A stretch of 64,000 nucleotides of DNA. Origin: an uncultured Pirellulaceae bacterium (GTDB lineage: Bacteria; Planctomycetota; Planctomycetia; Pirellulales; Pirellulaceae). Both the position numbers and the translations under genes were made by a program. Positions 1-64,000 of the stretch are shown one piece after another. The stretch is taken from assembly GCA_905480545.1 (NCBI GenBank), contig CAJQQR010000085.1, positions 1 through 64,000 on the forward strand, in the 5' to 3' direction. The notes under the pieces were generated by a model, which saw only the letters and a list, made by a program, of their open reading frames with translations, had not been told where the DNA came from and did not search any database. The first letter of the stretch is position 1; every line of letters starts with the position of its first letter.

Positions 1-2
1 CT

Positions 3-251
3 ATTCCGCAGGTTAAAGTGACATTGGAAATTTGCAATGGTGATCGACCGGTGTTTTTTACCGGAATTATTGCCAAGCAAGTTCGCGCTGATTGGATCAC
101 GCTTGAGATTCCTCCGTTGGATGCTTGGCGAAAGGAGATGAGCTGGCTCACGCCGCCGCAAAGAACTCGCTTTCAGCAAGCCGAGTTCTTTGCCATGCTG
201 CAGAGGGAGATTCCGAAACGGATCCAGCTGCTGCGAAGCAAAAAGCAATAA
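3..251 (+). CDS. C-terminal part of an unidentified protein (cut by window edge)
   Basis: The reading frame is open from the window edge to a TAA at 249-251, so this is most likely the last 82 or so residues of a longer gene. A GTG at 18 could be a start but nothing marks it as one. The visible part has a beta-rich stretch (VTLEICNGDRPVFFTG) followed by a basic helical tail containing PPLDAWRKEMSWLTPPQRTRF and ending RIQLLRSKKQ. I do not recognise the family. It shows no tyrosine-recombinase C-terminal motif, so it is not evidence for an integron integrase, although it sits just left of the cassette array. Confidence 0.5.
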   Translation: MPQVKVTLEICNGDRPVFFTGIIAKQVRADWITLEIPPLDAWRKEMSWLTPPQRTRFQQAEFFAMLQREIPKRIQLLRSKKQ

Positions 252-497
252 CGACTTCCCCAAGTCGTTTCAAATTAACCCAAAACCACAAAACGCGTTG
301 GATAGAATCTTATCGTTCCGTACGCTGCTGCTTACATCGCAAGAAAATGCAGAAAGTCAGCCGAATTTAGCTTGAGGTCGACCCCAAAAAGCACGAAAAT
401 ATCAGCGAAGAAATAATTTTAAAAAAATGGCGATCGCCAAAGTGTCGAACCATCGTTCGGTTCCCATACTTTCAGACACTTTGGCTGCCAGAAAAAC
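252..497. other. Intergenic stretch at the left border of the cassette array
   Basis: No convincing gene lies here. It is A-rich around 398-428 and ends in a two-tier hairpin (436-485). It shares none of the conserved attC block found at 1078, 1920, 2660, 3379 and 4077. The first cassette boundary at 498 is therefore not preceded by an attC of the same family. An attI-like site or the chromosomal flank is the natural reading. Confidence 0.5.
436..485. other. Two-tier hairpin next to the first cassette boundary
   Basis: A perfect 11-bp inverted repeat, GCCAAAGTGTC (436-446) and GACACTTTGGC (475-485), encloses a second inverted repeat, GAACC (447-451) and GGTTC (459-463). No T-tract follows, so it is a poor rho-independent terminator. 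It ends 12 bases before the GTT at 498 that opens the array. It may be a divergent recombination-site stem or a processing hairpin of the upstream gene; the sequence does not decide between these. Confidence 0.5.
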
Positions 498-508
498 GTT
501 AGACGACC
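498..508 (+). other. First cassette boundary (R'-like GTTAGACGACC)
   Basis: The 11 bases are exactly complementary to the R'' arm at 1064-1074, so recombination by the integron pathway would cut between G498 and T499. The toxin stop codon begins at the next base (509-511). The sequence to the left does not match the attC family, so this may be the attI/cassette junction. Confidence 0.6.
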
Positions 509-793
509 TCAGAGTTTGGTGATGTTACGATCCCCCGGGATGACTCGTAGGATTTCTACGGTGTCGCCATGTTTACGATGGAAGGTGACGTAACGTCCTA
601 TGAAGTTCCAACGCACATCGCTTCCCAAGAGCGGACGTAATTCACCCATTTCCGGTTGCGACGCCAAAAGCAAACACTTCGCTTCAATCTTTTCAACCCA
701 AGACACAGCTGCGTCTGGCTTATCTCGCGAAATGAATTGCAGAATGTCAATCAAATCTCGACGTGCGGCTGTCGAATAGAGGGGTTTCGTCAT
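509..793 (-). CDS. parE: ParE/RelE-family toxin, cassette 1
   Basis: A 94-aa protein of the ParE/RelE toxin superfamily. Members either inhibit DNA gyrase (ParE) or cleave mRNA on the ribosome (RelE); which applies cannot be told from sequence alone. Family features visible are an N-terminal helix pair with RDLIDILQFISRDKPDAA, then WVEKIEAKCLLLASQPEMGELRP, then beta strands ending FIGRYVTFHRKHGDTVEILRVIPGDRNI. It overlaps the antitoxin by 4 nt (ATGA at 790-793), so the two are translationally coupled. The stop codon abuts the cassette boundary at 498-508. It is close in pattern to the toxins at 2793-3086 and 3512-3796, which suggests cassette duplication or repeated capture of one family. Confidence 0.85.
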   Translation of the reverse strand: MTKPLYSTAARRDLIDILQFISRDKPDAAVSWVEKIEAKCLLLASQPEMGELRPLLGSDVRWNFIGRYVTFHRKHGDTVEILRVIPGDRNITKL

Positions 794-1026
794 CCGTTGG
801 TTGCTTCTGCTGCCATTGCCTTCAATTGTGCGAACACTGTGTCGTGATCGTGCAACTCTCCATTATCGGCTTGGTCAATTCCGACCTGTACTGCTTCGCG
901 CAGCTTCTCATTCGATACCAACAGACGCACCCCTTCGGATACGGCCTCTTGAATCGAACCAAACCTGCCGTTACTGACCAATGCCTCAATGGCCGACCGT
1001 TGATCTTGTGGTAATTGGATGTCCAT
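790..1026 (-). CDS. parD: ParD-like antitoxin, cassette 1
   Basis: About 78 aa from the ATG at 1026; a GTG at 1035 is an alternative that adds three residues. It has a short N-terminal strand (MDIQLPQDQ), then a helix-turn pattern typical of ribbon-helix-helix ParD antitoxins (AIEALVSNGRFGSIQEAVSEGVRLL), then an acidic C-terminal tail that would wrap the toxin. It precedes the toxin with a 4-nt overlap, the usual antitoxin-first order. The start lies about 40 bases inside the R'' arm of attC 1, so its promoter must lie in or beside that attC or in the neighbouring cassette. Such antitoxins usually autorepress the operon together with the toxin. Confidence 0.8.
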   Translation of the reverse strand: MDIQLPQDQRSAIEALVSNGRFGSIQEAVSEGVRLLVSNEKLREAVQVGIDQADNGELHDHDTVFAQLKAMAAEATNG

Positions 1027-1063
1027 TTTGCTCACTCGGATGGATACTCAAACACGACGCGAC

Positions 1064-1208
1064 GGTCGTCTAACATGGTTTTTACGCAGGGCCCTTCGGG
1101 TACACCTTCGATGTGGTGCTGGCCTCGCTCTCATTATACAATCAAATCTGATTGAGGACATCTTCGCGTTGAAAGCGGCGGTGTCGTAAAAACCTTCCGT
1201 TGTCGGTC
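1064..1208 (+). repeat. attC site 1
   Basis: R'' GGTCGTCTAAC (1064-1074), spacer, L'' GGTTTTTACG (1077-1086), a conserved stem with mini-hairpin GCCCTTCGGG (1091-1100), a central loop CAATCA/TGATTG (about 1139-1153), L' CGTAAAAACC (1185-1194), and R' GTTGTCGGTC starting at 1199. Taking L'' as TTTTTACG and L' as CGTAAAAA, the spacers are 4 and 6 nt. The canonical attC asymmetry is 5 and 6 nt, with the larger spacer on the R' side, so this supports left-to-right orientation. R'' matches the cassette 1 start perfectly over 11 bases. Confidence 0.78.
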
Positions 1209-1213
1209 AGAGA

Positions 1214-1909
1214 GTGAATGAAATACGGCGTCCTATTTTCAGCGCTGTCACTTCTTCTCGCCTTCTCGCCTTCTACGCATTCGCGTCCGGCGGCTGGTTC
1301 CTGCTGCTTGCGTGGCCCGCGATCAGCTTCGGCGTCATTGGCCTCGCTTACCTAACCTTCGGTCATCGCGTCTTTGGGAAACGCCCCGATGGCTCAATGG
1401 CGTTTGCTTCGGTTGCGATTCTGCTTCCGTACTTGCTCTACCTGTGGGGCGTATGGCACATCATTCGTCTGTTATCCCGGGAACCCGCACACAACACACT
1501 GGTTGACGGCGTTCTTATTGGTCGTCGCCTCCTTGCGGCCGAACTTCCTGCTGGCACGCAAACCGTCGTTGACCTCACTTCCGAATTCCCCGAACCTTCA
1601 GCACTGCGATCTGTGTCCAACTATGTCGCTGCACCAATGCTGGACGCTTCCGTGCTACCACCAGAATCGTTGGCTGATCTGGCCTCTCAAATTGCAACTG
1701 CCGAAACGCCCCTGTACATTCACTGTGCACAGGGTCACGGTCGAACCGGACTGGTGGCCGCACTTTTTCTTCTGGCACATGGCGACGCTGACACCCCTGA
1801 CACAGCGATTGAAATGATCCAATCATCACGTCCGTTGGTCGGCCTGAATGGCGTTCAGCGTGCCTCCTTGTTGGCCGCGTCAAAACTGCTGCCATCCAGC
1901 GCGGTCTGA
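1214..1909 (+). CDS. Membrane-anchored tyrosine/dual-specificity phosphatase-like protein, cassette 2
   Basis: 231 aa. Two hydrophobic segments (about residues 17-45 and 62-85) are followed by a soluble domain. The soluble domain carries the cysteine phosphatase P-loop HCAQGHGRTG near residues 169-178, which fits the CX5R signature of DSP/PTP enzymes. The active-site loop should therefore face the cytoplasm, where it would remove phosphate from a protein or small-molecule substrate; the substrate is unknown. The start codon is 6 bases after the cassette boundary arm, and the stop TGA (1907-1909) lies inside the R'' arm of attC 2, so the gene fills its cassette exactly. It is the only plus-strand gene in the array. 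By eye it is more GC-rich than its neighbours, which fits separate ancestry. Confidence 0.75.
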   Translation: MNEIRRPIFSAVTSSRLLAFYAFASGGWFLLLAWPAISFGVIGLAYLTFGHRVFGKRPDGSMAFASVAILLPYLLYLWGVWHIIRLLSREPAHNTLVDGVLIGRRLLAAELPAGTQTVVDLTSEFPEPSALRSVSNYVAAPMLDASVLPPESLADLASQIATAETPLYIHCAQGHGRTGLVAALFLLAHGDADTPDTAIEMIQSSRPLVGLNGVQRASLLAASKLLPSSAV

Positions 1910-2055
1910 CCGACAACATGGTTTTTACGCTGAGGCCCTTCGGGCACACCTTGGCTCTTTGGCAACGGGCCTTGGCCTTGGTACAATTTCACGTAATTCA
2001 GACATCGTTCGATTCGTTGAGGACGGGTGTCGTAAAAACCTTCCGTTGTCGGTCG
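1905..2055 (+). repeat. attC site 2
   Basis: R'' arm TCTGACCGACAAC (1905-1917), L'' GGTTTTTACG, mini-hairpin GCCCTTCGGGC (1935-1945), L' CGTAAAAACC (2031-2040), TTCC spacer, and R' GTTGTCGGTC at 2045. The R'' arm is a perfect 13-base complement of the start of cassette 2 (1199-1211). The middle differs from the other attCs (TTGGCTCTTTGG instead of TTCGATGTGG), so it is the most divergent stem of the family. Confidence 0.76.
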
Positions 2056-2379
2056 CTAGTTCTTTGTGATTTCGACGTCCATGTCCTGGCCGCCACGCAA
2101 GACTCGAACGACCTCGATCGCATCCTCTCTTTCGATGTAGAACACGACATGGTTGCGGAAATCCTTCACCAGCTTCGTCCGCACGCCCGCAAGATCGGGC
2201 ACACTTGTGACAAACGGAGAGACACTTTCGGGGAACAATGCCAAGCCCTTGATTGTTTGTTCGGCTCTTTCAAGAAATCGCAGCGCGGCATCAATACTGC
2301 CGTCCGCAATGTACATTGCGTGCAATTCGACATCCTCGATGGCCTTGGGCCGTCGAGTAATTGGTTTCCGATTCGACAA
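2056..2379 (-). CDS. ParE/RelE-like toxin, cassette 3 (different subfamily)
   Basis: 107 aa. The pattern fits the ParE/RelE superfamily: a helical N-terminal half with IDAALRFLERAEQTIKGLALFPES, then KLVKDFRNHVVFYIEREDAIEVVRVLRGGQDMD near the C-terminus. It is clearly more distant from the three other toxins of the array. The start is a TTG directly after the antitoxin TAA (no gap), and the stop lies next to the R' arm at 2045-2055. The molecular target (gyrase or mRNA) cannot be told. Confidence 0.78.
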   Translation of the reverse strand: MSNRKPITRRPKAIEDVELHAMYIADGSIDAALRFLERAEQTIKGLALFPESVSPFVTSVPDLAGVRTKLVKDFRNHVVFYIEREDAIEVVRVLRGGQDMDVEITKN

Positions 2380-2619
2380 TTATTTGACGCTTTTTGAAAC
2401 GACGCGTTCTCTAATTGCCTGCCACTCTGCATCCGTCCACGGTTCAGCCTCGCCGCTCGATATGCCTGCCATTAGAGCTTGTTCAATCTCGCCTTGCTTT
2501 TCGTTGGCAGCTGCTACCAGCGCGACAATGAATTCACTCGGATTTGCGTATCCGCCCTCTTTGGTTCCTTGATCTACGAATTGCTTCAGATGATCTGGTA
2601 ACTCGATTGGTACATTCAT
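2380..2619 (-). CDS. Antitoxin partner of cassette 3
   Basis: 79 aa. It starts MNVPIELPDHLKQFVDQG with a later NPSEFIVALVAAANEKQGEIEQAL segment, the strand-helix-helix pattern of ParD/CopG-type antitoxins, and has an acidic C-terminal part (SSGEAEPWTDAEWQ). It sits directly upstream of the toxin with no intergenic base and presumably neutralises it by binding and represses the shared promoter. The start is about 27 bases inside the R'' arm of attC 3, the same layout as the other three modules. Confidence 0.75.
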   Translation of the reverse strand: MNVPIELPDHLKQFVDQGTKEGGYANPSEFIVALVAAANEKQGEIEQALMAGISSGEAEPWTDAEWQAIRERVVSKSVK

Positions 2620-2644
2620 TGAATTAACACTTTCTCGTATGGTC

Positions 2645-2793
2645 CGCGACCTACAACATAGTTTTTACGCTAAGGCCCTGCGGGCACACCTTCGATGTGG
2701 TACTGACTTCGCTACCATTGTACAATCAATCCGAATTCAATCCACCTTCGCTTTGGTTGCAACGGTGTCGTAAAAACCTTCCGTTGTGCGACC
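2645..2793 (+). repeat. attC site 3
   Basis: R'' arm GCGACCTACAAC (2646-2657), L'' GTTTTTACG (2661-2669), mini-hairpin GCCCTGCGGGC, conserved TTCGATGTGG block, L' CGTAAAAACC (2769-2778), TTCC spacer, and R' GTTGTGCGACC at 2783. R'' matches the start of cassette 3 (2045) with one mismatch in 12. The toxin stop codon of cassette 4 (2793-2795) touches the R' arm. Confidence 0.76.
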
Positions 2794-3086
2794 TAGATGT
2801 TTCGCATGTCACGATTGCCGTGAATGACGCGAGACACCTCGATGCCCCCTTCGGTCGCGCGGAAGAAAATCACGTAGTCTCCAACGCTGATTGACCGGGC
2901 ACCTGGTACACCAAATTTTGGTCGCAATTCGCCCATGTTAGGCTGGTTCGCAATTGCTTCGCACGTCTCCCGAATCTTGCGCAACCAATTACGTGCCGCC
3001 TCCGGCTTGTCCCTCGCGATATATTCAACAATGCCGAATAAATCGTCGTCCGCCTCCGGTGCGTAGGTAACGTTTACCATTACCAT
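2793..3086 (-). CDS. parE: ParE-family toxin, cassette 4
   Basis: 97 aa ParE/RelE-superfamily protein. Visible conserved features are ADDDLFGIVEYIARDKPEAA, then NWLRKIRETCEAIANQPNMGELRP, then SVGDYVIFFRATEGGIEVSR and HGNRD. It shares the DKPxAA, IExxC, MGELRP and YVIFFR-type motifs with the toxins of cassettes 1 and 5. It overlaps the antitoxin stop by one base (TAATG at 3086). It would act in the cytoplasm as the stable toxin of a type II module. Confidence 0.85.
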   Translation of the reverse strand: MVMVNVTYAPEADDDLFGIVEYIARDKPEAARNWLRKIRETCEAIANQPNMGELRPKFGVPGARSISVGDYVIFFRATEGGIEVSRVIHGNRDMRNI

Positions 3087-3328
3087 TAGCCTTTGCCATT
3101 TTCAATTTCGCGAATTCGCTCTTCCGCACGTTGGTAGACAGTTTCGGCTGGAACACCTTTTCCGGCATCCAATTGATCGAATCCCTTTCGTGCTTCAGCG
3201 TGGAGCGTTTCCCTCGCTTGTAACAAACGCAATCCTTCCGCCAGCACATCGGACTCGTTCAGGAACCTCTTTTCGGAGACCATTCGTTGAACGAACGGGA
3301 CCAAATCGCTTGGTATTTCTGTTGTCAT
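3086..3328 (-). CDS. parD: ParD-like antitoxin, cassette 4
   Basis: 80 aa. It begins with a ParD-like MTTEIPSDLVPFVQRMVSEK strand-helix, followed by NESDVLAEGLRLLQARE, the family's hallmark second helix. The C-terminal tail is charged and ends IREIENGKG. It is translationally coupled to the toxin downstream by a one-base overlap. The start lies about 37 bases from the R'' arm of attC 4. Confidence 0.82.
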   Translation of the reverse strand: MTTEIPSDLVPFVQRMVSEKRFLNESDVLAEGLRLLQARETLHAEARKGFDQLDAGKGVPAETVYQRAEERIREIENGKG

Positions 3329-3364
3329 GACTATCTCGATTTTGACCTGATTGGCTGCGCTACC

Positions 3365-3511
3365 GGTCGTAGAACATGGTTTTTACGCAAGGCCCCTTCG
3401 GGGACATCTTCGGCGTGGTTTTGACGGCGACTCCATTATACAATTAAATTAGATTCACAACATCTTCGCTTCGGCTGCGTTGATGTCGTAAAAACCTTCA
3501 GTTGTGCGTCC
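3365..3511 (+). repeat. attC site 4
   Basis: R'' arm GGTCGTAGAAC (3365-3375), L'' GGTTTTTACG (3378-3387), mini-hairpin GGCCCCTTCGGGG, ATTATACAATTAAATT centre, L' CGTAAAAACC (3487-3496), and R' GTTGTGCGTCC at 3501. R'' pairs with the start of cassette 4 (2783) with two mismatches in 11, a weaker match than in cassettes 1-3. Confidence 0.76.
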
Positions 3512-3796
3512 CTAGAGTGAACGGATGTCGCGATCTTCATCGACGACTCGCGCGACTTCGATACCGCTCTTGATTTGTCTAAAGAATATCAGGTAGCGAC
3601 CAACAACGCAGCTGCGGATGTGTGGGCCGTACTCAGGTCGTCGTTCGCCAAACTCTGGCGTGGTTGCAATAAGCTTGCACTTCTCTTCGATTTTTTCGAC
3701 CCAATTTGCGGCGGCGATGGGCTTGTCGCGTGGGATGTAATCGTAGAAGTCCGACAGATCCTGCTGGGCGGACGGGGCGATCATCAATTTTGCCAT
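3512..3796 (-). CDS. parE: ParE-family toxin, cassette 5
   Basis: 94 aa. The protein reads APSAQQDLSDFYDYIPRDKP, then NWVEKIEEKCKLIATTPEFGERRP, then GRYLIFFRQIKSGIEVARVVDEDRDIRSL, the same motif set as the toxins of cassettes 1 and 4. The stop TAG (3512-3514 on the complement) touches the R' arm at 3501-3511. It overlaps the antitoxin gene by one base (TAATG). It is a type II toxin; gyrase is the family's best-known target but this is not provable here. Confidence 0.86.
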   Translation of the reverse strand: MAKLMIAPSAQQDLSDFYDYIPRDKPIAAANWVEKIEEKCKLIATTPEFGERRPEYGPHIRSCVVGRYLIFFRQIKSGIEVARVVDEDRDIRSL

Positions 3797-4038
3797 TAAT
3801 CGGCTGACTCCAATGCCTTCTTTGCGCGTTCCCGCAACTCTGCGAACACCACCTCACCATCGATTCCCTGGCCCGCGTCCAGTTCATCAATTCCCTCTTG
3901 GATTTCCGCCCGCAACTGTTGCTGGCTTCGCAATAATTGCACGCCGGCAGCCACGGCTGCTTCTGCAGATTCAAACTGTCCAGATGCCACCAATCCCTCG
4001 ACGAATTGAATCGCATCGGAACTGAACTGAATATTCAT
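3796..4038 (-). CDS. parD: ParD-like antitoxin, cassette 5
   Basis: 80 aa from the ATG at 4038. This start is chosen because a good GGAGG Shine-Dalgarno lies just upstream (complement of about 4041-4046), and because a longer reading from 4068 would run into the attC R'' arm. It has a ParD-type N-terminus (MNIQFSSDAIQFVEGLVASG) and the AEAAVAAGVQLLRSQQQL helix typical of the family, then an acidic tail (GIDELDAGQGIDGEVVF). It is coupled by a one-base overlap to the toxin. Confidence 0.85.
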   Translation of the reverse strand: MNIQFSSDAIQFVEGLVASGQFESAEAAVAAGVQLLRSQQQLRAEIQEGIDELDAGQGIDGEVVFAELRERAKKALESAD

Positions 4039-4061
4039 GGAGTCCTCCAACCGGCGGTACC

Positions 4062-4200
4062 GGGTCACGCAACATCGGTTTTACGCAATGGCCCTTCGGG
4101 CACACCTTCGATGTGGTGAAGGCCAAGCTGGCGTTATATAATCAGACGATGTTAGCGACATCATCGCGTCGGTAGCGTAGATAACTGCCGCTATGTGCAC
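4062..4200 (+). repeat. attC site 5, decayed right half
   Basis: The left half is intact: R'' ending ACGCAAC (4067-4073), L'' GGTTTTACGC (4077-4086), mini-hairpin GCCCTTCGGGC (4091-4101) and TTCGATGTGG. The right half has drifted: where others read CGTAAAAACCTTCCGTTG it reads CGTAGATAACTGCCGCTA, so the GTT crossover triplet is lost. R'' matches the cassette 5 start (3501) only with gaps. It is the terminal, probably inactive site of the array. Confidence 0.65.
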
Positions 4201-4258
4201 TGGCCGCATGGTTGATTGCTGAGCTTTGAGTGCGGTTCAATATCAAAAGGAGTCAAGG

Positions 4259-5443
4259 ATGCAACGACGTGAATTTGTTGGTGGCGTAGCTGTAACATCT
4301 TTGTTGGGTTCATCCGCGTTCTGCGCCGGTTCAACAGAATCAAAATTTCGAGTCGGTGTTATTGGGCACACTGGCCGCGGAGACTATGGTCACGGTCTGG
4401 ATACCGTTTGGAAACGGGTTGCAGAGACTCAGATCGTTGCTGTAGCTGATGGTAATGAAAAAGGTCTAGCTAAGGCAAAGGAAAAGACGGGTGCGTTGAA
4501 TGGGTACACCGACTATCGGAAAATGCTGACGGAACAGAGGCCTGATATTGTTGCGGTGTGTCCTCGCCATCCGGACCAGCATGCGGAAATGGCGATCGCT
4601 GCAGCTCAGGCCGGTGCGAAAGGTATCTACTGCGAGAAGCCGTTTGTTCGGACTCCGGCCGAAGCGGATGCGGTGATTGCCGCTTGTGAAAAACACGGCA
4701 CAAAATTGGCTGTTGCCCATCGCAATAGGTACCACCCAGCCATGCAAACGATCGGCAAGCTGATTGCTGGCAAGGCGATTGGTCGAATTCTTGAAATTCG
4801 TGGTCGCGGCAAAGGTGATCGACGTGGAGGCGGAGAGGATCTATGGGTTTTGGGCTGTCATATTTTTAACATGATCAACTACTTTGCCGGCGCGCCAAGT
4901 TCGTGTTCGGCTGTAATGTTGCAAGGCGGTCGCGACGTCGTGGCTGCCGACGTCAGACCGGGTAATGAAGCGTTGGGTCCACTGGCGGGGAATGAAATTC
5001 ACGCCCGGTACGAAATGGAACGGGGGATCATTGCGTACTTTGATTCGATTGCGAACGACGGTACGAAGAACCAGGGCTTTGGTTTGCAGATCGTCGGCAG
5101 TGAGGGGCGGATCTTGGTGCAGGCGGACTTGAATCCCGTGGCATACTTGCAGCGCGGCAACCCTTTTTCACCAGCCAGGCCCAATGCCTGGGAGCCGATT
5201 ACCTCAGATGGCGTGGGTGAGTCAAATGTTGACGATGTCAGTTTTGATCTTGTGAGTCACCACGTCACGGCGGCGCAAGATCTGGTCAGTGCGATTGGAA
5301 GCAACCGAGCTCCGTTGTGTGACGCGACGCAGGGGCGGACGACAGTTGAAATGATCTGCGCGGTGTTTGATTCTCATCGGCGCGGCGGGAGGGCTGTTTC
5401 GTTCCCGTTGGAGGAACGCGGGAATCCGTTGAGGAAATTTTAG
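4259..5443 (+). CDS. Gfo/Idh/MocA-family oxidoreductase with Tat signal
   Basis: 394 aa from the ATG at 4259, chosen because AAAGGAG sits just upstream. It starts with a twin-arginine signal (MQRREFVGGVAVTSLLG, then SSAFCAG), so it is exported folded with its cofactor. The NAD(P)-binding fold starts at FRVGVIGHTGRGDYG. CEKPF near residue 125 is the family's conserved EKP motif, followed by a C-terminal alpha/beta domain (GCHIFNMINYFAGAP). Members oxidise or reduce sugars and related polyols; the substrate is not predictable. It is the first gene right of the cassette array and is not itself in a cassette. Confidence 0.85.
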   Translation: MQRREFVGGVAVTSLLGSSAFCAGSTESKFRVGVIGHTGRGDYGHGLDTVWKRVAETQIVAVADGNEKGLAKAKEKTGALNGYTDYRKMLTEQRPDIVAVCPRHPDQHAEMAIAAAQAGAKGIYCEKPFVRTPAEADAVIAACEKHGTKLAVAHRNRYHPAMQTIGKLIAGKAIGRILEIRGRGKGDRRGGGEDLWVLGCHIFNMINYFAGAPSSCSAVMLQGGRDVVAADVRPGNEALGPLAGNEIHARYEMERGIIAYFDSIANDGTKNQGFGLQIVGSEGRILVQADLNPVAYLQRGNPFSPARPNAWEPITSDGVGESNVDDVSFDLVSHHVTAAQDLVSAIGSNRAPLCDATQGRTTVEMICAVFDSHRRGGRAVSFPLEERGNPLRKF

Positions 5444-5483
5444 ACGTGGTTGTGATGTCCGGCTGACGATGCAGCTTTGTGCG

Positions 5484-5500
5484 ACGGACTTTCAGTCCGT
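5484..5500. repeat. Short perfect hairpin ACGGACT-TTC-AGTCCGT
   Basis: Seven-base arms with a 3-base loop, about 40 bp downstream of the oxidoreductase stop. No T-tract follows. It resembles the short extragenic palindromes that recur in planctomycete genomes, but only this copy was noticed in the window. Confidence 0.4.
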
Positions 5501-5594
5501 GATACACCAAAAAAGACGGAACTGTCTTATTCGGACCGGTCAGAAAAGCGTCATTGCTCACTCTTCGCGTTGCGGATCCTGTTTCTCAACATGT

Positions 5595-5645
5595 ATTTCC
5601 CGGTGTAGGGCATTTCCCGGTATAGGGCATTTCCCAGCGTAGGGC
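5595..5645. repeat. Three tandem copies of a 17-bp unit
   Basis: Units are ATTTCCCGGTGTAGGGC (5595-5611), ATTTCCCGGTATAGGGC (5612-5628) and ATTTCCCAGCGTAGGGC (5629-5645). Copies differ at one to three positions. Confidence 0.8.
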
Positions 5646-5762
5646 ATCTGTCGTAAGCTGGTCAAAATCGCCGGCAGCGAGTGCGAGAAGGCGCGTGCGT
5701 GCCATGCTCGATGTTGTATTCGACCACAGAGTCTATCTCCTTGACGCCAACGCCTCGGAAGC

Positions 5763-5818
5763 GGATCGGAGGATCGGAAGAGCGGAGGATCGGAGGATCG
5801 GAGGATCGGAAGAGCGGC
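5763..5818. repeat. GGATCGGA / GAAGAGCGG tandem tract
   Basis: Repeated 8-base GGATCGGA units are interleaved with two copies of GGATCGGAAGAGCGG. Part of the unit equals the start of a common sequencing adapter (GATCGGAAGAGC), but the tract is a regular tandem repeat, so a genuine simple repeat is more likely than contamination. Confidence 0.7.
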
Positions 5819-6397
5819 GGAACGACTGTGCGATCTGCCGTGTTGTGGCGTCGCGTTACCGGTGAGTTCCTCTCACACCGCCAGCCCCTGTTCGACATCT
5901 ACGATTCGATTGAGGTGCTGAATCTGGCCCCAAACGCTGATTTTGACATTTTGTGAACGATTCTTAGTTTGAGCGAAGGGGAGCAATACACCGACTACCG
6001 GCATTCAGCCCAAAACTTGAATCCACATGTCAAACGCATTTTTTTGCGAAAGAGAACTAAGAAATGTTTCAATTGTTGCTCTAGCGGTGGATTTCTGTGG
6101 GGCTAGCAGCGATGGTTAAAATCATTGTCTTAGCTAAAGCTATTGAGTTTCATCATGTCCTTGGATTCAAATCGCGACGTCAAATCTTCCCGTTGATCGA
6201 ACAGTCGTGTTGTGTTGTTAGACTTTTGCTTTGCCACGCAGGCCAAGCCTTAACCCCATATTTCCTGCCTTGCTTGGTGCCGTTGGGTTGTAGATCCAAT
6301 CCATTGTTGCAGAGAGCCAGCGGGAACCGTTTCAAAAACTGCTGGTATTTTTTGGTCGTCTCCTCTCAATTGATAAGTTGGCCACCGGTTGCCATGT

Positions 6398-7150
6398 TTA
6401 TTGCCATTTCATCGGATTGACTTTGAAGTACTTTACTAAAAGCGAATATAAGTCGTGGTGCTTTTTGCGTAGCTTTCCCGGTTGTTCAAAAAAGGTTTCC
6501 GTGGCAACAGCAAAATATTCTGCCTTATTGGTCGCGCCGTAATGATCAAGCAGCGTCCGTCGACCGGATTTTTTGGCCGCGACCAGCTCTTGGTAACCGT
6601 GATCAACGACCTTGTCCCATTGATCGTGTGAAGGCTGATCATCAAAAGTGATGTTTCCACCCATGAAGCCATCAAGTCCGTCGAGTGCATGCGCGAATTC
6701 ATGAATCACAACATTGGATCCATCGTCCTCGTTGCGGCAACCTCGAAGTGCGTCGCGCCAGGAAAGAACGATTGGTCCACCTAGCCAGGCCTCGCCTGAA
6801 CGGTGTTGAGCTCCGAAAGTGACTCCGTCATTTGCCTCTCGGCGAAATGTGTCCGGGAAAACTAGAATTGTTTTTACATTGTCAAAATAGAAATCATCTA
6901 CGCCTAGCAACATCATGCACGCTTGCGCTGCGATCGTAACTTTCATTTCAACGGTAACATCCAATCCTTCTAAGCCTTCCCAGTTTTTTTCGGCAACAAA
7001 AATCTTGGTGCGGTCTTGCAGTGCTTGTATCTCATTCTGGCTTAGCTTTTGGCAAAGTCGAACATTGCGGTTTAGATGCAAATCCCATTTCTCAGGCCAC
7101 GGTTGAGCGAGGATTTTTTTAAGCCTGCGTTTACGAAACCATCCAAACAA
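6398..7150 (-). CDS. mtfA: MtfA-like zinc metallopeptidase (M90)
   Basis: About 250 aa from a TTG at 7150. The frame stays open to another TTG at 7309 but contains no ATG or GTG start that fits. I prefer 7150 because LFGWFRKRRLKKIL is the usual N-terminus of this family and AAGG lies 5-8 bases upstream. The zinc site HEFAHALD and a downstream EYFAVATETFFEQP segment supplying the third ligand region are both present, along with the conserved EKNWEGLEGL and AAQACMMLLG blocks. In E. coli MtfA is a cytosolic peptidase linked to sugar-uptake control through Mlc; here only the peptidase activity is inferred. Confidence 0.8.
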   Translation of the reverse strand: MFGWFRKRRLKKILAQPWPEKWDLHLNRNVRLCQKLSQNEIQALQDRTKIFVAEKNWEGLEGLDVTVEMKVTIAAQACMMLLGVDDFYFDNVKTILVFPDTFRREANDGVTFGAQHRSGEAWLGGPIVLSWRDALRGCRNEDDGSNVVIHEFAHALDGLDGFMGGNITFDDQPSHDQWDKVVDHGYQELVAAKKSGRRTLLDHYGATNKAEYFAVATETFFEQPGKLRKKHHDLYSLLVKYFKVNPMKWQ

Positions 7151-7655
7151 TTGATGCCTTACTAAAGAACAGAGATGAGGATCAGTGGGCGGAAAACCAA
7201 ACGCGACAGACGGTAGGAGCGGATGCGAAGAAAACTGAGCGTATTCACTCGCCGCGCCAGCTGTTGATGCGTGGTGATAATAGTATTCCAAACCAACATG
7301 GATCTGCAAGTCTTGCCAGGGAAATGTGTCCGGCTTGTCGGATCGGATGCTGTAGGTTGTGTGGGCGGTAGCTGGAGGAACAATGGGTGTTCAGGAATTT
7401 CTTCGTTCAGCATGGAATAAACGGCACTGAGTGAGGTTCTTTCGTTCTGATTGTTTTTTCATGATATTCTGAACCCTCGTCTTTATACGTGCAAAAGTGT
7501 GACGATTTCCTTCAACCCTTTCGGTTGATCTGTTTTGGTTTTAAATTAGTAGACTCGAGTTTGCGTTTTTGATTTGCGTACTTTTCCGGGCATGCGAACT
7601 TCAACGCTGAATTTACCTTCTTGGCATGATCAGACGAATTCCTCAATAACCTTCG

Positions 7656-9440
7656 ATGTCACTTATTGTTCAAAAATTTGGCGGTACAAGCGTTGCCGAC
7701 AGTGAAAAGATTAAAGCGGCTGCTCGAAAAGCAGTTCGCGCTCACCAGAACGGCCACCAAGTTGTCATGGTGGTCAGTGCGATGGGTAAGAATACTGACT
7801 TGCTCGTTTCGTTGGCGCAGGAAGTTTGCGAACGACCGCAGGCCCGTGAAATGGACATGCTTTTGTCGACCGGTGAGCAGGTTAGCGTTGCCCTGATGGC
7901 AATGGCCATTCATTCGCTCGGGTACAAAGCGGTAAGTCTAACCGGCGGTCAAATCGGAATAAAAACGGATAGCACGCATACAAAGGCTCGAATCGAATCG
8001 ATCACGACCGATCGGATGCAGCGTCTGCTAAGCGAAGGAAATATCGTGATTGCGGCGGGTTTTCAGGGAATTGACAACGACCTTAACATCACAACGTTGG
8101 GACGTGGTGGTAGTGACACCACCGCCGTTGCATTGGCCGCGGTATTGCAAGCGGATGCATGTGAAATCTACACGGATGTCGATGGCGTGTTTACGACCGA
8201 TCCGCGAGTTTTGCCGGAGGCCCGCAAAACCAAACAGGTGAGCTATGACGAGATGTTGGAGCTGGCAAGTTTGGGCGCAGGGGTGATGCACAGTCGTTCG
8301 ATCGAATTTGCGAAAAAGTTTGATGTCCCAATCCATGTTCGAAGTAGTCTGAGCGATACACCCGGTTCTTTGATTTGGGATAAGACACAGGATTCAAGTC
8401 GAGCTGTTTCCGGTGCGGCGGTGACAAAGGATGAAGCCCGCATCACGGTCATCAATGTGCCTGACCGTCCCGGAGTCAGCCATGATTTGTTTTCCGACAT
8501 TGCGGACCGTCATGTAACCGTCGACATGATCGTGCAAAACGCAGGGTCGAAAGGGAATGCGAATATTTCTTTTACTGTTCCGAAAGACGAATTGGAAACC
8601 ACGCTCGACTCGGTAAACAAATCAATTGCAGAGTTTGGAAGCGGCGCGGTAGATTTCTGTGACAACGTTTCCAAAATATCGGTTGTGGGTGCTGGAATGG
8701 CAGAGCAAACCGGCGTGGCGAATTCGATGTTCGATTCGCTAGTAGCCGCTGGTATCAATATGGAGATGATCACCACCAGTGAAATCAAAATCTCTGCTTT
8801 GGTTTCCCGCGATGATATGTTGTCGGCACTAAGGGCGGTTCACAGTCGATTCGAATTGCATGTCGATCCACCGGGTGCCGTTGACTTGGACCTTGATCAC
8901 TTCACGCACAAGCGTAGTGCCGATGCAGTCGAAGTTGTCTCGCGTTTGCAAGGCGTTGGAATGGAAACGCTTTTCATTGACGATATTAATTTGGACGAAA
9001 CTCAATCGAGCGTGGCAATTTTCGGTGTGCCGAATCAACCCGGAATCGCCGCAAAACTCTTTGATCGTATCGCAAGCGAAGGGATTTTTGTTGATATGAT
9101 TGTGCAGAGTTATCCTATCGAAAACGAAGCGGTGATCGGCTTTACCGTTCCTGTGACGTCAATCGAAAAAGCAGTTTCGGTCGCGGAACAAGTGGCCAAA
9201 GATTTAGGATGCGAAAAGGTGACGTCGCGAAAAGAGATTGCTAAGCTCTCGGTTTCGGGAATTGGACTTAGAAGTCATACTGGCGTTGCGATTGGAATGT
9301 TCAAGGCTCTTGCGGAAGCAGGAATCAATATCCAGATTATGAACACGAGTGAAGTTCGGGTGAACGTCATCGTTGATCGTTTGGACGGTAAGAACGCGTT
9401 GAAGTGTCTTCGTGACACGTTTGATAGCTCAATTCATTAA
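7656..9440 (+). CDS. lysC: Aspartate kinase with two tandem ACT pairs
   Basis: 594 aa; it phosphorylates L-aspartate, the first step toward lysine, threonine and methionine. The kinase domain (about residues 1-250) starts LIVQKFGGTSVAD and contains TLGRGGSDTTAVALA and YTDVDGVFTTDPR. The C-terminal half holds four ACT domains as two similar pairs: VPDRPGVSHDLFSDIADRHV with VGAGMAEQTGVANSMFDSL, then VPNQPGIAAKLFDRIASEGI with SGIGLRSHTGVAIGMFKAL. Typical bacterial aspartokinases have one pair and about 400-460 residues. The extra pair suggests a second effector site or altered assembly for feedback inhibition. It has its own upstream gap of about 240 bp. Confidence 0.93.
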   Translation: MSLIVQKFGGTSVADSEKIKAAARKAVRAHQNGHQVVMVVSAMGKNTDLLVSLAQEVCERPQAREMDMLLSTGEQVSVALMAMAIHSLGYKAVSLTGGQIGIKTDSTHTKARIESITTDRMQRLLSEGNIVIAAGFQGIDNDLNITTLGRGGSDTTAVALAAVLQADACEIYTDVDGVFTTDPRVLPEARKTKQVSYDEMLELASLGAGVMHSRSIEFAKKFDVPIHVRSSLSDTPGSLIWDKTQDSSRAVSGAAVTKDEARITVINVPDRPGVSHDLFSDIADRHVTVDMIVQNAGSKGNANISFTVPKDELETTLDSVNKSIAEFGSGAVDFCDNVSKISVVGAGMAEQTGVANSMFDSLVAAGINMEMITTSEIKISALVSRDDMLSALRAVHSRFELHVDPPGAVDLDLDHFTHKRSADAVEVVSRLQGVGMETLFIDDINLDETQSSVAIFGVPNQPGIAAKLFDRIASEGIFVDMIVQSYPIENEAVIGFTVPVTSIEKAVSVAEQVAKDLGCEKVTSRKEIAKLSVSGIGLRSHTGVAIGMFKALAEAGINIQIMNTSEVRVNVIVDRLDGKNALKCLRDTFDSSIH

Positions 9441-9669
9441 CAAACTGTCGACAGTCGAGTGGGGCGTGAGTGGCGTGAGTGGCGTTGCAAAAATGGTAAA
9501 CTGTTTCGGCAGAGGCGAGCTTTGCATTTATTTGGCTCGTGAAGCCATTTAGTCCATCAACAGGCGGTTTCATTTGTTTCGGCAACGATTGGAATCATTT
9601 TGTGGTTTCCGTGCTCCAAGTGCGTTGGCTATTCTGTAGCACGATCATGAGATCAATTCTTTAACAACG

Positions 9670-10839
9670 TTGATCATTAACCATCCGCATTGGTCCAGCG
9701 ATTTGACTATTCCCCGATCTGTTTACGTTCATGTTCCGTTTTGCCGGCACCGCTGTGGATATTGCAACTTTACTTTGGTCGCCAACCGAGATGAATGGGT
9801 CGAAGGTTATCTAAACGCGATCGAGAAGGAGATCAGTGCTGTAAACGTTGGCATGCCGGCACCTCAAGAGGTTGATACCGTTTTTCTAGGCGGGGGAACT
9901 CCAAGTCATCTTTCTGCTGATCAGCTGGAGCGATTGATCTACATCTTGACCAATAAATTTTTGTTTGCATCTGAAATTGAATTTTCAATCGAAGCGAATC
10001 CTAACGATATCACGGCTGAAAAAGTTGAATTGCTATCATCGCTTGGTGTCAATCGATTTAGTTTAGGCGTGCAATCCTTTAATTCTAAGAAGCTCCAAAC
10101 GCTTGAACGTGACCATGATGCACAGGTTGTGCGGGACGCAATCGATACCATTCGCAAACGCGTCGCTGATATCTCGATCGATTTGATCATCGGTTCCCCT
10201 GGGGAAACGCTTGAGTCCTGGCAAAACGATTTGGATGATGTATTGTCCATCAACCCAACACATATTTCGACCTACAGCCTAACGATCGAAAAGGGAACGC
10301 AATTTTGGAATCGATGGAATCGAGGTGATTTGAATGAAGTATCGGAGGACTCCGCGGCCGATTACTATGAAACTGGAATTGATTTTTTGACCAACAACGG
10401 TTTCGACCATTATGAAGTCTCGAATTTTTCCCGCTACGGATTTCGATGTCGGCATAACGAAAATTACTGGTTGGGTAAGAGTTATTACGGCTTTGGTCCC
10501 GGGGCTGCAAGTTATATTGACGGGATGCGAGGAATGAATCATCGAAGCACGTCGCGGTACCTTCAGCTTGTGCAATCAGGGCAATCCCCTACAGTCGAAT
10601 CGGAATTGGTTGACGCCGAAGCATCGGCCCGAGAAAAACTGATTTTCGGGTTACGTCGAATTCAGGGGATTGATGTTAATGCGTATCGTGAAGAAACGGG
10701 ATACACTGTCTTTGAGTTGGCCGAGAAAGATATGAATCGATTGCTTGTGCAGAAATTGCTGGAGCTTGAAGATCAGACGCTGCGTCTCACTCGTTCGGGC
10801 CTGTTGGTAAGCGATAGCATCTGGCCTCTCTTTTTATAA
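9670..10839 (+). CDS. hemW: HemW-like radical SAM protein
   Basis: 389 aa starting at a TTG. The radical SAM cluster motif CRHRCGYC is at residues 25-32, preceded by SVYVHVPFC as in the HemN/HemW family. FLGGGTPSHL, SIEANPNDIT and GVNRFSLGVQSF are further conserved blocks. HemW is thought to act as a heme chaperone rather than as the oxygen-independent coproporphyrinogen oxidase; CRHRCGYC has the CxxxCxxC spacing shared by both, and the roughly 390-aa length fits HemW better than HemN (about 450). It stands alone, 229 bp downstream of lysC on the same strand. Confidence 0.85.
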   Translation: MIINHPHWSSDLTIPRSVYVHVPFCRHRCGYCNFTLVANRDEWVEGYLNAIEKEISAVNVGMPAPQEVDTVFLGGGTPSHLSADQLERLIYILTNKFLFASEIEFSIEANPNDITAEKVELLSSLGVNRFSLGVQSFNSKKLQTLERDHDAQVVRDAIDTIRKRVADISIDLIIGSPGETLESWQNDLDDVLSINPTHISTYSLTIEKGTQFWNRWNRGDLNEVSEDSAADYYETGIDFLTNNGFDHYEVSNFSRYGFRCRHNENYWLGKSYYGFGPGAASYIDGMRGMNHRSTSRYLQLVQSGQSPTVESELVDAEASAREKLIFGLRRIQGIDVNAYREETGYTVFELAEKDMNRLLVQKLLELEDQTLRLTRSGLLVSDSIWPLFL

Positions 10840-11222
10840 AATGTCATCATGCAATCTTTGTTAATTATCTGTACGGCGGCGCCATTGTATTTAGATGCGA
10901 TACAGGACGATGTAACGCGAGAGAAAACGTCCCAAACGGAAGGTTTTCGGCAGTCGAGTAGATGGCAAGAGTTGGGAGCGGTGTGATGGTGCTTGCCCAC
11001 TCATGGAATGTAAAGATGGCGGCTCGGTTAGAAATAGAAATTGCATTTATTGGTGGTTCACGCGAATTTAGTAGGCGTCGGCGAATGAGTCCTCTTCAGA
11101 TGGTGACGATTTCGGAGTTGAAGTGTTCAATGCAACCTCGCTCCAAAGGGGTATGATGAAGCGAAAGAATAGACAGGTTTTAAATTGTCGTCCTTTAACC
11201 CATATGTACGATCGAGTCTGAA
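10840..11222. other. Intergenic region upstream of the sulfatase gene
   Basis: 383 bases with no supported gene, RNA or terminator by eye. It should contain the promoter of the sulfatase gene. Confidence 0.4.
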
Positions 11223-13037
11223 ATGATTTCATTGAAATGTTGTTCCCTCAACCCGTGCTTGTTGCTGACCCTATCGCTGTTGACGTTTGAGTCTACCTCG
11301 GCGGAAGAGCCGTTTGCATCGACGGCAAAACAAATTTCTAAACGGCCAAATGTCATTGTGATTTTGACCGACGATCAAGGCTGGGGAGATCTTAGCGTCA
11401 ATGGCAACACCAATCTTTCAACGCCCAATATTGATCAGTTGGCACGCGAGGGTGCGTCATTTGATCGGTTTTTCGTTTGCCCGGTCTGTTCACCGACTCG
11501 GGCCGAGTTTTTGACGGGTCGTTATCATGCAAGGAGTGGTGTCTACAGTACATCGGCTGGCGGCGAACGAATGAATTTGGATGAAGTTACCATTGCAGAC
11601 ACATTCAAGGCGGCCGGGTATCAGACGGCAGCATTCGGAAAATGGCATAACGGGATGCAGTATCCCTTTCATCCAAATGGACGTGGGTTTGACGAGTTTT
11701 ACGGATTTTGCTCGGGGCATTGGGGGAATTACTTCGATCCCATGCTGGAGCACAATGGAAGGATCGTAAAGGGAAACGGTTTTGTGATCGACGATCTTAC
11801 GGACCGTATGATTGATTTTGTAGAATCCAATAAGGAGCAACCGTTTTTTGCCTATCTTCCATACAATACTCCACATTCGCCCATGCAAGTTCCCGATCGA
11901 TGGTGGGATAAGTTCAAAGACAAAGAGCTTGGGATGCGAAATCGAAATCCCAAAAAAGAAAACGTTGGCCATACGCGAGCAGCACTAGCGATGTGCGAAA
12001 ACATTGACTGGAATGTCGGTCGGATTTTAAAAAAGCTTGATGAATTGGGTTTAACGGATGATACGATCGTTGTTTATTTTTGCGACAATGGACCCAACGG
12101 TGCGCGGTGGAATGGAGGCATGAAAGGAAGAAAGGGATCAACCGATGAAGGTGGGGTTCGATCTCCACTTTTCGTGCGGTGGCCGGGGAAAATTTCGAAA
12201 AGCCAACGTGTAAATCAGATTTCTTCTGCAACTGATCTTTTGCCAACTTTGGCAACGCTTTGCGGCGTTCCGCTAGTGGGAAAGAAAAAATTGGATGGCA
12301 TTAATCTTTCAAGGTTGCTTTTAAACGCAAAACCTGACGCAAGTAAAACGCCGACCGACCGGATGATTATCAGTCATTGGCGTAACCGAGTCAGCGTTCG
12401 GACACAACGGCTTCGATTTGACAATCAAGGGGCGTTGTTTGACATGGACACTGATCCCGGACAAAGCAAGAACATTGCGGATCAGAATGTTGCAAAAGTC
12501 AAAAAGTTTCAATCGGTCGTAGATGACTTTCGAGAAAATGTCCTCAAGGGCTACGACGTTGATCGTCGCGCATTTGTATTGGGACATCCTGACTACTCGA
12601 TAACACAGATTCCCGCTCGCGATGGGAAGGCATTTGGGAACATCACGCGTTCCAATCGGTTTCCAAATTGTTCGTTTTATACGAACTGGAAAAGTGTAAA
12701 TGACAAGATCACATGGGATGTTGAGGTCGGCCAATCAGGCCGATATCGCGTAGAACTTTATTACACTTGCAGGGCAAAAAATGTCGGTACGGTCATCGAA
12801 TTAACTTGTGGTAAAAGCAAACTGCGACGCAAGATTTCAAATGCCCATGATTCAGAACAGTTTGGCCATGAGCAAGATCGAGTCAAACGCTCGGAATCCT
12901 ATGTCAAGGAATTCAAAGCAATGGATATGGGCATGCTCTATTTGGAAGAAGGCAAATCGGAATTGAAGCTTCAAGCTGTTGAAATTCCTGGCGACGAAGC
13001 CATTGACTTTCGCCTCTTGATGTTTGAGCGGGAATAG
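11223..13037 (+). CDS. Secreted arylsulfatase-type sulfatase
   Basis: 604 aa with an N-terminal signal peptide (hydrophobic LLLTLSLLTF, cleavage near TSAEE). The active-site motif CSPTR (Cys near residue 89) is the type converted to formylglycine by FGE. Metal-ligand motif LTDDQGWGD, AFGKWHNG and CDNGPNG complete the sulfatase core. After about residue 450 a beta-rich segment (GRYRVELYYTCRAKNVG, LTCGKSKLRRK) follows, perhaps a carbohydrate- or polymer-binding module. It hydrolyses a sulfate ester, probably of an algal polysaccharide; the substrate is unknown. No sugar-degradation partner genes are adjacent. Confidence 0.9.
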   Translation: MISLKCCSLNPCLLLTLSLLTFESTSAEEPFASTAKQISKRPNVIVILTDDQGWGDLSVNGNTNLSTPNIDQLAREGASFDRFFVCPVCSPTRAEFLTGRYHARSGVYSTSAGGERMNLDEVTIADTFKAAGYQTAAFGKWHNGMQYPFHPNGRGFDEFYGFCSGHWGNYFDPMLEHNGRIVKGNGFVIDDLTDRMIDFVESNKEQPFFAYLPYNTPHSPMQVPDRWWDKFKDKELGMRNRNPKKENVGHTRAALAMCENIDWNVGRILKKLDELGLTDDTIVVYFCDNGPNGARWNGGMKGRKGSTDEGGVRSPLFVRWPGKISKSQRVNQISSATDLLPTLATLCGVPLVGKKKLDGINLSRLLLNAKPDASKTPTDRMIISHWRNRVSVRTQRLRFDNQGALFDMDTDPGQSKNIADQNVAKVKKFQSVVDDFRENVLKGYDVDRRAFVLGHPDYSITQIPARDGKAFGNITRSNRFPNCSFYTNWKSVNDKITWDVEVGQSGRYRVELYYTCRAKNVGTVIELTCGKSKLRRKISNAHDSEQFGHEQDRVKRSESYVKEFKAMDMGMLYLEEGKSELKLQAVEIPGDEAIDFRLLMFERE

Positions 13038-13132
13038 TTTTGGGTTTACGATAGTTTTTTTGCCGACGAAAATGTTCGCCATTTCGGGTTCGAACGACAA
13101 CAACTTCAATCACTTTTCAAAGAAACAAACCA

Positions 13133-14584
13133 TTGGTATTCAGTCTATTTCAGAAGCCGAAACTTTTGATTACAAGTGTCGAGAAGGTGAATTTGGAGAG
13201 CGAGGTATTACGGTTGGCCGAGTTTTTCGATTTATTCAAATCGGAGTCGACCGAATGGGTCATGCCGGAAAATTATGTAGGTAATCTTGATTCGTCAAAT
13301 GAGTCGGTCACGGAGTTGTTCGAATCACTACTCGAGCGGTTGGAAATAGACGCGAGTCGGGTTCGACTTCACTTTTCATTGGAAGAGGTTAGTACTGTTT
13401 CGGGTATGGTTTTGACTCATAATTCCGATTCTGCGATTGATACGGATTCAAAGCAACTAAGGTCTGATTTCAAGAGTGACGTTGTGGTGGGAAGCAATGT
13501 TGTTTATTCGGCCGTGCCGTCCGAGTTGGTTCGCATTCTCGTTACTGAAAAGTTGATTCTGAATGGGTATGCGGACGTCAATGATGTTGACTTAGGGTTC
13601 TCTGCAGAAGTGGCAACGGCCTTGTTTGGCTTCGGTTTGTTTACGGTGAACGAAACGGTTGCATGCAATCAGGTCACATCGGCGATGACCAGCTATTTTT
13701 CAATCAAAAAATTAGGCGCGATCAACTCGTTTGGGATTGGCTTCCTGTTGGCGCTGATTGGCTGGAAGAGTGGTAGGTCGGACAGGAACATCGCCAACTA
13801 CCTGCGTCCCGACGCAGCACTTTCTTTTAAACGCAGCCTGAAGTATCTAGACAAAACCAACGATTCGCTTCTCGCCGATCATAATCTGCTCCGATTAGAA
13901 TCGAGTTCATCGATCAGTGCCCTTGAGGCCTATTTAAAAACCGATTCGGCTTCCACTTTGATTTGGGTGATGCGATTGATTGAATCGCGTTCCGAATTGC
14001 CCCGCGATACCGGTCAAATCAAACCGACACTTTTTGGTTTGCTCGATCACAAAGATCAATTCGTCAATCAACTTGCATTGCACCTGATTTCCTTCGCAGA
14101 GAAACTGGATGACAATGAAACGGTAAGGCTTGCAAAGGTGACTCAGTCGAAAGACGAATGGTCGAATGCGGTCGCGGCAAACGTATTGTCAAAGCATCTT
14201 CCGTTTGAGCAACTTGAAACGGATTTTTCTCGGTTGCTTCAGCGTAGCGATCACTCTGCGGCTGCCAACGTCGCGCAAATTGCGAACCGGTATGGAACCG
14301 AAGCGTCCAAGTTTTCCGACGGAGTTTGTGATCGAATCCGCGTTGCGCTCAATCGGTGCGATTTCTTTTTGGGTAAATGGTATGTGTTGATACTGATGTC
14401 AATCAGTGAAAATGCAAGGAATCAGGTCGAACAGTTTTTTGCTGATGACGAGGATTTGTATCGCGGTGCAATCGAATTGATTGATGACGCCGTTGACGTC
14501 ACGCAAATTAACCCGAACGAAGCGAAACCTGCGCCAGCAGAAATTAAGGACGAGTTTGTGGTCCCAGCATGGATTAACATTTGA
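13133..14584 (+). CDS. Unrecognised 483-aa protein, possible helical-repeat C-terminal half
   Basis: I do not recognise the family. The gene starts at a TTG, so the exact start is uncertain. There is no signal peptide. The middle holds one hydrophobic stretch (GIGFLLALIGW) and a conserved-looking FGFGLFTVNETV block. The C-terminal half is helix-rich with pairs resembling HEAT-type repeats (HKDQFVNQLALHLISFAEKL, NAVAANVLSKHLPFEQL, AANVAQIANRYG). It lies 95 bp after the sulfatase gene on the same strand and 247 bp before leuB, so co-transcription is possible but unproven. No function is proposed. Confidence 0.65.
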   Translation: MVFSLFQKPKLLITSVEKVNLESEVLRLAEFFDLFKSESTEWVMPENYVGNLDSSNESVTELFESLLERLEIDASRVRLHFSLEEVSTVSGMVLTHNSDSAIDTDSKQLRSDFKSDVVVGSNVVYSAVPSELVRILVTEKLILNGYADVNDVDLGFSAEVATALFGFGLFTVNETVACNQVTSAMTSYFSIKKLGAINSFGIGFLLALIGWKSGRSDRNIANYLRPDAALSFKRSLKYLDKTNDSLLADHNLLRLESSSSISALEAYLKTDSASTLIWVMRLIESRSELPRDTGQIKPTLFGLLDHKDQFVNQLALHLISFAEKLDDNETVRLAKVTQSKDEWSNAVAANVLSKHLPFEQLETDFSRLLQRSDHSAAANVAQIANRYGTEASKFSDGVCDRIRVALNRCDFFLGKWYVLILMSISENARNQVEQFFADDEDLYRGAIELIDDAVDVTQINPNEAKPAPAEIKDEFVVPAWINI

Positions 14585-14831
14585 CATTTTCACCTGCTTC
14601 ATCGCGATCCCGCCTACTATCGAAAACGATCATTTTCTATTAGAAAGGGTGTGGATTCATTGCAACCTCGCGTGGTCGGATCGGACGAAATTTTAGTTTC
14701 GGTTTCGATGAGAATTTCGCCTGCATCGTTGTTTTGAATTTTAAAGTTGGTTCGGCAATCATTGTCGAACGAGTCTGTCTCATTTCCAAACAACTTGGTT
14801 TACTTAAACCGATTCCCGATATTGATTCCAA

Positions 14832-15896
14832 ATGAAAATAGCTGTAATTCCCGGTGATGGAACCGGCCCTGAAGTCACCCGTGAAGCCATCAAAGTCCTC
14901 GACACGATTTCGAAGCTGGATGGTTTTGCCTACGAGACTAATGAATTCGATTTTGGTGGTGACCGGTATTTGCGTACCGGCGAAATCCTCCCAGATGGAT
15001 CGCTAGATGAATTAAAAGCTCATGACTGTATTTATCTGGGGGCGATTGGACATCCAGATGTGCAGCCTGGAATCCTTGAAAGAAAATTGTTGCTTGAAAC
15101 GCGTTTTGCGCTAGATCAATACATCAATTTGCGGCCCGTCCAACTTTATCCCGGTGTCGAAACTCCTTTGAAAGATAAGGGACCGGACGACATTAACTTC
15201 GTTGTGGTTCGAGAAAATACTGAAGATCTTTATGCGGGAATCGGCGGGTTTCTGAAGAAGGGGACTGCCGACGAAGTGGCGACTCAAACGGCCATCTACA
15301 CCCGCAAAGGCTGCGAGCGTTGCTTTCGATGGGCGTTTGAATACACACGAAATCGAAATAACCCGAAAGGTAAGCGATTGACACTTGTTGCCAAGACCAA
15401 TGTCTTGACCTACGGGCACGATTTGGTCTGGCGGACTTTCCAGGAAGTCGCATCGGAGTATTCGGATGTTGAAGCCGATTACAATCATGTCGATGCTTGC
15501 TGCATGTGGATGGTGAAGAATCCAGAATACTATGATGTGATCGTCACAACCAACATGTTTGGGGACATCATTACCGACCTTGGAGCGATGATCCAAGGTG
15601 GAATGGGCGTTGCGGCCGGTGGAAATATTAATCCCGATCCAGGAGGCTGCAGCATGTATGAACCGATGGGGGGAAGTGCACCGAAATATACCGGTCAGAA
15701 TGTGATCAATCCGATCGCTGCGATCAGCGCGATGGCGATGCTTTTGGATCAATCTGGACAACCTGCAAGTGGAGCGAAGGTATTGGAAGCGATCAAACTG
15801 GTGACTGGTACGAAAATGAAAAGCCAAAACGCTGGCAAGATGGGATATTCAACTTCCGAGGTTGGAGACCTTGTTTGTAGTGCCCTGTCCTCGTAG
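14832..15896 (+). CDS. leuB: 3-isopropylmalate / isocitrate dehydrogenase family, probable LeuB
   Basis: 354 aa. It starts [15 protein letters not shown], typical of the beta-decarboxylating dehydrogenase family, followed by [20 protein letters not shown], the substrate loop [16 protein letters not shown], and the metal/NAD region [19 protein letters not shown] and [14 protein letters not shown]. Length and blocks fit 3-isopropylmalate dehydrogenase, which oxidatively decarboxylates 3-isopropylmalate in leucine synthesis. Tartrate or homoisocitrate dehydrogenase cannot be excluded because the substrate helix differs between subfamilies. No other leu gene is in the window. Confidence 0.8.
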
Positions 15897-16143
15897 AACT
15901 TTCCCGCATTGATCGGAATAATCAGTAAGAGTTGTTAAGTTCCGCCTTTTGTTTAGCGGATTCGCGGTTGACGCGGGTTTGACAATTAAATGTCGACTAA
16001 TAGAATGAGTAGAGTGACGCGGTGAAGGTGTTGGACGATTTGCTCCACCTGATAGTCTCTTGAAAAGTTGGTCGTGATGGGATGCCTGTGATGGGTTTTC
16101 CGGGCGAACTGATTCCCACCCAAAATTTTCTTGGAGCAATTTA

Positions 16144-16356
16144 GTGTCTTTGTTTGCAATGTTTGGATTGCCAGGCGGAACAGAAATGATCATTTTGGTC
16201 GTTATTGTGCTTGTTCTTTTTGGCTCGTCACAGCTTCCCAAGTTGATGTTTAACATCGGTCGCAGCAAGCAAGCTCTTCAAAAGGGTTTGAAAGAGGGCT
16301 TGGCGGAAGGCGAAGCAGAGGCGGATTCTGAAGTTAAAGATGACGAGTCAAAATAG
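16144..16356 (+). CDS. tatA: TatA/E-like translocase subunit, copy 1
   Basis: 70 aa. One N-terminal transmembrane helix (IILVVIVLVLFG) is followed by the TatA hinge SSQLPKLM and an amphipathic helix (RSKQALQKGLKEG), then an acidic tail. It forms the pore of the twin-arginine translocase, which exports folded proteins such as the Tat-signal oxidoreductase at 4259. The GTG start is preferred over the ATG at 16159 because GGAG lies 8 bases upstream of the GTG and nothing similar precedes the ATG. It is the first of three Tat-like genes in a row. Confidence 0.85.
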   Translation: MSLFAMFGLPGGTEMIILVVIVLVLFGSSQLPKLMFNIGRSKQALQKGLKEGLAEGEAEADSEVKDDESK

Positions 16357-16481
16357 CCAGTTGATTTTTACTTCTAATTTTTGAGAAATGGCGCGTTGAT
16401 GGTCGCTGGATGTGTCTGGCGAGCTGATAGTCTTTTCGATTTTCAAACCGGCGAAAGCCGAAAACCTTCGGAGGACTCACA

Positions 16482-16661
16482 ATGTTTGGATTACCAGGCG
16501 GATCAGAACTGATCATTATCGCAGGGATTGTAGCTCTGCTTTTTGGCTCCAGCCAAATTCCTAAACTGGCGCGAGCAATTGGACGAAGTAAGTCTGAATT
16601 GCAACGCGGACTGAAAGACGGGATCAAAGAAGGTAATGCTGAATTTGATAATCAACCCTAA
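16482..16661 (+). CDS. tatA: TatA/E-like translocase subunit, copy 2 (59 aa)
   Basis: 59 aa from the ATG at 16482 with GGAGG 7-11 bases upstream, ending at TAA 16659-16661. It begins MFGLPGGSELIIIAGI and continues ALLFGSSQIPKLARAIGRSK, nearly the same layout as copy 1 (MFGLPGGTE, LFGSSQLPKLM), so the two are probably tandem duplicates. It lacks the long acidic tail of copy 1. Single membrane helix plus amphipathic helix, pore-forming Tat component. Confidence 0.88.
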   Translation: MFGLPGGSELIIIAGIVALLFGSSQIPKLARAIGRSKSELQRGLKDGIKEGNAEFDNQP

Positions 16662-16685
16662 CGCCTAACAGCAAAGGAGTTAGCC

Positions 16686-16949
16686 ATGCTACCTGGCGTT
16701 GGTTATACTGAGCTTTTGTTTATTGCGGTCATCGCTGTTTTGCTTTTCGGAAAGAATCTTCCGGAAGTCGCCAAAACGGTCGGTAAGCATTATGCCAAAT
16801 TCAAGCGTTCGATTAGCGACGTACAAAAGTCGATTGATGTGACGGACGCTATTAATGCTGAGCCTACCGACACCGCAACGTCCAGCTACGATTACGACGA
16901 TTACGACGAACCAACTGCACCAAAATTCGATCCTCCCCCGGCGGATTGA
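16686..16949 (+). CDS. TatA/B-like translocase subunit, copy 3
   Basis: 87 aa, ATG with AAAGGAG upstream, 24 bp after copy 2. The membrane helix (ELLFIAVIAVLLFG) is followed by KNLPEVAKTVGKHYAKFKRS, with the FGKxLPEV hinge seen in TatA and TatB proteins of many phyla. The tail is long and acidic/aromatic (SSYDYDDYDEP). It may act as the receptor-type TatB-like subunit while copies 1 and 2 act as TatA, but these classes cannot be split reliably by eye. No tatC is nearby. Confidence 0.82.
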   Translation: MLPGVGYTELLFIAVIAVLLFGKNLPEVAKTVGKHYAKFKRSISDVQKSIDVTDAINAEPTDTATSSYDYDDYDEPTAPKFDPPPAD

Positions 16950-17027
16950 GATTCGGGTTAGATCGTTTTTTCTTTGGTTTAGATACAGACCATTCGAGCA
17001 TCGAACATCAATTGTGAAGCGTATTCG

Positions 17028-17058
17028 GCCAACAGGTTCTTAACTGGTTGGCTTTTTT
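17028..17058 (+). terminator. Rho-independent terminator after the Tat genes
   Basis: GCCAAC (17028-17033) pairs with GTTGGC (17047-17052), with an inner GTT/AAC pair, and a run of six T follows (17053-17058). It lies about 80 bp after the last Tat stop codon. Confidence 0.8.
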
Positions 17059-17725
17059 ATTGCGCAACCAAGCACCCGTTTCGGTTTGGAAGTGCGGCTT
17101 CCGTTTAGGTGGTTTCGAAGTTGCCCAAGCGAATGCGATGCATCGTTTGAATTCGTTGATTTGGCTCTTGTATTCCGGTCGACAGGGTACTTTGCAACGC
17201 AGAACCAGCCGTTGTCTGATGATGCCCCGTTTTCATTATTCGCCTCCAGTACGTTAGGTGAGGTTAGTGGCCCCACACGCGGAACTTCTGTTTGCAGGTC
17301 TGCGTAACAGGAGGTCTGCAGTGAATGGTGGTCTTCAGTAACTAGTTCAAATGATTACCCCAACGCGAAGCTCGCGGCTTCGTGCAATTCCGTTATCTGC
17401 ATCGAATGTTGTCAGCGTATACAAGTGATTTTCGTGCTTGAAATATCTGGGCGACGCGTGAGATGACGATGAGCGAATTGGCCCGGTAAGCCCATTTCGG
17501 CCCGGTGCCCCGTGCTTTTTCGCACAGTCAAACGTCCGTGAGGGCTGTTATTTGCCACGGAACGATTTTTGCGGTTCTAAAAAAACTAAAGTGGCGGTCC
17601 GGATTGCATCGTTTTGCTGTGGCGTTTTATCTACTGATTCCGATTTGGAGAGTTAGAAAATCAAAATAGATCAAATGGCGATTTGGATCATATTAGTTTA
17701 CCGTTGTCCGTTTAAGGAGTAAGAA
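17059..17725. other. Gene-free stretch upstream of the CBS genes
   Basis: About 670 bases with only short frames lacking any family features. The last 80 bases are AT-rich and end in AAGGAGT, the ribosome-binding site of the first CBS gene. Confidence 0.45.
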
Positions 17726-18199
17726 ATGGGGAATGAAGTCTACGATTTGAAGGTCAAAGATTTCGCGAATCTCAAGCCGGTTTCAATCCGGTCGGAGGAC
17801 ACGATCCACACAGCCCTGTTGGCAATGGGAGACAGTCAGGTTTCGTCATTACCAGTGACCAACGGTGCAGGCGAATGCGTGGGGATTCTTTCCACCATCG
17901 ATTTGGTTGATATTACCCGTGACACCGAGCAGGATATTCGTGACCTTGACCTGGTGGATTTGAGTACCAAGCGATTTCTACTTGACAGGTTACTCCAGAA
18001 CTTTGGAACCGAAATAGTGGGGGAATTCATGAGTGAATGCCTCGTCACCGTCACAATGGAAACATCGATACGCGGTGCGACAAAAAAAATGCTTAGCAAC
18101 CGCATTCACCATTTGCCGGTTGTAGACGAAAAAAAACAGCTGGTGGGAATTGTATCCAGCATGGACTTACTTGCTGAATTCGCCGACGCCACAATTTGA
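17726..18199 (+). CDS. CBS-domain pair protein 1
   Basis: 157 aa, ATG with AAGGAG upstream. Two CBS domains: first SIRSEDTIHTALLAMGDSQV with SSLPVTNGAGECVGILSTID, second FMSECLVTVTMETSIRGATK with HHLPVVDEKKQLVGIVSSMD. CBS pairs (Bateman modules) bind adenosyl nucleotides such as AMP, ATP or SAM and signal energy status. No catalytic domain is attached, so it presumably acts through a partner. It is followed after 24 bp by a second CBS-pair gene and then a sodium symporter, an arrangement that may be one operon. Confidence 0.85.
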   Translation: MGNEVYDLKVKDFANLKPVSIRSEDTIHTALLAMGDSQVSSLPVTNGAGECVGILSTIDLVDITRDTEQDIRDLDLVDLSTKRFLLDRLLQNFGTEIVGEFMSECLVTVTMETSIRGATKKMLSNRIHHLPVVDEKKQLVGIVSSMDLLAEFADATI

Positions 18200-18223
18200 T
18201 CTTCAATTTCTCCCTAGCGTCCA

Positions 18224-18685
18224 ATGACGAAGGGTTCGTTTCAATTTTTAACTTGGATATTGATGAACGCAAAAATTTCTGACCTTATGATGCACCCTGT
18301 TATGACCGCAACCCCGCACCAGACCATCGGGCATTTGAAGGAGGTTATGCGGGAGAATAGTTCCAGTTGTATGCCGGTGGTTGATACCGAGAATCGCCCT
18401 GTTGGCATCATTACCGCGAGTGACATGCTCGACGATCATCCTGATAATTCGCCCGTATCGGCTCATATGAACAAGCAGGTCTATACCGTTCCTCAGTACA
18501 ACGATGCATCGATGGCCGCGAGGATCATGCGTAACCACAGAATTCATCACGTGGTCGTAACGCACGAACAGGAGGTGGTTGGGATTATCAGTTCGTATGA
18601 CCTGTTAAAGCTGGTTGAAAACCATCGCTTTGTTATGAAGAATCCGCCGACAGAATCCAGTAAGGGTGGCAAGCGACTTCAATAG
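18224..18685 (+). CDS. CBS-domain pair protein 2
   Basis: 153 aa from 18224; an internal ATG at 18263 (MNAKISDLMMHPVMTA) gives the usual CBS start and may be the real one. Two CBS domains: MMHPVMTATPHQTIGHLKEV with SCMPVVDTENRPVGIITASD, and HMNKQVYTVPQYNDASMAAR with HHVVVTHEQEVVGIISSYD. It is a partner or paralogue of the CBS protein just upstream. The next gene starts 19 bp downstream. Confidence 0.82.
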   Translation: MTKGSFQFLTWILMNAKISDLMMHPVMTATPHQTIGHLKEVMRENSSSCMPVVDTENRPVGIITASDMLDDHPDNSPVSAHMNKQVYTVPQYNDASMAARIMRNHRIHHVVVTHEQEVVGIISSYDLLKLVENHRFVMKNPPTESSKGGKRLQ

Positions 18686-18704
18686 ACCGGCTTGAATTTT
18701 AAAT

Positions 18705-20255
18705 GTGGATGAGAACGGAGCGTTTGGCATGAACGGACGAGACATTTGGAGCAATCGCACCGCTTTTGTCTTGGCATCCATCGGTTCGGCGATTGGATTG
18801 GGCAACCTCTGGAGGTTCCCCTACGTTTGTTACGAATTTGGTGGTGGCGCTTTTCTGTTTGCCTATCTGATCTGCCTGGTCGTCGCGGGGATTCCGCTAT
18901 TGATGCTCGAATTTGCTCTTGGTAAGCGAATGGACCAGGCAGCACCTGGTGCATTTGCAGCGATTCATTCTCGGCTAGAGTGGTTTGGTTGGTTTGCCGT
19001 TGGAGTCGGTTTTATTATCTGTTCTTACTATTCCGCAATCATGTCTTATTGTGTGAATTACTTCGGCTTCAGTTTTAGCCTTGCTTGGGGGGAGGATCCC
19101 ACACATTTCTTTGAGAGAGAAGTTTTGGATCAAACGAATGATGCGAGCCAGCCTTGGCAGCTCGGATCTTTCCGTTGGCAAATTTTTGTGGGACTTCTTA
19201 TTTCATGGGCCATGATCCTTTTCTGCGTTTGGAAAGGCGCAAAGACCGTGGGCAAGGTGGTGTGGATTACGGTGCTGGGGCCCTGGGCTTTATTGCTGCT
19301 TTTCGTTATTCGTGGGGTCACGCTTAAAGGCGCTGCGGAGGGGCTAGCATTTTATTTTACGCCGCAATGGGAAGTGCTTTGGAACTTCAATCCCAGCCCG
19401 GGAGAAATTGGTGCTCATGGATTATGGTTGGCGGCTATTTCGCAGGTCTTTTTTAGTTTGACGGTTGGGTTCGGCGTCATGATCGCGTACGGCAGTTTTA
19501 TGGACGACAAAACTTGCATCGTCAGGAACTCATGGATCATTGGTTTGGGGGATGCATTGACGGCTATTGTCGGCGGCATGGCCGTATTCGGGGCGTTAGG
19601 ACACAAGGCGTTGGTAACTGGAAAACCTCTGCAGGAAGTCGTAAGTTCGGGACCGGGGCTTACGTTTGCCACCTATCCAGAAATCATTAATGGGCTCCCC
19701 TATCCTGTATTTTTTGGCATTCTTTTCTTCTTGATGCTCAGTTTGTTGGCGATCGATTCGGCGTTCAGTTTGGTTGAGGCATTGTCGACCGCCGTGAGGG
19801 ACAAATTTGGATTTTCGCATCAAAAGGCCAATATTATAGTAGCCGTTTGCGGGCTGTTTTTTGGACTTCCATATATGTTTGGTGTCGGGATCCACTGGTT
19901 GGACATTGTTGACCATTTCATGAATTTTGTTGGTCTGTCGATCGTGGTACTTGGTACCTGTCTGATCGTTGGTTGGTACAAGCGACCTTCGGAGATGCGT
20001 CAATTCATCAATGAAAAATCAAAGGGACAAATTGGGGTCTGGTGGGATATTCGAATTAAGTATTTTATTCCGGCTGCAATTTTATACATGCTGGGTTTCG
20101 AAATTTATGAGCGGGTGGACGGGCCCTATGGGGAATTTCACTCTCGAAGCCAGGAATTGTTATTTGGTTGGGGAGTCCTGCTCTTCATTTTGGTGGTCGG
20201 TTTGGTCCTTGCCGCTCTTCGAAAACGTTTACCGACCAATCCGCCACCGTCCTAA
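18705..20255 (+). CDS. Sodium:neurotransmitter symporter-family transporter
   Basis: 516 aa. A GTG start at 18705 or ATG at 18729 are both possible. The N-terminus RTAFVLASIGSAIGLGNLWR and FPYVCYEFGGGAFLFAYL is the diagnostic first-helix region of the NSS/SLC6 family (LeuT-like). About twelve membrane helices are visible. It should couple Na+ entry to uptake of an amino acid or amine at the inner membrane; the substrate is unknown. It is 19 bp downstream of the CBS gene, which suggests the CBS proteins might sense a nucleotide and modulate this transporter. Confidence 0.9.
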   Translation: MDENGAFGMNGRDIWSNRTAFVLASIGSAIGLGNLWRFPYVCYEFGGGAFLFAYLICLVVAGIPLLMLEFALGKRMDQAAPGAFAAIHSRLEWFGWFAVGVGFIICSYYSAIMSYCVNYFGFSFSLAWGEDPTHFFEREVLDQTNDASQPWQLGSFRWQIFVGLLISWAMILFCVWKGAKTVGKVVWITVLGPWALLLLFVIRGVTLKGAAEGLAFYFTPQWEVLWNFNPSPGEIGAHGLWLAAISQVFFSLTVGFGVMIAYGSFMDDKTCIVRNSWIIGLGDALTAIVGGMAVFGALGHKALVTGKPLQEVVSSGPGLTFATYPEIINGLPYPVFFGILFFLMLSLLAIDSAFSLVEALSTAVRDKFGFSHQKANIIVAVCGLFFGLPYMFGVGIHWLDIVDHFMNFVGLSIVVLGTCLIVGWYKRPSEMRQFINEKSKGQIGVWWDIRIKYFIPAAILYMLGFEIYERVDGPYGEFHSRSQELLFGWGVLLFILVVGLVLAALRKRLPTNPPPS

Positions 20256-20546
20256 TTGTTTCGCCTTTTGAATTCAGTTTAATCTTGATTCGATTTCATT
20301 TGAATCTAAAGCATGTCTTCTCGCTTAAGCACGCGTAAGTGGTATCGCATGCCGCAAAGAATTCATTGGATATGCGACAGGGTGAAATTACGGCTTTTCA
20401 CGGGGAGGGGGGGCCTCACGCATTTTCGTCTTGGAATGAAATATGAAATGTCCATACGCGAGGCGTCATTGGGTTCGAACGCCCGTTACAAGTTGATGTT
20501 TGGAACCAATATGAATTGTTGACAACGGATTTCGAATCCTTGACTT

Positions 20547-21101
20547 TCAGTCACCCGAACCGATGTCGTTATTAAACGAATCAAAAATCAGTTCGTTTTC
20601 CCGGGCTTCATGTTTCATCAATTGGTCGCAGAACGATTCAAATCGAATGTCAACGTCTTTGAGTTTTAGAGGCAATCGACGATGGTGGCGAAGTTTATCA
20701 ATCCAGTCACAGATCTCACAGATTTCACAGTATAAATATTGGTGATCGTTCTTCAGATCCTCCGCCCGTTTGGCGATATTCATATCTACAAAAGCAGGGT
20801 TGTCGAAATAGCCAAATCCCTCTTCCAACGAAAATTGCAACGCGAATAGATCTCGCAATTCCTCCATATCGGCGGCGAGTCGATGCTCGTCATTTTCAGA
20901 TCGCAGTTTATGTTTGCACATGTCGCGGGCGCCGGCCAACAAGTCCCAGAGTTCGGTGTGGACATCTTTGATTTCCTGCAGGAAGGCAGCATTGATTGAT
21001 ACCAAAGTGCTGTTTGACGTACCTGAAACTGCTGAAAGTTGTCGCTGCATGACTTTGACGGCCATAAGAGGTCTCCGTGCATTGAGGATAGTGTCTTTCA
21101 C
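20547..21101 (-). CDS. Hemerythrin-like HHE protein
   Basis: 184 aa. The four-helix pattern with metal-ligand candidates is visible: IKDVHTELWDLL (His on the first helix), FALQFSLEEGFGYF (Glu), NDHQYLYCEI (His), MKHEARENELI (His-Glu). These fit a hemerythrin-like fold binding a di-iron centre for oxygen, NO or iron handling. I am moderately sure of the fold and less sure of the metal. It stands alone, convergent with the symporter gene. Confidence 0.6.
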   Translation of the reverse strand: MKDTILNARRPLMAVKVMQRQLSAVSGTSNSTLVSINAAFLQEIKDVHTELWDLLAGARDMCKHKLRSENDEHRLAADMEELRDLFALQFSLEEGFGYFDNPAFVDMNIAKRAEDLKNDHQYLYCEICEICDWIDKLRHHRRLPLKLKDVDIRFESFCDQLMKHEARENELIFDSFNNDIGSGD

Positions 21102-21570
21102 ATTGTCAATCCCGAGTATACCGAATTCAAATTGACTCCCAAAGCAAAATCTTGCGTACTTGGTTTCTAAAATGCATCGACAGTGGAAACGGGCAAGTAA
21201 TTTGCCATTAAAGTCCGATGGAGCATGTGAATGTCGATCCAGTTTCCATTAAAAGTTTTAACTTTTAGGATGGAACCAAATTGCATTGATCCATCCGTTT
21301 TCGCAGTTCTCAGAGTACGACGATATTCGTCTTAACCAAGTCAAACGCCGTTGGAAGCGAATGCCTGTGTACTGAATGCACGTTTATTGAGGCACAGGAA
21401 AATGCAAAACGATCAGGAGTGCTTGGTTGGCGTTGAGCCCAAATTAAATCCGGGAAGAGGTTTCAATGTTGTTGCCTCCTCCGCAGGTGGAAAGAGGGCA
21501 ATGTTGTCTCACATGACGCCGTGCATTGAAAACCCGTTTGTACAGCATTTGGTTCAACAGTAATAAGATG
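21102..21570. other. Intergenic gap, nothing recognised
   Basis: 469 bases with no supported gene or RNA. It carries the promoter of the hemerythrin-like gene at its left end and lies after the 3' end of the SbcC-like gene at its right end. Confidence 0.4.
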
Positions 21571-24294
21571 TTATAAGTTTGTTTTATGATTTACGATTTC
21601 TTCTAAGTCAAAAAACTTTGCGTTGGCGAGTCCGCGATAACGCTCTGGATGACAAGTTAGAAGGATGATTTGGAACCGTTCCGCCGACTCCTCCAATATG
21701 TTTGCGATCCGATTGAGCCGTGATGCATCGGTGTAGGTGAATACATCGTCAAAAACAACCGGTTGCCGATCTTTGGGAAACGCAATGTCAGCAAGTGCCA
21801 TTCGGACAGCAAAATGCACTTGTTCTTGTTCACCACCTGAAATCTGTTCCAGGTCAACGCCACCGATGGACTGATCAGGTGAGATGCATTGCGGCAGCAA
21901 TGATTCGTCAAAATCAATTTTTTGGAATTTTGAGCCCACGATTCGATTCAAGTAGTAATTGGCACGATTACCAATGGGATCAACCAGGGCATTCATCACC
22001 TCCGACTTTTCACAAATAACGGTTTCGTAAAGCAGTTGTATTGCATCCATTTGTTTTTGCTGTTGCAGAATCTGGTTCTCCAGACTTGCGATATGCTCCT
22101 CGCTTGCTGCCAAAGTCGAATACGGGGCGTCGGCAATGATTTGCTCCAGCCGACCGGTCTCCGTGTTTAATTTTCCGTTCGCCGAATCAACTGTCGTACG
22201 AAAAGCCTTTAGTTGCTCCTCCAGTAATCGTTGAGACTTGGCTGGATCATCGCCCAACTGCAAAATTCGTTCGTTAACTATTTTTAGTTTGCCGATGGCA
22301 GCATCCCGTTCCAAAGCGACCTGCAATCGTCGTTCTATTCGAGCCTGATGATTGAGCCCATCTCCTTGGAGTGATTGCAGTGTTTTCTCGGTCGCTGACA
22401 TTCGAGAACGCAAGTTTGCGATTTCAGATTTCCGGTTGGCTAACGATTCTTCACTTCTTTTCAACGCCGCTTTTGCAGAATCGGACGCCGTTTCTGCATC
22501 GTCAATATCTCGATTGTATTTGAATTCGATGTCTTCGGCGTCTCGCGCCGTTTCGTCCAAATTGGGAACGGTTTGTTTCCACGCCGGATAAAGTGAGATA
22601 ATCTCATCCAGAATGTTCTTCGCATGTGAGCGTTTCGTCATTAGTTGTTCGAGTGTGGCCCCATTCAGTAACGCGTCCAGTTTGACCTCGGTATTCGAAA
22701 TTAAATGGTCCATCGATTCGGCCTCTGCATGTCTCGCTTCCAGGGTTGCGAGGTCGTCCGAACCAAATCCGCTTGTCAATTCCAGGAACGTAGAGTTTGC
22801 GGATTCAAATTGATTATGGAGTTTTGCGAAATCACTTGTCGGTCCGGTCGCAGAAAAATGACCGACGCCCGGGATTGTGAACACAACATCAGGGGAACCA
22901 CCGATGTCCAGGGTTTGGTCCTCTTGGGTTGTTTGTCGCCCAATCTGTTCCGCCTGAGTGATATCGATCGTTGTCTGTTTAGCGAATTTAACTTTGACAC
23001 GAATCAAAGACGCGTTTAGTCTCAAGCGGGCATCATCTCGATTTCTTGCGATTTTAGTGATCTGCTTAAGCAATAGTTTATCTGGTGCAACGATTTTCGC
23101 TCTTGAGGCACGCAGTTCTTTTAGTTCATCAGTTACGATCTCCAGCTGTTCAATCTGCTTGTTGAACTTTGCAAAGGATTCATTGTTGCGTGTGAATCGT
23201 TCAGCAAGATCGGCAATCGCCCTGGAATTAGAAACGTCAGCTCTTCGAAGCCGGGTTTTTTTCAATTGTTCGACTGCATTGTTTGAGGCTTTCAAATCCT
23301 GTTCTACGATTTTCTCCAGAGTGGGTAAGTCGTTGGACAAAAGCTTGTGCTTTTGGGAAATCTCGGTTTGTTCGGTTTCGGCATCTGCAATTGCCGTAAT
23401 TCGCTCGACAATGGCATTATAACGATCTTCAGCGGATGATAATTCTAGCTGGTACTGCTTTTTCTGTTCAGTTAATTTGCGATACTTTTCAACCTGTTCT
23501 CGATTCGTTTTCAACTGAGAGTCGAGTTCAGCTTCACTCTGCTTAGCCTGTTTTAGTTCCGCAGTCAGATCTTCAATTCGACGGCTCGCAGTTTCAAACG
23601 CTTGTAGTTGCTGTCGACACGATTCGCGACGCTCTTTTTCAGTCTTTAATCTCGATTGTAAGTCCACGATGGGGGGAGACGATGATCCGGTCCGTTTTAT
23701 TTTGCCGGTGCGCGTAAAAAATTGGCTATAGGCTTCCGAGATTTTGTTTTCCAAGTCCTCAGTGCCAATCCCCGTGATTTGAGAGCCAATTGAATCTTGG
23801 ATGGTTGCTCGCGGTACCGATGCCAATTCGTTGATGCGAAGGTTGCCTTGGGGGGCCCAAAGGATCTGTGCGAATCCCCAATGGCGTTGATCGCTGACAC
23901 CGCGGCTGGACGCCTCGCCGGAAAGAATGGCACGCGCGCGGTCGTCCGCGGCACGGGATTCTGCCAACGGGACAAATTTGTCGTCCTCTTTCCGAGAGAG
24001 CTGCGCAGTTGGTGACACAAGGAACTGTTTAAACAGTTTAAATTGTTCGTCACCCTGTTCGAATTCGATGGCCACCGTTGGCGAAAGTTCACGGCCCCAT
24101 GAGCGGATTGCTTTGATTCCGGCACCGCCAACATTGTGGCTGTCGAACAAGCATCGTGTCAGGGCCATGATCAATGAGGACTTACCAATTCCGTTTGGAC
24201 CATGAATGATGTTAAGCCCGTTGTCGAATGGTCCGACTTTGGTCTCGTTAACAAAGCAGCGCCAGCCTTTAACCGTCAAGGATCGCAATATCAT
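21571..24294 (-). CDS. SbcC/Rad50/YhaN-like SMC-type ATPase
   Basis: 907 aa. N-terminal Walker A GPNGIGKSS (about residues 33-41), then two long coiled-coil arms (about 220-450 and 560-750), and the C-terminal signature SGGEQEQV with Walker B PVVFDDVFTYTD and the H-loop LLTCHPERY. This is the ABC-type ATPase of a Mre11-Rad50-like nuclease complex, which tethers and trims DNA ends. Between the arms there is no CxxC zinc hook; the central segment (FTIPGVGHFSATGP) looks like the apical domain of YhaN-type proteins. It overlaps the nuclease gene by 4 nt (24291-24294). Confidence 0.85.
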   Translation of the reverse strand: MILRSLTVKGWRCFVNETKVGPFDNGLNIIHGPNGIGKSSLIMALTRCLFDSHNVGGAGIKAIRSWGRELSPTVAIEFEQGDEQFKLFKQFLVSPTAQLSRKEDDKFVPLAESRAADDRARAILSGEASSRGVSDQRHWGFAQILWAPQGNLRINELASVPRATIQDSIGSQITGIGTEDLENKISEAYSQFFTRTGKIKRTGSSSPPIVDLQSRLKTEKERRESCRQQLQAFETASRRIEDLTAELKQAKQSEAELDSQLKTNREQVEKYRKLTEQKKQYQLELSSAEDRYNAIVERITAIADAETEQTEISQKHKLLSNDLPTLEKIVEQDLKASNNAVEQLKKTRLRRADVSNSRAIADLAERFTRNNESFAKFNKQIEQLEIVTDELKELRASRAKIVAPDKLLLKQITKIARNRDDARLRLNASLIRVKVKFAKQTTIDITQAEQIGRQTTQEDQTLDIGGSPDVVFTIPGVGHFSATGPTSDFAKLHNQFESANSTFLELTSGFGSDDLATLEARHAEAESMDHLISNTEVKLDALLNGATLEQLMTKRSHAKNILDEIISLYPAWKQTVPNLDETARDAEDIEFKYNRDIDDAETASDSAKAALKRSEESLANRKSEIANLRSRMSATEKTLQSLQGDGLNHQARIERRLQVALERDAAIGKLKIVNERILQLGDDPAKSQRLLEEQLKAFRTTVDSANGKLNTETGRLEQIIADAPYSTLAASEEHIASLENQILQQQKQMDAIQLLYETVICEKSEVMNALVDPIGNRANYYLNRIVGSKFQKIDFDESLLPQCISPDQSIGGVDLEQISGGEQEQVHFAVRMALADIAFPKDRQPVVFDDVFTYTDASRLNRIANILEESAERFQIILLTCHPERYRGLANAKFFDLEEIVNHKTNL

Positions 24295-25421
24295 GAAGAT
24301 TGTTCCTGCATTAAGCGATAGAGCTCCAGCAAAGATCGTGTTGCAACGTCCGGCGAGGCAAGTGCGGAGCGTTCGCCCACGTGTGCTGGGTCTGTCCAGT
24401 GATGAAGTTGTCGAGCGACAGATTGCATCAGGCCGACCGGCAATTCGCTGAGCCAGGTTTCGTCGGCGGGGGACGGAAGTAGATTCGAGGCATCGTATCT
24501 TCCATAAAGAAATCGTGCCTGAAGAAGCTCTTGAATTCGCGTCAGTTCGCCTTGGGCCGCTTGATGTAGAACGCCTGCCAACTTTAGCTCAACCAATGAA
24601 TGTTCCAAATCGCCAAGAGCTTCGATTTCTTTCCGAATCCGCAACATGTCGTCTACTTCGGTCACGGTTTCGTCCAACGTCCTCCATGTAAGGCCGCCTG
24701 TCCGAATCGATGTTAAAACGGGTGTGCTCCCTTTTGAATGGATTTCTACCAAGACGACGTTGCCGCTATCTCTCTCGCCAAACTTTGTAGTCTCGTGGGC
24801 TCCGGAATAGGCCAATCGGACGGAACCGTCAGCGGAGGGGTAGGTCGCGAAGGAATGGTGATGTCCCAAAGCTAGATAATCGAGCCCGGTAATCTTGGCC
24901 GCCTCGCGGTCTATGGGGTAATCGATGACGCCGTGTGATGCTCCGCTTACCGTGCCGTGCGCGAGGCCTACTGAGATCTTCGGGTTATTAGATGCATCGA
25001 TCCAGCGGACTGGATTTACGAGTGAATGCTTCTCGAATAATGGCGAGGGATATAAGGTGACATTTTCCAATTCAATCGGTTTAGCCTCCCTGGCGATATT
25101 CAAATTGGGGTGGGAACTCCATGCGGGATGCTCCCAAACCGAACCCGGAACAAGTGGGTCATGGTTTCCTGAAATGATGTAAACCGGTTTTGGAAAACTG
25201 GCCAAGATGTCAGCAACCTTTTGGACGAGAACACGGTCAACCGAATTGTCCTCAAAAGTGTCGCCGGCGACGATCATGAAATCTGCATGATTTTCAATGG
25301 CCGTATTGACGACTCTTTGCGCTGAAGCGAGGCGTTGGGCGCGAACTGTCTCCCCAACCGAGCCGACGTGCACAGCCTTCATGCCAATCTGCCAGTCCGC
25401 CGTATGGATGAATTTTACCAT
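24291..25421 (-). CDS. SbcD/Mre11/YhaO-like DNA repair nuclease
   Basis: 376 aa metallophosphoesterase. Motifs: FIHTADWQIGMKAV (Asp/His metal ligands), VAGDTFEDNSVD, YIISGNHDPLVPGS and LALGHHHSF. These define the two-metal exonuclease/endonuclease SbcD/Mre11. It is co-transcribed with the SMC-like ATPase (ATGA overlap), so the two should form one nuclease complex acting on DNA ends and hairpins. Both match the YhaO/YhaN branch better than classical SbcCD, judged by the ATPase lacking a zinc hook. Confidence 0.88.
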   Translation of the reverse strand: MVKFIHTADWQIGMKAVHVGSVGETVRAQRLASAQRVVNTAIENHADFMIVAGDTFEDNSVDRVLVQKVADILASFPKPVYIISGNHDPLVPGSVWEHPAWSSHPNLNIAREAKPIELENVTLYPSPLFEKHSLVNPVRWIDASNNPKISVGLAHGTVSGASHGVIDYPIDREAAKITGLDYLALGHHHSFATYPSADGSVRLAYSGAHETTKFGERDSGNVVLVEIHSKGSTPVLTSIRTGGLTWRTLDETVTEVDDMLRIRKEIEALGDLEHSLVELKLAGVLHQAAQGELTRIQELLQARFLYGRYDASNLLPSPADETWLSELPVGLMQSVARQLHHWTDPAHVGERSALASPDVATRSLLELYRLMQEQSS

Positions 25422-25591
25422 TGAGAGAAATTGACCAATTTGAGTTCTGGATTCTTCGTGTGAGGGTTTTCTTTTCGGCGGGCTTTTTATTGGATCGTGT
25501 GGAGCAGGCTCACTGCGATCAAAAAGTTGAAATTTGCAAAGATACTAGCAAAGAATACTGCAGTCGGGCATTGCGAATTCCACCCCGAAAT

Positions 25592-26350
25592 CTATAAATC
25601 AACCGTGTCAAAATCCGAAGGAATTCGGGCGTTACGGAAGACTTTCCGCACGTTTTCAATTCCGATGGGGTCGTCGGATTCATTCAGCGGATTCACGTGT
25701 ACCAAAAGCAGTTCGCCGACATTGCATTCTTTGGCCACTTTTGCGACGGGCGTTGCGCAGCTGTGCCCAGTTAGTTCCGCTTTTTCTTCTTCGCCATCTG
25801 GAAAATAGCATTCGTGAATTAGGACGTCGACGTTTTGAATGTATCGCAGATAAGGTTCGTCGAGGGAGGCCGTTGTATCCGTAACGTAAGCCACGGTTTT
25901 GCTATCTTGTTCGATTACAAATCCAACGGCCCCACCTGGGTGTTTCAGTGGAAACGTGGTGAGTTTGGTTTCGTTTGGAAGGAGGAACTGATGCGAACCC
26001 GCTTTTGCGTCAGAAATCGGACTGAACTCCAATGGCAGTTGAGCCGGGAAAAGGAGTTCATGAAAGAAGTGCTTATTCAGAACGTCAATTTTTTCTGAAT
26101 CGACGTAAACTTTCGTGGGCTGCAAATTCTTTTCGAATCCAATATCGAACAAGAATGTCAAGCCAAAGCAATGGTCCAAATGAATGTGACTCAAGAAGAC
26201 ATGCAACTGATTCGTTTGTATTAAATCGCGGGCCCGAAAGAAACCGGTGCCTGCGTCCAAAATCAGACCGATTTCTGGAAACATAATCGATGGCGTGTGC
26301 CGCCGATTGTTTGGATGGTAACCCGTGGTCCCCAGAAAAACGAATTTCAT
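25592..26350 (-). CDS. Metallo-beta-lactamase fold hydrolase (RNase Z-like)
   Basis: 252 aa. Motif HIHLDH (residues 55-60) with upstream LDAGTGFFR, a late AYVTDTT (Asp ligand) and HSCATPV. The fold binds two zinc ions and hydrolyses phosphodiesters or other esters. The lineage looks RNase Z-like in layout (LGTTGYHPNNRRHTPSIM start), but the flexible arm typical of true tRNase Z is not obvious. It lies 170 bp upstream of the SbcD gene on the same strand, possibly co-transcribed. Confidence 0.8.
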   Translation of the reverse strand: MKFVFLGTTGYHPNNRRHTPSIMFPEIGLILDAGTGFFRARDLIQTNQLHVFLSHIHLDHCFGLTFLFDIGFEKNLQPTKVYVDSEKIDVLNKHFFHELLFPAQLPLEFSPISDAKAGSHQFLLPNETKLTTFPLKHPGGAVGFVIEQDSKTVAYVTDTTASLDEPYLRYIQNVDVLIHECYFPDGEEEKAELTGHSCATPVAKVAKECNVGELLLVHVNPLNESDDPIGIENVRKVFRNARIPSDFDTVDL

Positions 26351-26578
26351 TTAAGTCCTTTTTTGTTTAGCAAAATTGACGAGTCCATTGTCACTTCTTC
26401 TTGGCTCGAACGACTTTGTCGCAAAAGTCTGATTGTTTTTCGGCCCAAGTCATTAGCATATCGGGGTGCATCGGGAGAAACAATCTACTTACCTTGGATA
26501 AAGCCTGGGATTGCGAGCCGATTTGATTGACTTTCAGTTAGATTTTCAGGCGAGTGGGAGATGCTTATCAGTCGACCG

Positions 26579-29500
26579 CTACTTTTTGTTTCTTAAACTT
26601 CGAATGCCATTCAAAATTCCGCCTTTGATTAGATCACCGGTTTTCCCGTCAAAAAACTCTTTTGCATCGCCCTTTAACAAATCTCCGCTCAGGATTCCCT
26701 TTGCACCGTTTTCGAGAAGGTTGCCAGCGGCGGCTTTTGCCATGTCTTTCGAGAGTTGGGTGAAAAAGGAACTGTTCATTTCTGGTCGATTTAGTTTTCC
26801 ACGCAGCGGAATTCTAATTGCATCTCCCAAAACCGTTTTTACTATCGGACGGTCACTTATCCAATCTGGTTTAATGGGAATGATGACTTGGATGTCGATT
26901 GATTGATTTACACTTACGGATCCAGTCGTTAGGATCTGAACTTCACCGATGTTCATCATTAGTTGATCGTGCTTAATGATTCCATTCTCAAGTGAAACGT
27001 TGATCGACTGTCGAGGTAACTGAAGCCATGGCTTATCGGAAAGAGATTGCAGTTTGTCTCCTTTTCCTATCAATGCGAAAGTCTGTCTTAACGTCGATAT
27101 CAGCGATTGGCCAAGTGGCCCGGGCCCAATGGTGATTGCGTCAATTGCCATTCGTCCGGCAAAGGTACCGCTCATTGGATTTTCCAGTGGCATGACCAAA
27201 TCTTGATTCAAGGAAAGCGTGAATTTCCCTTCGGCGGTTGTCGCATCGGCGAGCAGCGGGGCAATGTATCGCATCCAAGTGCGACAAACCTCTGGCCCGA
27301 TCGCGGCATGATTCAGCACGACGCCTTTGGGGACTTGTAAGCGATAGGGCTGCGAATTCAAAAAAATCGTCGGTGCTAACTGAAGTTGGCCGTTACCAAT
27401 AAGCATATCGATCGGCCGTACGTAAACGATTGAATTTTTCAATTTCGTCTCGAGGGCACCCTTTGAAATCGGTAGGGCGAAAACCTTGCCTTCATTCCAA
27501 TTTAGTTTTGCCGTGCCTTCGAGGCCGTTAGGAACCAATGGAGTGTTTTTTGCTGAAGTTTGTGCCAACGTGAGATCAGAAATGGGGCCGGATAGGGAAA
27601 ACGTGCTTTCGTCCATTCCTGTAACTTGGATGTTGTCACCAAAAATTGGCTTTAACCGTTCGCTGATTTTCTCAAGATCGGCTCTGATTTTTCCGGTTAA
27701 ATCCAATATCGTCTTTGACTCTTCGAACGTGATATTTCCATTTGTTTCAAGCTGGGTACCGCTGCCCACGACGCTCAATTTATTCACGGCGACTCGATTG
27801 CCATCTGCCGATGCATTCATCAAGAGATCGAATTTGACTTTTTGGTCTTCGAATAGAACTTTTGCTGAATTGGTTTGCTCGTTCGAAAAACTTGGCGTTT
27901 CTGGTTTTTGCGTCACGACCAAATTTGAAATAGATCCATCCACTGCGATTTTATTCAGATTCGAGTCCATTTCGAATTTTGTCATGCCATTTAGATCGCC
28001 GTCGATTTTGGTTGACGATTTTGGCAACCAGCGTCCAATCCGCTTCAAATTTCCTGTCACTGCAAAATCGCCGGAATATAAAATATCATTTGCTATTTGG
28101 GTTGACTTGAAATTGTTGCTTTCTGCGTTGACCGCGGAGCTGGATATTGAAACTAATGGTGCATCGATTAATCCCGTAATGAAATCGTAGGTTAAGTCCA
28201 CTTTTCCGCGGATAACGGGTTCCTGAAGCACGACTTCGGAAAGTTGTAGGTTGAAGGGTTTTATTGAAGGTGTCTTGGTGGTTCGAACGCGGATGGTTTG
28301 AGGTGTCAAAAAGACGACGGCGGATGCGTTGGCCATCCCTTCCACTTTTAAGCCGTATAAATCTGCGAACGAACTTGCCCGCTTCATCCAAGCTTCGGCA
28401 TTGCCCTGTACCTGGCTGTCAAAAACAAAACGATAATCGTCACGGAAGGGCGTCGGTTCTCGCAATTCAACTTTTAAAAAATCGGTATCGACCGACGTCA
28501 TCATGGATAACTGCGAAAGTTCGTCCGGTAGATAGTCCCGAAGTCGATATTTACTTGCGAATTGAAACGATGAGTGAGGCTCAGTTAATCTCGGCAGCCC
28601 GCTCATGGCATAGGACAAATTGTTAAGGTCGATCTTGCCGGCTAACTGAATGACTTGATTTTCGCCAGTATTTCCAAATCCATTTGCGACGCCCCAGTTA
28701 ACACTGCCGTCGATACGGCCATCCAAGTCAAAATCACCGAGTTCAATGAACTGTGCAAGTTTCGCCTTGAGGACTCCAAGGTTGCCGCGTATGTTGCCCT
28801 GTCCTTCATCTAATTTTCCCGAACCATTGAGCGTCAGGAATTCAGATTCGCATTTGATATATTCCAGCTCAATATCCGTTCGTTGATTGTCGATTTGGTT
28901 TTGGCGAAGTGCAATCGCCAGTGAGATGGGGTCCGTCCATTCGATTGTTTTAGCGCCGTTGGTGGCACGCCATTGGCCCGCCCGAACGTCTAGAAAAATT
29001 CGTTTTGTATTACCTTCCGTTCTGCCAAACGACGTCAATGAAATTTTCCCGGATTCGAGGGTGATGCCATCTTGAAGAGTAATCAATTCAGGAAAATCCG
29101 AGGCAAATTTGGCAACGTCAAAATCGGCATTGAGTTGAAAAGTTTGATCAAAAAGATCAGATGCTGATGAAACGCCTTGGACTGGAACGGTGCCTGTGGT
29201 CTTTGCCGAGCCGTAGGCTGAATCGATCGTCAGCTTAACGCCTGTTTGGAGCTCATCCAGGTTGACACCACCGCTAATCGATACGGGGAAACTGGGAACG
29301 TTTGTAATCAAAGTCTTTTCGTCCGTGGCTTCAGAATCGATTCTTAAGTTGTCAAAATTTGCACTCAGAGTTTTGAGGGCGTAATTCTCAAGCGAAGCTT
29401 TGACCTCAACATCTCCCGTCAAGCACGCGGAGAACTGCGGCGAATTGCTGATCTCAGAGAATGCATTCACAAAATCGATTGAAGTGTTTTGGGGAGTTAG

Positions 29501-30229
29501 CCTGCCATTCGCTTTGGATATTTTTCCTGACTGGATTTCGAATTCAATTTCGGATTTGAAGCTGCCGGTACTTTGTTTGCTTGAAAGCACTTTTGTGGCA
29601 ATCGTCGTCCTGATCTTTGTTCCGCCGGCGTCAGAATCTAACGGTTCGCACACGACATCCGAATCGAACTTCGCGATTTGGCCGCACAATTCATTGTTTC
29701 GGAAAAAAGAGAATTTTCCATTTCGAACAATGCAATGCAATTTCGGAATCACTGTTGATGAATCGTTGTCTTGCTCAACCGCCAATTCCTGCAAGTTTAT
29801 GATGCCATCATTGATGTGAATTTCGACAAATGGATCGACGATTTCAATCGTGGTGTCGTCGATTCCGCCGAAGACCAAACCCGTAAGTGATTTGTTGAGT
29901 GAAATTTTTTGGGCCGACAGAACGACTTTTTCGTCCGAATCTTTAATGACCACGTCAGAAAGTTGGGTTTCGGAGAACCAGCCAAGTGAGGCACTCCGAA
30001 TTTCAACCGTGCCGTTGATGGGGGCGTAGCGATTGATCAAGCCAGAAAGAAGCGGCGTTTTGCAAATGATCGTGGGCGTAAATAAGATTAAAGCAAACAG
30101 AACTGCGGCTGTTATTAAAAGCCACTTTGTCCATTGGAACGGGCGTCTCGTTTCCGGTGGACTTTTTGACGGGCTACTTCCGGAAGGAGTCGGTTGGGTT
30201 TTGGAGGTCATTGCAGATTTTGGTGACAC
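26579..30229 (-). CDS. Large AsmA-like membrane-anchored protein
   Basis: 1216 aa. One N-terminal membrane helix (WLLITAAVLFALILFTPTII, about residues 35-54) is followed by a long beta-rich region rich in Ile/Val/Asn repeats, then a conserved-looking end (MAKAAAGNLLENGAKGILSG, GDLIKGGILNGIRSLRNKK). This layout matches AsmA/TamB-family envelope proteins, thought to form grooves that carry phospholipids between membranes. The family assignment is by architecture and not by a unique motif. Downstream are 230 bases to the MBL gene; upstream is a divergent secreted peptidase. Confidence 0.65.
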   Translation of the reverse strand: MSPKSAMTSKTQPTPSGSSPSKSPPETRRPFQWTKWLLITAAVLFALILFTPTIICKTPLLSGLINRYAPINGTVEIRSASLGWFSETQLSDVVIKDSDEKVVLSAQKISLNKSLTGLVFGGIDDTTIEIVDPFVEIHINDGIINLQELAVEQDNDSSTVIPKLHCIVRNGKFSFFRNNELCGQIAKFDSDVVCEPLDSDAGGTKIRTTIATKVLSSKQSTGSFKSEIEFEIQSGKISKANGRLTPQNTSIDFVNAFSEISNSPQFSACLTGDVEVKASLENYALKTLSANFDNLRIDSEATDEKTLITNVPSFPVSISGGVNLDELQTGVKLTIDSAYGSAKTTGTVPVQGVSSASDLFDQTFQLNADFDVAKFASDFPELITLQDGITLESGKISLTSFGRTEGNTKRIFLDVRAGQWRATNGAKTIEWTDPISLAIALRQNQIDNQRTDIELEYIKCESEFLTLNGSGKLDEGQGNIRGNLGVLKAKLAQFIELGDFDLDGRIDGSVNWGVANGFGNTGENQVIQLAGKIDLNNLSYAMSGLPRLTEPHSSFQFASKYRLRDYLPDELSQLSMMTSVDTDFLKVELREPTPFRDDYRFVFDSQVQGNAEAWMKRASSFADLYGLKVEGMANASAVVFLTPQTIRVRTTKTPSIKPFNLQLSEVVLQEPVIRGKVDLTYDFITGLIDAPLVSISSSAVNAESNNFKSTQIANDILYSGDFAVTGNLKRIGRWLPKSSTKIDGDLNGMTKFEMDSNLNKIAVDGSISNLVVTQKPETPSFSNEQTNSAKVLFEDQKVKFDLLMNASADGNRVAVNKLSVVGSGTQLETNGNITFEESKTILDLTGKIRADLEKISERLKPIFGDNIQVTGMDESTFSLSGPISDLTLAQTSAKNTPLVPNGLEGTAKLNWNEGKVFALPISKGALETKLKNSIVYVRPIDMLIGNGQLQLAPTIFLNSQPYRLQVPKGVVLNHAAIGPEVCRTWMRYIAPLLADATTAEGKFTLSLNQDLVMPLENPMSGTFAGRMAIDAITIGPGPLGQSLISTLRQTFALIGKGDKLQSLSDKPWLQLPRQSINVSLENGIIKHDQLMMNIGEVQILTTGSVSVNQSIDIQVIIPIKPDWISDRPIVKTVLGDAIRIPLRGKLNRPEMNSSFFTQLSKDMAKAAAGNLLENGAKGILSGDLLKGDAKEFFDGKTGDLIKGGILNGIRSLRNKK

Positions 30230-30464
30230 GAGTGTGGCTTTGTGCGGTCAGAGTTGGACGGGTCCCCAATTATTGCCGAACAGGCCAAGTGGTGAAATAG
30301 AATTCTTAAGGTGCCACCACAAGCTATTGGTCTGCTTTGTACAAAAAAACCAAGTCATTTGTGTTGGTTTTGGATTTCGCATTTGAATAAAACGACGCGG
30401 TTCGATTAAGATCGAACCATCCATCGGATGAGTTATTCACGTTTTCCCAAATAAGGAACATTCT

Positions 30465-31595
30465 GTGCTCGCAAAAATTACGGCAACATTTTTCGTTTGT
30501 ATCGTCCTTTCGACTGGAGCGATCGCGCAAGAAGAGGCAAAAAAAGAGGAGAAGCCGGTTAAAGGATACGGTTTCAAGATCGAAAAGAAAATTGAGTGCA
30601 CCGACGTTAAATCACAAGACAATACCGGAACCTGCTGGTGCTTCGCTGGAGCGTCTTTTTTGGAATCCGAACTGATCCGGCGCGGTAAAGGTAAACACAA
30701 TATTTCCGAGATGTTCCTTGTGAAAAACGTCTACAAGGACAAGGCAATGAATTATGTGTTGCGGAGTGGCAAAGCGAATTTCGGTCAAGGAGCTTTGGCG
30801 CATGATTTTATCAACGCGGTTGATCGGCATGGACTGATTCCAGAAGAATTCTTCGATGGATTGGACGAAGGCGTTAAGAAGCATGACCATGGTGAATTGG
30901 AAGTCATCTTAAAAGGCGTGCTGGATGCATTGATCAAACAAAAAAAGCTTTCGAAGAAATGGAGAGTCGCTTACGACAGGATTTTGGATGTCTATATTGG
31001 CGAATCGCCAGCGGAATTCGAATATCAAATGCAAAAATACACCCCGATGACATTGAAAGAAAAAGTTGATTTTCGCGGTGAAGATTATTGCAGCATGACC
31101 TCGTACACTCACCATCCATTTTACAAAAAATTTGTGTTGGAAATTCCAGACAATAATTCGAACGGCTCTTTTTACAATGTGCCGATCGACGATCTGGTGA
31201 ACGTGATCGACAACGCCATCGAAAATGGTTACTCCGTCGCTTGGGACGGTGATGTGAGCGAAGCAGGGTTTTCCTCTCGCTTCGGGATGGCGATTTTAGC
31301 TGAAGATCCGAATCGGGGAGATAAATTTTCAAAACCGGGAAAAGAGAAGGTTGTAACCCAAGAGATGCGCCAGGATTCTTTCTACAGCTACTCGACAACC
31401 GACGATCATTTGATGCATCTAACTGGGATTTCCAAAGACAAAAATGGAAACAAATATTACGTTATAAAAAATTCATGGGGGGAAGTCGGGCCCTACAAAG
31501 GTTACCTTCACATGTCCGAAGCCTACTTGCGCCTGAAGACGGTTGCGATCCTGGTTCACAAGGACGGAGTACCCGCAAAACTTCGCATGAAGTAA
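30465..31595 (+). CDS. Secreted C1-type cysteine peptidase (bleomycin hydrolase-like)
   Basis: 376 aa from a GTG. A signal peptide (ATFFVCIVLSTGAIAQ) precedes the catalytic core. The Cys motif QDNTGTCWCFAGASFLESEL (Cys near residue 56), the His region DDHLMHLTGI and the Asn motif YYVIKNSWGE are the papain-family triad. The extended insertion between Cys and His blocks resembles C1B peptidases (PepC/bleomycin hydrolase). Those are normally cytosolic; the signal peptide is unusual and points to an exported version. A clear terminator follows. Confidence 0.87.
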   Translation: MLAKITATFFVCIVLSTGAIAQEEAKKEEKPVKGYGFKIEKKIECTDVKSQDNTGTCWCFAGASFLESELIRRGKGKHNISEMFLVKNVYKDKAMNYVLRSGKANFGQGALAHDFINAVDRHGLIPEEFFDGLDEGVKKHDHGELEVILKGVLDALIKQKKLSKKWRVAYDRILDVYIGESPAEFEYQMQKYTPMTLKEKVDFRGEDYCSMTSYTHHPFYKKFVLEIPDNNSNGSFYNVPIDDLVNVIDNAIENGYSVAWDGDVSEAGFSSRFGMAILAEDPNRGDKFSKPGKEKVVTQEMRQDSFYSYSTTDDHLMHLTGISKDKNGNKYYVIKNSWGEVGPYKGYLHMSEAYLRLKTVAILVHKDGVPAKLRMK

Positions 31596-31632
31596 ACGGG
31601 GGTTCGTCAAAGATACCGCTTGAAAGGCCGAG

Positions 31633-31659
31633 AGGCTTGGCTGGTGCCAAGCCTTTTTT
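31633..31659 (+). terminator. Rho-independent terminator after the C1 peptidase
   Basis: AGGCTTGGC (31633-31641), loop TGGT, GCCAAGCCT (31646-31654) and a T run to 31659. Nine perfect base pairs; may also serve the convergent J-like gene. Confidence 0.92.
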
Positions 31660-31701
31660 AATGGCTATCGCGTAACAAGTGAACATCGACACTCTAATAC
31701 T

Positions 31702-32532
31702 TTAATTAGGGCTAGTGACAGAGTCCTTGCCGTACCTCAAACTGCGAATTCCATGAATCAAACTCTCAAAATAGTTTGGAAAGACAGTCACCAAAATAAT
31801 GAATAATATTGTCGGAACAAAAAGCATCGCGACCTGTCCGAAGAGTTTGTTTTGATTGCGTTTGGTTTCCGAGCGATTCGCTCTGGAAGAAGCGACGTTT
31901 ATTCGTTTATCGCTCGAAACAACGATCCCTTCGGTCTCTGGATGCAGGGGCTCTTTTGGAGAATTGCGAGATGAAGACGACGGTGATACTTCTGCGGTAG
32001 GGCTCCCGAACGTTTGCGAATTGGGAGTTTGTGCAATGACAGAATTAATAAGGTGTTTTGGGAGTGGTGCAGGTCGAGGTGAAGGTGAAGGTCGAGGAAG
32101 TAGGTTGTCCTGAGTCCTGGGGTTATCCTGGGGTGGATCTGAATGATCAATCGTGTTGGGGCTGAGTAAAAATTGAGGTGGAGTGAAAACGGTTGGTGGG
32201 TTCGCCGCTGAACGTGTTTGTTCGATGGACGACGGTTGCCCCGCAGTCGACATTCCATCATTGACGCTGAGCTCTAAATCATGAGCATCCCTTTTTTGCG
32301 GATCAAGCAATGTCAATTTTGCAAGTTTGACTTCTCTCTTCAGCTTGTCAGCCAGTTCGTTGTTGGCTTCATTGCGAATTGACTCTAGAAACAACATTCG
32401 TTGTTCCGCAACGGCCTCAATGACATCAGGATCAAATTCGCCTGGATTCAATCCTAAAATCTGATAATGGTTTGGTGAGTCTTCATCCTTCGATATTCCA
32501 AACCATTTGTTGTACGGATTGAATTCTGTCAT
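31702..32532 (-). CDS. J-like N-terminal domain protein with C-terminal membrane anchor
   Basis: 276 aa from the ATG at 32532 (an upstream start at 32559 is less likely). The N-terminus NPYNKWFGISKDEDSPNHYQ with ILGLNPGEFDPDVIEAVAEQ and LLDPQKRDAHD is a planctomycete-specific module resembling a degenerate DnaJ J-domain; no HPD tripeptide is present. A proline/serine-rich linker follows, then one membrane helix (VAMLFVPTILFIILVTVFPNYF). The role is unknown. It is convergent with the C1 peptidase gene. Confidence 0.7.
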   Translation of the reverse strand: MTEFNPYNKWFGISKDEDSPNHYQILGLNPGEFDPDVIEAVAEQRMLFLESIRNEANNELADKLKREVKLAKLTLLDPQKRDAHDLELSVNDGMSTAGQPSSIEQTRSAANPPTVFTPPQFLLSPNTIDHSDPPQDNPRTQDNLLPRPSPSPRPAPLPKHLINSVIAQTPNSQTFGSPTAEVSPSSSSRNSPKEPLHPETEGIVVSSDKRINVASSRANRSETKRNQNKLFGQVAMLFVPTILFIILVTVFPNYFESLIHGIRSLRYGKDSVTSPN

Positions 32533-32712
32533 GAAATGGAAAGCCGTTTCTGAAACCAAGCACCTAAAAAGCGTGTCGATCTGGTTGGTGTGTAGCCACC
32601 CTCGCTACGGGCCGTATCTGTCTTATTGCTAAGATGCGAACGATCGAGTCTAAACGCACTTGTCGATGAAATCAAATAATCTTGGCTGCTGCACGCGTCG
32701 TAATTACCATAC

Positions 32713-33954
32713 CTACTTCGCTGACTTCATGCAGGAGAGGAGAAACGACGGATTCACTGCATCGAATCTTAGTGAATCAAATTGCAGGTGCCCACGTGCA
32801 AGGTTCAACATTAGAATTTCCGGTTGATAGCCATTCTTGTGAAATCCATAAAATAGATCGTTTGCTCGGGTCATACCGGCGACGTGAATGACAATCCGTC
32901 CATTTTCTTTCAATTCATCAAATGCCTGAAACGCGATTTCTCCGACGGATCGACCGGTTCCACCAATAAAAATTGCATCAGGGTGTGGCAATTGGTTCCA
33001 GGCAGTTGGTGCCTCGCCTAGTACTGGCGTAACGTTGGTCATCTGAAATCGATCCGAATTTGATTGCAATAATTTGTAATCATCACTATCCATTTCGATC
33101 GCATAGACATGTCCTTTATCGCAAAGCCTCGCCGCCTCTATTGCAAGACTTCCACTGCCAGCTCCGACGTCCCATACAATGCTGTCGGATTGCAAGCCTA
33201 AATTACCCAGTGCCATGCAGCGAACTTCGGCAGGGGTTAATAAACCGCGTTTGGGTTGCGACTGTAAAAAGAATTCATCGGCGTTGCCGAATAATCGAAG
33301 TCCCGGATCACCGGCCGGGCTTTCAGGACGCTCATCGGAACGAATTAAAATCAATACGTTGAGTGATTCGAACTCCATCTCGCAAAGGTCACTCAAACTG
33401 CACTCGGTAATCCGTTCCTTGGGTGATGCGATATCTTCACACACAAACGCTCGAAAGTAGTCCGCTCGTTGATCGATTAGCATTTTTGCAACTTTTGATG
33501 GACTATGTTCGCTCGACGTGAAAAGGCCAACCTTTTCGGCAAATCGAATTTTGTCAAAAAGCTGTTCCGGTGTTCTTGAAGATAAATCCGACAAAAGTGC
33601 TTCGTCCCAGCTCTCGCGAATCCGGGCGAACGCTAGTTGCATCATGCTTACGTGCGGGATGATGTCGAATTCATCCTTTCCAATTTCATCGCATAAGTAC
33701 CGTGTCGTACCGAAGAACAATGGGTCACCTAACGAGAGCATCACAATCCGCTTATCGCGTAGGCTCTTAATCAGTGCGACAATTTCATCCAAATCATTAC
33801 GAAGTGGTATCGTCTGGGCGTTAATTGAATCAAGTTGCGCTAACGTTGAGGGGGCGGCAATCACGATTTCGGCCGCATTCAACTTTTCACGGCAAAATTG
33901 AGTTAATCCGGTAGGGCCCTCATCGCCAATGCCAAGGATAGTGATCTTGTTCAT
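32713..33954 (-). CDS. cobL: CobL-type fused precorrin-6Y methyltransferase/decarboxylase (CbiE-CbiT)
   Basis: 413 aa. The N-terminal half (ILGIGDEGPTGL, then SLGDPLFFGTTRYL) is the CbiE tetrapyrrole methylase fold. The C-terminal half (LTPAEVRCMALGNLGLQ, then WDVGAGSGSLAIEAARL, EMDSDD and DAIFIGGTG) is the CbiT class I methyltransferase. Together they methylate C5 and C15 and decarboxylate precorrin-6Y or its cobalt form in cobalamin synthesis. No other cob gene and no cobalamin riboswitch were seen nearby. Confidence 0.88.
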   Translation of the reverse strand: MNKITILGIGDEGPTGLTQFCREKLNAAEIVIAAPSTLAQLDSINAQTIPLRNDLDEIVALIKSLRDKRIVMLSLGDPLFFGTTRYLCDEIGKDEFDIIPHVSMMQLAFARIRESWDEALLSDLSSRTPEQLFDKIRFAEKVGLFTSSEHSPSKVAKMLIDQRADYFRAFVCEDIASPKERITECSLSDLCEMEFESLNVLILIRSDERPESPAGDPGLRLFGNADEFFLQSQPKRGLLTPAEVRCMALGNLGLQSDSIVWDVGAGSGSLAIEAARLCDKGHVYAIEMDSDDYKLLQSNSDRFQMTNVTPVLGEAPTAWNQLPHPDAIFIGGTGRSVGEIAFQAFDELKENGRIVIHVAGMTRANDLFYGFHKNGYQPEILMLNLARGHLQFDSLRFDAVNPSFLLSCMKSAK

Positions 33955-34275
33955 GTTTGTGATTCTGGTGCGTAGTCTGTTAGAAATTAAAGCGTTTGGG
34001 GGCGGGGAGCATCGGCATCCTCCACATCAATTGGTTCTAGCGGATAGAAAGTTCAACGACGGAGAGTTATGATTGGAAGTTTAATGATTCAACGTTAAAT
34101 CGCAACGCCGGAGCAACTTTTCCCAAAGTCCCTAGTGTTGCACTTGTCTGAAGTTTGGTGTGCGTCGATAGTTTTTGTTCGTGCGATTTTGATTGCACGC
34201 ATTAGACATGGATCGCCAAGCTGATTTAAGTTTAAAAAAAAAGTGTTCATTCGGACCGGGTATTTAGGAGAAAAT
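33955..34275. other. Intergenic gap before the ABC importer operon
   Basis: 321 bases between the divergent cobL and the binding-protein gene. No gene or structured RNA was recognised; the promoters of both should be here. AGGAG lies just before the start at 34276. Confidence 0.4.
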
Positions 34276-35397
34276 ATGTTTCGTGTTGTGAAATTCAATT
34301 TGGCTATTGTTTGTTTGGCGATTTTCGGAATCGCGATTGCCGGATGTGGAGATTCTTCAAAAACGAACAAGACCGCCCAAAAGGACGACGGAAAGTCCCC
34401 TGGCATCATCATGCTACGCTACACGACCGGTAGCGAATCTACCGAACAACGCGAGCGGGGCTTCATCGACACGATCAAGAAGAATTACCCGGACATCAAC
34501 ATTCTGTCGGATGATCAATATGCCTCGACGACGTTGGAGACATCGATGACCAAGGCGACCGATCTGTTGACGAAATTTGGCGATCGAGTCACAGGGATTT
34601 TCGCAGTTTGCGAGCCCAACGCGCACGGAACGTTGAATGCATTGGAAGAGGCACGACTAACGGATAAGGTGAAGTTTGTTGGTTTCGATCCAAATGAAAT
34701 CATGGTCGACGCCGTTTCAAAAAATAAAATGCAAGGAATTGTGCTTCAAGATCCGGTTCAGATGGGATATCTTTCGGTGAAAACAATGGTTGCACATCTT
34801 GAAGGGGAAAAGGTTGAGAAACGGATTTCGACTGGTGAGTATGTTGCAACGCCAGAAAACTTCGAAGATGAAAAAATGGGTGTGTTGCTGTCGCCGCCCA
34901 AAACTGACGAATCTCCAGAAGCGGAGAACGCCAAGTACAGAATTGCCGTTGTTCCAAAGGGAACAACGCATGAGTTTTGGAAATCCGTTCATTTTGGTGC
35001 ATCGAAAGCGGCGAAAGAGCTTGGGAATGTTGAGTTGACCTATCGTGGTCCCAGTGACGAAGGCAACACACAGTCTCAAATGGAGTTGGTGGAAAATCTA
35101 GTGGCTTCAAAAGTGGATGGAATTTGCCTGGCACCGAATGATTCAACGGCATTGGTAGAGTCGGTTGAGTTGTCGAATAAGAAGGGCGTTCCCGTTGTCA
35201 TCTTTGACAGTGGATTGAATACCGATCCCAAAAATTATGTCAGCTACGTTGCGACCGACAATTACAACGGAGGTGTATTGGCGGCTCATTGTTTGGCCAA
35301 AGCGTTGGGGTTTGATAAGCCGGGTGCGACTGAGTCCAAAGGAAAAAAGTCGGTCACCAATGAGTCAGATTCTGAAAAAAAAGAAATGACCAAGTAG
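34276..35397 (+). CDS. Sugar ABC importer binding lipoprotein with circularly permuted domain order
   Basis: 373 aa from the ATG at 34276 (AGGAG upstream). It is a lipoprotein: signal helix then lipobox IAGC with Cys24. Residues about 43-212 match what is normally the C-terminal part of RbsB-type binding proteins (IIMLRYTTGSESTEQRERGF, GIFAVCEPNAHGTLNALEEA, VKFVGFDPNE, GIVLQDPVQMGYLSVKTM, VATPENF). Residues about 221-343 match the normal N-terminal part (YRIAVVPKGTTHEFWKSVHF, DGICLAPNDSTALVE, GVPVVIFDSG, YVATDNYNGGVLAAH). The two parts are joined by short Lys/Glu-rich linkers, in one open frame. The ligand is likely a pentose or related sugar. It is the first gene of a three-gene importer operon. 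Confidence 0.85.
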   Translation: MFRVVKFNLAIVCLAIFGIAIAGCGDSSKTNKTAQKDDGKSPGIIMLRYTTGSESTEQRERGFIDTIKKNYPDINILSDDQYASTTLETSMTKATDLLTKFGDRVTGIFAVCEPNAHGTLNALEEARLTDKVKFVGFDPNEIMVDAVSKNKMQGIVLQDPVQMGYLSVKTMVAHLEGEKVEKRISTGEYVATPENFEDEKMGVLLSPPKTDESPEAENAKYRIAVVPKGTTHEFWKSVHFGASKAAKELGNVELTYRGPSDEGNTQSQMELVENLVASKVDGICLAPNDSTALVESVELSNKKGVPVVIFDSGLNTDPKNYVSYVATDNYNGGVLAAHCLAKALGFDKPGATESKGKKSVTNESDSEKKEMTK

Positions 35398-35442
35398 ACC
35401 ACGAGTCGTTTGCTGTATCTTCGCCGATTATTTGTTTTTTAA

Positions 35443-36963
35443 ATGAGTGGGCAATTGCCAACGTCTGATTCGAAAGAAACTGTCCTGAAAATGGCAGGTG
35501 TTAGCAAGAGTTTCGGGGCGACAGTTGCTCTCTCAAATGTTGCGATTGAAGTTCAATCAGGCAGCGTCCACGCATTGATTGGTGAAAACGGGGCAGGGAA
35601 GAGCACGCTGATGAAAATTCTCAGCGGTGCTATTCGTCCCGATGCTGGGGCAATGGAAGTTTCCAGAACGATTTATGATCCTCGGACTCCGTCGCAGGCA
35701 CGCGATCGTGGTGTTGCGATGATTTATCAAGAGCTGATGTTGGCGCCGCATCTCAATGCCGTCGACAATATCTGTTTGGGACGCGAGTTTCGACGCTTCG
35801 GCGTTTTGAACAAGTCAAAGCAAAAATCGCTCGTGGAGAAGGTGCTGCAACAGCTCGGATGCGAACATCTTGATTTGAACACTCCAGTCAGTGAATTTTC
35901 TGTTGGGGAACAGCAGTTGTTGGAGATTGCTCGCGCATTGGCCTACGATGCGAAGATCGTGATTTTTGACGAGCCGACGAGTTCTCTTACTCAGAAAGAT
36001 GCGGAAAAGTTGTTTTCGGTCATTGATGACCTTAAAGAACGAAATATCGCGGTGATCTACATCAGCCATTTCCTTGAAGAGATTCGTCGGGTGGCTGATC
36101 GTTATACCGTGCTGCGCGATGGAATGTTGGTCGATAGTGGCTCACTTGATGGAGTCACTGAAAAGGAAATTGTTCACATGATGGTTGGCCGAGACGTCGA
36201 TGAACTTTTTCCCAAAGTAGAGCATGAGATTGGCGGCACCGTTTTAGAATTGAATCACCTTTCGGGGGTCGACACGCCCCTAGACGTCAGTTTTCAGTTG
36301 CGAAAGGGTGAAGTTCTTGGTTTTTCCGGTTTGGTTGGCGCTGGAAGGACTGAATTGATGCGGGCGATCTATGGCTTGGATGTAATCCGCACTGGCGAGC
36401 TGAATCTTTCCGGGAAACATGTCGTTCGAACAAACCCGCGGAAAAGCATCTCTGGCGGCATTGCGATGGTGTCAGAGGATCGAAAGACCGAGGGGCTCGC
36501 TCAGGATCAGTCGATTGGTGAAAATATTACTTACAGCAAACTCTCGCATTATTCAAAAGCCGGTATTCTCAATCTTTCTCGGCGGCGTATCGCTGTAGCG
36601 AAGTGGATGAAAGAGGTTGAGATCAAAGCATCTTCGCAGGACGCGCCCGTCAGTTCACTTTCTGGCGGGAACCAACAGAAAGTTGCGCTCGCTCGGGTGT
36701 TGCATCAGAACGCCGATATCTACCTGCTGGACGAACCGACCCGAGGAATCGACGTTGGAACGAAATCAGAAGTTTATCGGATCATTGGTGAATTGGCGGC
36801 GGCTGGGAAGAGCGTCATCGTTGTCAGTTCTTATTTGCCAGAACTGATGGCAATTTGCGACCGAATTGCGGTGATGTCCCGAGGCAAAATCCGAGAGATC
36901 AAAAACGTAGCCGATTGGACCGAGCATGACATTATGATGCATGCAGTAACAACAGAAAACTAA
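35443..36963 (+). CDS. Sugar ABC importer ATPase (RbsA/MglA type)
   Basis: 506 aa with two fused ABC domains. First: Walker A GENGAGKST, signature SVGEQQLLEIARAL and Walker B IVIFDEPTSSLT. Second: a degenerate Walker A LVGAGRTELMRAIYGL as usual in this family, signature SGGNQQKVALARVL and Walker B IYLLDEPTRGIDVG. It powers import through the permease encoded next. It starts 45 bp after the binding protein stop and overlaps the permease start by one base (TAATG at 36963), so the three genes are one transcription unit. Confidence 0.94.
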   Translation: MSGQLPTSDSKETVLKMAGVSKSFGATVALSNVAIEVQSGSVHALIGENGAGKSTLMKILSGAIRPDAGAMEVSRTIYDPRTPSQARDRGVAMIYQELMLAPHLNAVDNICLGREFRRFGVLNKSKQKSLVEKVLQQLGCEHLDLNTPVSEFSVGEQQLLEIARALAYDAKIVIFDEPTSSLTQKDAEKLFSVIDDLKERNIAVIYISHFLEEIRRVADRYTVLRDGMLVDSGSLDGVTEKEIVHMMVGRDVDELFPKVEHEIGGTVLELNHLSGVDTPLDVSFQLRKGEVLGFSGLVGAGRTELMRAIYGLDVIRTGELNLSGKHVVRTNPRKSISGGIAMVSEDRKTEGLAQDQSIGENITYSKLSHYSKAGILNLSRRRIAVAKWMKEVEIKASSQDAPVSSLSGGNQQKVALARVLHQNADIYLLDEPTRGIDVGTKSEVYRIIGELAAAGKSVIVVSSYLPELMAICDRIAVMSRGKIREIKNVADWTEHDIMMHAVTTEN

Positions 36964-38378
36964 TGACAGAATCAGGATCAAAATTTGGATTTCGTGTTCC
37001 ATTATTTGTGGGGCCATTGGTCGCGCTTGTTCTTGTGATCGCGCTTTTTGCAGTGCTCGACTACTTCTATTCCAATGGTCAGTTCTTTACGAGTGACAAC
37101 CTTTCAAACATTTCGATTCAGACTACGGTTTACGCTCTTGCGGCGGTCGGACTGACGGTTGTGATCATTTCCGGAGGCATTGACCTATCATGCGGAACCG
37201 CGGTTACACTTTCGGCTACTGCGGTTGCCTGGTGCATTCTGCATGATGTTGGCAGTCGGATCAACGACGGATCCAACGTCCGCGAGGCAGCGGTAAACGT
37301 TGCGGTTCTAATCGAGGAAAAAGCTTCTGAAGAAGAAGTCGAATCCGCAAAAAAGAAACTGGCTGATTTGATTCAGCTGAAGATCTCGCTCTTGGAAGCG
37401 CAACTAGAGCCGGTTGCTAAGTCGATGGAGATGAATGACTGGATCGATTTGCCAAGCCGACAAATCGATGCGATGAGAGAGAGCAATCGAAGGATGTACG
37501 ATCGCTTTGATCGAACCGAAAAAAATTACAACCGACTATCTAGTAATTTGGACAAGCAAAAATCGCGTTTGGTGGATTTAGCAAACCCGGGTTTTTCCCT
37601 TACAGCTGATAATGCAAAGCAATACTGGGGCAGTAATCTTCCAAACCATCCCAGTACCGTCTACTTCTCGATCATTGCTGGAGTCATCACCGGGGTTTGT
37701 TGCGGTCTTGTGAACGGCGTTTTGATTGCGTTTCTAGGTATTGTTCCGTTTGTGGTGACGCTGGGGACGATGACCATCTTTCTGGGGATTGGGAATTTGG
37801 TTTCCGGAAACGTACCGATACGGACAATGCGCGGAGATCAGGTCCCGGACTGGCTTTATCAATCGCTCAGTCTAAATTCTGAATATATCTTTTTGGGTTT
37901 GCCGCCTGGCGTTTGGATGCTTTTTTTGTCCGCGATGCTCATGGCGTTAGTTCTTTGGGCGACCGTGTTTGGGCGGTATTCGTTTGCGTTGGGGTCGAAT
38001 GAATCGACAGCTCGATTGTGCGGCATCGATGTCGCTTGGCAGAAACTATTAATTTACGCGTTGAGCGGGGCGATGATTGGGCTGGCCGGCGTGTTTCAGT
38101 TTTCTCGCCTTACGGTTGGTGATCCGGAATCGGGCTTGGGACTTGAGCTAAAGGTCATCGCGGCGGTTGTTATTGGCGGTGGTAGCCTTCTTGGAGGAAG
38201 AGGCAGCATCATGGGGACTCTCTGTGGCGCAGCGATGCTAGCCGTGATTCTGAACGGCTGCACCCAGTTGGGATTGCCTGTATCGATTGAGAAGATCGTC
38301 GTCGGTTCAATAATCATATTCGCGGTCTACCTCGATCAACCACAGGTCAAACAATTCTTCCGATCGATGTGGAAGTAG
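36963..38378 (+). CDS. Sugar ABC importer permease (RbsC type) with a large inserted segment
   Basis: 471 aa; usual RbsC permeases have about 320-350. Family motifs are present: VIISGGIDLSCGTAVTLSA (residues about 63-81), VNGVLIAFLGIVPFVVTLGT and GTLCGAAMLAVILNG. Between residues about 95 and 230 lies a charged, helix-prone segment (IEEKASEEEVESAKKKLADL, LLEAQLEPVAK, RRMYDRFDRTEKNYNRL, LDKQKSR) that normal family members lack. It sits between two membrane helices and would form a loop or coiled coil outside the membrane core. It overlaps the ATPase gene by one base. Confidence 0.88.
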   Translation: MTESGSKFGFRVPLFVGPLVALVLVIALFAVLDYFYSNGQFFTSDNLSNISIQTTVYALAAVGLTVVIISGGIDLSCGTAVTLSATAVAWCILHDVGSRINDGSNVREAAVNVAVLIEEKASEEEVESAKKKLADLIQLKISLLEAQLEPVAKSMEMNDWIDLPSRQIDAMRESNRRMYDRFDRTEKNYNRLSSNLDKQKSRLVDLANPGFSLTADNAKQYWGSNLPNHPSTVYFSIIAGVITGVCCGLVNGVLIAFLGIVPFVVTLGTMTIFLGIGNLVSGNVPIRTMRGDQVPDWLYQSLSLNSEYIFLGLPPGVWMLFLSAMLMALVLWATVFGRYSFALGSNESTARLCGIDVAWQKLLIYALSGAMIGLAGVFQFSRLTVGDPESGLGLELKVIAAVVIGGGSLLGGRGSIMGTLCGAAMLAVILNGCTQLGLPVSIEKIVVGSIIIFAVYLDQPQVKQFFRSMWK

Positions 38379-38454
38379 TGACGAAGCATTTGATTGTCGT
38401 GGTCAATCCGCGGACTCAGTTGCCAATGGCCGTGGGAACTTTCCAATCAGTTAT

Positions 38455-38787
38455 TCAGGTAGTCCAGGCATAAATTAACAGCAGGTAAACCGCCGGAAGC
38501 ACGAATATCTTGGACACAATGATCGCAAACTGGATCGGTTTTGTGATTGCGGTATGCCCGATAAATGCAAAATTCCCAATCACCCACGCGTAGAACATTA
38601 CGTAGTTGAATAACGTTCCGTCTATTTTGCCGGGCAGGGTGGGGCCCAAAATGTTATCCGAAACGTCCAAGATGTCGTGGAGGATCATCATGATCGAAAG
38701 CAGAAGAAAAAATAAAAGGCTAGTCAAGTGCGAGTTCTTAAATTGACGCCACATTTGTTGATTCGAGACGCAGTTTTTTGAAAACAA
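38455..38787 (-). CDS. Small multi-pass membrane protein, unknown
   Basis: 110 aa with three hydrophobic segments (TSLLFFLLLSIMMILHDIL, YVMFYAWVIGNFAFI, FAIIVSKIFVLPAVYLLLIY). No family recognised. It lies on the opposite strand to the importer operon and same strand as the TPM genes. Confidence 0.55.
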   Translation of the reverse strand: MFSKNCVSNQQMWRQFKNSHLTSLLFFLLLSIMMILHDILDVSDNILGPTLPGKIDGTLFNYVMFYAWVIGNFAFIGHTAITKPIQFAIIVSKIFVLPAVYLLLIYAWTT

Positions 38788-38902
38788 AAACAGCTAACGG
38801 CAGGTCCGACCTGAATTTCATTCGATAGCTAAACTCCCCAGGCGGCGAAGTTTCACGCTCTGTCGAGCGTTGCTTCTCGTCATTTCAAAATTGACGAATC
38901 TC

Positions 38903-39598
38903 CTAGTCGATAAGAATTAGGGTGTCCTGCAGTTCGTTGACGCCTCCTTCGACGCCTGGAAGAGGACCTGAAAGTTGTTTTCCGGCCTCGGTGATGACGC
39001 TGCAAATCGCGTCGGTTGGGTCACCTTGATGCAGACCTTCGGTAAGCAGTTGGCAAAGCTGATCGAGGGACGTCTGTCCGATTTTGTTTAGGACTTGATG
39101 GTCGCCTAAAACAACGGCCATATGTTCGAACAGAGAAACATAAATTAGCATTCCTGTAGCACCGCTAGTGTGATGAACTCGTTTGTCGAAAAAGATTTGA
39201 CGCGCTCGCGAGGAAACTTCCTCCATCATTTCATTGCGTGGGGTAAAGAGCCGCCGTAGCCATCTGATTCGACTTCCGATCAGGACACCAATGATAAACG
39301 CCACGGCGATACCTACGACCATAGTCACTAACCCAACATAAGAAGGCATCTCGTCCCAGCTGCCCGATGCGTTCGATTGTCGCGGGAAAATGAACCAAAC
39401 CGTGATCGCTGCAAAAATGGCCAGCCAAAGCCCAATGATGTCTTCCGCTCGATCATACCGACCGGATGCGGTGGCCACGACAGGTACAACTTCGCACGAA
39501 GTTTGCGTCTCTGCTTTAGCGACTGCAATTGCGACCCGCTTACGCTGTTCCTCATTGAAGAGGTCAGATGCTCGTTTCATTTTGTTCATCCTTACCAA
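38903..39598 (-). CDS. TPM-domain membrane protein (TLP18.3/Psb32 type)
   Basis: 231 aa. N-terminal KRVAIAVAKAETQTSCEVVP is the usual TPM opening; two membrane helices follow (IIGLWLAIFAAITVWFIF, MVVGIAVAFIIGVLIGSR) and then a second half with HHTSGATGMLIYVSLFEHM, the conserved TPM pattern. TPM domains have been linked to phosphatase activity and membrane-protein repair. It overlaps the next TPM gene by 7 bases (39592-39598), so they form an operon with that gene upstream. Confidence 0.8.
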   Translation of the reverse strand: MVRMNKMKRASDLFNEEQRKRVAIAVAKAETQTSCEVVPVVATASGRYDRAEDIIGLWLAIFAAITVWFIFPRQSNASGSWDEMPSYVGLVTMVVGIAVAFIIGVLIGSRIRWLRRLFTPRNEMMEEVSSRARQIFFDKRVHHTSGATGMLIYVSLFEHMAVVLGDHQVLNKIGQTSLDQLCQLLTEGLHQGDPTDAICSVITEAGKQLSGPLPGVEGGVNELQDTLILID

Positions 39599-40401
39599 GA
39601 ACCCGTAGCGCCACCGCCACCGGAAAAACCTCCACCAAACGACCCTCCACTAAAACCACCGCTGCTTCCCTTGCCTCGATTGCTTAACATCTGATAGAGA
39701 ATCGAGCCAATTATCGCAAAGACGACTCCCCAGAAAATCCAAGCCCATCCGCTGGCCCCCCGTCGAATCAGAGACACGATGGTAAAAATGGTAAGTCCTA
39801 TTGCGCCGACGACCACCGCATAATGCCACCAAGGACGCGGACGCGTTGGCAATTCTAATTTTCGGCCCATTTTGTCGAGAGCCTCGACCCCGGCTACGAT
39901 TCCTTCGGAGAATTGGCCTTGTTTAAAGTGGAAAATAATGTGGTCGTCCATAATTTGCCGGCACAGGGCGTCCTCGCGTCGACCCCATCCGGCGCCCAGT
40001 TCAATCCGTGCCTTGCGATCGTCCCTCGCAACCAGCAATAGGATCCCGGTATTCCACTCCTGTTCTCCTAACGTGGGTTGCCCGATTCCCCACTGATCGA
40101 ATAGCAACGTTGCAAAGGTCTCGATACGCATGCCTTCGCCACCATGTTTGGCCATCGATTCAATCGTGATGACAATGATCGGCGTTGCTTTGTCGGTTAG
40201 TAAACTGTCACAGAGTTTTCGAATTTTCTCTTTTGAGTTCTCGTCAAGCAAACCGGCTAAGTCACGTATAAATTCACGATCACCTGGCCGTTCAAGATCG
40301 ATTTCCGTTGCTGAAGTTGACGCTGGAAAAGCGATCACCAAACCAAACAAACAGATGGTGAAGTAGGTGACGATCGAAGTGACAGTGTGGCTATGACTCA
40401 T
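39592..40401 (-). CDS. Secreted/membrane TPM-domain protein (YgcG type)
   Basis: 269 aa. Signal peptide (FTICLFGLVIAFPASTSA), TPM domain (RDLAGLLDENSKEKIRKL, TPIIVITIESMAKHGG, TLLFDQWGIG, GILLLVARDDRKARIELG), membrane helices (YAVVVGAIGLTIFTIVSLI, WIFWGVVFAIIGSILYQML) and a Gly/Ser/Phe-rich tail (GGFSGGSFGGGFSGGGGATG). Such proteins are usually encoded next to lemA; no LemA gene is present here. It is translated first in the TPM pair. Confidence 0.85.
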   Translation of the reverse strand: MSHSHTVTSIVTYFTICLFGLVIAFPASTSATEIDLERPGDREFIRDLAGLLDENSKEKIRKLCDSLLTDKATPIIVITIESMAKHGGEGMRIETFATLLFDQWGIGQPTLGEQEWNTGILLLVARDDRKARIELGAGWGRREDALCRQIMDDHIIFHFKQGQFSEGIVAGVEALDKMGRKLELPTRPRPWWHYAVVVGAIGLTIFTIVSLIRRGASGWAWIFWGVVFAIIGSILYQMLSNRGKGSSGGFSGGSFGGGFSGGGGATGSW

Positions 40402-41025
40402 CTAGATGTACTCTCTCACTTCGAACCCTCGTATGTTGCCGTCCATTGGCTAATGTGAAACTCTTATGCGTCGCACTTGAACTGTCTTGTCCTTCGCTTG
40501 CCCCATTGTCCTTCGTTTGACCCAGAACGGTCTGTTGCCGTTTTAATTCACAATTCGTCGTAATTCAAGACGAACCGTACTTTTCACGATTCGCTCCACA
40601 CATGTTTCGGCTTCTCCTATCCTATAAGAAATTTCGGGTGAAGTGCTTTGGGTCGACATCGTTCAGTTGCGGTTTAACGTTAAAGACCGTTCACGCCTTC
40701 AATCGTGACGCAGTCTTCATCGAAGCGAATTCAAGCTGAACGCAGTTTCCCCTTTGATTACCTGGTAATGCGTGTTGCGGGATCTTTTGGGCTGATACAA
40801 AAATGGAATTAGGTACGACACCCAGAAAAGTCCTCGATAATAAAAGACTGGCCCGAAGCCAATCACGATTCATAGATTTTGTCCTTCCGTCACGACACCC
40901 TTTGGCTCCGAACGTCTCGGAAAGAGAGCTTACAAATCGACTCCACTCGCGCCTCACCGCCTGGTTGGATTTTGTGCCTCATTTTGTCGTGGTTGTTCAG
41001 CTGCTAGGCCTTACGCTGCTAGGCC
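40402..41025. other. Intergenic gap between TPM and VIT1 genes
   Basis: 624 bases. Only a 15-bp tandem repeat (41001-41040) is evident at its right end. Two short direct copies of CCCCATTGTCCTTCG / TTGTCCTTCG-like sequence occur near 40485-40515. No gene recognised. Confidence 0.45.
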
Positions 41026-41040
41026 TTACGCTGCTAGGCC
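41001..41040. repeat. 15-bp tandem repeat covering the VIT1 stop codon
   Basis: CTGCTAGGCCTTACG occurs at 41001-41015 and 41016-41030, with CTGCTAGGCC following at 41031-41040. The stop of the VIT1-like gene (41026-41028) and its last codons lie inside the second and third copies. Confidence 0.9.
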
Positions 41041-41751
41041 AAAGATCGCACCAATTCCGGCCGTCGCTGACATGGCCAAAGCGCCCCAGAATGTGACTCG
41101 TGCAACTGCCCGCGTTACAGGAGCGCCGCCGACGCGAGCAGATACGCCGCCGAGCAGTGCAAGGAAGAATAGTGAAGTAATGGAAACAATTGTTGGGATG
41201 CGTGACACAGGCAGCAAAAACGCAGTCGCAAGTGGAAGTGCTGCGCCGACCGAAAACATGGCAGCAGAGGCAAATGCAGCCTCGACAGGGCGAGCGCTCA
41301 TCGTATGGGAAATGCCCAATTCATCGCGAGAATGTGCACCGATCGCATCGTGTTTGGTGAGTTGTTCGGCAACCTGTTTTGCAAGCGATTCATCCAATCC
41401 ACGCTGGATATAAATATTGGTGAGCTCGACAAGTTCCGCCTCGGCGTCAGTAGCGAGTTCGATCCTTTCACGGGCAAGATCGGCATTTTCCGTGTCTGCT
41501 TGAGAACTGACGGAGACATATTCGCCAGCCGCCATCGACATCGCTCCGGCAACCATACCGGCAACGCCCGCTAACATGATGGCGTTGTGTGTCGCGTCTG
41601 CCGCAGCCACGCCGACAACCAAACTAGCTGTTGAAACGATCCCATCGTTTGCGCCCAACACGGCCGCACGCAACCAGCCGATCCGATCGGTGTGATGAAG
41701 TTCTTTGTGGCGTGACAATTTAGTGCTTTCATTTGGAGCAATTTTCGGCAA
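41026..41751 (-). CDS. VIT1/CCC1-family iron/manganese transporter
   Basis: 241 aa with about five membrane helices. The N-terminus WLRAAVLGANDGIVSTASLV and GVAGMVAGAMSMAAGEYVSV is the diagnostic pair of the family, followed by the cytoplasmic region (ARERIELATDAEAELVELTN) and C-terminal helices. It moves Fe2+ or Mn2+, mostly out of the cytoplasm or into storage compartments. The gene ends in GLAA* encoded by a tandem-repeat unit. Confidence 0.93.
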   Translation of the reverse strand: MPKIAPNESTKLSRHKELHHTDRIGWLRAAVLGANDGIVSTASLVVGVAAADATHNAIMLAGVAGMVAGAMSMAAGEYVSVSSQADTENADLARERIELATDAEAELVELTNIYIQRGLDESLAKQVAEQLTKHDAIGAHSRDELGISHTMSARPVEAAFASAAMFSVGAALPLATAFLLPVSRIPTIVSITSLFFLALLGGVSARVGGAPVTRAVARVTFWGALAMSATAGIGAIFGLAA

Positions 41752-42193
41752 GACAACGAATCGGTTAAGGTGAGTTTAGCAAAACAAATTGTTTCTAATT
41801 TGGATTGGAATGTCGACGACGCTCAACCGATTAGGCTTTATTTCTTGTATTCTTCAGGCCCGCCAATCACGTCAATGCCTTGAATATGATTTCAATATGG
41901 GTCTTCGTCATTCGGCATTTCTTTGTCGACGGGCATGTTTTGAACGCCTCGCGATCTTGTTTGCAATGGCGACCTCTCTGGAAGCTAGGATGGTCGGAGC
42001 GGCGCCACATGTCTGCAAGAGTAAGAGGCTCTCGTTTTGTTTTTTGCCGGTGAGTTGATGGCGTGTCTCGACATCTGGTCGTTCAGCTTACATGCGTCGA
42101 AATAGACGCTAATTCGAGTGAATGCCTCCTCGTCTGAGCCACGTAACGAGATGCGAGATGTTATTTTGGCAACTGGTTTTCGGGCACGCATAG
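41752..42193. other. Intergenic gap, nothing recognised
   Basis: 442 bases between the VIT1-like and alpha/beta hydrolase genes. Short frames lack family features. Confidence 0.4.
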
Positions 42194-43147
42194 CTACTTG
42201 ATGCTATGGAAAAAAAACTCGATTTTGTCTGTCAATTCCACCCAATCATGATCAACGGTGATTTTGTGATCTGACTGTTCGCAAACAAACTTTTCTTTAT
42301 TCAAAGTAGAGATGTTGTCGAAAAATGTCCTGACCGCGTTTACATCGATGTTTTTGTCAAATTTGCCAACGGCAACAAAGACAGGCATCGTTATTTCATC
42401 CGCACGTTCCACAAGATGATGGTTTAAGTGAAAGAGTTGGTCGATCGTTTTTAGAGGTGTGAAAAGCATTCTGTTCGGGATCTCCTGCTCGTTTTTATCT
42501 CGGACCGGAACGTTGCCCGATGCTGGAATCGCCGTCGTAAAATGAAAAATGCAGTCTGCAATAAATTTCTTTCTCTTTGCCCAGGGGGGGACATCTAGAG
42601 CAGGTGCCAATAGGGCGAGACCATTTATCGATGTTTCATTTTCCAGCACATGGTTGAGTATCAGCACGGCTCCAAGTGAGTGAGCAATCACGAATACTCG
42701 TCGGTGACTTTTTCGCAATAGGGCAAGCTCCATACTGATCGACTCAAGCCATAGCCTTGCGTCTGATTTCAGAGAATAATCCTCGACAGCTTCGGCAAAT
42801 CCAGGTAGTCGCATCACTTGACAGTAATAGTTCGCCTTGCCGAGTTTGGGGGCCATGTATTTCCAACACAATGGTGAATCATTCAACCCATGTATAAATA
42901 ATATTGCGTCAGTGCCACTTCCAACCGAATAGGCCTGATGACCAATCGCCACGCCATTTTCGTCTCGGCCGATAACGTTGTTTTCCCACTCCGCGATTGA
43001 GCGGTTAACGTAAATTGAATGGGACAAATCATAGCTGACAGCAATGAATGCGATAATGAGTAGCGTGACAATAGTGCGTTTCAGCCACCTTCGTCGCAAT
43101 TTTACCGTCTCTGTTGTCATGGCCTCAATCGCAATAGGTATTTTCAA
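42194..43147 (-). CDS. Membrane-anchored alpha/beta hydrolase
   Basis: 317 aa. One N-terminal membrane helix (TIVTLLIIAFIAVSYDL), then an alpha/beta-hydrolase core with LFIHGLNDSPLCWKYMAP (oxyanion region), nucleophile elbow AHSLGAV (Ser) and a late VGKFDKNIDV and CEQSDHKITVDHDW (acid and His). Resembles carboxylesterase/monoacylglycerol-lipase type enzymes. Likely periplasm-facing ester hydrolase; the substrate is unknown. Confidence 0.85.
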   Translation of the reverse strand: MKIPIAIEAMTTETVKLRRRWLKRTIVTLLIIAFIAVSYDLSHSIYVNRSIAEWENNVIGRDENGVAIGHQAYSVGSGTDAILFIHGLNDSPLCWKYMAPKLGKANYYCQVMRLPGFAEAVEDYSLKSDARLWLESISMELALLRKSHRRVFVIAHSLGAVLILNHVLENETSINGLALLAPALDVPPWAKRKKFIADCIFHFTTAIPASGNVPVRDKNEQEIPNRMLFTPLKTIDQLFHLNHHLVERADEITMPVFVAVGKFDKNIDVNAVRTFFDNISTLNKEKFVCEQSDHKITVDHDWVELTDKIEFFFHSIK

Positions 43148-43688
43148 TTCATGTATTCAATTGTTTGTGCCCGAATAATGGCCAGCGATCAATTGGGGGA
43201 ATGCGACTGGTCTATGATTTGAAACAGCTTTGATGGGGAGTTCGCAATTATCGTTTGGTTATCTGCTGTTTTCTCTGATGTTGATTTTCCATTAAACCCC
43301 AAAGCGGTCATTTGACTCGACGCCGTTGCAAGTCGTTGCCCACGATCCGTGGACCGGCTCAAAAAATTGCGTTGTTTGATTTCATTTGGGCGATTGTCGG
43401 CTGATCCACAAATGTCTGTCCAGCAAACGCATGCTAAAGGTGAACGCTTGACCTGCAGAGTTGTTCTAAATTGCACTGGTTGCCCAAAGTCGGTTTTTCG
43501 GGCTTAGTTTTCGAATTTCTGCCATTGTCAGCATTGTGCGGCGTCCAATCTAGCCCAGATTCGCAGGGACGCATTGCTAGGGTGGTTGACGATTCAGTTG
43601 TCCTTGGCGGAATGGCATAAAATTCGTTATACAAATGCGATATTAGAATTTGCTGTTTGAAATGCGGTATTCAGAAGGTGAGGTGTAA
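43148..43688. other. Intergenic gap, nothing recognised
   Basis: 541 bases between divergently transcribed genes, so it must hold two promoters. No gene or structured element was identified. Confidence 0.4.
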
Positions 43689-44759
43689 GTGAAGCAACAT
43701 GTGATTATTTTTGAGGCACGTGGAGGGTCCGACAAAGGCGCTTATGGTTATCGTCCTGATTCGAAACCAATCATTGACGCATTGGCAAACCGCGGTTGGT
43801 CCTCGGAGATCATTTTTTATCGCGACGAAGATCGGGGCGAAATTTATTGTCATGCTTGCGAAAAGGCTGGCGCTTATATTAGCCGTGTCAATCCAGGAAA
43901 TCTGCGAGATGAAACGGGGTATTTTCAAATGCTGCGTGAACTGGTCAAACGGCGAGTTGTTGGCTTGCCTCATCCCGATGCAATGATTAACTATGGTGCC
44001 AAGAATGCGGTTGAGAAGCTAAAGGGCACAGATATCGTCCCGCAAGATGTGAACTGCTACTACGATTTTGAGACATTCAAGTCGTCTTTTCCGGAAAGCT
44101 TGATGCATGGAGTCCGAGTGGCGAAACAGAACCGGGGTTCGACTGGCGAGGGGGTTTGGAGAGTCGAAGCGCTCGATGGTCCGACAAATGGCGACGGTTC
44201 CTACGGGCTTGAAACTCAGGTCAAGTGTACAGAGGCAAAGGACAATCATGTAGAAATCATGCCCCTTGGAGACTTTATCGATTACTGCGTTCAGTACCTG
44301 GACGGTGAGGGGGGAATGATCTTGGACATGCCGTTTCTTGAGCGTATTACGGAGGGGGAAATCCGTGTTTTCATGTTGCGAAATAAGGTGGTCAATGTCG
44401 TGCATAAAAAGCCTGCCGACGCACCGGACGCTTTTTCGGCAACCCTATTTTCAGGAGCGAAGTACACTTATGAAACTCCTGATAAATGGCCAGGGTTGGT
44501 CGGCATCGTTTCCAAGAATGTCTCTGTGATTCAACAGCGGCTTGGGAACTACGATCTTCCGTTGATTTGGACGATTGACTTTATCCTCGACACCGACAAG
44601 GAGACGGGCGCTGACAAGTACGTGTTGGGCGAAATCAATGCGTCATGTGTCGGTTTCAGCACGCATTTAGAGCTCAGTGATGACATCGCAGACGAGATTG
44701 TGCGTTTGATGGAGGCGGAGGCGGTCGTTAATCCTAACTGGATGGCCTTTACAAGTTAA
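43689..44759 (+). CDS. ATP-grasp-like protein (Cj0069 family)
   Basis: 356 aa. The start HVIIFEARGGSDKGAYGYRP and the later KQNRGSTGEGVWRVE, ITEGEIRVFMLRNKVVNVVHKKP and LGEINASCVGFSTHL fit the Cj0069-type ATP-grasp-like proteins: a nucleotide-binding loop, an RVF(M)-type strand and a metal-site ExNxSC region. ATP-grasp enzymes ligate a carboxylate to an amine or thiol with ATP; the substrate for this family is not known to me. It stands alone. The annotated start is a GTG at 43689. Confidence 0.65.
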   Translation: MKQHVIIFEARGGSDKGAYGYRPDSKPIIDALANRGWSSEIIFYRDEDRGEIYCHACEKAGAYISRVNPGNLRDETGYFQMLRELVKRRVVGLPHPDAMINYGAKNAVEKLKGTDIVPQDVNCYYDFETFKSSFPESLMHGVRVAKQNRGSTGEGVWRVEALDGPTNGDGSYGLETQVKCTEAKDNHVEIMPLGDFIDYCVQYLDGEGGMILDMPFLERITEGEIRVFMLRNKVVNVVHKKPADAPDAFSATLFSGAKYTYETPDKWPGLVGIVSKNVSVIQQRLGNYDLPLIWTIDFILDTDKETGADKYVLGEINASCVGFSTHLELSDDIADEIVRLMEAEAVVNPNWMAFTS

Positions 44760-44902
44760 CTGCATAGATCTGGTGTTTGGTGTGGGCTGCATTCAGGGTG
44801 CGCTCGACTGGGGATTTACTACAATCGTAAACAGTTGTTCTCGAACATGAGCCTTCAATTTCGCAATTTGGGGTGTACCATTTTATGTGCTGCTGCGTGC
44901 AC

Positions 44903-45241
44903 TCACGTCGGCAACACATGAAACTCGTTTACGTTTCCTCGCCAGTAAATGGAACGGCCTTCAGGTGCATTCCACCAAGCCTCAGCGTATTTGGGAGTCC
45001 GAATACCTCCAGAGTCTTTGTAATCAGCATGCGTTGCCACCCCCGCGACCCAGTGGTTCCACATTGACAATAGAACGTGAATTGCGGCGGCCCCGGAAAC
45101 GGCCGCCAAAATCAGTCCGCTCAGTAATGCTCGTCCAGCACTTTTTTTGTGGTAGGTAAAAACCTCCGCGTTCTCCGGTACATCTAACCACTTTTGATCC
45201 AACGAAATTTCGGACGGTTTAGCGAAGAGGAATTTGAGCAT
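44903..45241 (-). CDS. Small membrane protein, unknown
   Basis: 112 aa with one membrane helix (ALLSGLILAAVSGAAAIHVLL, about residues 38-58), an N-terminal cytoplasmic-looking part (FLFAKPSEISLDQKWLDVPE) and a C-terminal part rich in Trp and Tyr (KYAEAWWNAPEGRSIYWRGN). No family recognised. The start ATG follows GCTCAA with no obvious Shine-Dalgarno. Confidence 0.5.
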   Translation of the reverse strand: MLKFLFAKPSEISLDQKWLDVPENAEVFTYHKKSAGRALLSGLILAAVSGAAAIHVLLSMWNHWVAGVATHADYKDSGGIRTPKYAEAWWNAPEGRSIYWRGNVNEFHVLPT

Positions 45242-45433
45242 CAGGCCTGTTTTCGTGTTTTTTTAAACTATAAATGAAGAAGGATGGACAGAGTATGAGC
45301 ATGCACCGCACCTGTTGGTATTTGCGAATTTCATTCTCACTTGCATGACGGAGCGGGACATATGTAATGCATCATCGTCAATGAGACATTTTAGAAGTTA
45401 GAATGGATGGTCTCAATAAGAAAGCAGAGGCCG

Positions 45434-45631
45434 ATGAGTGAAAAACGAAAACGCAAGAATTGGACGGCATCGGAGAATATACGCATCGTCTTGGCAGAGC
45501 TGGAGCCCGGAGTTGAGGAATCGGAGCTTTGTCGTCCTGAGGGCATTCAGCCCACCCAGTATTACAATTGGAAGAACCAATTGGTGCCGAGTGCTGAATC
45601 GGAAATCAAATTGTTTGTCATACTTGCGTGA
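45434..45631 (+). pseudogene. Remnant of an IS3-type transposase OrfA
   Basis: The translation MSEKRKRKNWTASENIRIVL, AELEPGVEESELCRPEGI and QYYNWKNQLV has the helix-turn-helix layout of IS3-family OrfA (Trp, the ELCR motif and the WK pair). The frame ends after 66 codons from this ATG. The expected rest of OrfA, OrfB and terminal inverted repeats are not visible, so it is a decayed copy. It lies in a gap of about 560 bp before the FG-GAP gene. Confidence 0.65.
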
Positions 45632-45801
45632 CGAACGGGATTTATCTGTCTCGGCGGTTCGTAAGACTCGTCAACTAAGCCGCGATTCCGAGAAAAAAGT
45701 GGAGTTCGGTACGGTAATTTTAAAATCGAACTTACCTTAAAATTTATTGCATCGAATCGGTTCGCTCGGTCAGTTAGAATACACGTTAGGGCATCATATT
45801 A

Positions 45802-46989
45802 ATGAGGCGCAATCCAATCTTTCAGGTGATGGTGTTCTGTGTTTTTTTGGCTTTTAGAGTCAGCTCTGTTTGCGGTGATGAAACGTGGACGCGTCATACA
45901 ATTGACCAAACGCTTCAAGGCGCCGACGGTGTACGACTAGGTGACTTTAACGGCGACCAGCTTCCCGACATCGTGAGCGGATGGGAAGAGTCGGGAGTTG
46001 TACGGTTGTACCTTCATCCAGGTCATGCCAGATCCAAAAAGCCCTGGCCAGCGGTTACCGTTGGCAAAGGCAAGTCCCCCGAAGACGCGGTTCCCCTGGA
46101 CATAGATGGTGACGGACTGCTGGAAGTGGTCAGTTGCCATGAGGGGAAATTAAAACGAGTATTTGTACATCGTTTTAAAGCCAAACTTAATGATGACAAG
46201 CATTTGTTGAGATCGACCAATTGGGAGTCAAAGCCACTTGAGATACTTGATGGACAACAATGGATGTTTGCGGCGCCGATCAAGCTTAATGGAGGCAGAT
46301 CTGCAATGGTGTTGGGTTCGAAAAATAAAGGTGCGACCCTGACGCTTTTAAAACAGGACAAGCCGGGCCAACCAATTGAAGAGTGGACGGTCAAGAAAAT
46401 TCGCCAAGCCGGTTGGGTCATGTCGATTCAAGTTATTGACATGGATGCTGATGGTGACTCGGACATCGTATTCAGTGACCGCAAGGGTGTTCATCGCGGG
46501 ATAGGATGGCTTGAACAACCGGATCAAAATAAGTTGGATAAAAGGAAGGTTGATAACCAAACGTGGCAGGAGCATTCAATTGGGGGGAAAGATAACGAAA
46601 TTTTGTTTATCGAAGCGGCACCTTCCCGTGTACTTGCCTCGACTCGAAACTCGGTTTGGATTGAATACAAAAAAACTTTTGGGGATAACTGGGTTTCAGC
46701 GTCGATGTCAAACCCCAAAGATGTTGTAAACGGAAAGGCAATTCGCAGTTTCAAGAATGGTGCGATCGTGCTCACCGCTAATACTGCTGCAGCAAGGCCT
46801 TCGCCAACACTTCCGGGCATCTGGCTCAAACCCTCTGGTCAACAATGGCAAGTCATTGACCGAACGACTCAAACCAAGTTCGATCGAATAGAGCTGATTG
46901 ACATCGATGGTGATGGCGACCTCGACATCTTGACTTGCGAAGAGCGTCGGCAACTGGGAGTCGTGTGGTACGAGAATCCAGAGAATTAG
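45802..46989 (+). CDS. Secreted FG-GAP/VCBS-repeat protein
   Basis: 395 aa. Signal peptide (VMVFCVFLAFRVSSVCG), then several beta-propeller units with calcium-binding DxDxDG loops: GDFNGDQLPDIVSG, DIDGDGLLEVVSC, DMDADGDSDIVFSD and DIDGDGDLDILTC. These are FG-GAP-like repeats typical of exported planctomycete proteins, likely involved in binding or display; no catalytic residues are evident. Confidence 0.9.
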   Translation: MRRNPIFQVMVFCVFLAFRVSSVCGDETWTRHTIDQTLQGADGVRLGDFNGDQLPDIVSGWEESGVVRLYLHPGHARSKKPWPAVTVGKGKSPEDAVPLDIDGDGLLEVVSCHEGKLKRVFVHRFKAKLNDDKHLLRSTNWESKPLEILDGQQWMFAAPIKLNGGRSAMVLGSKNKGATLTLLKQDKPGQPIEEWTVKKIRQAGWVMSIQVIDMDADGDSDIVFSDRKGVHRGIGWLEQPDQNKLDKRKVDNQTWQEHSIGGKDNEILFIEAAPSRVLASTRNSVWIEYKKTFGDNWVSASMSNPKDVVNGKAIRSFKNGAIVLTANTAAARPSPTLPGIWLKPSGQQWQVIDRTTQTKFDRIELIDIDGDGDLDILTCEERRQLGVVWYENPEN

Positions 46990-47048
46990 AGACTAAAACG
47001 AATTGATAATGACCTCGTTTCCATTATTCTCGCTAATCCAAGTTCATA

Positions 47049-47609
47049 TTATTTTGCGCGGGTGTTGGCGTCTTTTCGCGTGTATGTCATTTGCATCGTC
47101 TTGACCATTTTGTCGGTTCGGCCGGTCGGATCCTTGTGAAACATTGTGAACGTGTGTGAATTCTTGTTTTCGTATTGGATGACGATTTTGCCTGGCATTG
47201 GTTTACCATCCATGCCGATTCCTGCAGTTTCGAAAGTCATCGTCTTGGTTTTCTGGTCGTAAGTTCCTTTCATGTGTGTCACAGTCGGTTGAAAAGAATC
47301 TACCCAAGTGCCAATGAATTTTTTTGTCTTCGTGTCATATCCAATCGTCGTGGATCCCTTAAGGCCACCGAACATGTCAGACGAGTAGTGCGAAACAGTC
47401 CAGAACTTGCCTATTGCATCGATTTTTTCTTCGCCTTGGAATTCCTGAAAACCTTCAGGCATCAGCATTTTGCCTGTAATGTTCCATTCTCCAACATCCA
47501 TCATGACAATCTTGTATGCATCAGTTGGTGTCGGCGGTTGTTGGGCTACGGCTTGTGAAACCAGCCCAGCACAAATCACTAAACCGAGTGCTACTCGCCT
47601 CTTGAACAT
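47049..47609 (-). CDS. Secreted DUF1579-type protein
   Basis: 186 aa from the ATG at 47609 (AAAGGG upstream). Signal peptide (VALGLVICAGLVSQAVAQ), then a beta-sandwich pattern with VGEWNITGKMLMPEG, SDMFGGLKGSTTIGYDTKTK, FIGTWVDSFQPTVTHMKG and YDQKTKTMTFET, as in the DUF1579 family. Such proteins are probably periplasmic ligand-binding; no enzyme activity is known to me. Confidence 0.8.
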   Translation of the reverse strand: MFKRRVALGLVICAGLVSQAVAQQPPTPTDAYKIVMMDVGEWNITGKMLMPEGFQEFQGEEKIDAIGKFWTVSHYSSDMFGGLKGSTTIGYDTKTKKFIGTWVDSFQPTVTHMKGTYDQKTKTMTFETAGIGMDGKPMPGKIVIQYENKNSHTFTMFHKDPTGRTDKMVKTMQMTYTRKDANTRAK

Positions 47610-47831
47610 TTGGTACCCTTTCAACGGAACAAACAATCGTTTTCGTGAACGCAAATTTTAAAAAGTTAGATCAACCTTCACATTGCCAAAACGGCAAAAT
47701 CTTTTCTGGATCCGAATACGGCGAAATACTTGATTGATGATTTCGGTTCATGACTTATTGCAAGGATGTCACAGAAATTCACTTGTGCAAAACGAAAATG
47801 ATCGTTTTAGCAAATCGAAACGAACAAGTGA

Positions 47832-48863
47832 TTACTCGAATTTTTCGATTTTCGGTTGTGGCACATCGTTTAGAAGTTTGTCGATGACGCTCTCGGTGGT
47901 TAAACCCTCGGCTTGCGCCTGAAAGTTCGTGTTGATCCGATGCCGAAGAACCGGGATCGCGACTTTTTTGACATCCTCAATGGCGACACTAAATCGACCG
48001 TCCATTGCCGCGATCGCTTTGCCGCCGGCAATTAGATTTTGCCCAGCTCGGGGGCCCGCACCCCATTCCACAAACTCCTTAATGTAATCCGGTGCCGAAT
48101 CATCCGACGGTCGAGATGCGCGTACCAACGCTGCTGTGTATTTGACGATGTACTCACTTACGGCCACCGTGCTGACTAACTTTTGCAAGTTGATGATAGA
48201 TTTACCGGAAAGGATTTGCTTGACAACTGGTTTTTCATTTCGGGTCGTCGACGTTAAAATCTGCTCTTCTTCTGCAGAAGACGGATAGCCGACCTTGATG
48301 TTAAACATGAACCTGTCGAGTTGAGCTTCGGGCAGCGGGTAGGTTCCTTCCTGCTCGATAGGGTTTTGTGTTGCGATCGCGAAAAATGGATCAGGCAAAT
48401 CGTAGGTTGTCCGTCCAACGGAGACTTCACGCTCCTGCATCGCTTGCAATAGAGCCGCTTGGGTCTTTGGTGGCGTTCGGTTGATTTCATCCGCGAGCAG
48501 AATGTTTGTAAAGATCGGTCCTTCAACGAAACGAAATGACCGTTTTCCATGTTCATCTTCTTCGAGAACATTGGTGCCCGTAATATCCGACGGCATTAAA
48601 TCGGGCGTAAACTGAATTCGATTGAAGCCAACATCGAGGACTCTTGCAATGGTCGAAACGAGCAAGGTCTTCGCAAGTCCGGGAACACCCTCTAGGAGGC
48701 AGTGTCCTCGCGTAAAAATGGCCGCAAGAACTTGTTCGATCACTTCCTCTTGACCCACAATGACTTTATGTAATTCATCACGAATTGTTTGCTGGTGACG
48801 ACTAAAGTCTTCAAGCAGTTCGCCAAGATTCTTTTGCTTGCTCACGTTTTTCCTTGTTGGCAA
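47832..48863 (-). CDS. MoxR-family AAA+ ATPase
   Basis: 343 aa. Walker A GVPGLAKTLL, Walker B FTNILLADEINRTPPKTQAA, sensor QNPIEQEGTYPLPEAQLDRF and arginine-rich C-terminal region (VKKVAIPVLRHRINTN) are all intact. MoxR ATPases act as chaperones for maturation of enzyme complexes, usually with a DUF58/von Willebrand partner downstream. Here the downstream neighbour is DUF1579 and no DUF58 gene is adjacent. The divergent neighbour is the prenyltransferase-repeat/DUF4159 gene, a pairing common in planctomycetes. Confidence 0.9.
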   Translation of the reverse strand: MPTRKNVSKQKNLGELLEDFSRHQQTIRDELHKVIVGQEEVIEQVLAAIFTRGHCLLEGVPGLAKTLLVSTIARVLDVGFNRIQFTPDLMPSDITGTNVLEEDEHGKRSFRFVEGPIFTNILLADEINRTPPKTQAALLQAMQEREVSVGRTTYDLPDPFFAIATQNPIEQEGTYPLPEAQLDRFMFNIKVGYPSSAEEEQILTSTTRNEKPVVKQILSGKSIINLQKLVSTVAVSEYIVKYTAALVRASRPSDDSAPDYIKEFVEWGAGPRAGQNLIAGGKAIAAMDGRFSVAIEDVKKVAIPVLRHRINTNFQAQAEGLTTESVIDKLLNDVPQPKIEKFE

Positions 48864-49124
48864 ATGGATTCCGAAATTTTCGTTAACACACTGGTCGCGA
48901 TCTCAGTTCCAAAGATGACACGTTCGTTCCCGACATTCAGGATATCCATTTTTCTCAGCTTCGGGCAGTATGACCATGGGGCTGTCAACCCGATTCGATA
49001 ATGATGGTAGATTGGAAGTATTGCCGCAACCGATTTTGTTGTTGTAGTTTAGAATCGGGCGTAGGATTAACCGATGAAAAATTTTTGCGAATTCGAAAAC
49101 CGAACAATTGGTCGGGCCAGCTAA

Positions 49125-51569
49125 ATGCCAAAATCAAAATTCCGTTGGATCGTGTCGATATTTCTGGTTTTGTTGACACCTCTTCTCGTGCAGCAACATG
49201 CACAGGGACAGCGAAACCGGGCTGCTCCGGCGGCGAATCGATCCATGGTCTCCTCCGCAGAGGTGAAAGACGCGATTGTTGACGGTGTCAATTACCTAAA
49301 AAAGAACCAGAATTCTGACGGGACTTGGATGGCTTGGCCCAGTGAAAAGCACGGTGTCACTGCTTTGGCGGCGTTTTCATTGCTGAATGCGGGCATCGAT
49401 CCCTCGGATCCCGTGATTCGCAAGGCGGCGAGCAAGCTGAAGTCGATCGATACCTCAACCACGTCCACCTATGCACTCTCATTTCAAACGATGGTGCTTT
49501 GTCTTGAAGATCCAAAATCGAATTTGCCATTAATTCAGAAGAATGTGGCTTGGTTCGAGGACCGCCAATTTCCGGCCGCAAGCGGTGGCCGGGCTGGTGG
49601 TTGGGGTTACAACCGAAACGGCAGAGATCAATCTCGACCGGATAACTCCATTAGTCAAGTCGCGCTGCTGGCGTTGCATGAGGCGCAGGCGGCTGGTGCT
49701 AAAGTTAAACCGGAGACCTGGCAGCTGGCAAAGGGATATTGGGAGCGGCAACAGGTACTGCGAGGGAGTGGCGCCGGAGGGTTTTGCTACGAAACGCCGG
49801 GCGGTCAGCGTCGCGGAGCGATGACATGTGCCGGTATTTCATCGTTGATTATCGCGATGGAGAATTCGCTCTCCATCGATGATGTACTGTCCAATGGAAC
49901 GGTTCAATGTTGTGGACAAGTCGATACTGAAGGTTACCGCGTCGAGAAAGCGATCGAGTGGTTAGTGAAGTATTTTATTGTCAATGGCCACCCAATCGAA
50001 AATCGTGGGAACATGGTCAGTTACCCCAACGAACTTTATTACCTCTACAGTTTGGAAAGGGCAGGGCGTCTGGCGGGACGGCGTGAATTTGGAAAGCATG
50101 ATTGGTACCGTGAAGGTGCGCGGCATCTCGTGGATTCTCGTCAGGGAAAAGATTATTGGTCGTACTTTCATAATGGTGCTCCGCGCGACATCGAAGTTTT
50201 GCAAAACATTCTGGGGACGTCGTTTGCTTTGCTTTTCCTGTCAAAGGGACTTCGACCGGTTGTGATCGGAAAGTATCAGCATGCAAGTGGCGACGATTGG
50301 AATATCCACCGCAAAGGCGTGCACTTCCTGACACGCTCGCTGGAAAAAGTGTGGCAACGAAAACTGAATTGGCAAACGATCGACGGACGTCGTGCATCGG
50401 CCAATGATTTGTTAGAAGCGCCGATACTTTTTATAAGCGGCAGAGATTCCTTTAAATTGACCGATGAGCAAAAGGAAAACTTGAAAGAGTACGTCAATCA
50501 GGGAGGTTTTATCTTTGCCGAAGCTTGTGTTGGCGAGGGGTGTGATCCCGGCAAATTCGACGCTGAATTTACCAAAACGATGGAAGAGATTTTCAACACC
50601 GAGTTTGCAACGCTCGATCCGAGCCATCCCATCTGGACGGCGGAGAGTAAGCTTTATCCCAATGCCGATCGACCACTGAAAGGGTTGCAAGCGTGCTGCC
50701 GTACCAGCGTCGTTTACTGTCCGAAAAACCTGACCTGTTTTTGGCAACTGAATCAACCACGCTTTCAATCAGCGCTTCAGGGGAAAAATAAAGACGAGGT
50801 CGAATACTGCACGCAACTGGGAATTAACGTTGTGACCTACGCCACGAATCGTGAGCTAAGAGACCGGTTGAACCGTCCCAAGATTGAATCCTCGTTGGTC
50901 GATGATGTCTCGCCTGATCAAATTGAAGTCGGGAAGATTTTGCATTCCGGCGGTGCGGATGATGCTGCGGTTGCGCTTCAAAACCTGATGCAGGCGGCAA
51001 AACGGGAAGCATCCTTGCCGTTCAGTAGGAAAAAAACGTTAGTGTCGGTTACGGATAAAAAGGTTTATCAATATCCAATTCTGTTCATGCATGGGCGTTT
51101 TGGGTTTGAGTTTTCGGAAGAGGAACGCCAAAAGCTCCGATCGATGGTAAAGGACAATGGCTTCTTTCTTTTTGCCGATTCAATTTGTGCCAGCGGCAAG
51201 TTCACGGAATCATTTCGAAAAGAGATGCTGCAGATTTTTCCAGAAGGCGAACTCAAACGGATTGACGCAAACCACCCGATTTTTACCAAACAATATGGGT
51301 CTGATATCCAATCCGTTGCTTTACGCACGCCGATTTCAGATCCGGAACCTGATGGACAGAAATTTCGAGAAACGAAGACGCTGCCGTATTTGGAAGCAAT
51401 CGAAATCAATGGCACGCTGTCTGTGATTTTTTCACCCAATGACCTGAGCTGTGCCCTGGAGAACGCGAAATCTGTCGAATGCAAAGGGTACAAAACGGAC
51501 GACGCATCCCGAATCGGAATTAATATTCTGCGTTATGCTTTAAATCGTGAGATTCCAGATGGACCGTAG
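49125..51569 (+). CDS. Secreted protein with terpenoid-cyclase-like repeats and two DUF4159 domains
   Basis: 814 aa. Signal peptide (FLVLLTPLLVQQHAQGQ), then an alpha/alpha-toroid-type region (residues about 45-400) with squalene-cyclase-like repeats (VNYLKKNQNSDGTWMAWPSE, AGGWGYNRNG, SGAGGFCYETPGGQ). Two DUF4159-like domains follow: about 411-590 (APILFISGRDSFKLTDEQKE, LKEYVNQGGFIFAEACVGEG) and 610-814 (YPILFMHGRFGFEFSEEERQ, MVKDNGFFLFADSICASGKF), both ending with a NVVTYATNRE / NILRYALNRE block. The pair looks like an internal duplication. Function is unknown; divergent from moxR. Confidence 0.85.
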   Translation: MPKSKFRWIVSIFLVLLTPLLVQQHAQGQRNRAAPAANRSMVSSAEVKDAIVDGVNYLKKNQNSDGTWMAWPSEKHGVTALAAFSLLNAGIDPSDPVIRKAASKLKSIDTSTTSTYALSFQTMVLCLEDPKSNLPLIQKNVAWFEDRQFPAASGGRAGGWGYNRNGRDQSRPDNSISQVALLALHEAQAAGAKVKPETWQLAKGYWERQQVLRGSGAGGFCYETPGGQRRGAMTCAGISSLIIAMENSLSIDDVLSNGTVQCCGQVDTEGYRVEKAIEWLVKYFIVNGHPIENRGNMVSYPNELYYLYSLERAGRLAGRREFGKHDWYREGARHLVDSRQGKDYWSYFHNGAPRDIEVLQNILGTSFALLFLSKGLRPVVIGKYQHASGDDWNIHRKGVHFLTRSLEKVWQRKLNWQTIDGRRASANDLLEAPILFISGRDSFKLTDEQKENLKEYVNQGGFIFAEACVGEGCDPGKFDAEFTKTMEEIFNTEFATLDPSHPIWTAESKLYPNADRPLKGLQACCRTSVVYCPKNLTCFWQLNQPRFQSALQGKNKDEVEYCTQLGINVVTYATNRELRDRLNRPKIESSLVDDVSPDQIEVGKILHSGGADDAAVALQNLMQAAKREASLPFSRKKTLVSVTDKKVYQYPILFMHGRFGFEFSEEERQKLRSMVKDNGFFLFADSICASGKFTESFRKEMLQIFPEGELKRIDANHPIFTKQYGSDIQSVALRTPISDPEPDGQKFRETKTLPYLEAIEINGTLSVIFSPNDLSCALENAKSVECKGYKTDDASRIGINILRYALNREIPDGP

Positions 51570-52635
51570 CTGAGATTATGGATGACCGATTTCGGCCAGG
51601 ACGAAATGGCAATGTGAGTTCAATCGCTACTGCATCTTACGGGTCTGATCGAAAGTTGCGGCTTTCACGATAGAAGGCTTTCACGATAGAAGGCATTCAC
51701 GATAGAAGGCATTCATAATGAAAGGCTGTTGATGAAGTGGATGGCTCACAACTTGAATTTCGAATTTGTATGGATGGTGTTGAAGACTGGTCGTGAAGAG
51801 TCACGATTGCCCAGTATATGGCTGGAATTGGCTTCGAATAAATACGCCGAAGAGCATGCATGCGGTTTTTTCTGAATTGCCGGCCAAGAGATTCAAATGG
51901 AGTCAAATACGGTATAGAAATTGACTCGTTTTTTGGGAAAGGCAAAGGATCAAGATCCGGTTGGTCGCCCACCCATTAAAGCGGTAGCTTATTCGCATTT
52001 TTGAAATTGCGTCTGGTCTCTCGGATCTGCAGTTGCTTGATCTAAAGTTGCTTGATCTGGGGCATTTTTCATGGACCAAAAAGTCCGAGTGTTCCCGATA
52101 TGGCTCCAAACATCGCCACCTATCACCGGTTGGGCGCAAAAAAATTGGCAATTGCAAAATCGATTTGTCGATCAACAATTCGAAATTGGGCATTTTGGTA
52201 GCCAACAAATGAAACGTGATCGTTAATCCGATTTGTGTGATTCCGTTAAAACGAACCGCCTCTTTTTGCCGTTCAGCAGCTCTTTAGGTTGTGCATCGCA
52301 GTTCGAGTTGTCTTTGGCATTTCATGCCATTCGGTAATGTCATTAGTTTTGGCTATCGAGCTATTCGCCAGTTCGGACTACCAACGAATTGGATGTGCAA
52401 TAGACTTGCCTTCTTCCTGACAAATGTTTTTCGGCCCAGGTTTTGGCGAACCTTTGGGGCCAACATCCATCCTCGATTTCGTGTTTCAGAATTTTCATTG
52501 ACTTGTGACGGGGTTTGCGATGGCGTTCGCCACAAGCCGGTTTCGTTTACGGATCAAGACCTGACATTCAATCTATCGATCGTTTGTTGAGAATCAAAAT
52601 TCAACGTGGCCAAATAAATTTATGCAAAGTGCCTT
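51570..52635. other. Gene-free stretch of about 1.07 kb
   Basis: No gene recognised. It holds a 16-bp tandem repeat (51662-51725) and a 13-bp direct duplication (AGTTGCTTGATCT at 52031 and 52046). The short frames do not show family features. It is the largest gap of the window. Confidence 0.5.
51662..51725. repeat. Four tandem copies of a 16-bp unit
   Basis: Units CTTTCACGATAGAAGG (51662, 51678), CATTCACGATAGAAGG (51694) and CATTCATAATGAAAGG (51710). The last copy has the most changes. Confidence 0.9.
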
Positions 52636-53931
52636 GTGATCAAAACTGTTTTTAATTCATACAGGGGTGCTTACGCGGATTTACCATCCAAGATCTGGTT
52701 GCTTTCCGCAATCATGTTGATCAATCGTGCCGGAACAATGGTTTTGGTTTTTTTTGTTCTATATCTTACCAACGTGTTTGGGTACTCGGACCAAACGGCC
52801 GGCGGAATTATCTCGATCAGTGCGTTGGGTGGAATAGCGGGTGCACTCTTTGGCGGCTGGTTTGCTGATCGGTTTGGATCGGTTCGAGCTCAGTTGATTT
52901 TTCTGACGTTAACCGCGATTCAGTTTCTCTTTTTAATGCGTGCCGATTCGCTAGTGGGTGTGACTGCGATGTTGGTTGTGCTCATGTTTTTCAATGAAGC
53001 TGTGCGGCCGGGATTGAATGCATGTTGTCTTGAATACTCGCAACCGGAGAACCAAAAGCGCTCGATGGGCCTTCTTCGCCTGGCGGTTAATTTAGGGATG
53101 GCAGTTGGGCCTGTTATGGGCGGTTTTCTCGCCGAATATGATGCGTGGGATTGGATGTTTTTGATTGATGCCGCCAGCTGTTTCGCCGCGTCGATTTTGC
53201 TGTTTGTCGTTTTTGGTTTAGGCAAATCGCCGAGGCGCGATTTTGGAAGCGATGATTGTATTGGTGGCCGGGAGCAAGTCCAATCGGGTAGATTAGATAA
53301 TGACGAAGCAGAGAAATCACAAACCTATCTTTCTCCGTGGCATGATCCGCGAATGCTTCGATTCGGTGCTGTTTTTATGTTGACACTGATTGTGTTTATC
53401 CAGTTTGGAACGACGCTGATCAAGTACTTGGAAGAAGTGTACGGATTTTCTGAATCGCAAATTGGATTGATTGAATCGCTCAACCCAATTCTCATCGTGG
53501 CTTTTGAAATGGTGTTGATCAAAAGGGTCGAGAAATTCTCGACTGTGAAGGTGATTGCATTCGGATCGCTATTGATTTGTCTTGGATTTGGTTTGTTGCC
53601 CTTTGGAAGTTCGGCGGCGTTTTGTTTGTTGGCAGTGACTGTATGGACGTTTGGTGAGATGTTGTCATTTCCACTGGCTACGGCGTATGTTGCGGAGTTG
53701 AGCAACGATCGGAACCGCGCCCGCTATCAAGGGTTCATTACCGTGATTTGGTCTATGGCGATGGTCGTGGGACCCTTTCTCGGTCTGACACTTTATGGCA
53801 TCGACAAAAACCTGCCATGGTACGCTGCACTTGTTATTGGCGCGATTTCGTTCCCAATGATATGGAATCTGGAACGACGAATAGCGAAGTCCGTGCCCGC
53901 GAAAAAGATCGCCGATGTGCCACAAGCTTAA
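52636..53931 (+). CDS. MFS transporter
   Basis: 431 aa from a GTG, with 12 predicted membrane helices. GALFGGWFADRFGSVRAQ is the loop between helices 2 and 3 (GxxxDRxG motif of the major facilitator superfamily), and NDRNRARYQGFITVIW lies in the corresponding second-half loop. A hydrophilic central loop (SPRRDFGSDDCIGGREQVQS) separates the halves. It is likely a proton-coupled exporter, perhaps a drug or peptide type; no substrate motif is visible. It ends convergent with a KaiC-like gene, overlapping by 4 nt (53928-53931). Confidence 0.9.
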   Translation: MIKTVFNSYRGAYADLPSKIWLLSAIMLINRAGTMVLVFFVLYLTNVFGYSDQTAGGIISISALGGIAGALFGGWFADRFGSVRAQLIFLTLTAIQFLFLMRADSLVGVTAMLVVLMFFNEAVRPGLNACCLEYSQPENQKRSMGLLRLAVNLGMAVGPVMGGFLAEYDAWDWMFLIDAASCFAASILLFVVFGLGKSPRRDFGSDDCIGGREQVQSGRLDNDEAEKSQTYLSPWHDPRMLRFGAVFMLTLIVFIQFGTTLIKYLEEVYGFSESQIGLIESLNPILIVAFEMVLIKRVEKFSTVKVIAFGSLLICLGFGLLPFGSSAAFCLLAVTVWTFGEMLSFPLATAYVAELSNDRNRARYQGFITVIWSMAMVVGPFLGLTLYGIDKNLPWYAALVIGAISFPMIWNLERRIAKSVPAKKIADVPQA

Positions 53932-54806
53932 AGAAGATTGATACCCGAGTTGGTGATCTCGTATGGCAGGATTTCATCGCTGCAATAGCTCCCTCGGTGT
54001 TTGGCAATAAAAAGCGCCCGACCAATCTTGTTTCCGGTTTTTACTTTACCCATCAAGATCAATGTGTTTGCATTGGAAATTACATCTCCCTCTTCGATTT
54101 GCCTGGCGATCAAATCGTCCAGCATCATTTCCTTTGAAGTCCAGAGAACAACGCAGCCAATTTTGTTTGCGTCATAGTTGTATTGCGTAACTCTTTCGCT
54201 GACGGATCGGAAGTCTTGGCGAAACAAATCACGGGCAACCCATTCAGGGTCTTTACGAATGATCTGGTGGTAAACATATTCGAATAAATTCAATTGAATC
54301 GATTCAGCCGAGACGTCTGCTGGCTCAATGCCGTCAACAACAATTTTCTGACAGCCTCGAATTAAATTTGAATAAATAAAGGCAATCGCTGAATGAAGTT
54401 TGGTATTAAGTTCAGATTGCCAATCTCGCCATTGATCAAAATCCAGGTCCCGTTTGGTCACGCGTTGACCTGTGACTTCAAACACGTGCAAGTAATCGCC
54501 GATGATTTGGGTCAGCTCGAAAATTTCGTCCGGAGTAAACCTCTTTTGGTTATCGACGGGGGAAAGAACTTTCTGATACATCCGTTCCGCGTAGCCGAAA
54601 TGATTTTGACCATCCCCTCTAGCCGACATGTCGAAGATGACGCCTGCGTTATCTTGGTCGTGTTGGCAAAAGTGCGTGCCAAGTTGCGTTTTACCGATAC
54701 CCGTTGCACCGAGAACGACACTCATCGTACCCGGCATCAAGCCGCCGCCGAGATGTTCATCCAGTTTCAAAACGCCAGTCGAAATGCGATCGGTTGAATC
54801 ATTCAT
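53928..54806 (-). CDS. KaiC/RecA-like ATPase
   Basis: 292 aa single-domain RecA-fold ATPase. ISTGVLKLDEHLGGGLMPGT is the KaiC-family opening, Walker A is GATGIGKT (residues 31-38) and the Walker B strand is QKIVVDGIE. The middle holds helical insert EIFELTQIIGDYLHVFEVTG. KaiC-like single-domain proteins are often signalling or DNA/redox regulators, but the role here is unknown. It overlaps the upstream cysteine desulfurase gene by 8 bases and is co-transcribed with it. Confidence 0.8.
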   Translation of the reverse strand: MNDSTDRISTGVLKLDEHLGGGLMPGTMSVVLGATGIGKTQLGTHFCQHDQDNAGVIFDMSARGDGQNHFGYAERMYQKVLSPVDNQKRFTPDEIFELTQIIGDYLHVFEVTGQRVTKRDLDFDQWRDWQSELNTKLHSAIAFIYSNLIRGCQKIVVDGIEPADVSAESIQLNLFEYVYHQIIRKDPEWVARDLFRQDFRSVSERVTQYNYDANKIGCVVLWTSKEMMLDDLIARQIEEGDVISNANTLILMGKVKTGNKIGRALFIAKHRGSYCSDEILPYEITNSGINLL

Positions 54807-55935
54807 GTGTTGAGTCCCACGCAGAAATCAAGTGATTTGCGGCGATGTCGATTTCTTCATCCGTTGTGAAACGACCGACGGAAATTCGAACCGTTCCCCT
54901 GCCGATTTTTTCCGAAAGCCCGATCGATCGAAGGGTTGCCGATAGGCTAACGGTATCCGAGTGGCATGCTGCACCCGTCGAAACGCAAACTTCTGGGATT
55001 CGTTTTAGCATGTTCGCAGCATTCACGTTCGGAAAGTTAACGCTTGATGTGTTGGGCAATCGATCAGTCATTTCTGCATTGATGGTGAGTCCATCACCGA
55101 TCTCGCGTTTAAGGATGGATTCCAGACGATCTCGTTTTTGTTGCTGTTGGTCGGAAGATGTGTTTAGCTTCTTGAGTGCCAGTTTGGCTGCGACACCCAA
55201 GCCCACGATGTAGGGTGTGTTTTCAGTGCCTGGCCGAACACCCCGTTCGTGATTCGCTCCATGTACGGATGGAATCAGGTTGGAGTCGTGACGCATAAAC
55301 AAGGCGCCAATGCCTTTTGGGGCGTAAAGTTTATGACCGGCGATCGTCAGGAAATCTACGCCCAGTTCTTCAACATCCGTTTTGACTTTGCCAACACTTT
55401 GTGATGCGTCGGTATGGAACAAAATGTTGCGTTCACGACAAATGCTACCAATCTCGGCGATGGGTTGCAGGCTGCCAATCTCATTGTTGGAATGCATGAT
55501 CGAAACTAATTTGGTGTTTGATTGTATCGCATGTTCAATTGAATCTGCGGAAACGACACCATGTTCATTGCAATCAATGAAGGTCACCGTACCGCCAAGT
55601 TCTTCATGGAATTTTGCCGGTACAGAGATCGCCGGGTGTTCAAAACAGGAGGTAACGAAGTTTGCGGTCCGATTCTCCAGTTGAAAAAATGTTCCCTTGA
55701 TCACGAGATTATTTGATTCGGTTCCGCCGGAAGTAAAGTAAATTTCTTCATGTTCGGCGTTGAGCAGTGTGGCAACTCTTCCACGTGCCTCTTCGATCGC
55801 TTCTTTGCAAGCCCGGCCAAGAGAATGAGAGCTAGACGGGTTCCCGAAATGTTCCCGGAGAAACGGAATGATTGCGTCTTGGACCTCCGGATCAACAGGT
55901 GTGGTCGCGTTGTAATCTAAATAAATTTGTTGCAA
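54799..55935 (-). CDS. Cysteine desulfurase (NifS/IscS family)
   Basis: 378 aa PLP enzyme that removes sulfur from cysteine for Fe-S clusters and thiolated cofactors. YLDYNATTPVDPEV start, TSGGTESNNL (phosphate-binding), MHSNNEIG, FHTDASQSVGK (Asp), TIAGHKLYAPKGIGALF (PLP lysine) and the active cysteine in CVSTGAACHS are all present. Length and STGAAC loop match the NifS/IscS-type (group I). No IscU, IscA or NifU gene is adjacent; the downstream partner is the KaiC-like ATPase (8-nt overlap). Confidence 0.93.
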   Translation of the reverse strand: MQQIYLDYNATTPVDPEVQDAIIPFLREHFGNPSSSHSLGRACKEAIEEARGRVATLLNAEHEEIYFTSGGTESNNLVIKGTFFQLENRTANFVTSCFEHPAISVPAKFHEELGGTVTFIDCNEHGVVSADSIEHAIQSNTKLVSIMHSNNEIGSLQPIAEIGSICRERNILFHTDASQSVGKVKTDVEELGVDFLTIAGHKLYAPKGIGALFMRHDSNLIPSVHGANHERGVRPGTENTPYIVGLGVAAKLALKKLNTSSDQQQQKRDRLESILKREIGDGLTINAEMTDRLPNTSSVNFPNVNAANMLKRIPEVCVSTGAACHSDTVSLSATLRSIGLSEKIGRGTVRISVGRFTTDEEIDIAANHLISAWDSTHE

Positions 55936-56271
55936 GGCGTGGTCCGCGGTTGATATTTGTTAGCTGAATCAAGACGATTTAGAGTATCCGGCGGAGGTGC
56001 GCGATTCAAGTGTCATCGCGTGACGGTCGGTCGTTTCTCCCTTGGAATTAACCGGATGCCCGGTGAAATTAACCGGATGCCCGGTAGTATTATCGGGAAT
56101 CGCTTCAATGTTTTGATCGCCAATCAAACATTTCAGACAGGTTTTTTTGCAGAGGGTATTCCACTGCATGGATTCACGCAGGAACGGAAAACGGGCATCG
56201 GAAATGGTGATTAAGAAAAAAACGAATCATTCGCGTGGAACCGTACGGAACGCAAAATACGATCCATCGAT
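55936..56271. other. Intergenic gap with a tandem duplication
   Basis: 336 bases. Contains two tandem copies of a 20-21-bp unit (56045-56085) built on TTAACCGGATGCCCGGT. No gene recognised. Confidence 0.5.
56045..56085. repeat. Two tandem copies of TTAACCGGATGCCCGGT unit
   Basis: The 17-base core is identical in both copies; copy 2 carries one extra A upstream of the core. GCCCGGT/ACCGG also gives a short inverted repeat inside each unit. Confidence 0.85.
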
Positions 56272-56853
56272 TCAAAATTCCTGCAGCATTTCTTCCAGCA
56301 ATTCCATTGGCAGTCCTACGACATTGGATTCGCTTCCGTCGATAATGTTGATCCAATCAAGTCCATCCTGAAATCCAAACGCACCCGCCTTTCCGATCCA
56401 GCTATCGGTCGCAAGATAATCTTTGAGCCATGCCTCAGACAAGGGTTCCATCTTTAGCTGTGTCGCGGCGACTTTTACCAGCTTTTTGTTGTCGGGACGG
56501 TTCCACAGGCAAACGCCACTGAAAACGCGATGCTCACGACCGCTCATCAGTCGAAGCATCTTCTCAGCATGGGCTTCGTCTTGGGGTTTTCCAAGAATCT
56601 GACCATTAATTTCACCAACGGTGTCGCATCCCAAATACAACCCGTCGTCAAACTTCTTTGCAACATTCTCTGCTTTTTGATACGCTAGTCGAGCAACTAA
56701 TTCGGCGGGAGTCTCTCCGGAGCAAGCACCGTCCTCTGCAGAATCGTCTGGCTGAACGACGTCAAAGAGGTAATTTGCCGCTTTCAATAATTGCTTGCGG
56801 CGCGGTGAACCGCTCGCCAGGATTAGCCGTGAAGTGTCTTTTTTAAAGCTCAA
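56272..56853 (-). CDS. maf: Maf-family nucleoside triphosphate pyrophosphatase
   Basis: 193 aa. LILASGSPRRKQLLKAANYL opening, central LARLAYQKAENVA-like block, catalytic CDTVGEINGQILGKPQDEAH and the late SWIGKAGAFGFQDG are the Maf signature. Members hydrolyse nucleotide triphosphates such as dTTP, UTP or modified nucleotides to monophosphates. The next gene (RluA-type) starts 42 bases away on the other strand. Confidence 0.9.
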   Translation of the reverse strand: MSFKKDTSRLILASGSPRRKQLLKAANYLFDVVQPDDSAEDGACSGETPAELVARLAYQKAENVAKKFDDGLYLGCDTVGEINGQILGKPQDEAHAEKMLRLMSGREHRVFSGVCLWNRPDNKKLVKVAATQLKMEPLSEAWLKDYLATDSWIGKAGAFGFQDGLDWINIIDGSESNVVGLPMELLEEMLQEF

Positions 56854-56894
56854 AATTTCCTCCGCTTGCTAGCATTTTCGATTGACTGAAAAAC

Positions 56895-57617
56895 GTGTCG
56901 CGAAATTCTTTGTCCGAAACCGACGTAATCTATGAAGATAATCATTTGATCGTGATTTCCAAAGCGTGCGGGATTGCGACGATGGGAACAACCGAATCGG
57001 AGGAAAGCCTTTACAGGCTGACAAAGGAGTTTTTGAAGAAAAAATATGAGAAGCCCGGCAATGTTTACCTTGGTGTAGTGAGCCGCATCGATTCGTTTGT
57101 GTCTGGCGTGCTGGTTTTTGCAAAAACATCCAAGGCCGCCAGTCGATTAAGTGAACAGTTTCGAAACGGCAAGGTTAAAAAATCGTACGTCGCGATTGTT
57201 GAAGGAAAAATGGAATCCCCCTCAGGGCATTTGAAGTCGTGGATGCGGAAGAATGATCGACTTCGTCGCGTTGAATCGTTCCCCCAAGAGGTCAATGGCA
57301 GTAAGTTTGCCGAACTTCGGTTTCAAGTTCGGAGCAGCAACCTGGAATTTTCACTGCTTGAAATTGAATTGATCACGGGCCGAAAACATCAAATACGCTC
57401 GCAACTTTCTGATCTGGGGTCTCCCGTTTTTGGTGATAGGAAATATGACGGCATCGAGAATTTCGGGAACGGAATCGCACTTCACGCACATAAGCTTAAA
57501 ATCTCGCACCCGACGAAAAAGACGTTGATGGAATTTGTCGACCCAATTCCTGATCGATGGAAACAAAGCCGAAAAATCGCACTCCTTCTACCGGGATTTC
57601 CGGGATGCGTCGATTAA
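56895..57617 (+). CDS. RluA-family pseudouridine synthase
   Basis: 240 aa from a GTG. It isomerises uridine to pseudouridine in rRNA or tRNA. IYEDNHLIVISKACGIATM is the family's first block; the catalytic Asp is in SRIDSFVSGVLVFAKTSKAA (usually HRLDxxTSG); ELITGRKHQIRSQLSDLGSP and FGDRKYDG form the last block. The HRL-to-SRI change next to the catalytic Asp is unusual. No S4 RNA-binding domain is present, so it is the short RluA subtype. Confidence 0.85.
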   Translation: MSRNSLSETDVIYEDNHLIVISKACGIATMGTTESEESLYRLTKEFLKKKYEKPGNVYLGVVSRIDSFVSGVLVFAKTSKAASRLSEQFRNGKVKKSYVAIVEGKMESPSGHLKSWMRKNDRLRRVESFPQEVNGSKFAELRFQVRSSNLEFSLLEIELITGRKHQIRSQLSDLGSPVFGDRKYDGIENFGNGIALHAHKLKISHPTKKTLMEFVDPIPDRWKQSRKIALLLPGFPGCVD

Positions 57618-57704
57618 TGGATAGCAACACTTGATGGCATGTTTTAAGATACAAAGTAATGTCATCTTTTCTACTTTCGAACATTTAGCTTTGCCTAATA
57701 CGTT

Positions 57705-59075
57705 TTGGCCCAAGTAACCCCCTCAATCTTCCGAAAATCAGCAATTCTCAGCGGTTTGGTCACCGAAGAGCAATTGAGCGCTGTAATTTCGGAACTGAAA
57801 GACTCGGCAGGAGGATCCGCAGCGGATATCAGTGAGCGTTTGATTGCCGCAAAATTAACGGAACAGGGTGTCATCAGTGAGTATCAAGCAGACCAACTCA
57901 TCGCTGGTCGAACAAAATTAAACCTTGGTCCCTACATTATCGTTGACTGGATTGGCCAGGGCGGTATGGGGCAAGTGTTCAAAGCCGTGCACGAAATGAT
58001 GGGACGAGAGAGTGCCGTCAAAGTGTTACCGCTTTCCAAGGCAACGCCGGAATCGATCGCGAACTTTCGTCGCGAAATTCGGATGCAGGCCAATCTTGAT
58101 CACCCAAATTTGGTTCGCGCGTATGACGCGGGCGAAGACGGAAATGTTCATTACCTAGTCGTCGAGTATGTGCCGGGTACCGATTTGCGGCGGCTGGTTC
58201 GCTCCAAGGGAAAACTCTCAATCCAGCAGGCGGCGACGATCGTCATGAATTCGGCGTTGGGTATCGAGTATGCACACCAACGCGATCTAGTGCATCGTGA
58301 CGTGAAACCAGGGAATATTTTGGTGACACCCGATGGCACCGCAAAGGTGTCGGATCTTGGGCTTGCTGGTTTTCTGGATGACCCAAGCGATCCGCGTCAT
58401 GGTAAAACGGTCGGGACCGCGGACTATCTCTCACCCGAACAGATTCAAACGCCACAAAACATAACGAAGGTGACTGACATCTATTCGTTGGGTTGCACGC
58501 TGTATTATGCGGTTACGGGAAAGGTTCCCTATCCCGGTGGAACCGCTGGAAGTAAAGCGCGACGGCACATGGAAGAGACGCCTTGGCACCCACGTCGTTT
58601 TAATGACGAGATTAGTGACGAGTTTGTTGATTTGATCGCCGACATGATGGAAAAAGATCCTGAGATCCGAATCCAAAGTTGTGAGGAGGTTGCCCAACGT
58701 TTATCGGCATGGGCCAGCGACGATGGGTTGCTGATTGACAATCCGTCGAGTCCGTCGCGATGGACGCCAGAGCCACCGCCTAGTGTCCAAAACGAACGAA
58801 TCGTCATCAACGCTCACGATACTGGCTCAGCGTCTTACGATGTCGCAGATCTTGCACTGACCGAATTAAGCGGCCAGACATCGCAGGGAACTGGATCGAA
58901 CGGAAATCAAGATACGCAGCGAACCGACGTGCCCGCTCCGCCGATTCCGGTGCTCGTTAACAATCAGATTGAGACTTCATCGACGAGCACCGATGTTACG
59001 CTTGCACTTTCGATTGCGATTCCGCTGTCGATCATCATTGGAATGGTCATTGGGTTTTTTGTGGCGAAACTTTGA
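57705..59075 (+). CDS. Ser/Thr protein kinase with C-terminal membrane anchor
   Basis: 456 aa starting at a TTG. A short N-terminal region (LSGLVTEEQLSAVISELKDS and DQLIAGRTKL) is common in planctomycete kinases. The kinase domain (about residues 72-345) has glycine-rich GQGGMGQVF, ATP-anchor AVKVLP, catalytic loop HRDVKPGNIL, DLGLA (in place of DFG) and YLSPEQ. After a Ser/Thr/Pro-rich linker one membrane helix ends the protein (LALSIAIPLSIIIGMVIGFF), so the kinase faces the cytoplasm. Its target is unknown. Confidence 0.92.
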   Translation: MAQVTPSIFRKSAILSGLVTEEQLSAVISELKDSAGGSAADISERLIAAKLTEQGVISEYQADQLIAGRTKLNLGPYIIVDWIGQGGMGQVFKAVHEMMGRESAVKVLPLSKATPESIANFRREIRMQANLDHPNLVRAYDAGEDGNVHYLVVEYVPGTDLRRLVRSKGKLSIQQAATIVMNSALGIEYAHQRDLVHRDVKPGNILVTPDGTAKVSDLGLAGFLDDPSDPRHGKTVGTADYLSPEQIQTPQNITKVTDIYSLGCTLYYAVTGKVPYPGGTAGSKARRHMEETPWHPRRFNDEISDEFVDLIADMMEKDPEIRIQSCEEVAQRLSAWASDDGLLIDNPSSPSRWTPEPPPSVQNERIVINAHDTGSASYDVADLALTELSGQTSQGTGSNGNQDTQRTDVPAPPIPVLVNNQIETSSTSTDVTLALSIAIPLSIIIGMVIGFFVAKL

Positions 59076-59129
59076 AGTTGCGTTTCGGTTTCAGCGCTGG
59101 CGATTCGTTAGGAATTTCCAAAAAAATCA

Positions 59130-59171
59130 ATTCGAAACCTGCAATTCAAAACCTGCAATTCAAAACCTGGC
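59130..59171. repeat. Three tandem copies of a 14-bp unit
   Basis: ATTCGAAACCTGCA (59130), ATTCAAAACCTGCA (59144) and ATTCAAAACCTGGC (59158) follow each other directly, 55 bases after the kinase stop codon. Confidence 0.85.
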
Positions 59172-59236
59172 AAACCCTCACTAAACGCCATGAACATTGG
59201 CGTCGCTCCGCTGGCGGGAGGATCAGCATGTTCAAT

Positions 59237-60172
59237 TTATTGCTTGGTTTTCAGGTCTAAAAGAAGCTTTGCGACGGCCGCATTGGCTTGATCGATCGGT
59301 AATCCCGCACGGATACCAGGTCGTTTGTGTTTAGATTTCGTCAACCAAGCGTCGCGCAGAATCGACATTTTTTTTGAGGCGACCGATACCAGTTTGTCGT
59401 CAAACAGAATTTTTTTCGCATCTGGCTTAATCGTTTTGACAATGGCTGTAGCAATTAGGCGATGGCATTGGTCGTTGAAATGGACACCATCGCCCGACAT
59501 GGTAAAGTCCGGATTTGATTTCCGCTTTGCATTTTGAAAATCAACAATGGGAGTGCGAATGTCAATCAATCCGTCCACTTTGGAGTCGAGCGTCATGATC
59601 CAATCGGCATATTTTTTCATGACCAAGTCATAATCTTCGTAGATCGAAAACCATGCAAATTTCTTACCCTCTTTTCCGACCAATTTATTCTTTTTTTGCA
59701 TGGGAAGTGGATCAAAGGGTGGCGGTGTCATCAGGACAATTTTTGCACCCGACTTCTTGATCTTGCCGATCAGCTCATGAATTCCCTTTTGGTACTTCTC
59801 AAAGCGAACTTTGTTAAACGGGTGATAGATTCCGTCGTTCATTCCATAGCAAACAAAAACCACGTTAGGTTTTAGTGCTTCCAAGACACGGTCTGTTCGT
59901 TCCTGAACGGTGGGGCGGGGGAACGGATGGTCGGGTTCCGACAATCCGCAGCACGTTTCACTGGGGAGCCCGACGTTAATGAATTCGATATTGACCCCTA
60001 AATTCATAAAACATGCGTCTACGTCTGAGATATAGGATCCTGCATAGGTATTCGAATCACCCAAGAAAATGACGCGGTCGTTTTCGTTTACCAGGGATTG
60101 TGAAAAAACGACGGATTCATCAGAGCACAGAAACGTAGTCAGAAAGAGAGCGACATGAATTGTTTTCATCAT
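59237..60172 (-). CDS. Secreted SGNH/GDSL-type hydrolase
   Basis: 311 aa from the ATG at 60172 (a second ATG follows at 60169; an upstream start at 60217 is less likely). Signal peptide (MMKTIHVALFLTTFLCSD). Block I: VIFLGDSNTYAGSY with the catalytic Ser; block III: CYGMNDG with the oxyanion Asn; block V: SGDGVHFNDQCHRL with the Asp and His. It hydrolyses ester bonds (lipid, polysaccharide acetyl or similar); the substrate is unknown. Confidence 0.9.
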   Translation of the reverse strand: MMKTIHVALFLTTFLCSDESVVFSQSLVNENDRVIFLGDSNTYAGSYISDVDACFMNLGVNIEFINVGLPSETCCGLSEPDHPFPRPTVQERTDRVLEALKPNVVFVCYGMNDGIYHPFNKVRFEKYQKGIHELIGKIKKSGAKIVLMTPPPFDPLPMQKKNKLVGKEGKKFAWFSIYEDYDLVMKKYADWIMTLDSKVDGLIDIRTPIVDFQNAKRKSNPDFTMSGDGVHFNDQCHRLIATAIVKTIKPDAKKILFDDKLVSVASKKMSILRDAWLTKSKHKRPGIRAGLPIDQANAAVAKLLLDLKTKQ

Positions 60173-60433
60173 TGGATCTTTTGAGAGTTGGGTTGAGCAG
60201 CCCACTAATCTTACCAATTATGATGTCAAGTCGCAGCCTTATTTAGATTGTTCGGGAAGGTTTCTCGCCAATCGGTTTTGTTCCGTGGCATGCAAATTGC
60301 CGATGAAATTTCCGTTGGAATACGGCAAGAAAATTTTAAGATTTGGTCGTAAGCCATCGTTCCGAATTGAACCATGGCGTTAGAATGCCTAATAATTTGA
60401 GTGACGGAACCAAAACCGATTCGTTAAATCCCC

Positions 60434-60853
60434 ATGGCAAAACAAGAAGTTTCAAAACGTCCGCTGAAGTTTAATGACTTTGATGAGTTAATTGCGGAGG
60501 TTCAATCTTTGGCAAATCACGGTTACACGTCGAGGGGGAATTGGACGTTGGGGCAAGCATGTGGTCACATTGCAAATTGGATGCGATTCCCAATCGATGG
60601 ATTTCCAAAGTCGCCATGGTTTATGCGACTTATTTTTTGGGTTATGAAGATTACGATTGGCCCATCCATGAAACGCAAAATCATGAGGGAAGGGTTCAAG
60701 GGAGGGTTGCCGACTGCTCCCGAGACCGTCCCCGATGCATCGAGTTTCTCAGACCAACACGGAGTTGAAAAGCTGAAAGAAGCAATCAATCGCATCGTAG
60801 AGTATTCCGGTGATCTATTGCCATCGCCGCTTTTTGGATCCATGGATAAATAA
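60434..60853 (+). CDS. DUF1569-type protein (DinB-like fold)
   Basis: 139 aa. The layout RPLKFNDFDELIAEVQSLAN, then NWTLGQACGHIANWMRFPID (His in the DinB-type metal-site position) and GLPTAPETVPDASSF fits the DUF1569 family, which resembles DinB four-helix bundles. Function is unknown. It stands alone. Confidence 0.75.
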   Translation: MAKQEVSKRPLKFNDFDELIAEVQSLANHGYTSRGNWTLGQACGHIANWMRFPIDGFPKSPWFMRLIFWVMKITIGPSMKRKIMREGFKGGLPTAPETVPDASSFSDQHGVEKLKEAINRIVEYSGDLLPSPLFGSMDK

Positions 60854-60969
60854 ACGTTGATCAAAGTTAGCCTGTTGCATGCCGAGCATCATTTGAGCTA
60901 TCTTGACCCGACGTAACCGGACTCTAGCTGGTGTTTAAAAATATACTTTGAGCGTTCGCTACGTTGCGT

Positions 60970-62106
60970 TTACTCTTCTTTCGGCGTTCCATCGAAATCG
61001 TACATTCGGTACGTCTTTTCCAAAACCGCGCCGGCTCGTTCGATCGTGCCACGCGAAAGCTTGTTGGTTTCAAGCACCCAGGACAATTCCGCGTCTTGGA
61101 TTCCCCACTCCAAAATTTCGGGCACCAATCGATAAAGAAGGGCCAGACCTATCCCCCATTTTTGATACTCTTGAACCACATTCGTGCTGATCATACGGAT
61201 TTTTTTGATCTTGCGTTTGTTCCAAAGCATGCGCATGAAACCAAATGGATACAACTTCCCGTCGATTGCTTTGATACGCGGGTTGTAGTCAAGCAGGGCA
61301 AATTGGGCGCCGATCGGTTTGCCGTCAACTTCGGCGATTGAGGTCATCTCAGGCGCGATCAAGTGCTTTAGACCTGCGGCTGTGTGCTCGATTTCACCTT
61401 CGGAAAGTGGCACAAATCCCCAATGGCCTTGCATTGAATTGTTATAGATATTCAGGAAGATTTTCAAATCGCGTTCGAAGTGCTTTTTGTCGATCGGACG
61501 GGTCTTGACGTTGAATCTCGAAATGGTCTCTTCGGCGATGAATTGGAGTTTTTTATCAAGCTTTGTCAGCATCGTGACATGACCCCAATACGCGAGAAGA
61601 TCGTGAGCTTTCTGGAACCCGTTTTCGAGAATCAACTTCTCATAATAGGGCAGGTTATAGGTCATCATGAACGATGGTGATTTGTCAAAGGAATCAACAA
61701 GCAGACCGCATTCATAATTCATGCTTGGATTACTTGGCCCACGGATCAGGTGAATGTCTCTTTCGCGGAGCCATTTTTTTGATTCGTTAAAGAGCGCAGC
61801 GGCGACATCGGAATCGTCTTCTGATTCAAAGAAACCGAAGAAACCACGCTTTTCTTTTGTAAATTTATTATGTGCGTGATCGAGAATGGCAAGAATGCGC
61901 CCAACGGTTTTACCGTTTTTCGTGGCGATAAATGCCTGCGATTCGGCCGAATCATAAAATGGGTGCTTGGCGAAGCCGACGACTTCTTTCTGGTTGCCAC
62001 GAAGGGGTGGGACCCAAGCCTCCGTTTCCGCGTAGAGTTTCCACGGCAAATTCAAAAAATCTCGCTTTTCGCGGCTTGATTCAACGGAAACAACTTGAAT
62101 TGACAT
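60970..62106 (-). CDS. GNAT-superfamily N-acyltransferase-like protein
   Basis: 378 aa. N-terminal region VSVESSREKRDFLNLPWKLY with KNGKTVGRILAILDHAHNKF and a C-terminal GNAT-like half (GKPIGAQFALLDYNPRIKAI, MISTNVVQEYQKWGIGLALL, AELSWVLETNKLSRGTIERA). The conserved GNAT Q/RxxG/A acyl-CoA motif corresponds to QKWGIGLA. Substrate unknown. It is divergent from the epimerase gene by 159 bp. Confidence 0.75.
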   Translation of the reverse strand: MSIQVVSVESSREKRDFLNLPWKLYAETEAWVPPLRGNQKEVVGFAKHPFYDSAESQAFIATKNGKTVGRILAILDHAHNKFTKEKRGFFGFFESEDDSDVAAALFNESKKWLRERDIHLIRGPSNPSMNYECGLLVDSFDKSPSFMMTYNLPYYEKLILENGFQKAHDLLAYWGHVTMLTKLDKKLQFIAEETISRFNVKTRPIDKKHFERDLKIFLNIYNNSMQGHWGFVPLSEGEIEHTAAGLKHLIAPEMTSIAEVDGKPIGAQFALLDYNPRIKAIDGKLYPFGFMRMLWNKRKIKKIRMISTNVVQEYQKWGIGLALLYRLVPEILEWGIQDAELSWVLETNKLSRGTIERAGAVLEKTYRMYDFDGTPKEE

Positions 62107-62265
62107 TGGGAACGTCCGATAAAATAGGCGAATGAGGGCGTAACGGTATTTTCGGCAATTGCCGTGTGGCTTCTCAAGGAATCTTTATTTTTGCCTAATT
62201 TAGGTGCGGTTTGAAACAGGGCGATCCGACAAAGTGAAGTTTCGGGTCGCAAGCGTGAATTCAGG

Positions 62266-63243
62266 ATGAAAAAAGTTTTAGTGACAGGTGCGACGGGCCT
62301 TCTTGGTAACAATATTGTCCGCCTTTTGGTGGATGACGGCGTATCGGTACGTGCTGCGGTACGGTCAACGTCGAATCGAAAACCGTTTGAGGGGCTTTCG
62401 ATCGAAGTGGTCCCGATCGATTTTGAAGATGTTGAGTCTTTGAAGCGAGCGGTGGACGGGGTCGACGTTGTCATTCATTCGGCCGGGTTTATTTGGTTTG
62501 GCTGGATGAAACTTGAGGAGAGTCGCCGGGCGAATGTGGAATACTCCAGGCGTTTGGCCGACATATGCCGCGAGAAAGAGGTCCGATTCGTCCATATTTC
62601 AACCGTTGACACGTTGCCGGCAAGTGATGGCAAGACTCCCATTTCGGAGGATTCCACCGGATTTGAAAAGCCACCCTGCAATTACGTGGTATCCAAAACG
62701 GAAGCGGAACGTGCGGTTGAAGCGGTGATCCAAAAGGGACTTGACGCGGTAATCGTCCATCCGGGGCTTTTTTTGGGGCCTTGGGATTGGAGGCCTTCCT
62801 CCGGTGAATTGATCCGAGCGATCAAGAAGCTAGGGTATTTTTTCACCTGTCCAACGGGCGGAATCAGTGTCTCAGATGTGCGTGATGTTGCCCGCGGGAC
62901 GCTATTGGCCGCTCAAAAAGGTGAAGCCGGGAGGCACTACATCCTCGGCGGCGAAAACGTTCATTATAAGCACCTTTGTCGCGAAATCGCTACAAGATGT
63001 GGGGTGGCAACACCTCGATTGCGAACTGGCCCGATCGCGTATTTGGTAGCATCTACGACAGCTGCGATTAATCGGGCCCGGGGAAATGAAACGCTTGTGA
63101 ACACTGCTGCGATTCGCATGGCTCGGTATTCTCATTTCTATAGCAGCGAACGAGCGAAAGTTGAGTTGGGTTATCAATGGCGTCCACTAAACGAAACATT
63201 GGACGAAGCGATTGAGTGGCTATCGGCGAACAATAAATTGTGA
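62266..63243 (+). CDS. NAD-dependent epimerase/dehydratase-type SDR (HpnA-like)
   Basis: 325 aa extended SDR. TGATGLLGNNIV (TGxxGxxG NAD(P) motif), active site STVDTLPAS...NYVVSKTEAE (YxxxK) and the C-terminal FYSSERAKVELGYQWRPL are intact. It resembles dihydroflavonol-reductase or hopanoid-associated epimerases; the substrate cannot be assigned by reading. Divergent from the GNAT gene. Confidence 0.85.
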   Translation: MKKVLVTGATGLLGNNIVRLLVDDGVSVRAAVRSTSNRKPFEGLSIEVVPIDFEDVESLKRAVDGVDVVIHSAGFIWFGWMKLEESRRANVEYSRRLADICREKEVRFVHISTVDTLPASDGKTPISEDSTGFEKPPCNYVVSKTEAERAVEAVIQKGLDAVIVHPGLFLGPWDWRPSSGELIRAIKKLGYFFTCPTGGISVSDVRDVARGTLLAAQKGEAGRHYILGGENVHYKHLCREIATRCGVATPRLRTGPIAYLVASTTAAINRARGNETLVNTAAIRMARYSHFYSSERAKVELGYQWRPLNETLDEAIEWLSANNKL

Positions 63244-63381
63244 TGGGAGGATCGAGCGTCGCGGCGGTGTGAATAACGGATTTGTTTATTGTGAAATTGG
63301 TTGCGGTTTCCTAAAATGTGATGTTATTGTTTCACGCTAATTGCCGTTTGAACCTTCTTGCTTTTCTGTTGTCGTCCGAAT

Positions 63382-64000
63382 ATGAAATCTCTGTTTTATA
63401 CGAAAAAGCTGATCACGTTTGACTCGGTCAGCTCACGTACGAATCGAGCGGTCAGTTACTACATTGAAAACAAACTGAAGAAGCATGGGTTTTCCACCGA
63501 GCGAATTTCTTATCTTGATAAAAATAAGGTTCGCAAGTTCAACATTATTGGAAAGAAGGGGAACGGTTTTGGTGGACTAGCCTATTGTTGTCATTCTGAT
63601 GTGGTTCCCGCTGAGCGTTGGCATTCAAAGAAAAAGGGGCCGTTCCAACCGGGAATTGCCCGTGATCGGTTATATGGTCGTGGTAGTTGTGACATGAAGG
63701 GGTCGATTGGATGCATGCTAGAGGCCGTGCAAATGGCTTCTTGGGACGAGCTCAAGCACCCCATTTATTTCGTTTGCACTGCCGATGAAGAAATCGGATT
63801 TGATGGTGCGAAACATGTCGTCGCGAACAGTCAGATTTATCGCGAGATGGTAGAGCACCAGACACGGGCGATTATTGGTGAACCGACGTTACTGGAAGTT
63901 GTATACGCCCACAAAGGTTCCTTTGTCATCAATGTCAAGAGTAAGGGGATATCAGCCCACTCAAGTACACGCGATGGCAAGAACGCGAACTTGGCAATGA
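63382..64000 (+). CDS. M20-family peptidase/deacylase, N-terminal part (cut by window edge)
   Basis: 206 codons to the window end, ATG at 63382. The opening LFYTKKLITFDSVSSRTNRA, metal site AYCCHSDVVPAE (His-x-Asp), GRGSCDMKGSIG (Asp ligand), FVCTADEEIGFDGA (catalytic EE) and GEPTLLEVVYAHKGS are the M20 di-zinc amidase signature, as in ArgE/DapE-type deacylases. The catalytic half is present; the rest lies outside the window. Substrate is not decided. Confidence 0.88.
   Translation, partial: MKSLFYTKKLITFDSVSSRTNRAVSYYIENKLKKHGFSTERISYLDKNKVRKFNIIGKKGNGFGGLAYCCHSDVVPAERWHSKKKGPFQPGIARDRLYGRGSCDMKGSIGCMLEAVQMASWDELKHPIYFVCTADEEIGFDGAKHVVANSQIYREMVEHQTRAIIGEPTLLEVVYAHKGSFVINVKSKGISAHSSTRDGKNANLAM

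Follow-up and report, generated by a model that had tools for sequence, protein, structure and literature searches.

A one-sided mini-hairpin as the probable third arm of attC-type sites in Pirellulaceae cassette arrays linked to a non-IntI tyrosine recombinase

The mini-hairpin found in the attC-like sites described here is probably a third arm of these recombination sites in its shortest version; the sites, of the attC type, would belong to an integron-like cassette system that is served by a tyrosine recombinase other than IntI, and in which an arm with a GNA loop acts as a mark of polarity. The stretch of DNA analysed (‘the window’, 64,000 nucleotides) forms the start of contig C85, in a genome assembled as 300 contigs. 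At the level of sequence, comparison with relatives documents the architecture of the sites, the conservation and covariation of the hairpin, an exchange of cassettes at GTT and the linkage of the arrays to the recombinase.

Reading along the plus strand of the window, an attI-like primary site (434–500) has its exchange point in the GTT at 498–500 and is followed by an array of five cassettes (499–4206). On its R'' side, site 1 has the sequence GGTCGTCTAAC, the reverse complement of which, GTTAGACGACC, makes up the 11 bases from 498 to 508; a layout that recurs at the array heads of relatives. The five attC-like sites, all on the plus strand, lie at about 1064–1209, 1908–2054, 2648–2792, 3366–3510 and 4064–4206 (sites 1 to 5, respectively). 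Each begins with AACAT followed by the stem, which reads GGTTTTTACG in sites 1, 2 and 4 and as one-base variants in sites 3 and 5, and sites 1–4 end with CGTAAAAACC-TTC(C/A)-GTT. The exception is site 5, the last of the array, where the right arm has decayed; we therefore count it as a hairpin-bearing left arm and not as a full site. Site 1, of the attC type and three-armed, has its right arm at 1180–1201, with the left side of the inner helix (ACACC, 1102–1106, plus strand) pairing with GGTGT at 1180–1184; an assignment based on the sequence itself and on covariation of the first pair (A-T/T-A) in relatives. Comparison of window positions 1–12000 with Rfam gave zero matches. As to cargo, four of the five cassettes (within 509–4068) hold ParDE-like pairs encoded on the minus strand, against the direction of the array, and the fifth encodes a membrane phosphatase-like protein on the plus strand; Pfam recognises the four toxins, whilst two of the antitoxins fall near its cut-off and two go unrecognised.

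As first proposed, the mini-hairpin is present in all five sites of the window and in the left arm only, where it follows the stem GGTTTTTACG, a C and a linker of 3–4 nt. In site 1 it occupies 1091–1101 of the plus strand, slightly offset from the 1088–1100 at which it had been placed, and its bottom strand reads ACCCGAAGGGC, with a GAA triloop, three Watson–Crick pairs and an outer G-T on the top strand. The remaining four, also on the plus strand, are found at 1935–1945 (site 2, bottom strand GCCC-GAA-GGGC), 2675–2685 (site 3, GCCC-GCA-GGGC), 3393–3403 (site 4, CCCC-GAA-GGGG) and 4091–4101 (site 5, GCCC-GAA-GGGC). The stem of site 4 (CCCC/GGGG) thus differs from the GCCC/GGGC of sites 2, 3 and 5 by a compensatory swap of the outer pair, and in site 3 a loop base has changed with the pairing kept (bottom-strand GAA to GCA, still GNA), just as the original prediction had it. 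The loop itself was taken for a TTCG-type tetraloop but is a triloop, TTC on the top strand, or TGC in site 3; and the hairpin thought identical in sites 1, 2 and 5 has the same stem in sites 2, 3 and 5, site 1 having to make do with its three Watson–Crick pairs and the G-T. Taken as a string, the ten bases of the hairpin are unremarkable in the window (5 matches at up to one mismatch, versus 3.42 expected from shuffling): its significance lies in its fixed position and in its behaviour in relatives, not in how often the string occurs.

A second contig of the same genome, C114 (L016, read by eye), has one complete site with the hairpin (GCC-TTC-GGC) plus two decayed left arms with neither right arm nor hairpin; over the window and C114 together, six of eight left arms carry it. 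The C114 region (L016 700–2400) is a second hairpin array with an attI-like element of its own, mostly decayed. When whole sites were folded with nearest-neighbour energies, the bottom strands of sites 1–3 gave the outer stem as anticipated, but for those of sites 4 and 5 it was not the best fold. The two strands scored alike. As the hairpin is part of the best fold in some window sites only, we do not take fold energies as proof.

For the survey of relatives, 241 genomes of the family were searched with the right arm alone (GTCGTAAAAACCTTCNGTT, at most one mismatch), thus avoiding any selection of sites by their hairpin; matches were obtained in 43 genomes, and a reversed control pattern almost never matched. 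A recount on the stretches around arrays, allowing up to three mismatches and leaving out identical sites together with right arms that had fewer than 215 nt upstream or contained N, gave 514 distinct right arms. With both arms required within three mismatches, 35 of these had no left arm, and the other 479 sites divide into 424 short and 55 long. A hairpin, defined as a TNC loop on a perfect stem of 3 bp or more inside the first 22 nt after the left arm, is present in 366 of the 424 short sites, compared to none of the 424 in a window of the same size before the right arm and to a mean of 9 (maximum 19) in shuffled left windows; the one-sidedness seen in the window therefore extends to its relatives. 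Most of the surveyed sites are related by descent, and after removal of near copies the hairpin is found in 240 of 294 non-redundant sites. The 58 short sites that lack a perfect hairpin are mostly one substitution away from having it, with two possessing a TNNC tetraloop; since many hairpin-less short sites still pair with their array neighbours, the hairpin may be helpful and not required.

Across the sites with an intact stem (GCC/GGC in 294, GCCC/GGGC in 56), the loop reads TTC in 282, TGC in 34, TCC in 15, TAC in 13, CTC in 3, TTT in 2 and GTC in 1. It is therefore TNC in 344 of the 350, with the middle base being other than T in 62, the first base differing in 4 and the third in 2. With its outer bases fixed and the middle one free, the loop reads C(GNA)G on the bottom strand, with all four bases seen at N, and a GNA loop together with at least two G-C pairs is present on the bottom strand of 366 of the 424 short sites. 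DNA that combines two or more G-C pairs with a loop of this kind (GNA or GNNA) is described as forming extraordinarily stable mini-hairpins, with GCGAAGC melting at 78 °C (PMC4686876). The TNC loop of the top strand does not belong to this class, and the stable form should be that of the bottom strand. Nearest-neighbour DNA energies are equal for the two strands, the parameter set having no loop-specific (GNA) bonus, so the preference for the bottom strand rests on the GNA rule of the literature; G-T and A-C variants of the stem, compared by eye, are about equally frequent, and such exchanges do not tell the strand.

Covariation was assessed in the 294 non-redundant sites, 266 of which have a CTNCG core, with pairs counted by script and compared to 2000 shuffles; the MAFFT alignment (A6) places 3- and 4-bp stems out of register and was not used for these counts. 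Pair −2 is Watson–Crick in 256 of the 266 (246 C-G, 10 G-C; shuffled maximum 244) and pair −3 in 247 (189 G-C, 57 C-G, 1 A-T; shuffled mean 159, maximum 180), with a fourth pair, where present, being G-C in 40, T-A in 14 and C-G in 3. The first pair of the inner helix, ACACC/GGTGT, covaries too (A-T in 185 and T-A in 10 of the classified sites). Covariation of both stem and inner helix leads us to a bottom strand with two stacked helices, gapless along one side and accommodating the hairpin and a short linker on the other; in other words, a three-way junction. In the 55 long sites an arm of ~70 nt takes the hairpin's place, its base pairing as CCGCGGC/GCCGCGG, CCACGGC/GCCGTGG, TCGCGG/CCGCGA or GCCGCT/AGCGGC; in 41 of the 55 the first 16 nt can pair with the interior in a helix of 6 bp or more, versus 13% in shuffles, and a C(A/G)CC inner helix directly follows the arm in 39. 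As the hairpin turns into a long arm in this class, we regard it as the third arm of the junction. The sites of genome G062, of which there are four distinct types, have quite different stem letters. Three of the types nevertheless have an arm in the equivalent position, which in two of them ends in a TNC loop (TCCC-TTC-GGGA and TCCGC-TGC-GCGGA) and in one is longer; on inspection, no arm was visible in the fourth.

The sites have the general make-up of attCs: an imperfect inverted repeat with an AAC/GTT core, an unpaired central spacer and a variable inner part. Because each integron cassette brings its own start, pairing is to be expected between the R'' of one site and the R' flank, after GTT, of the site that precedes it, and across 42 loci we see this pattern; over 316 neighbouring pairs the two match at 6.99 of 8 positions (176 pairs being perfect), versus 4.42 of 8 for R'' and its own flank (359), 4.13 for that of the next site (318) and 4.27 for random flanks. 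The first site of an array pairs with the GTT upstream of the first gene, in an attI-like element where, in most cases, a conserved TGTCG box shortly precedes the GTT. The parts of an integron platform can thus be recognised from sequence, namely an attI-like primary site with GTT beside a recombinase gene, and cassettes made up of a gene and an attC. The complementarity indicates that cassette exchange occurs at GTT, in the manner of attC sites. We rejected this signature alone as proof of bottom-strand use, as an identical complementarity would result from exchange at R''; it is the array order, attI-gene-attC, that fits exchange at the R' end, the end used in integrons.

The 10-bp L stem is without bulge or mismatch in 341 of the 479 sites, with at most one mismatch in 426, and the extrahelical base that attCs have in the L box of the R''-L'' arm is missing from most armed sites. 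The hairpin sits ~10 bp into the arm, which, by our own mapping, we take to be where classical attCs have their second extrahelical base; given this position and the mostly bulge-free L stem, a polarity role resembling that of the extrahelical bases is a sensible reading. For integrons, the bottom strand of attC is reported as the recombined strand, with IntI discriminating between strands mainly by means of single extrahelical bases (PMC2727003), and a covariance model for the attCs of Planctomycetes exists (PMC8352920). Our search of the open-access literature, with subscription papers and preprints outside its scope, found neither attCs with such an arm nor, for planctomycetes, a cassette recombinase other than IntI.

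Upstream of the hairpin arrays, usually 445–832 nt before the first site and co-directional with it, lies a gene for a tyrosine recombinase; sometimes the arrangement is divergent, as in classical integrons (the loci examined include L290 of R. solitaria). All five array-linked recombinases tested score 177–204 bits with the IntI model TIGR02249, below its cut-off of 265, and 186–220 bits with the XerA/IntI-like model (cut-off 220). When aligned with IntI P0001, all five have a gap at the IntI additional domain (patch III / alpha-I2), with ~27 residues missing. This domain is given as a defining character of IntI (PMC9668308) and includes K209, Y210 and W219, which in the Vibrio enzyme contact the extrahelical G (PMC3053210). 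At their C-terminal end the array-linked enzymes have ~110 extra residues, predicted to fold into four strands and three helices (pLDDT 84.7; the model of the whole recombinase is weak, with a pLDDT of 65.2), for which we found no Pfam family, no sequence relative in the PDB (best E 0.33) and no PDB fold match under E 0.001. The structure alignments comprised 8 (A4) and 20 (A5) of the recombinases found. In the tree, from which 11 rows were thinned out and for which the class labels of L258, L220, L263, L151 and L129 were set by hand, the array-linked recombinases form a single clade (100/99) apart from IntI (100/100); sisterhood of the two is neither shown nor rejected (p-AU 0.407).

A profile of the C-terminal domain matches in 29 of the 241 family genomes, and 25 of the 29 have hairpin sites; that is, the domain is present in 25 of 43 site-bearing genomes versus 4 of 198 others (Fisher p 2e-18, odds ratio 67). 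Those four include G062, whose armed sites the search pattern misses, and in G006, an exception as regards the domain, there is a single pattern-matched site with more mismatches nearby. No C-terminal-domain recombinase was detected in 18 of the 43 site-bearing genomes, some of which are >95% complete (G146, G149, G154, G157). Among the 38 C-terminal-domain places listed, a co-directional array lies within 2.5 kb in 20, a divergent array in 5, and 13 have no matched array, three of them being those of G062. Some genomes contain several copies of recombinase and array (L267, L278, L240, L228), with three each in G151 and G161. A domain search of 392 genomes of the phylum gave three matches, two of them outside the family (G544 and G504), with no hairpin sites in the four stretches examined; G544, from another family of the class, has three copies of the domain (L373–L375), near which no armed sites were found. 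A recombinase with the domain is also encoded by a Myxococcota/Deltaproteobacteria groundwater MAG (L291 8956–10050), with no recognisable site in its 11 kb.

In the window, positions 1–251 (plus strand) encode the C-terminal end of the recombinase with its extra domain (ORF 3–251, profile match 9–251); the gene continues upstream on contig C76, the end of which (L023, minus strand) is identical to window 1–141. The combined frame (L023 1–1342, minus strand, plus window 1–251) contains one TAA and one TGA, the frames of relatives being uninterrupted; an intact array-linked gene is found, for example, in Rhodopirellula europaea 6C (L287), its product being 79% identical to the query protein. 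With two in-frame stops, the gene looks broken in this assembly; together with the decayed last site, this may mean that the window array is old, or that it relies on an enzyme encoded elsewhere. Just upstream of the recombinase there is a tRNA-Ala (ggc; L023 1844–1917, minus strand), a possible landing place for the platform; no tRNA was found in the six other head regions scanned.

We propose that a single bottom strand would fold to give the R box, an unpaired spacer, the 10-bp stem GGTTTTTACG/CGTAAAAACC and the inner helix ACACC/GGTGT. Between stem and inner helix, and on one strand only, the C(GNA)G mini-hairpin would protrude, followed by a CTAG-like linker, with the opposite strand running past without a gap. 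The strand to be recombined would be the bottom one, the fold of which the stable GNA hairpin may nucleate or lock. Being stable on that strand, one-sided and at a fixed distance from the crossover, the hairpin would also mark polarity, thus doing the job of the extrahelical bases; we are led to this by the combination of L stems that are mostly bulge-free and an enzyme without the region that reads an extrahelical base. Co-occurrence of arm and enzyme suggests that the recombinase, lacking the alpha-I2 region that holds the extrahelical G, would itself recognise the arm, most likely through its C-terminal domain.

The main alternative to a polarity mark is a role purely in DNA folding, whereby the GNA hairpin accelerates folding, insulates it or withstands nucleases, and makes no contact with protein; a possibility we take seriously but doubt. 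It would be in keeping with the resistance of GNA hairpins to heat and nucleases described in PMC4686876, and with the long-arm class, which retains an arm that has no GNA loop next to the junction. A mere folding aid, however, would need neither a fixed place at the junction nor one-sidedness, and the recombinase is without the base-reading region, whether through loss or from the outset, and possesses a further domain.

We think it unlikely that the sites are attCs on which an ordinary IntI of planctomycetes acts from another place in the genome, with the hairpin as an accessory. An intact IntI is indeed encoded on contig C79 of the window genome (about 409.5–411 bits), IntI is present in 30 of the 43 site-bearing family genomes, and IntIs are described as accepting varied attCs (PMC3053210). 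Its presence hardly depends on the sites, however, the figure for the other genomes of the family being 94 of 198 (odds ratio 2.6, p 0.011, versus the odds ratio of 67 for the other recombinase), and 13 of the 43 have no IntI match, including G142, G144 and G159 at 97–99% completeness. The attCs adjacent to IntI are also of another kind, ~82 nt long and with a single additional base in the L copy (in 93 classical attCs, chosen by their having such a base, it is G in 82, T in 10 and A in 1), and a TNC hairpin after the L copy was found in none of the 93. With classical attCs beside IntI, weak co-occurrence and no hairpins there, we disfavour IntI as the driver of the hairpin arrays. The original prediction of a one-sided structured element with a role in polarity thus keeps its plausibility, but its choice of a planctomycete IntI as the enzyme finds no support, the arrays being linked to a different tyrosine recombinase. 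Classical IntI integrons and the armed-site system often lie side by side in genomes of the family (L198–L217), with six IntI matches in G216.

Very improbable, to our minds, is a function of the hairpin in RNA—in control of translation start, termination or transcript stability, with no role in recombination; CTTCGG does resemble the UNCG tetraloop of RNA, and integron attCs can be transcribed, but in the tetraloop register GCC-TTC-GGC keeps just one C-G pair and TCGC-TCC-GCGA keeps none, the observed covariation being that of the triloop register. The arm, besides, has its fixed place between two helices of the site's DNA, and both strands carry genes of the cassettes. Still harder to credit is a neutral relic copied along with the cassettes: the array sites are related by descent, but the compensatory changes, a loop in which the middle base varies and its two neighbours do not, and the different stems of G062 speak against it.

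With the hairpin read as a third arm that marks polarity, the system can be set beside those already known. Shared with the integron attCs of the VCR and attC aadA type, and their IntI, are the AAC/GTT core, paired R and L boxes, an unpaired central spacer, a long inner region, a one-sided element on the R''-L'' arm, cassette exchange at GTT and the order attI-gene-attC; it differs in that the L stem of most armed sites is without an extrahelical base, a protruding hairpin or long arm being present instead, and in a recombinase that is not IntI and is without the IntI additional domain. Both this enzyme and IntI (TIGR02249) are tyrosine recombinases with a SAM_4-like N domain and an SPLDxL end motif, and the closest named models are XerA/IntI-like; unlike IntI, the array-linked enzyme scores below cut-off, is short of residues at the IntI insert, bears the C-terminal domain, falls in its own clade and is often co-directional with its array. 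Recombinases of the XerA/XerC/XerD type likewise have no IntI insert and an alignable catalytic core, but the enzyme described here is tied to hairpin-attC cassette arrays and has the C-terminal domain. The hairpin shares its GNA triloop, C-G closing and at least two G-C pairs (here on the bottom strand) with ultra-stable DNA mini-hairpins of the d(GCGAAGC) type, differing from these as a natural, conserved element of a recombination site, with predicted stability.

To our knowledge, strand choice on a folded attC is known only for IntI, via single extrahelical bases. We lean, if cautiously, towards a second kind of single-strand cassette integron: a non-IntI lineage, without the base-reading domain of IntI, that would recognise folded attCs, probably via its C-terminal domain, by the third arm of a three-way junction (a GNA hairpin or a long arm) and would run arrays of at least 26–27 cassettes in Rhodopirellula and elsewhere in the Pirellulaceae, next to ordinary integrons. 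If so, cassette capture would not be tied to IntI, and whole arrays in Planctomycetota could escape searches keyed to IntI and classical attCs; the requirements for polarity could moreover be tested directly in a system, be it sister or convergent, that relies on a structured arm. A small, stable polarity hairpin could also serve in the design of single-strand recombination sites. Beyond the array, at 5763–5832, the window contains an 8-base tandem repeat, GGATCGGA/AGAGCGGA.

Follow-up and report, generated by a model that had tools for sequence, protein, structure and literature searches.

Sequence comparison confirmed that a gene in the window, as we call the whole 64,000-nucleotide stretch of Pirellulaceae DNA analysed here, encodes an RbsB-type sugar-binding protein that is genuinely circularly permuted; its order matches no known normal family. 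The permuted order is shared by relatives in other genomes, it lies within a conserved transporter operon, and the protein retains some of the ligand-site residues.

The halves of the binding protein are swapped

We designated the normal order of segments A-B-C, and the permuted orders B-C-A (CP1, the order of the window protein) and C-A-B (CP2). The gene is a single open frame with an ATG at 34276, a stop at 35397 and an AGGAG ribosome-binding site immediately 5' of it (Table 1). Pfam assigned the protein to Peripla_BP_4 (PF13407) with 198.9 bits (cutoff 35.1), in two stretches. Residues 38-179 match profile positions 118-258; in the profile search of the window genome, 34387-34812 corresponds to positions 118-258 and the downstream stretch 34942-35310 to positions 1-119. 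The whole length of the profile is covered and both halves were found, in an order other than the canonical N-half to C-half. An earlier note on this DNA had claimed that the halves are swapped in one frame after the lipobox, with the C-terminal half (residues 43-212) ahead of the N-terminal half, as in a circular permutation of an RbsB-type protein. The profile matches bear this out, segments B and C together spanning residues 43-212 and segment A residues 220-345. So does the alignment with RbsB that the note had suggested: a global alignment with the E. coli protein (MG1655 record) scored 213.5 with the rotated order and -22 with the encoded order, so that the former fits and the latter does not. 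In addition, both halves are ~50-64% identical to normal-order orthologues, which excludes a chance resemblance. A single-sequence AlphaFold prediction of the protein (pLDDT 39) was unusable as a model.

The note had also read the normal ends as joined internally (VLLSPPKT...NAKYRIAVV), and we found at this join a linker (34888-34932) that measures 12-14 residues in almost every CP1 protein, across families. Its placing of the new ends near the hinge, on the other hand, had to be corrected. The cut point aligns to RbsB ~122/125, where the C lobe passes from its first helix to the strand that follows. Taking the hinge crossings of RbsB to lie at ~103/104, 235/236 and 264/265, and assuming its lobe limits likewise, the new termini are within the C lobe and not at the hinge.

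Table 1. Features of the permuted binding-protein gene and its operon in the window, and loci of further permuted proteins
Feature	Position or loci	Strand	Basis or context
Circularly permuted CUT2-type sugar-binding lipoprotein, 373 aa, CP1 order (C-half, then N-half)	34276..35397	+	profile and alignment
Signal peptide with lipobox IAG-C (Cys24)	34276..34347	+	sequence
Segment B, residues 43-130: first part of C lobe; mid-protein in normal order	34402..34665	+	profile, alignments
Segment C, residues 131-212: remainder of normal C-terminal half	34666..34911	+	profile, alignments
Internal linker, old C terminus (LLSP) to old N terminus (KYRIAVV)	34888..34932	+	comparison of CP1 linkers
Segment A, residues 220-345: N lobe and first C-lobe helix; protein start in normal order	34933..35310	+	profile, alignments
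C-terminal tail, charged, low-complexity, varies between relatives	35311..35394	+	CP1 alignment
RbsA-type double ABC ATPase, next gene of the operon	35443..36963	+	sequence, profile matches
RbsC-type permease (BPD_transp_2), overlaps the RbsA stop	36963..38378	+	sequence, profile matches
CP2 loci	L067-L077, L079-L084, L086-L088, L091		family f21
CP3 loci	L107-L112, L172-L183		paralogous CUT2 family; see also PDB 5er3

Operon context and partly kept ligand-site residues suggest a sugar importer

As in its relatives, the gene of the window protein is accompanied by those for an RbsA-type double ATPase and an RbsC-type permease (35443-38378). Across the fetched neighbourhoods, where contig ends and thresholds let it show, the order binding protein-RbsA-RbsC is common to permuted and normal-order proteins, indicating that the permutation replaced the protein in place and left the operon otherwise unchanged. 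For the ligand site we compared the residues that form it in RbsB. F15, D89, R141, F214, D215 and Q235 of RbsB align with F234, D311, R59, F137, D138 and Q158 of the window protein, among which R59, D138, Q158 and D311 are invariant across the CP1 alignment. N13, N64, R90, F164 and N190 are changed, and F16 is replaced by W. None of the substrate-specific NCBIfam models reached its cutoff (the best gave 93.5 bits against 342), and the RbsB equivalog NF007936 scored 91.9 bits against a cutoff of 337. Judged by its sequence, the system is likely to import a monosaccharide or a polyol. We consider it very probable that the window protein serves a CUT2 (ribose-type) ABC importer as its substrate-binding component, anchored in the membrane, and works as a sugar receptor.

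In the RbsC-type permease, a charged stretch of ~110 residues is inserted (at ~residues 95-225). Some of the other permeases in these operons apparently have it too, and its presence seems unrelated to the permutation. Upstream of the operon, the window encodes a secreted papain-like (C1) cysteine peptidase (30465-31595; PF03051/PF00112). The window genome also has 21 matches to PF07596, and 14 control genomes have none; taken with the gene content, this family indicates Planctomycetota.

The permuted order is shared across families

Our survey covered the phylum of the window. CP1 order was found in 18 genomes of five families, 11 in the window's own family (241 genomes searched) and 7 in the other families of its order. 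Normal-order orthologues occur in ~60 sampled relatives, where as a rule the same RbsA and RbsC genes follow; none of the CP1 genomes of the window's family has a second, normal-order copy at E <= 1e-30. Position by position, the last ten residues of the CP1 linkers are also alike across families (on average 2.5 of 10 identical against 1.2 when shuffled; 0 of 2,000 shuffles). By pattern, a lipobox motif precedes the first domain in 14 of 18 CP1, 20 of 21 CP2 and 58 of 64 normal-order proteins. A search of viral contigs returned no relatives, and a scan of genome contigs with the window protein alone gave one chance match, to a non-PBP open reading frame on a Lachnospiraceae contig.

Further permutations occur at other cut points

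In family f21, which alone represented its order among the families returned, 27 of 45 genomes have a full-length orthologue in CP2 order. Here the cut precedes the VGFD strand, and the profile positions run 208-257, then 1-207. The CP2 proteins form one clade, and their linker is unlike that of CP1; a common origin of CP1 and CP2 was rejected (p-AU 0.020 and 0.010). The CP2 gene of genus g193 adjoins a gene resembling sodium:solute symporters and not RbsA/RbsC (L204:2494-3341 in G600; L205:299-1530 in G612), and in G600 the CP2 gene is split into two frames.

A paralogous CUT2 family holds a third arrangement, CP3, in which profile positions 152-257 are followed by ~6-155. The window genome itself encodes a normal-order relative of this family (L114), identical to the CP3 protein L109 at 126 of 300 positions after rotation. 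In three genomes (L206-L208; G009, G026 and G074), the same paralogue is cut at a CP2-like position (CP4). The CP4 clade (SH-aLRT 99) includes two further CP3-type proteins (L108, L209) and the normal-order L114 and L210, and it stands apart from the 5er3-type clade. Some CP3 and CP4 linkers within it are alike (KEGRPTVAF and KEGRDTVAF), a lead, not a test, that would fit alternative trimmings of one fused ancestor or a secondary shift of the ends. There are hence at least four permuted lineages with three cut points (profile ~120, ~152 and ~207), all of them in the C lobe. Support for the deep branches of the trees is weak, and these event counts are estimates from quick trees.

Origin of the permutation and alternative explanations

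Circular permutations arise by a standard route, in which a gene is tandemly duplicated, the copies are fused in frame and both ends are trimmed, and this is the most likely origin of the CP1 order. The ancestral gene would have been duplicated in tandem and its copies fused in frame; trimming of both ends would have kept the signal peptide and the C half of the first copy together with the N half of the second, the signal peptide and lipobox staying at the front. The ancestral C and N termini would thereby have been fused via a linker of ~13 residues, and new termini opened at RbsB ~122/125. The predicted product is still a clamp of two lobes that keeps the sugar site; the chain would cross between the lobes four times and not three, and the lipid anchor would now be on the C lobe. 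No tandem or fused intermediates were seen in 55 fetched neighbourhoods, nor did the flanking DNA hold a convincing remnant of a duplicated copy; the duplication-fusion step is for this reason one that we infer.

The window genome is a 300-contig assembly, in which a rearranged contig might have joined pieces of a normal gene, but the chance of such an artefact is negligible: 17 other genomes have the same order and a linker of the same length at 45-70% identity, including two single-contig genomes (G019 and G319), and the permuted halves are in frame with a signal peptide. The search of relatives for the identical order, which the earlier note had proposed, therefore ruled out misassembly, since the order recurs in independent genomes. 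A chimera, in which the C half and the N half came from two different binding-protein genes and merely mimic a permutation, gains some plausibility from the lobes being separable and each able to fold alone (PMC9815098), and the Treponema case, whose moved part is only 13% identical, has been discussed in these terms (PMC4990184). Here, however, both halves are ~60% identical to one orthologous family, and across relatives the identity of one lobe rises and falls with that of the other (correlation 0.84 within CP1 and 0.71 between CP1 and normal-order proteins), which indicates that both derive from one gene family and not from two unrelated genes; recombination between two copies of one gene would be the duplication route itself. 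We thus regard a chimera of unrelated genes as very improbable.

Whether CP1 arose once is less clear-cut. CP1 proteins appear in several places of trees whose backbone is weak, and a single CP1 clade was borderline rejected once RbsA was added to the binding protein (p-AU 0.036). The binding protein alone does not reject a single clade (p-AU 0.13), however, transfer or lineage sorting would account for the discordance, and the linkers resemble each other across families in length (12-14 residues) and in position-specific similarity. Repeated origin at one loop seems less likely than a single one; the shared linker argues for one CP1 event, probably followed by transfer or sorting. A different question is why the permutation persisted. 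It could have been selected because it shifts the lipid anchor, which the N lobe bears in the normal order, to the C lobe, altering tethering or presentation to the permease, a rationale proposed for the Treponema protein Tp0684 (PMC4990184); since every cut point found lies in the C lobe (profile ~120, ~152 and ~207), each permutation event would have moved the tether there. Yet normal-order orthologues of sister genera equally bear a lipobox (58 of 64 by motif) in the same operon, so tethering does not require permutation and is weakened as a sufficient reason, and the events are few. Selection for this purpose appears unlikely. Rather doubtful, too, is the broader proposal that planctomycete CUT2 binding proteins are unusually permutation-prone, with at least four lineages, three cuts and two paralogous families in which the anchored N terminus moved into the C lobe because the tether is advantageous there, the two forms of the paralogous family perhaps going back to one fused-duplicate ancestor.

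Comparison with known permuted binding proteins

Permutation of this fold was already known from Tp0684; what appears to be new is its recurrence across a phylum beside normal-order orthologues. The earlier description of natural permutation in binding proteins concerned one structure of uncertain origin. Permuted and unpermuted orthologues at ~50-64% identity, in the same operon and in related genera, with several events and different cuts, provide matched natural pairs with which to ask if permutation brings an advantage or is neutral, by what steps fused intermediates are resolved and where loops accept new ends, the last being directly useful for biosensor design. Automatic annotation handles the permuted proteins as ordinary ones. 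Our literature search, which left preprints and most subscription papers outside, returned no description of planctomycete permuted binding proteins, nor of PDB 5er3 as a permutant.

With E. coli RbsB and other CUT2 or Type I (Cluster B) proteins (PF13407), the window protein shares the family, the RbsA/RbsC partners and some of the ligand-site residues; it differs in that its halves are in the opposite order, the old termini are fused, the new ones lie in the C lobe and it is a lipoprotein. The nearest precedent is Tp0684 (TpMglB-2) of Treponema pallidum, a naturally permuted Type I protein that binds glucose and changes conformation upon binding, and for which a 'Type Ic / Cluster Bc' class and the tethering hypothesis were proposed (PMC4990184). 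Type Ic proteins are known from spirochaetes and mostly Gram-positive bacteria (PMC4990184). Like the window protein, Tp0684 is a permuted Type I sugar-binding lipoprotein, in which the joined old ends add a fourth inter-lobe crossover. Unlike the window protein, cut at RbsB ~122/125, it is MglB-like and has its cut in the N lobe, and a mere 13% identity of the moved part to EcMglB left room for a different gene origin of that part (PMC4990184), whereas the halves of the window protein keep ~50-64% identity to normal-order orthologues. The window protein has the rotated order of fold elements and the joined old termini of Type Ic proteins (alignment scores of 213.5 and -22; conserved linker), with a cut point other than that of Tp0684.

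PDB 5er3, the periplasmic sugar-binding protein of a sugar ABC transporter (Rhodopirellula baltica), is collinear with a CP3 paralogue over 330 residues (E 2.6e-162), and the normal-order structures 2h3h and 2qvc match in two swapped pieces; by its sequence, 5er3 seems to be a natural permutant whose structure was solved without remark on the permutation. It differs from the window protein in belonging to a paralogous family closest to 2h3h/2qvc and in being cut at profile ~152. In engineered constructs with permuted halves of the Thermotoga ribose-binding protein, man-made and of half size, the lobes tolerate permutation (PMC9815098). The examples of 5er3 and Tp0684 show that this fold can be stable in permuted form, and that of Tp0684 also that it can then bind sugar and change conformation in doing so.
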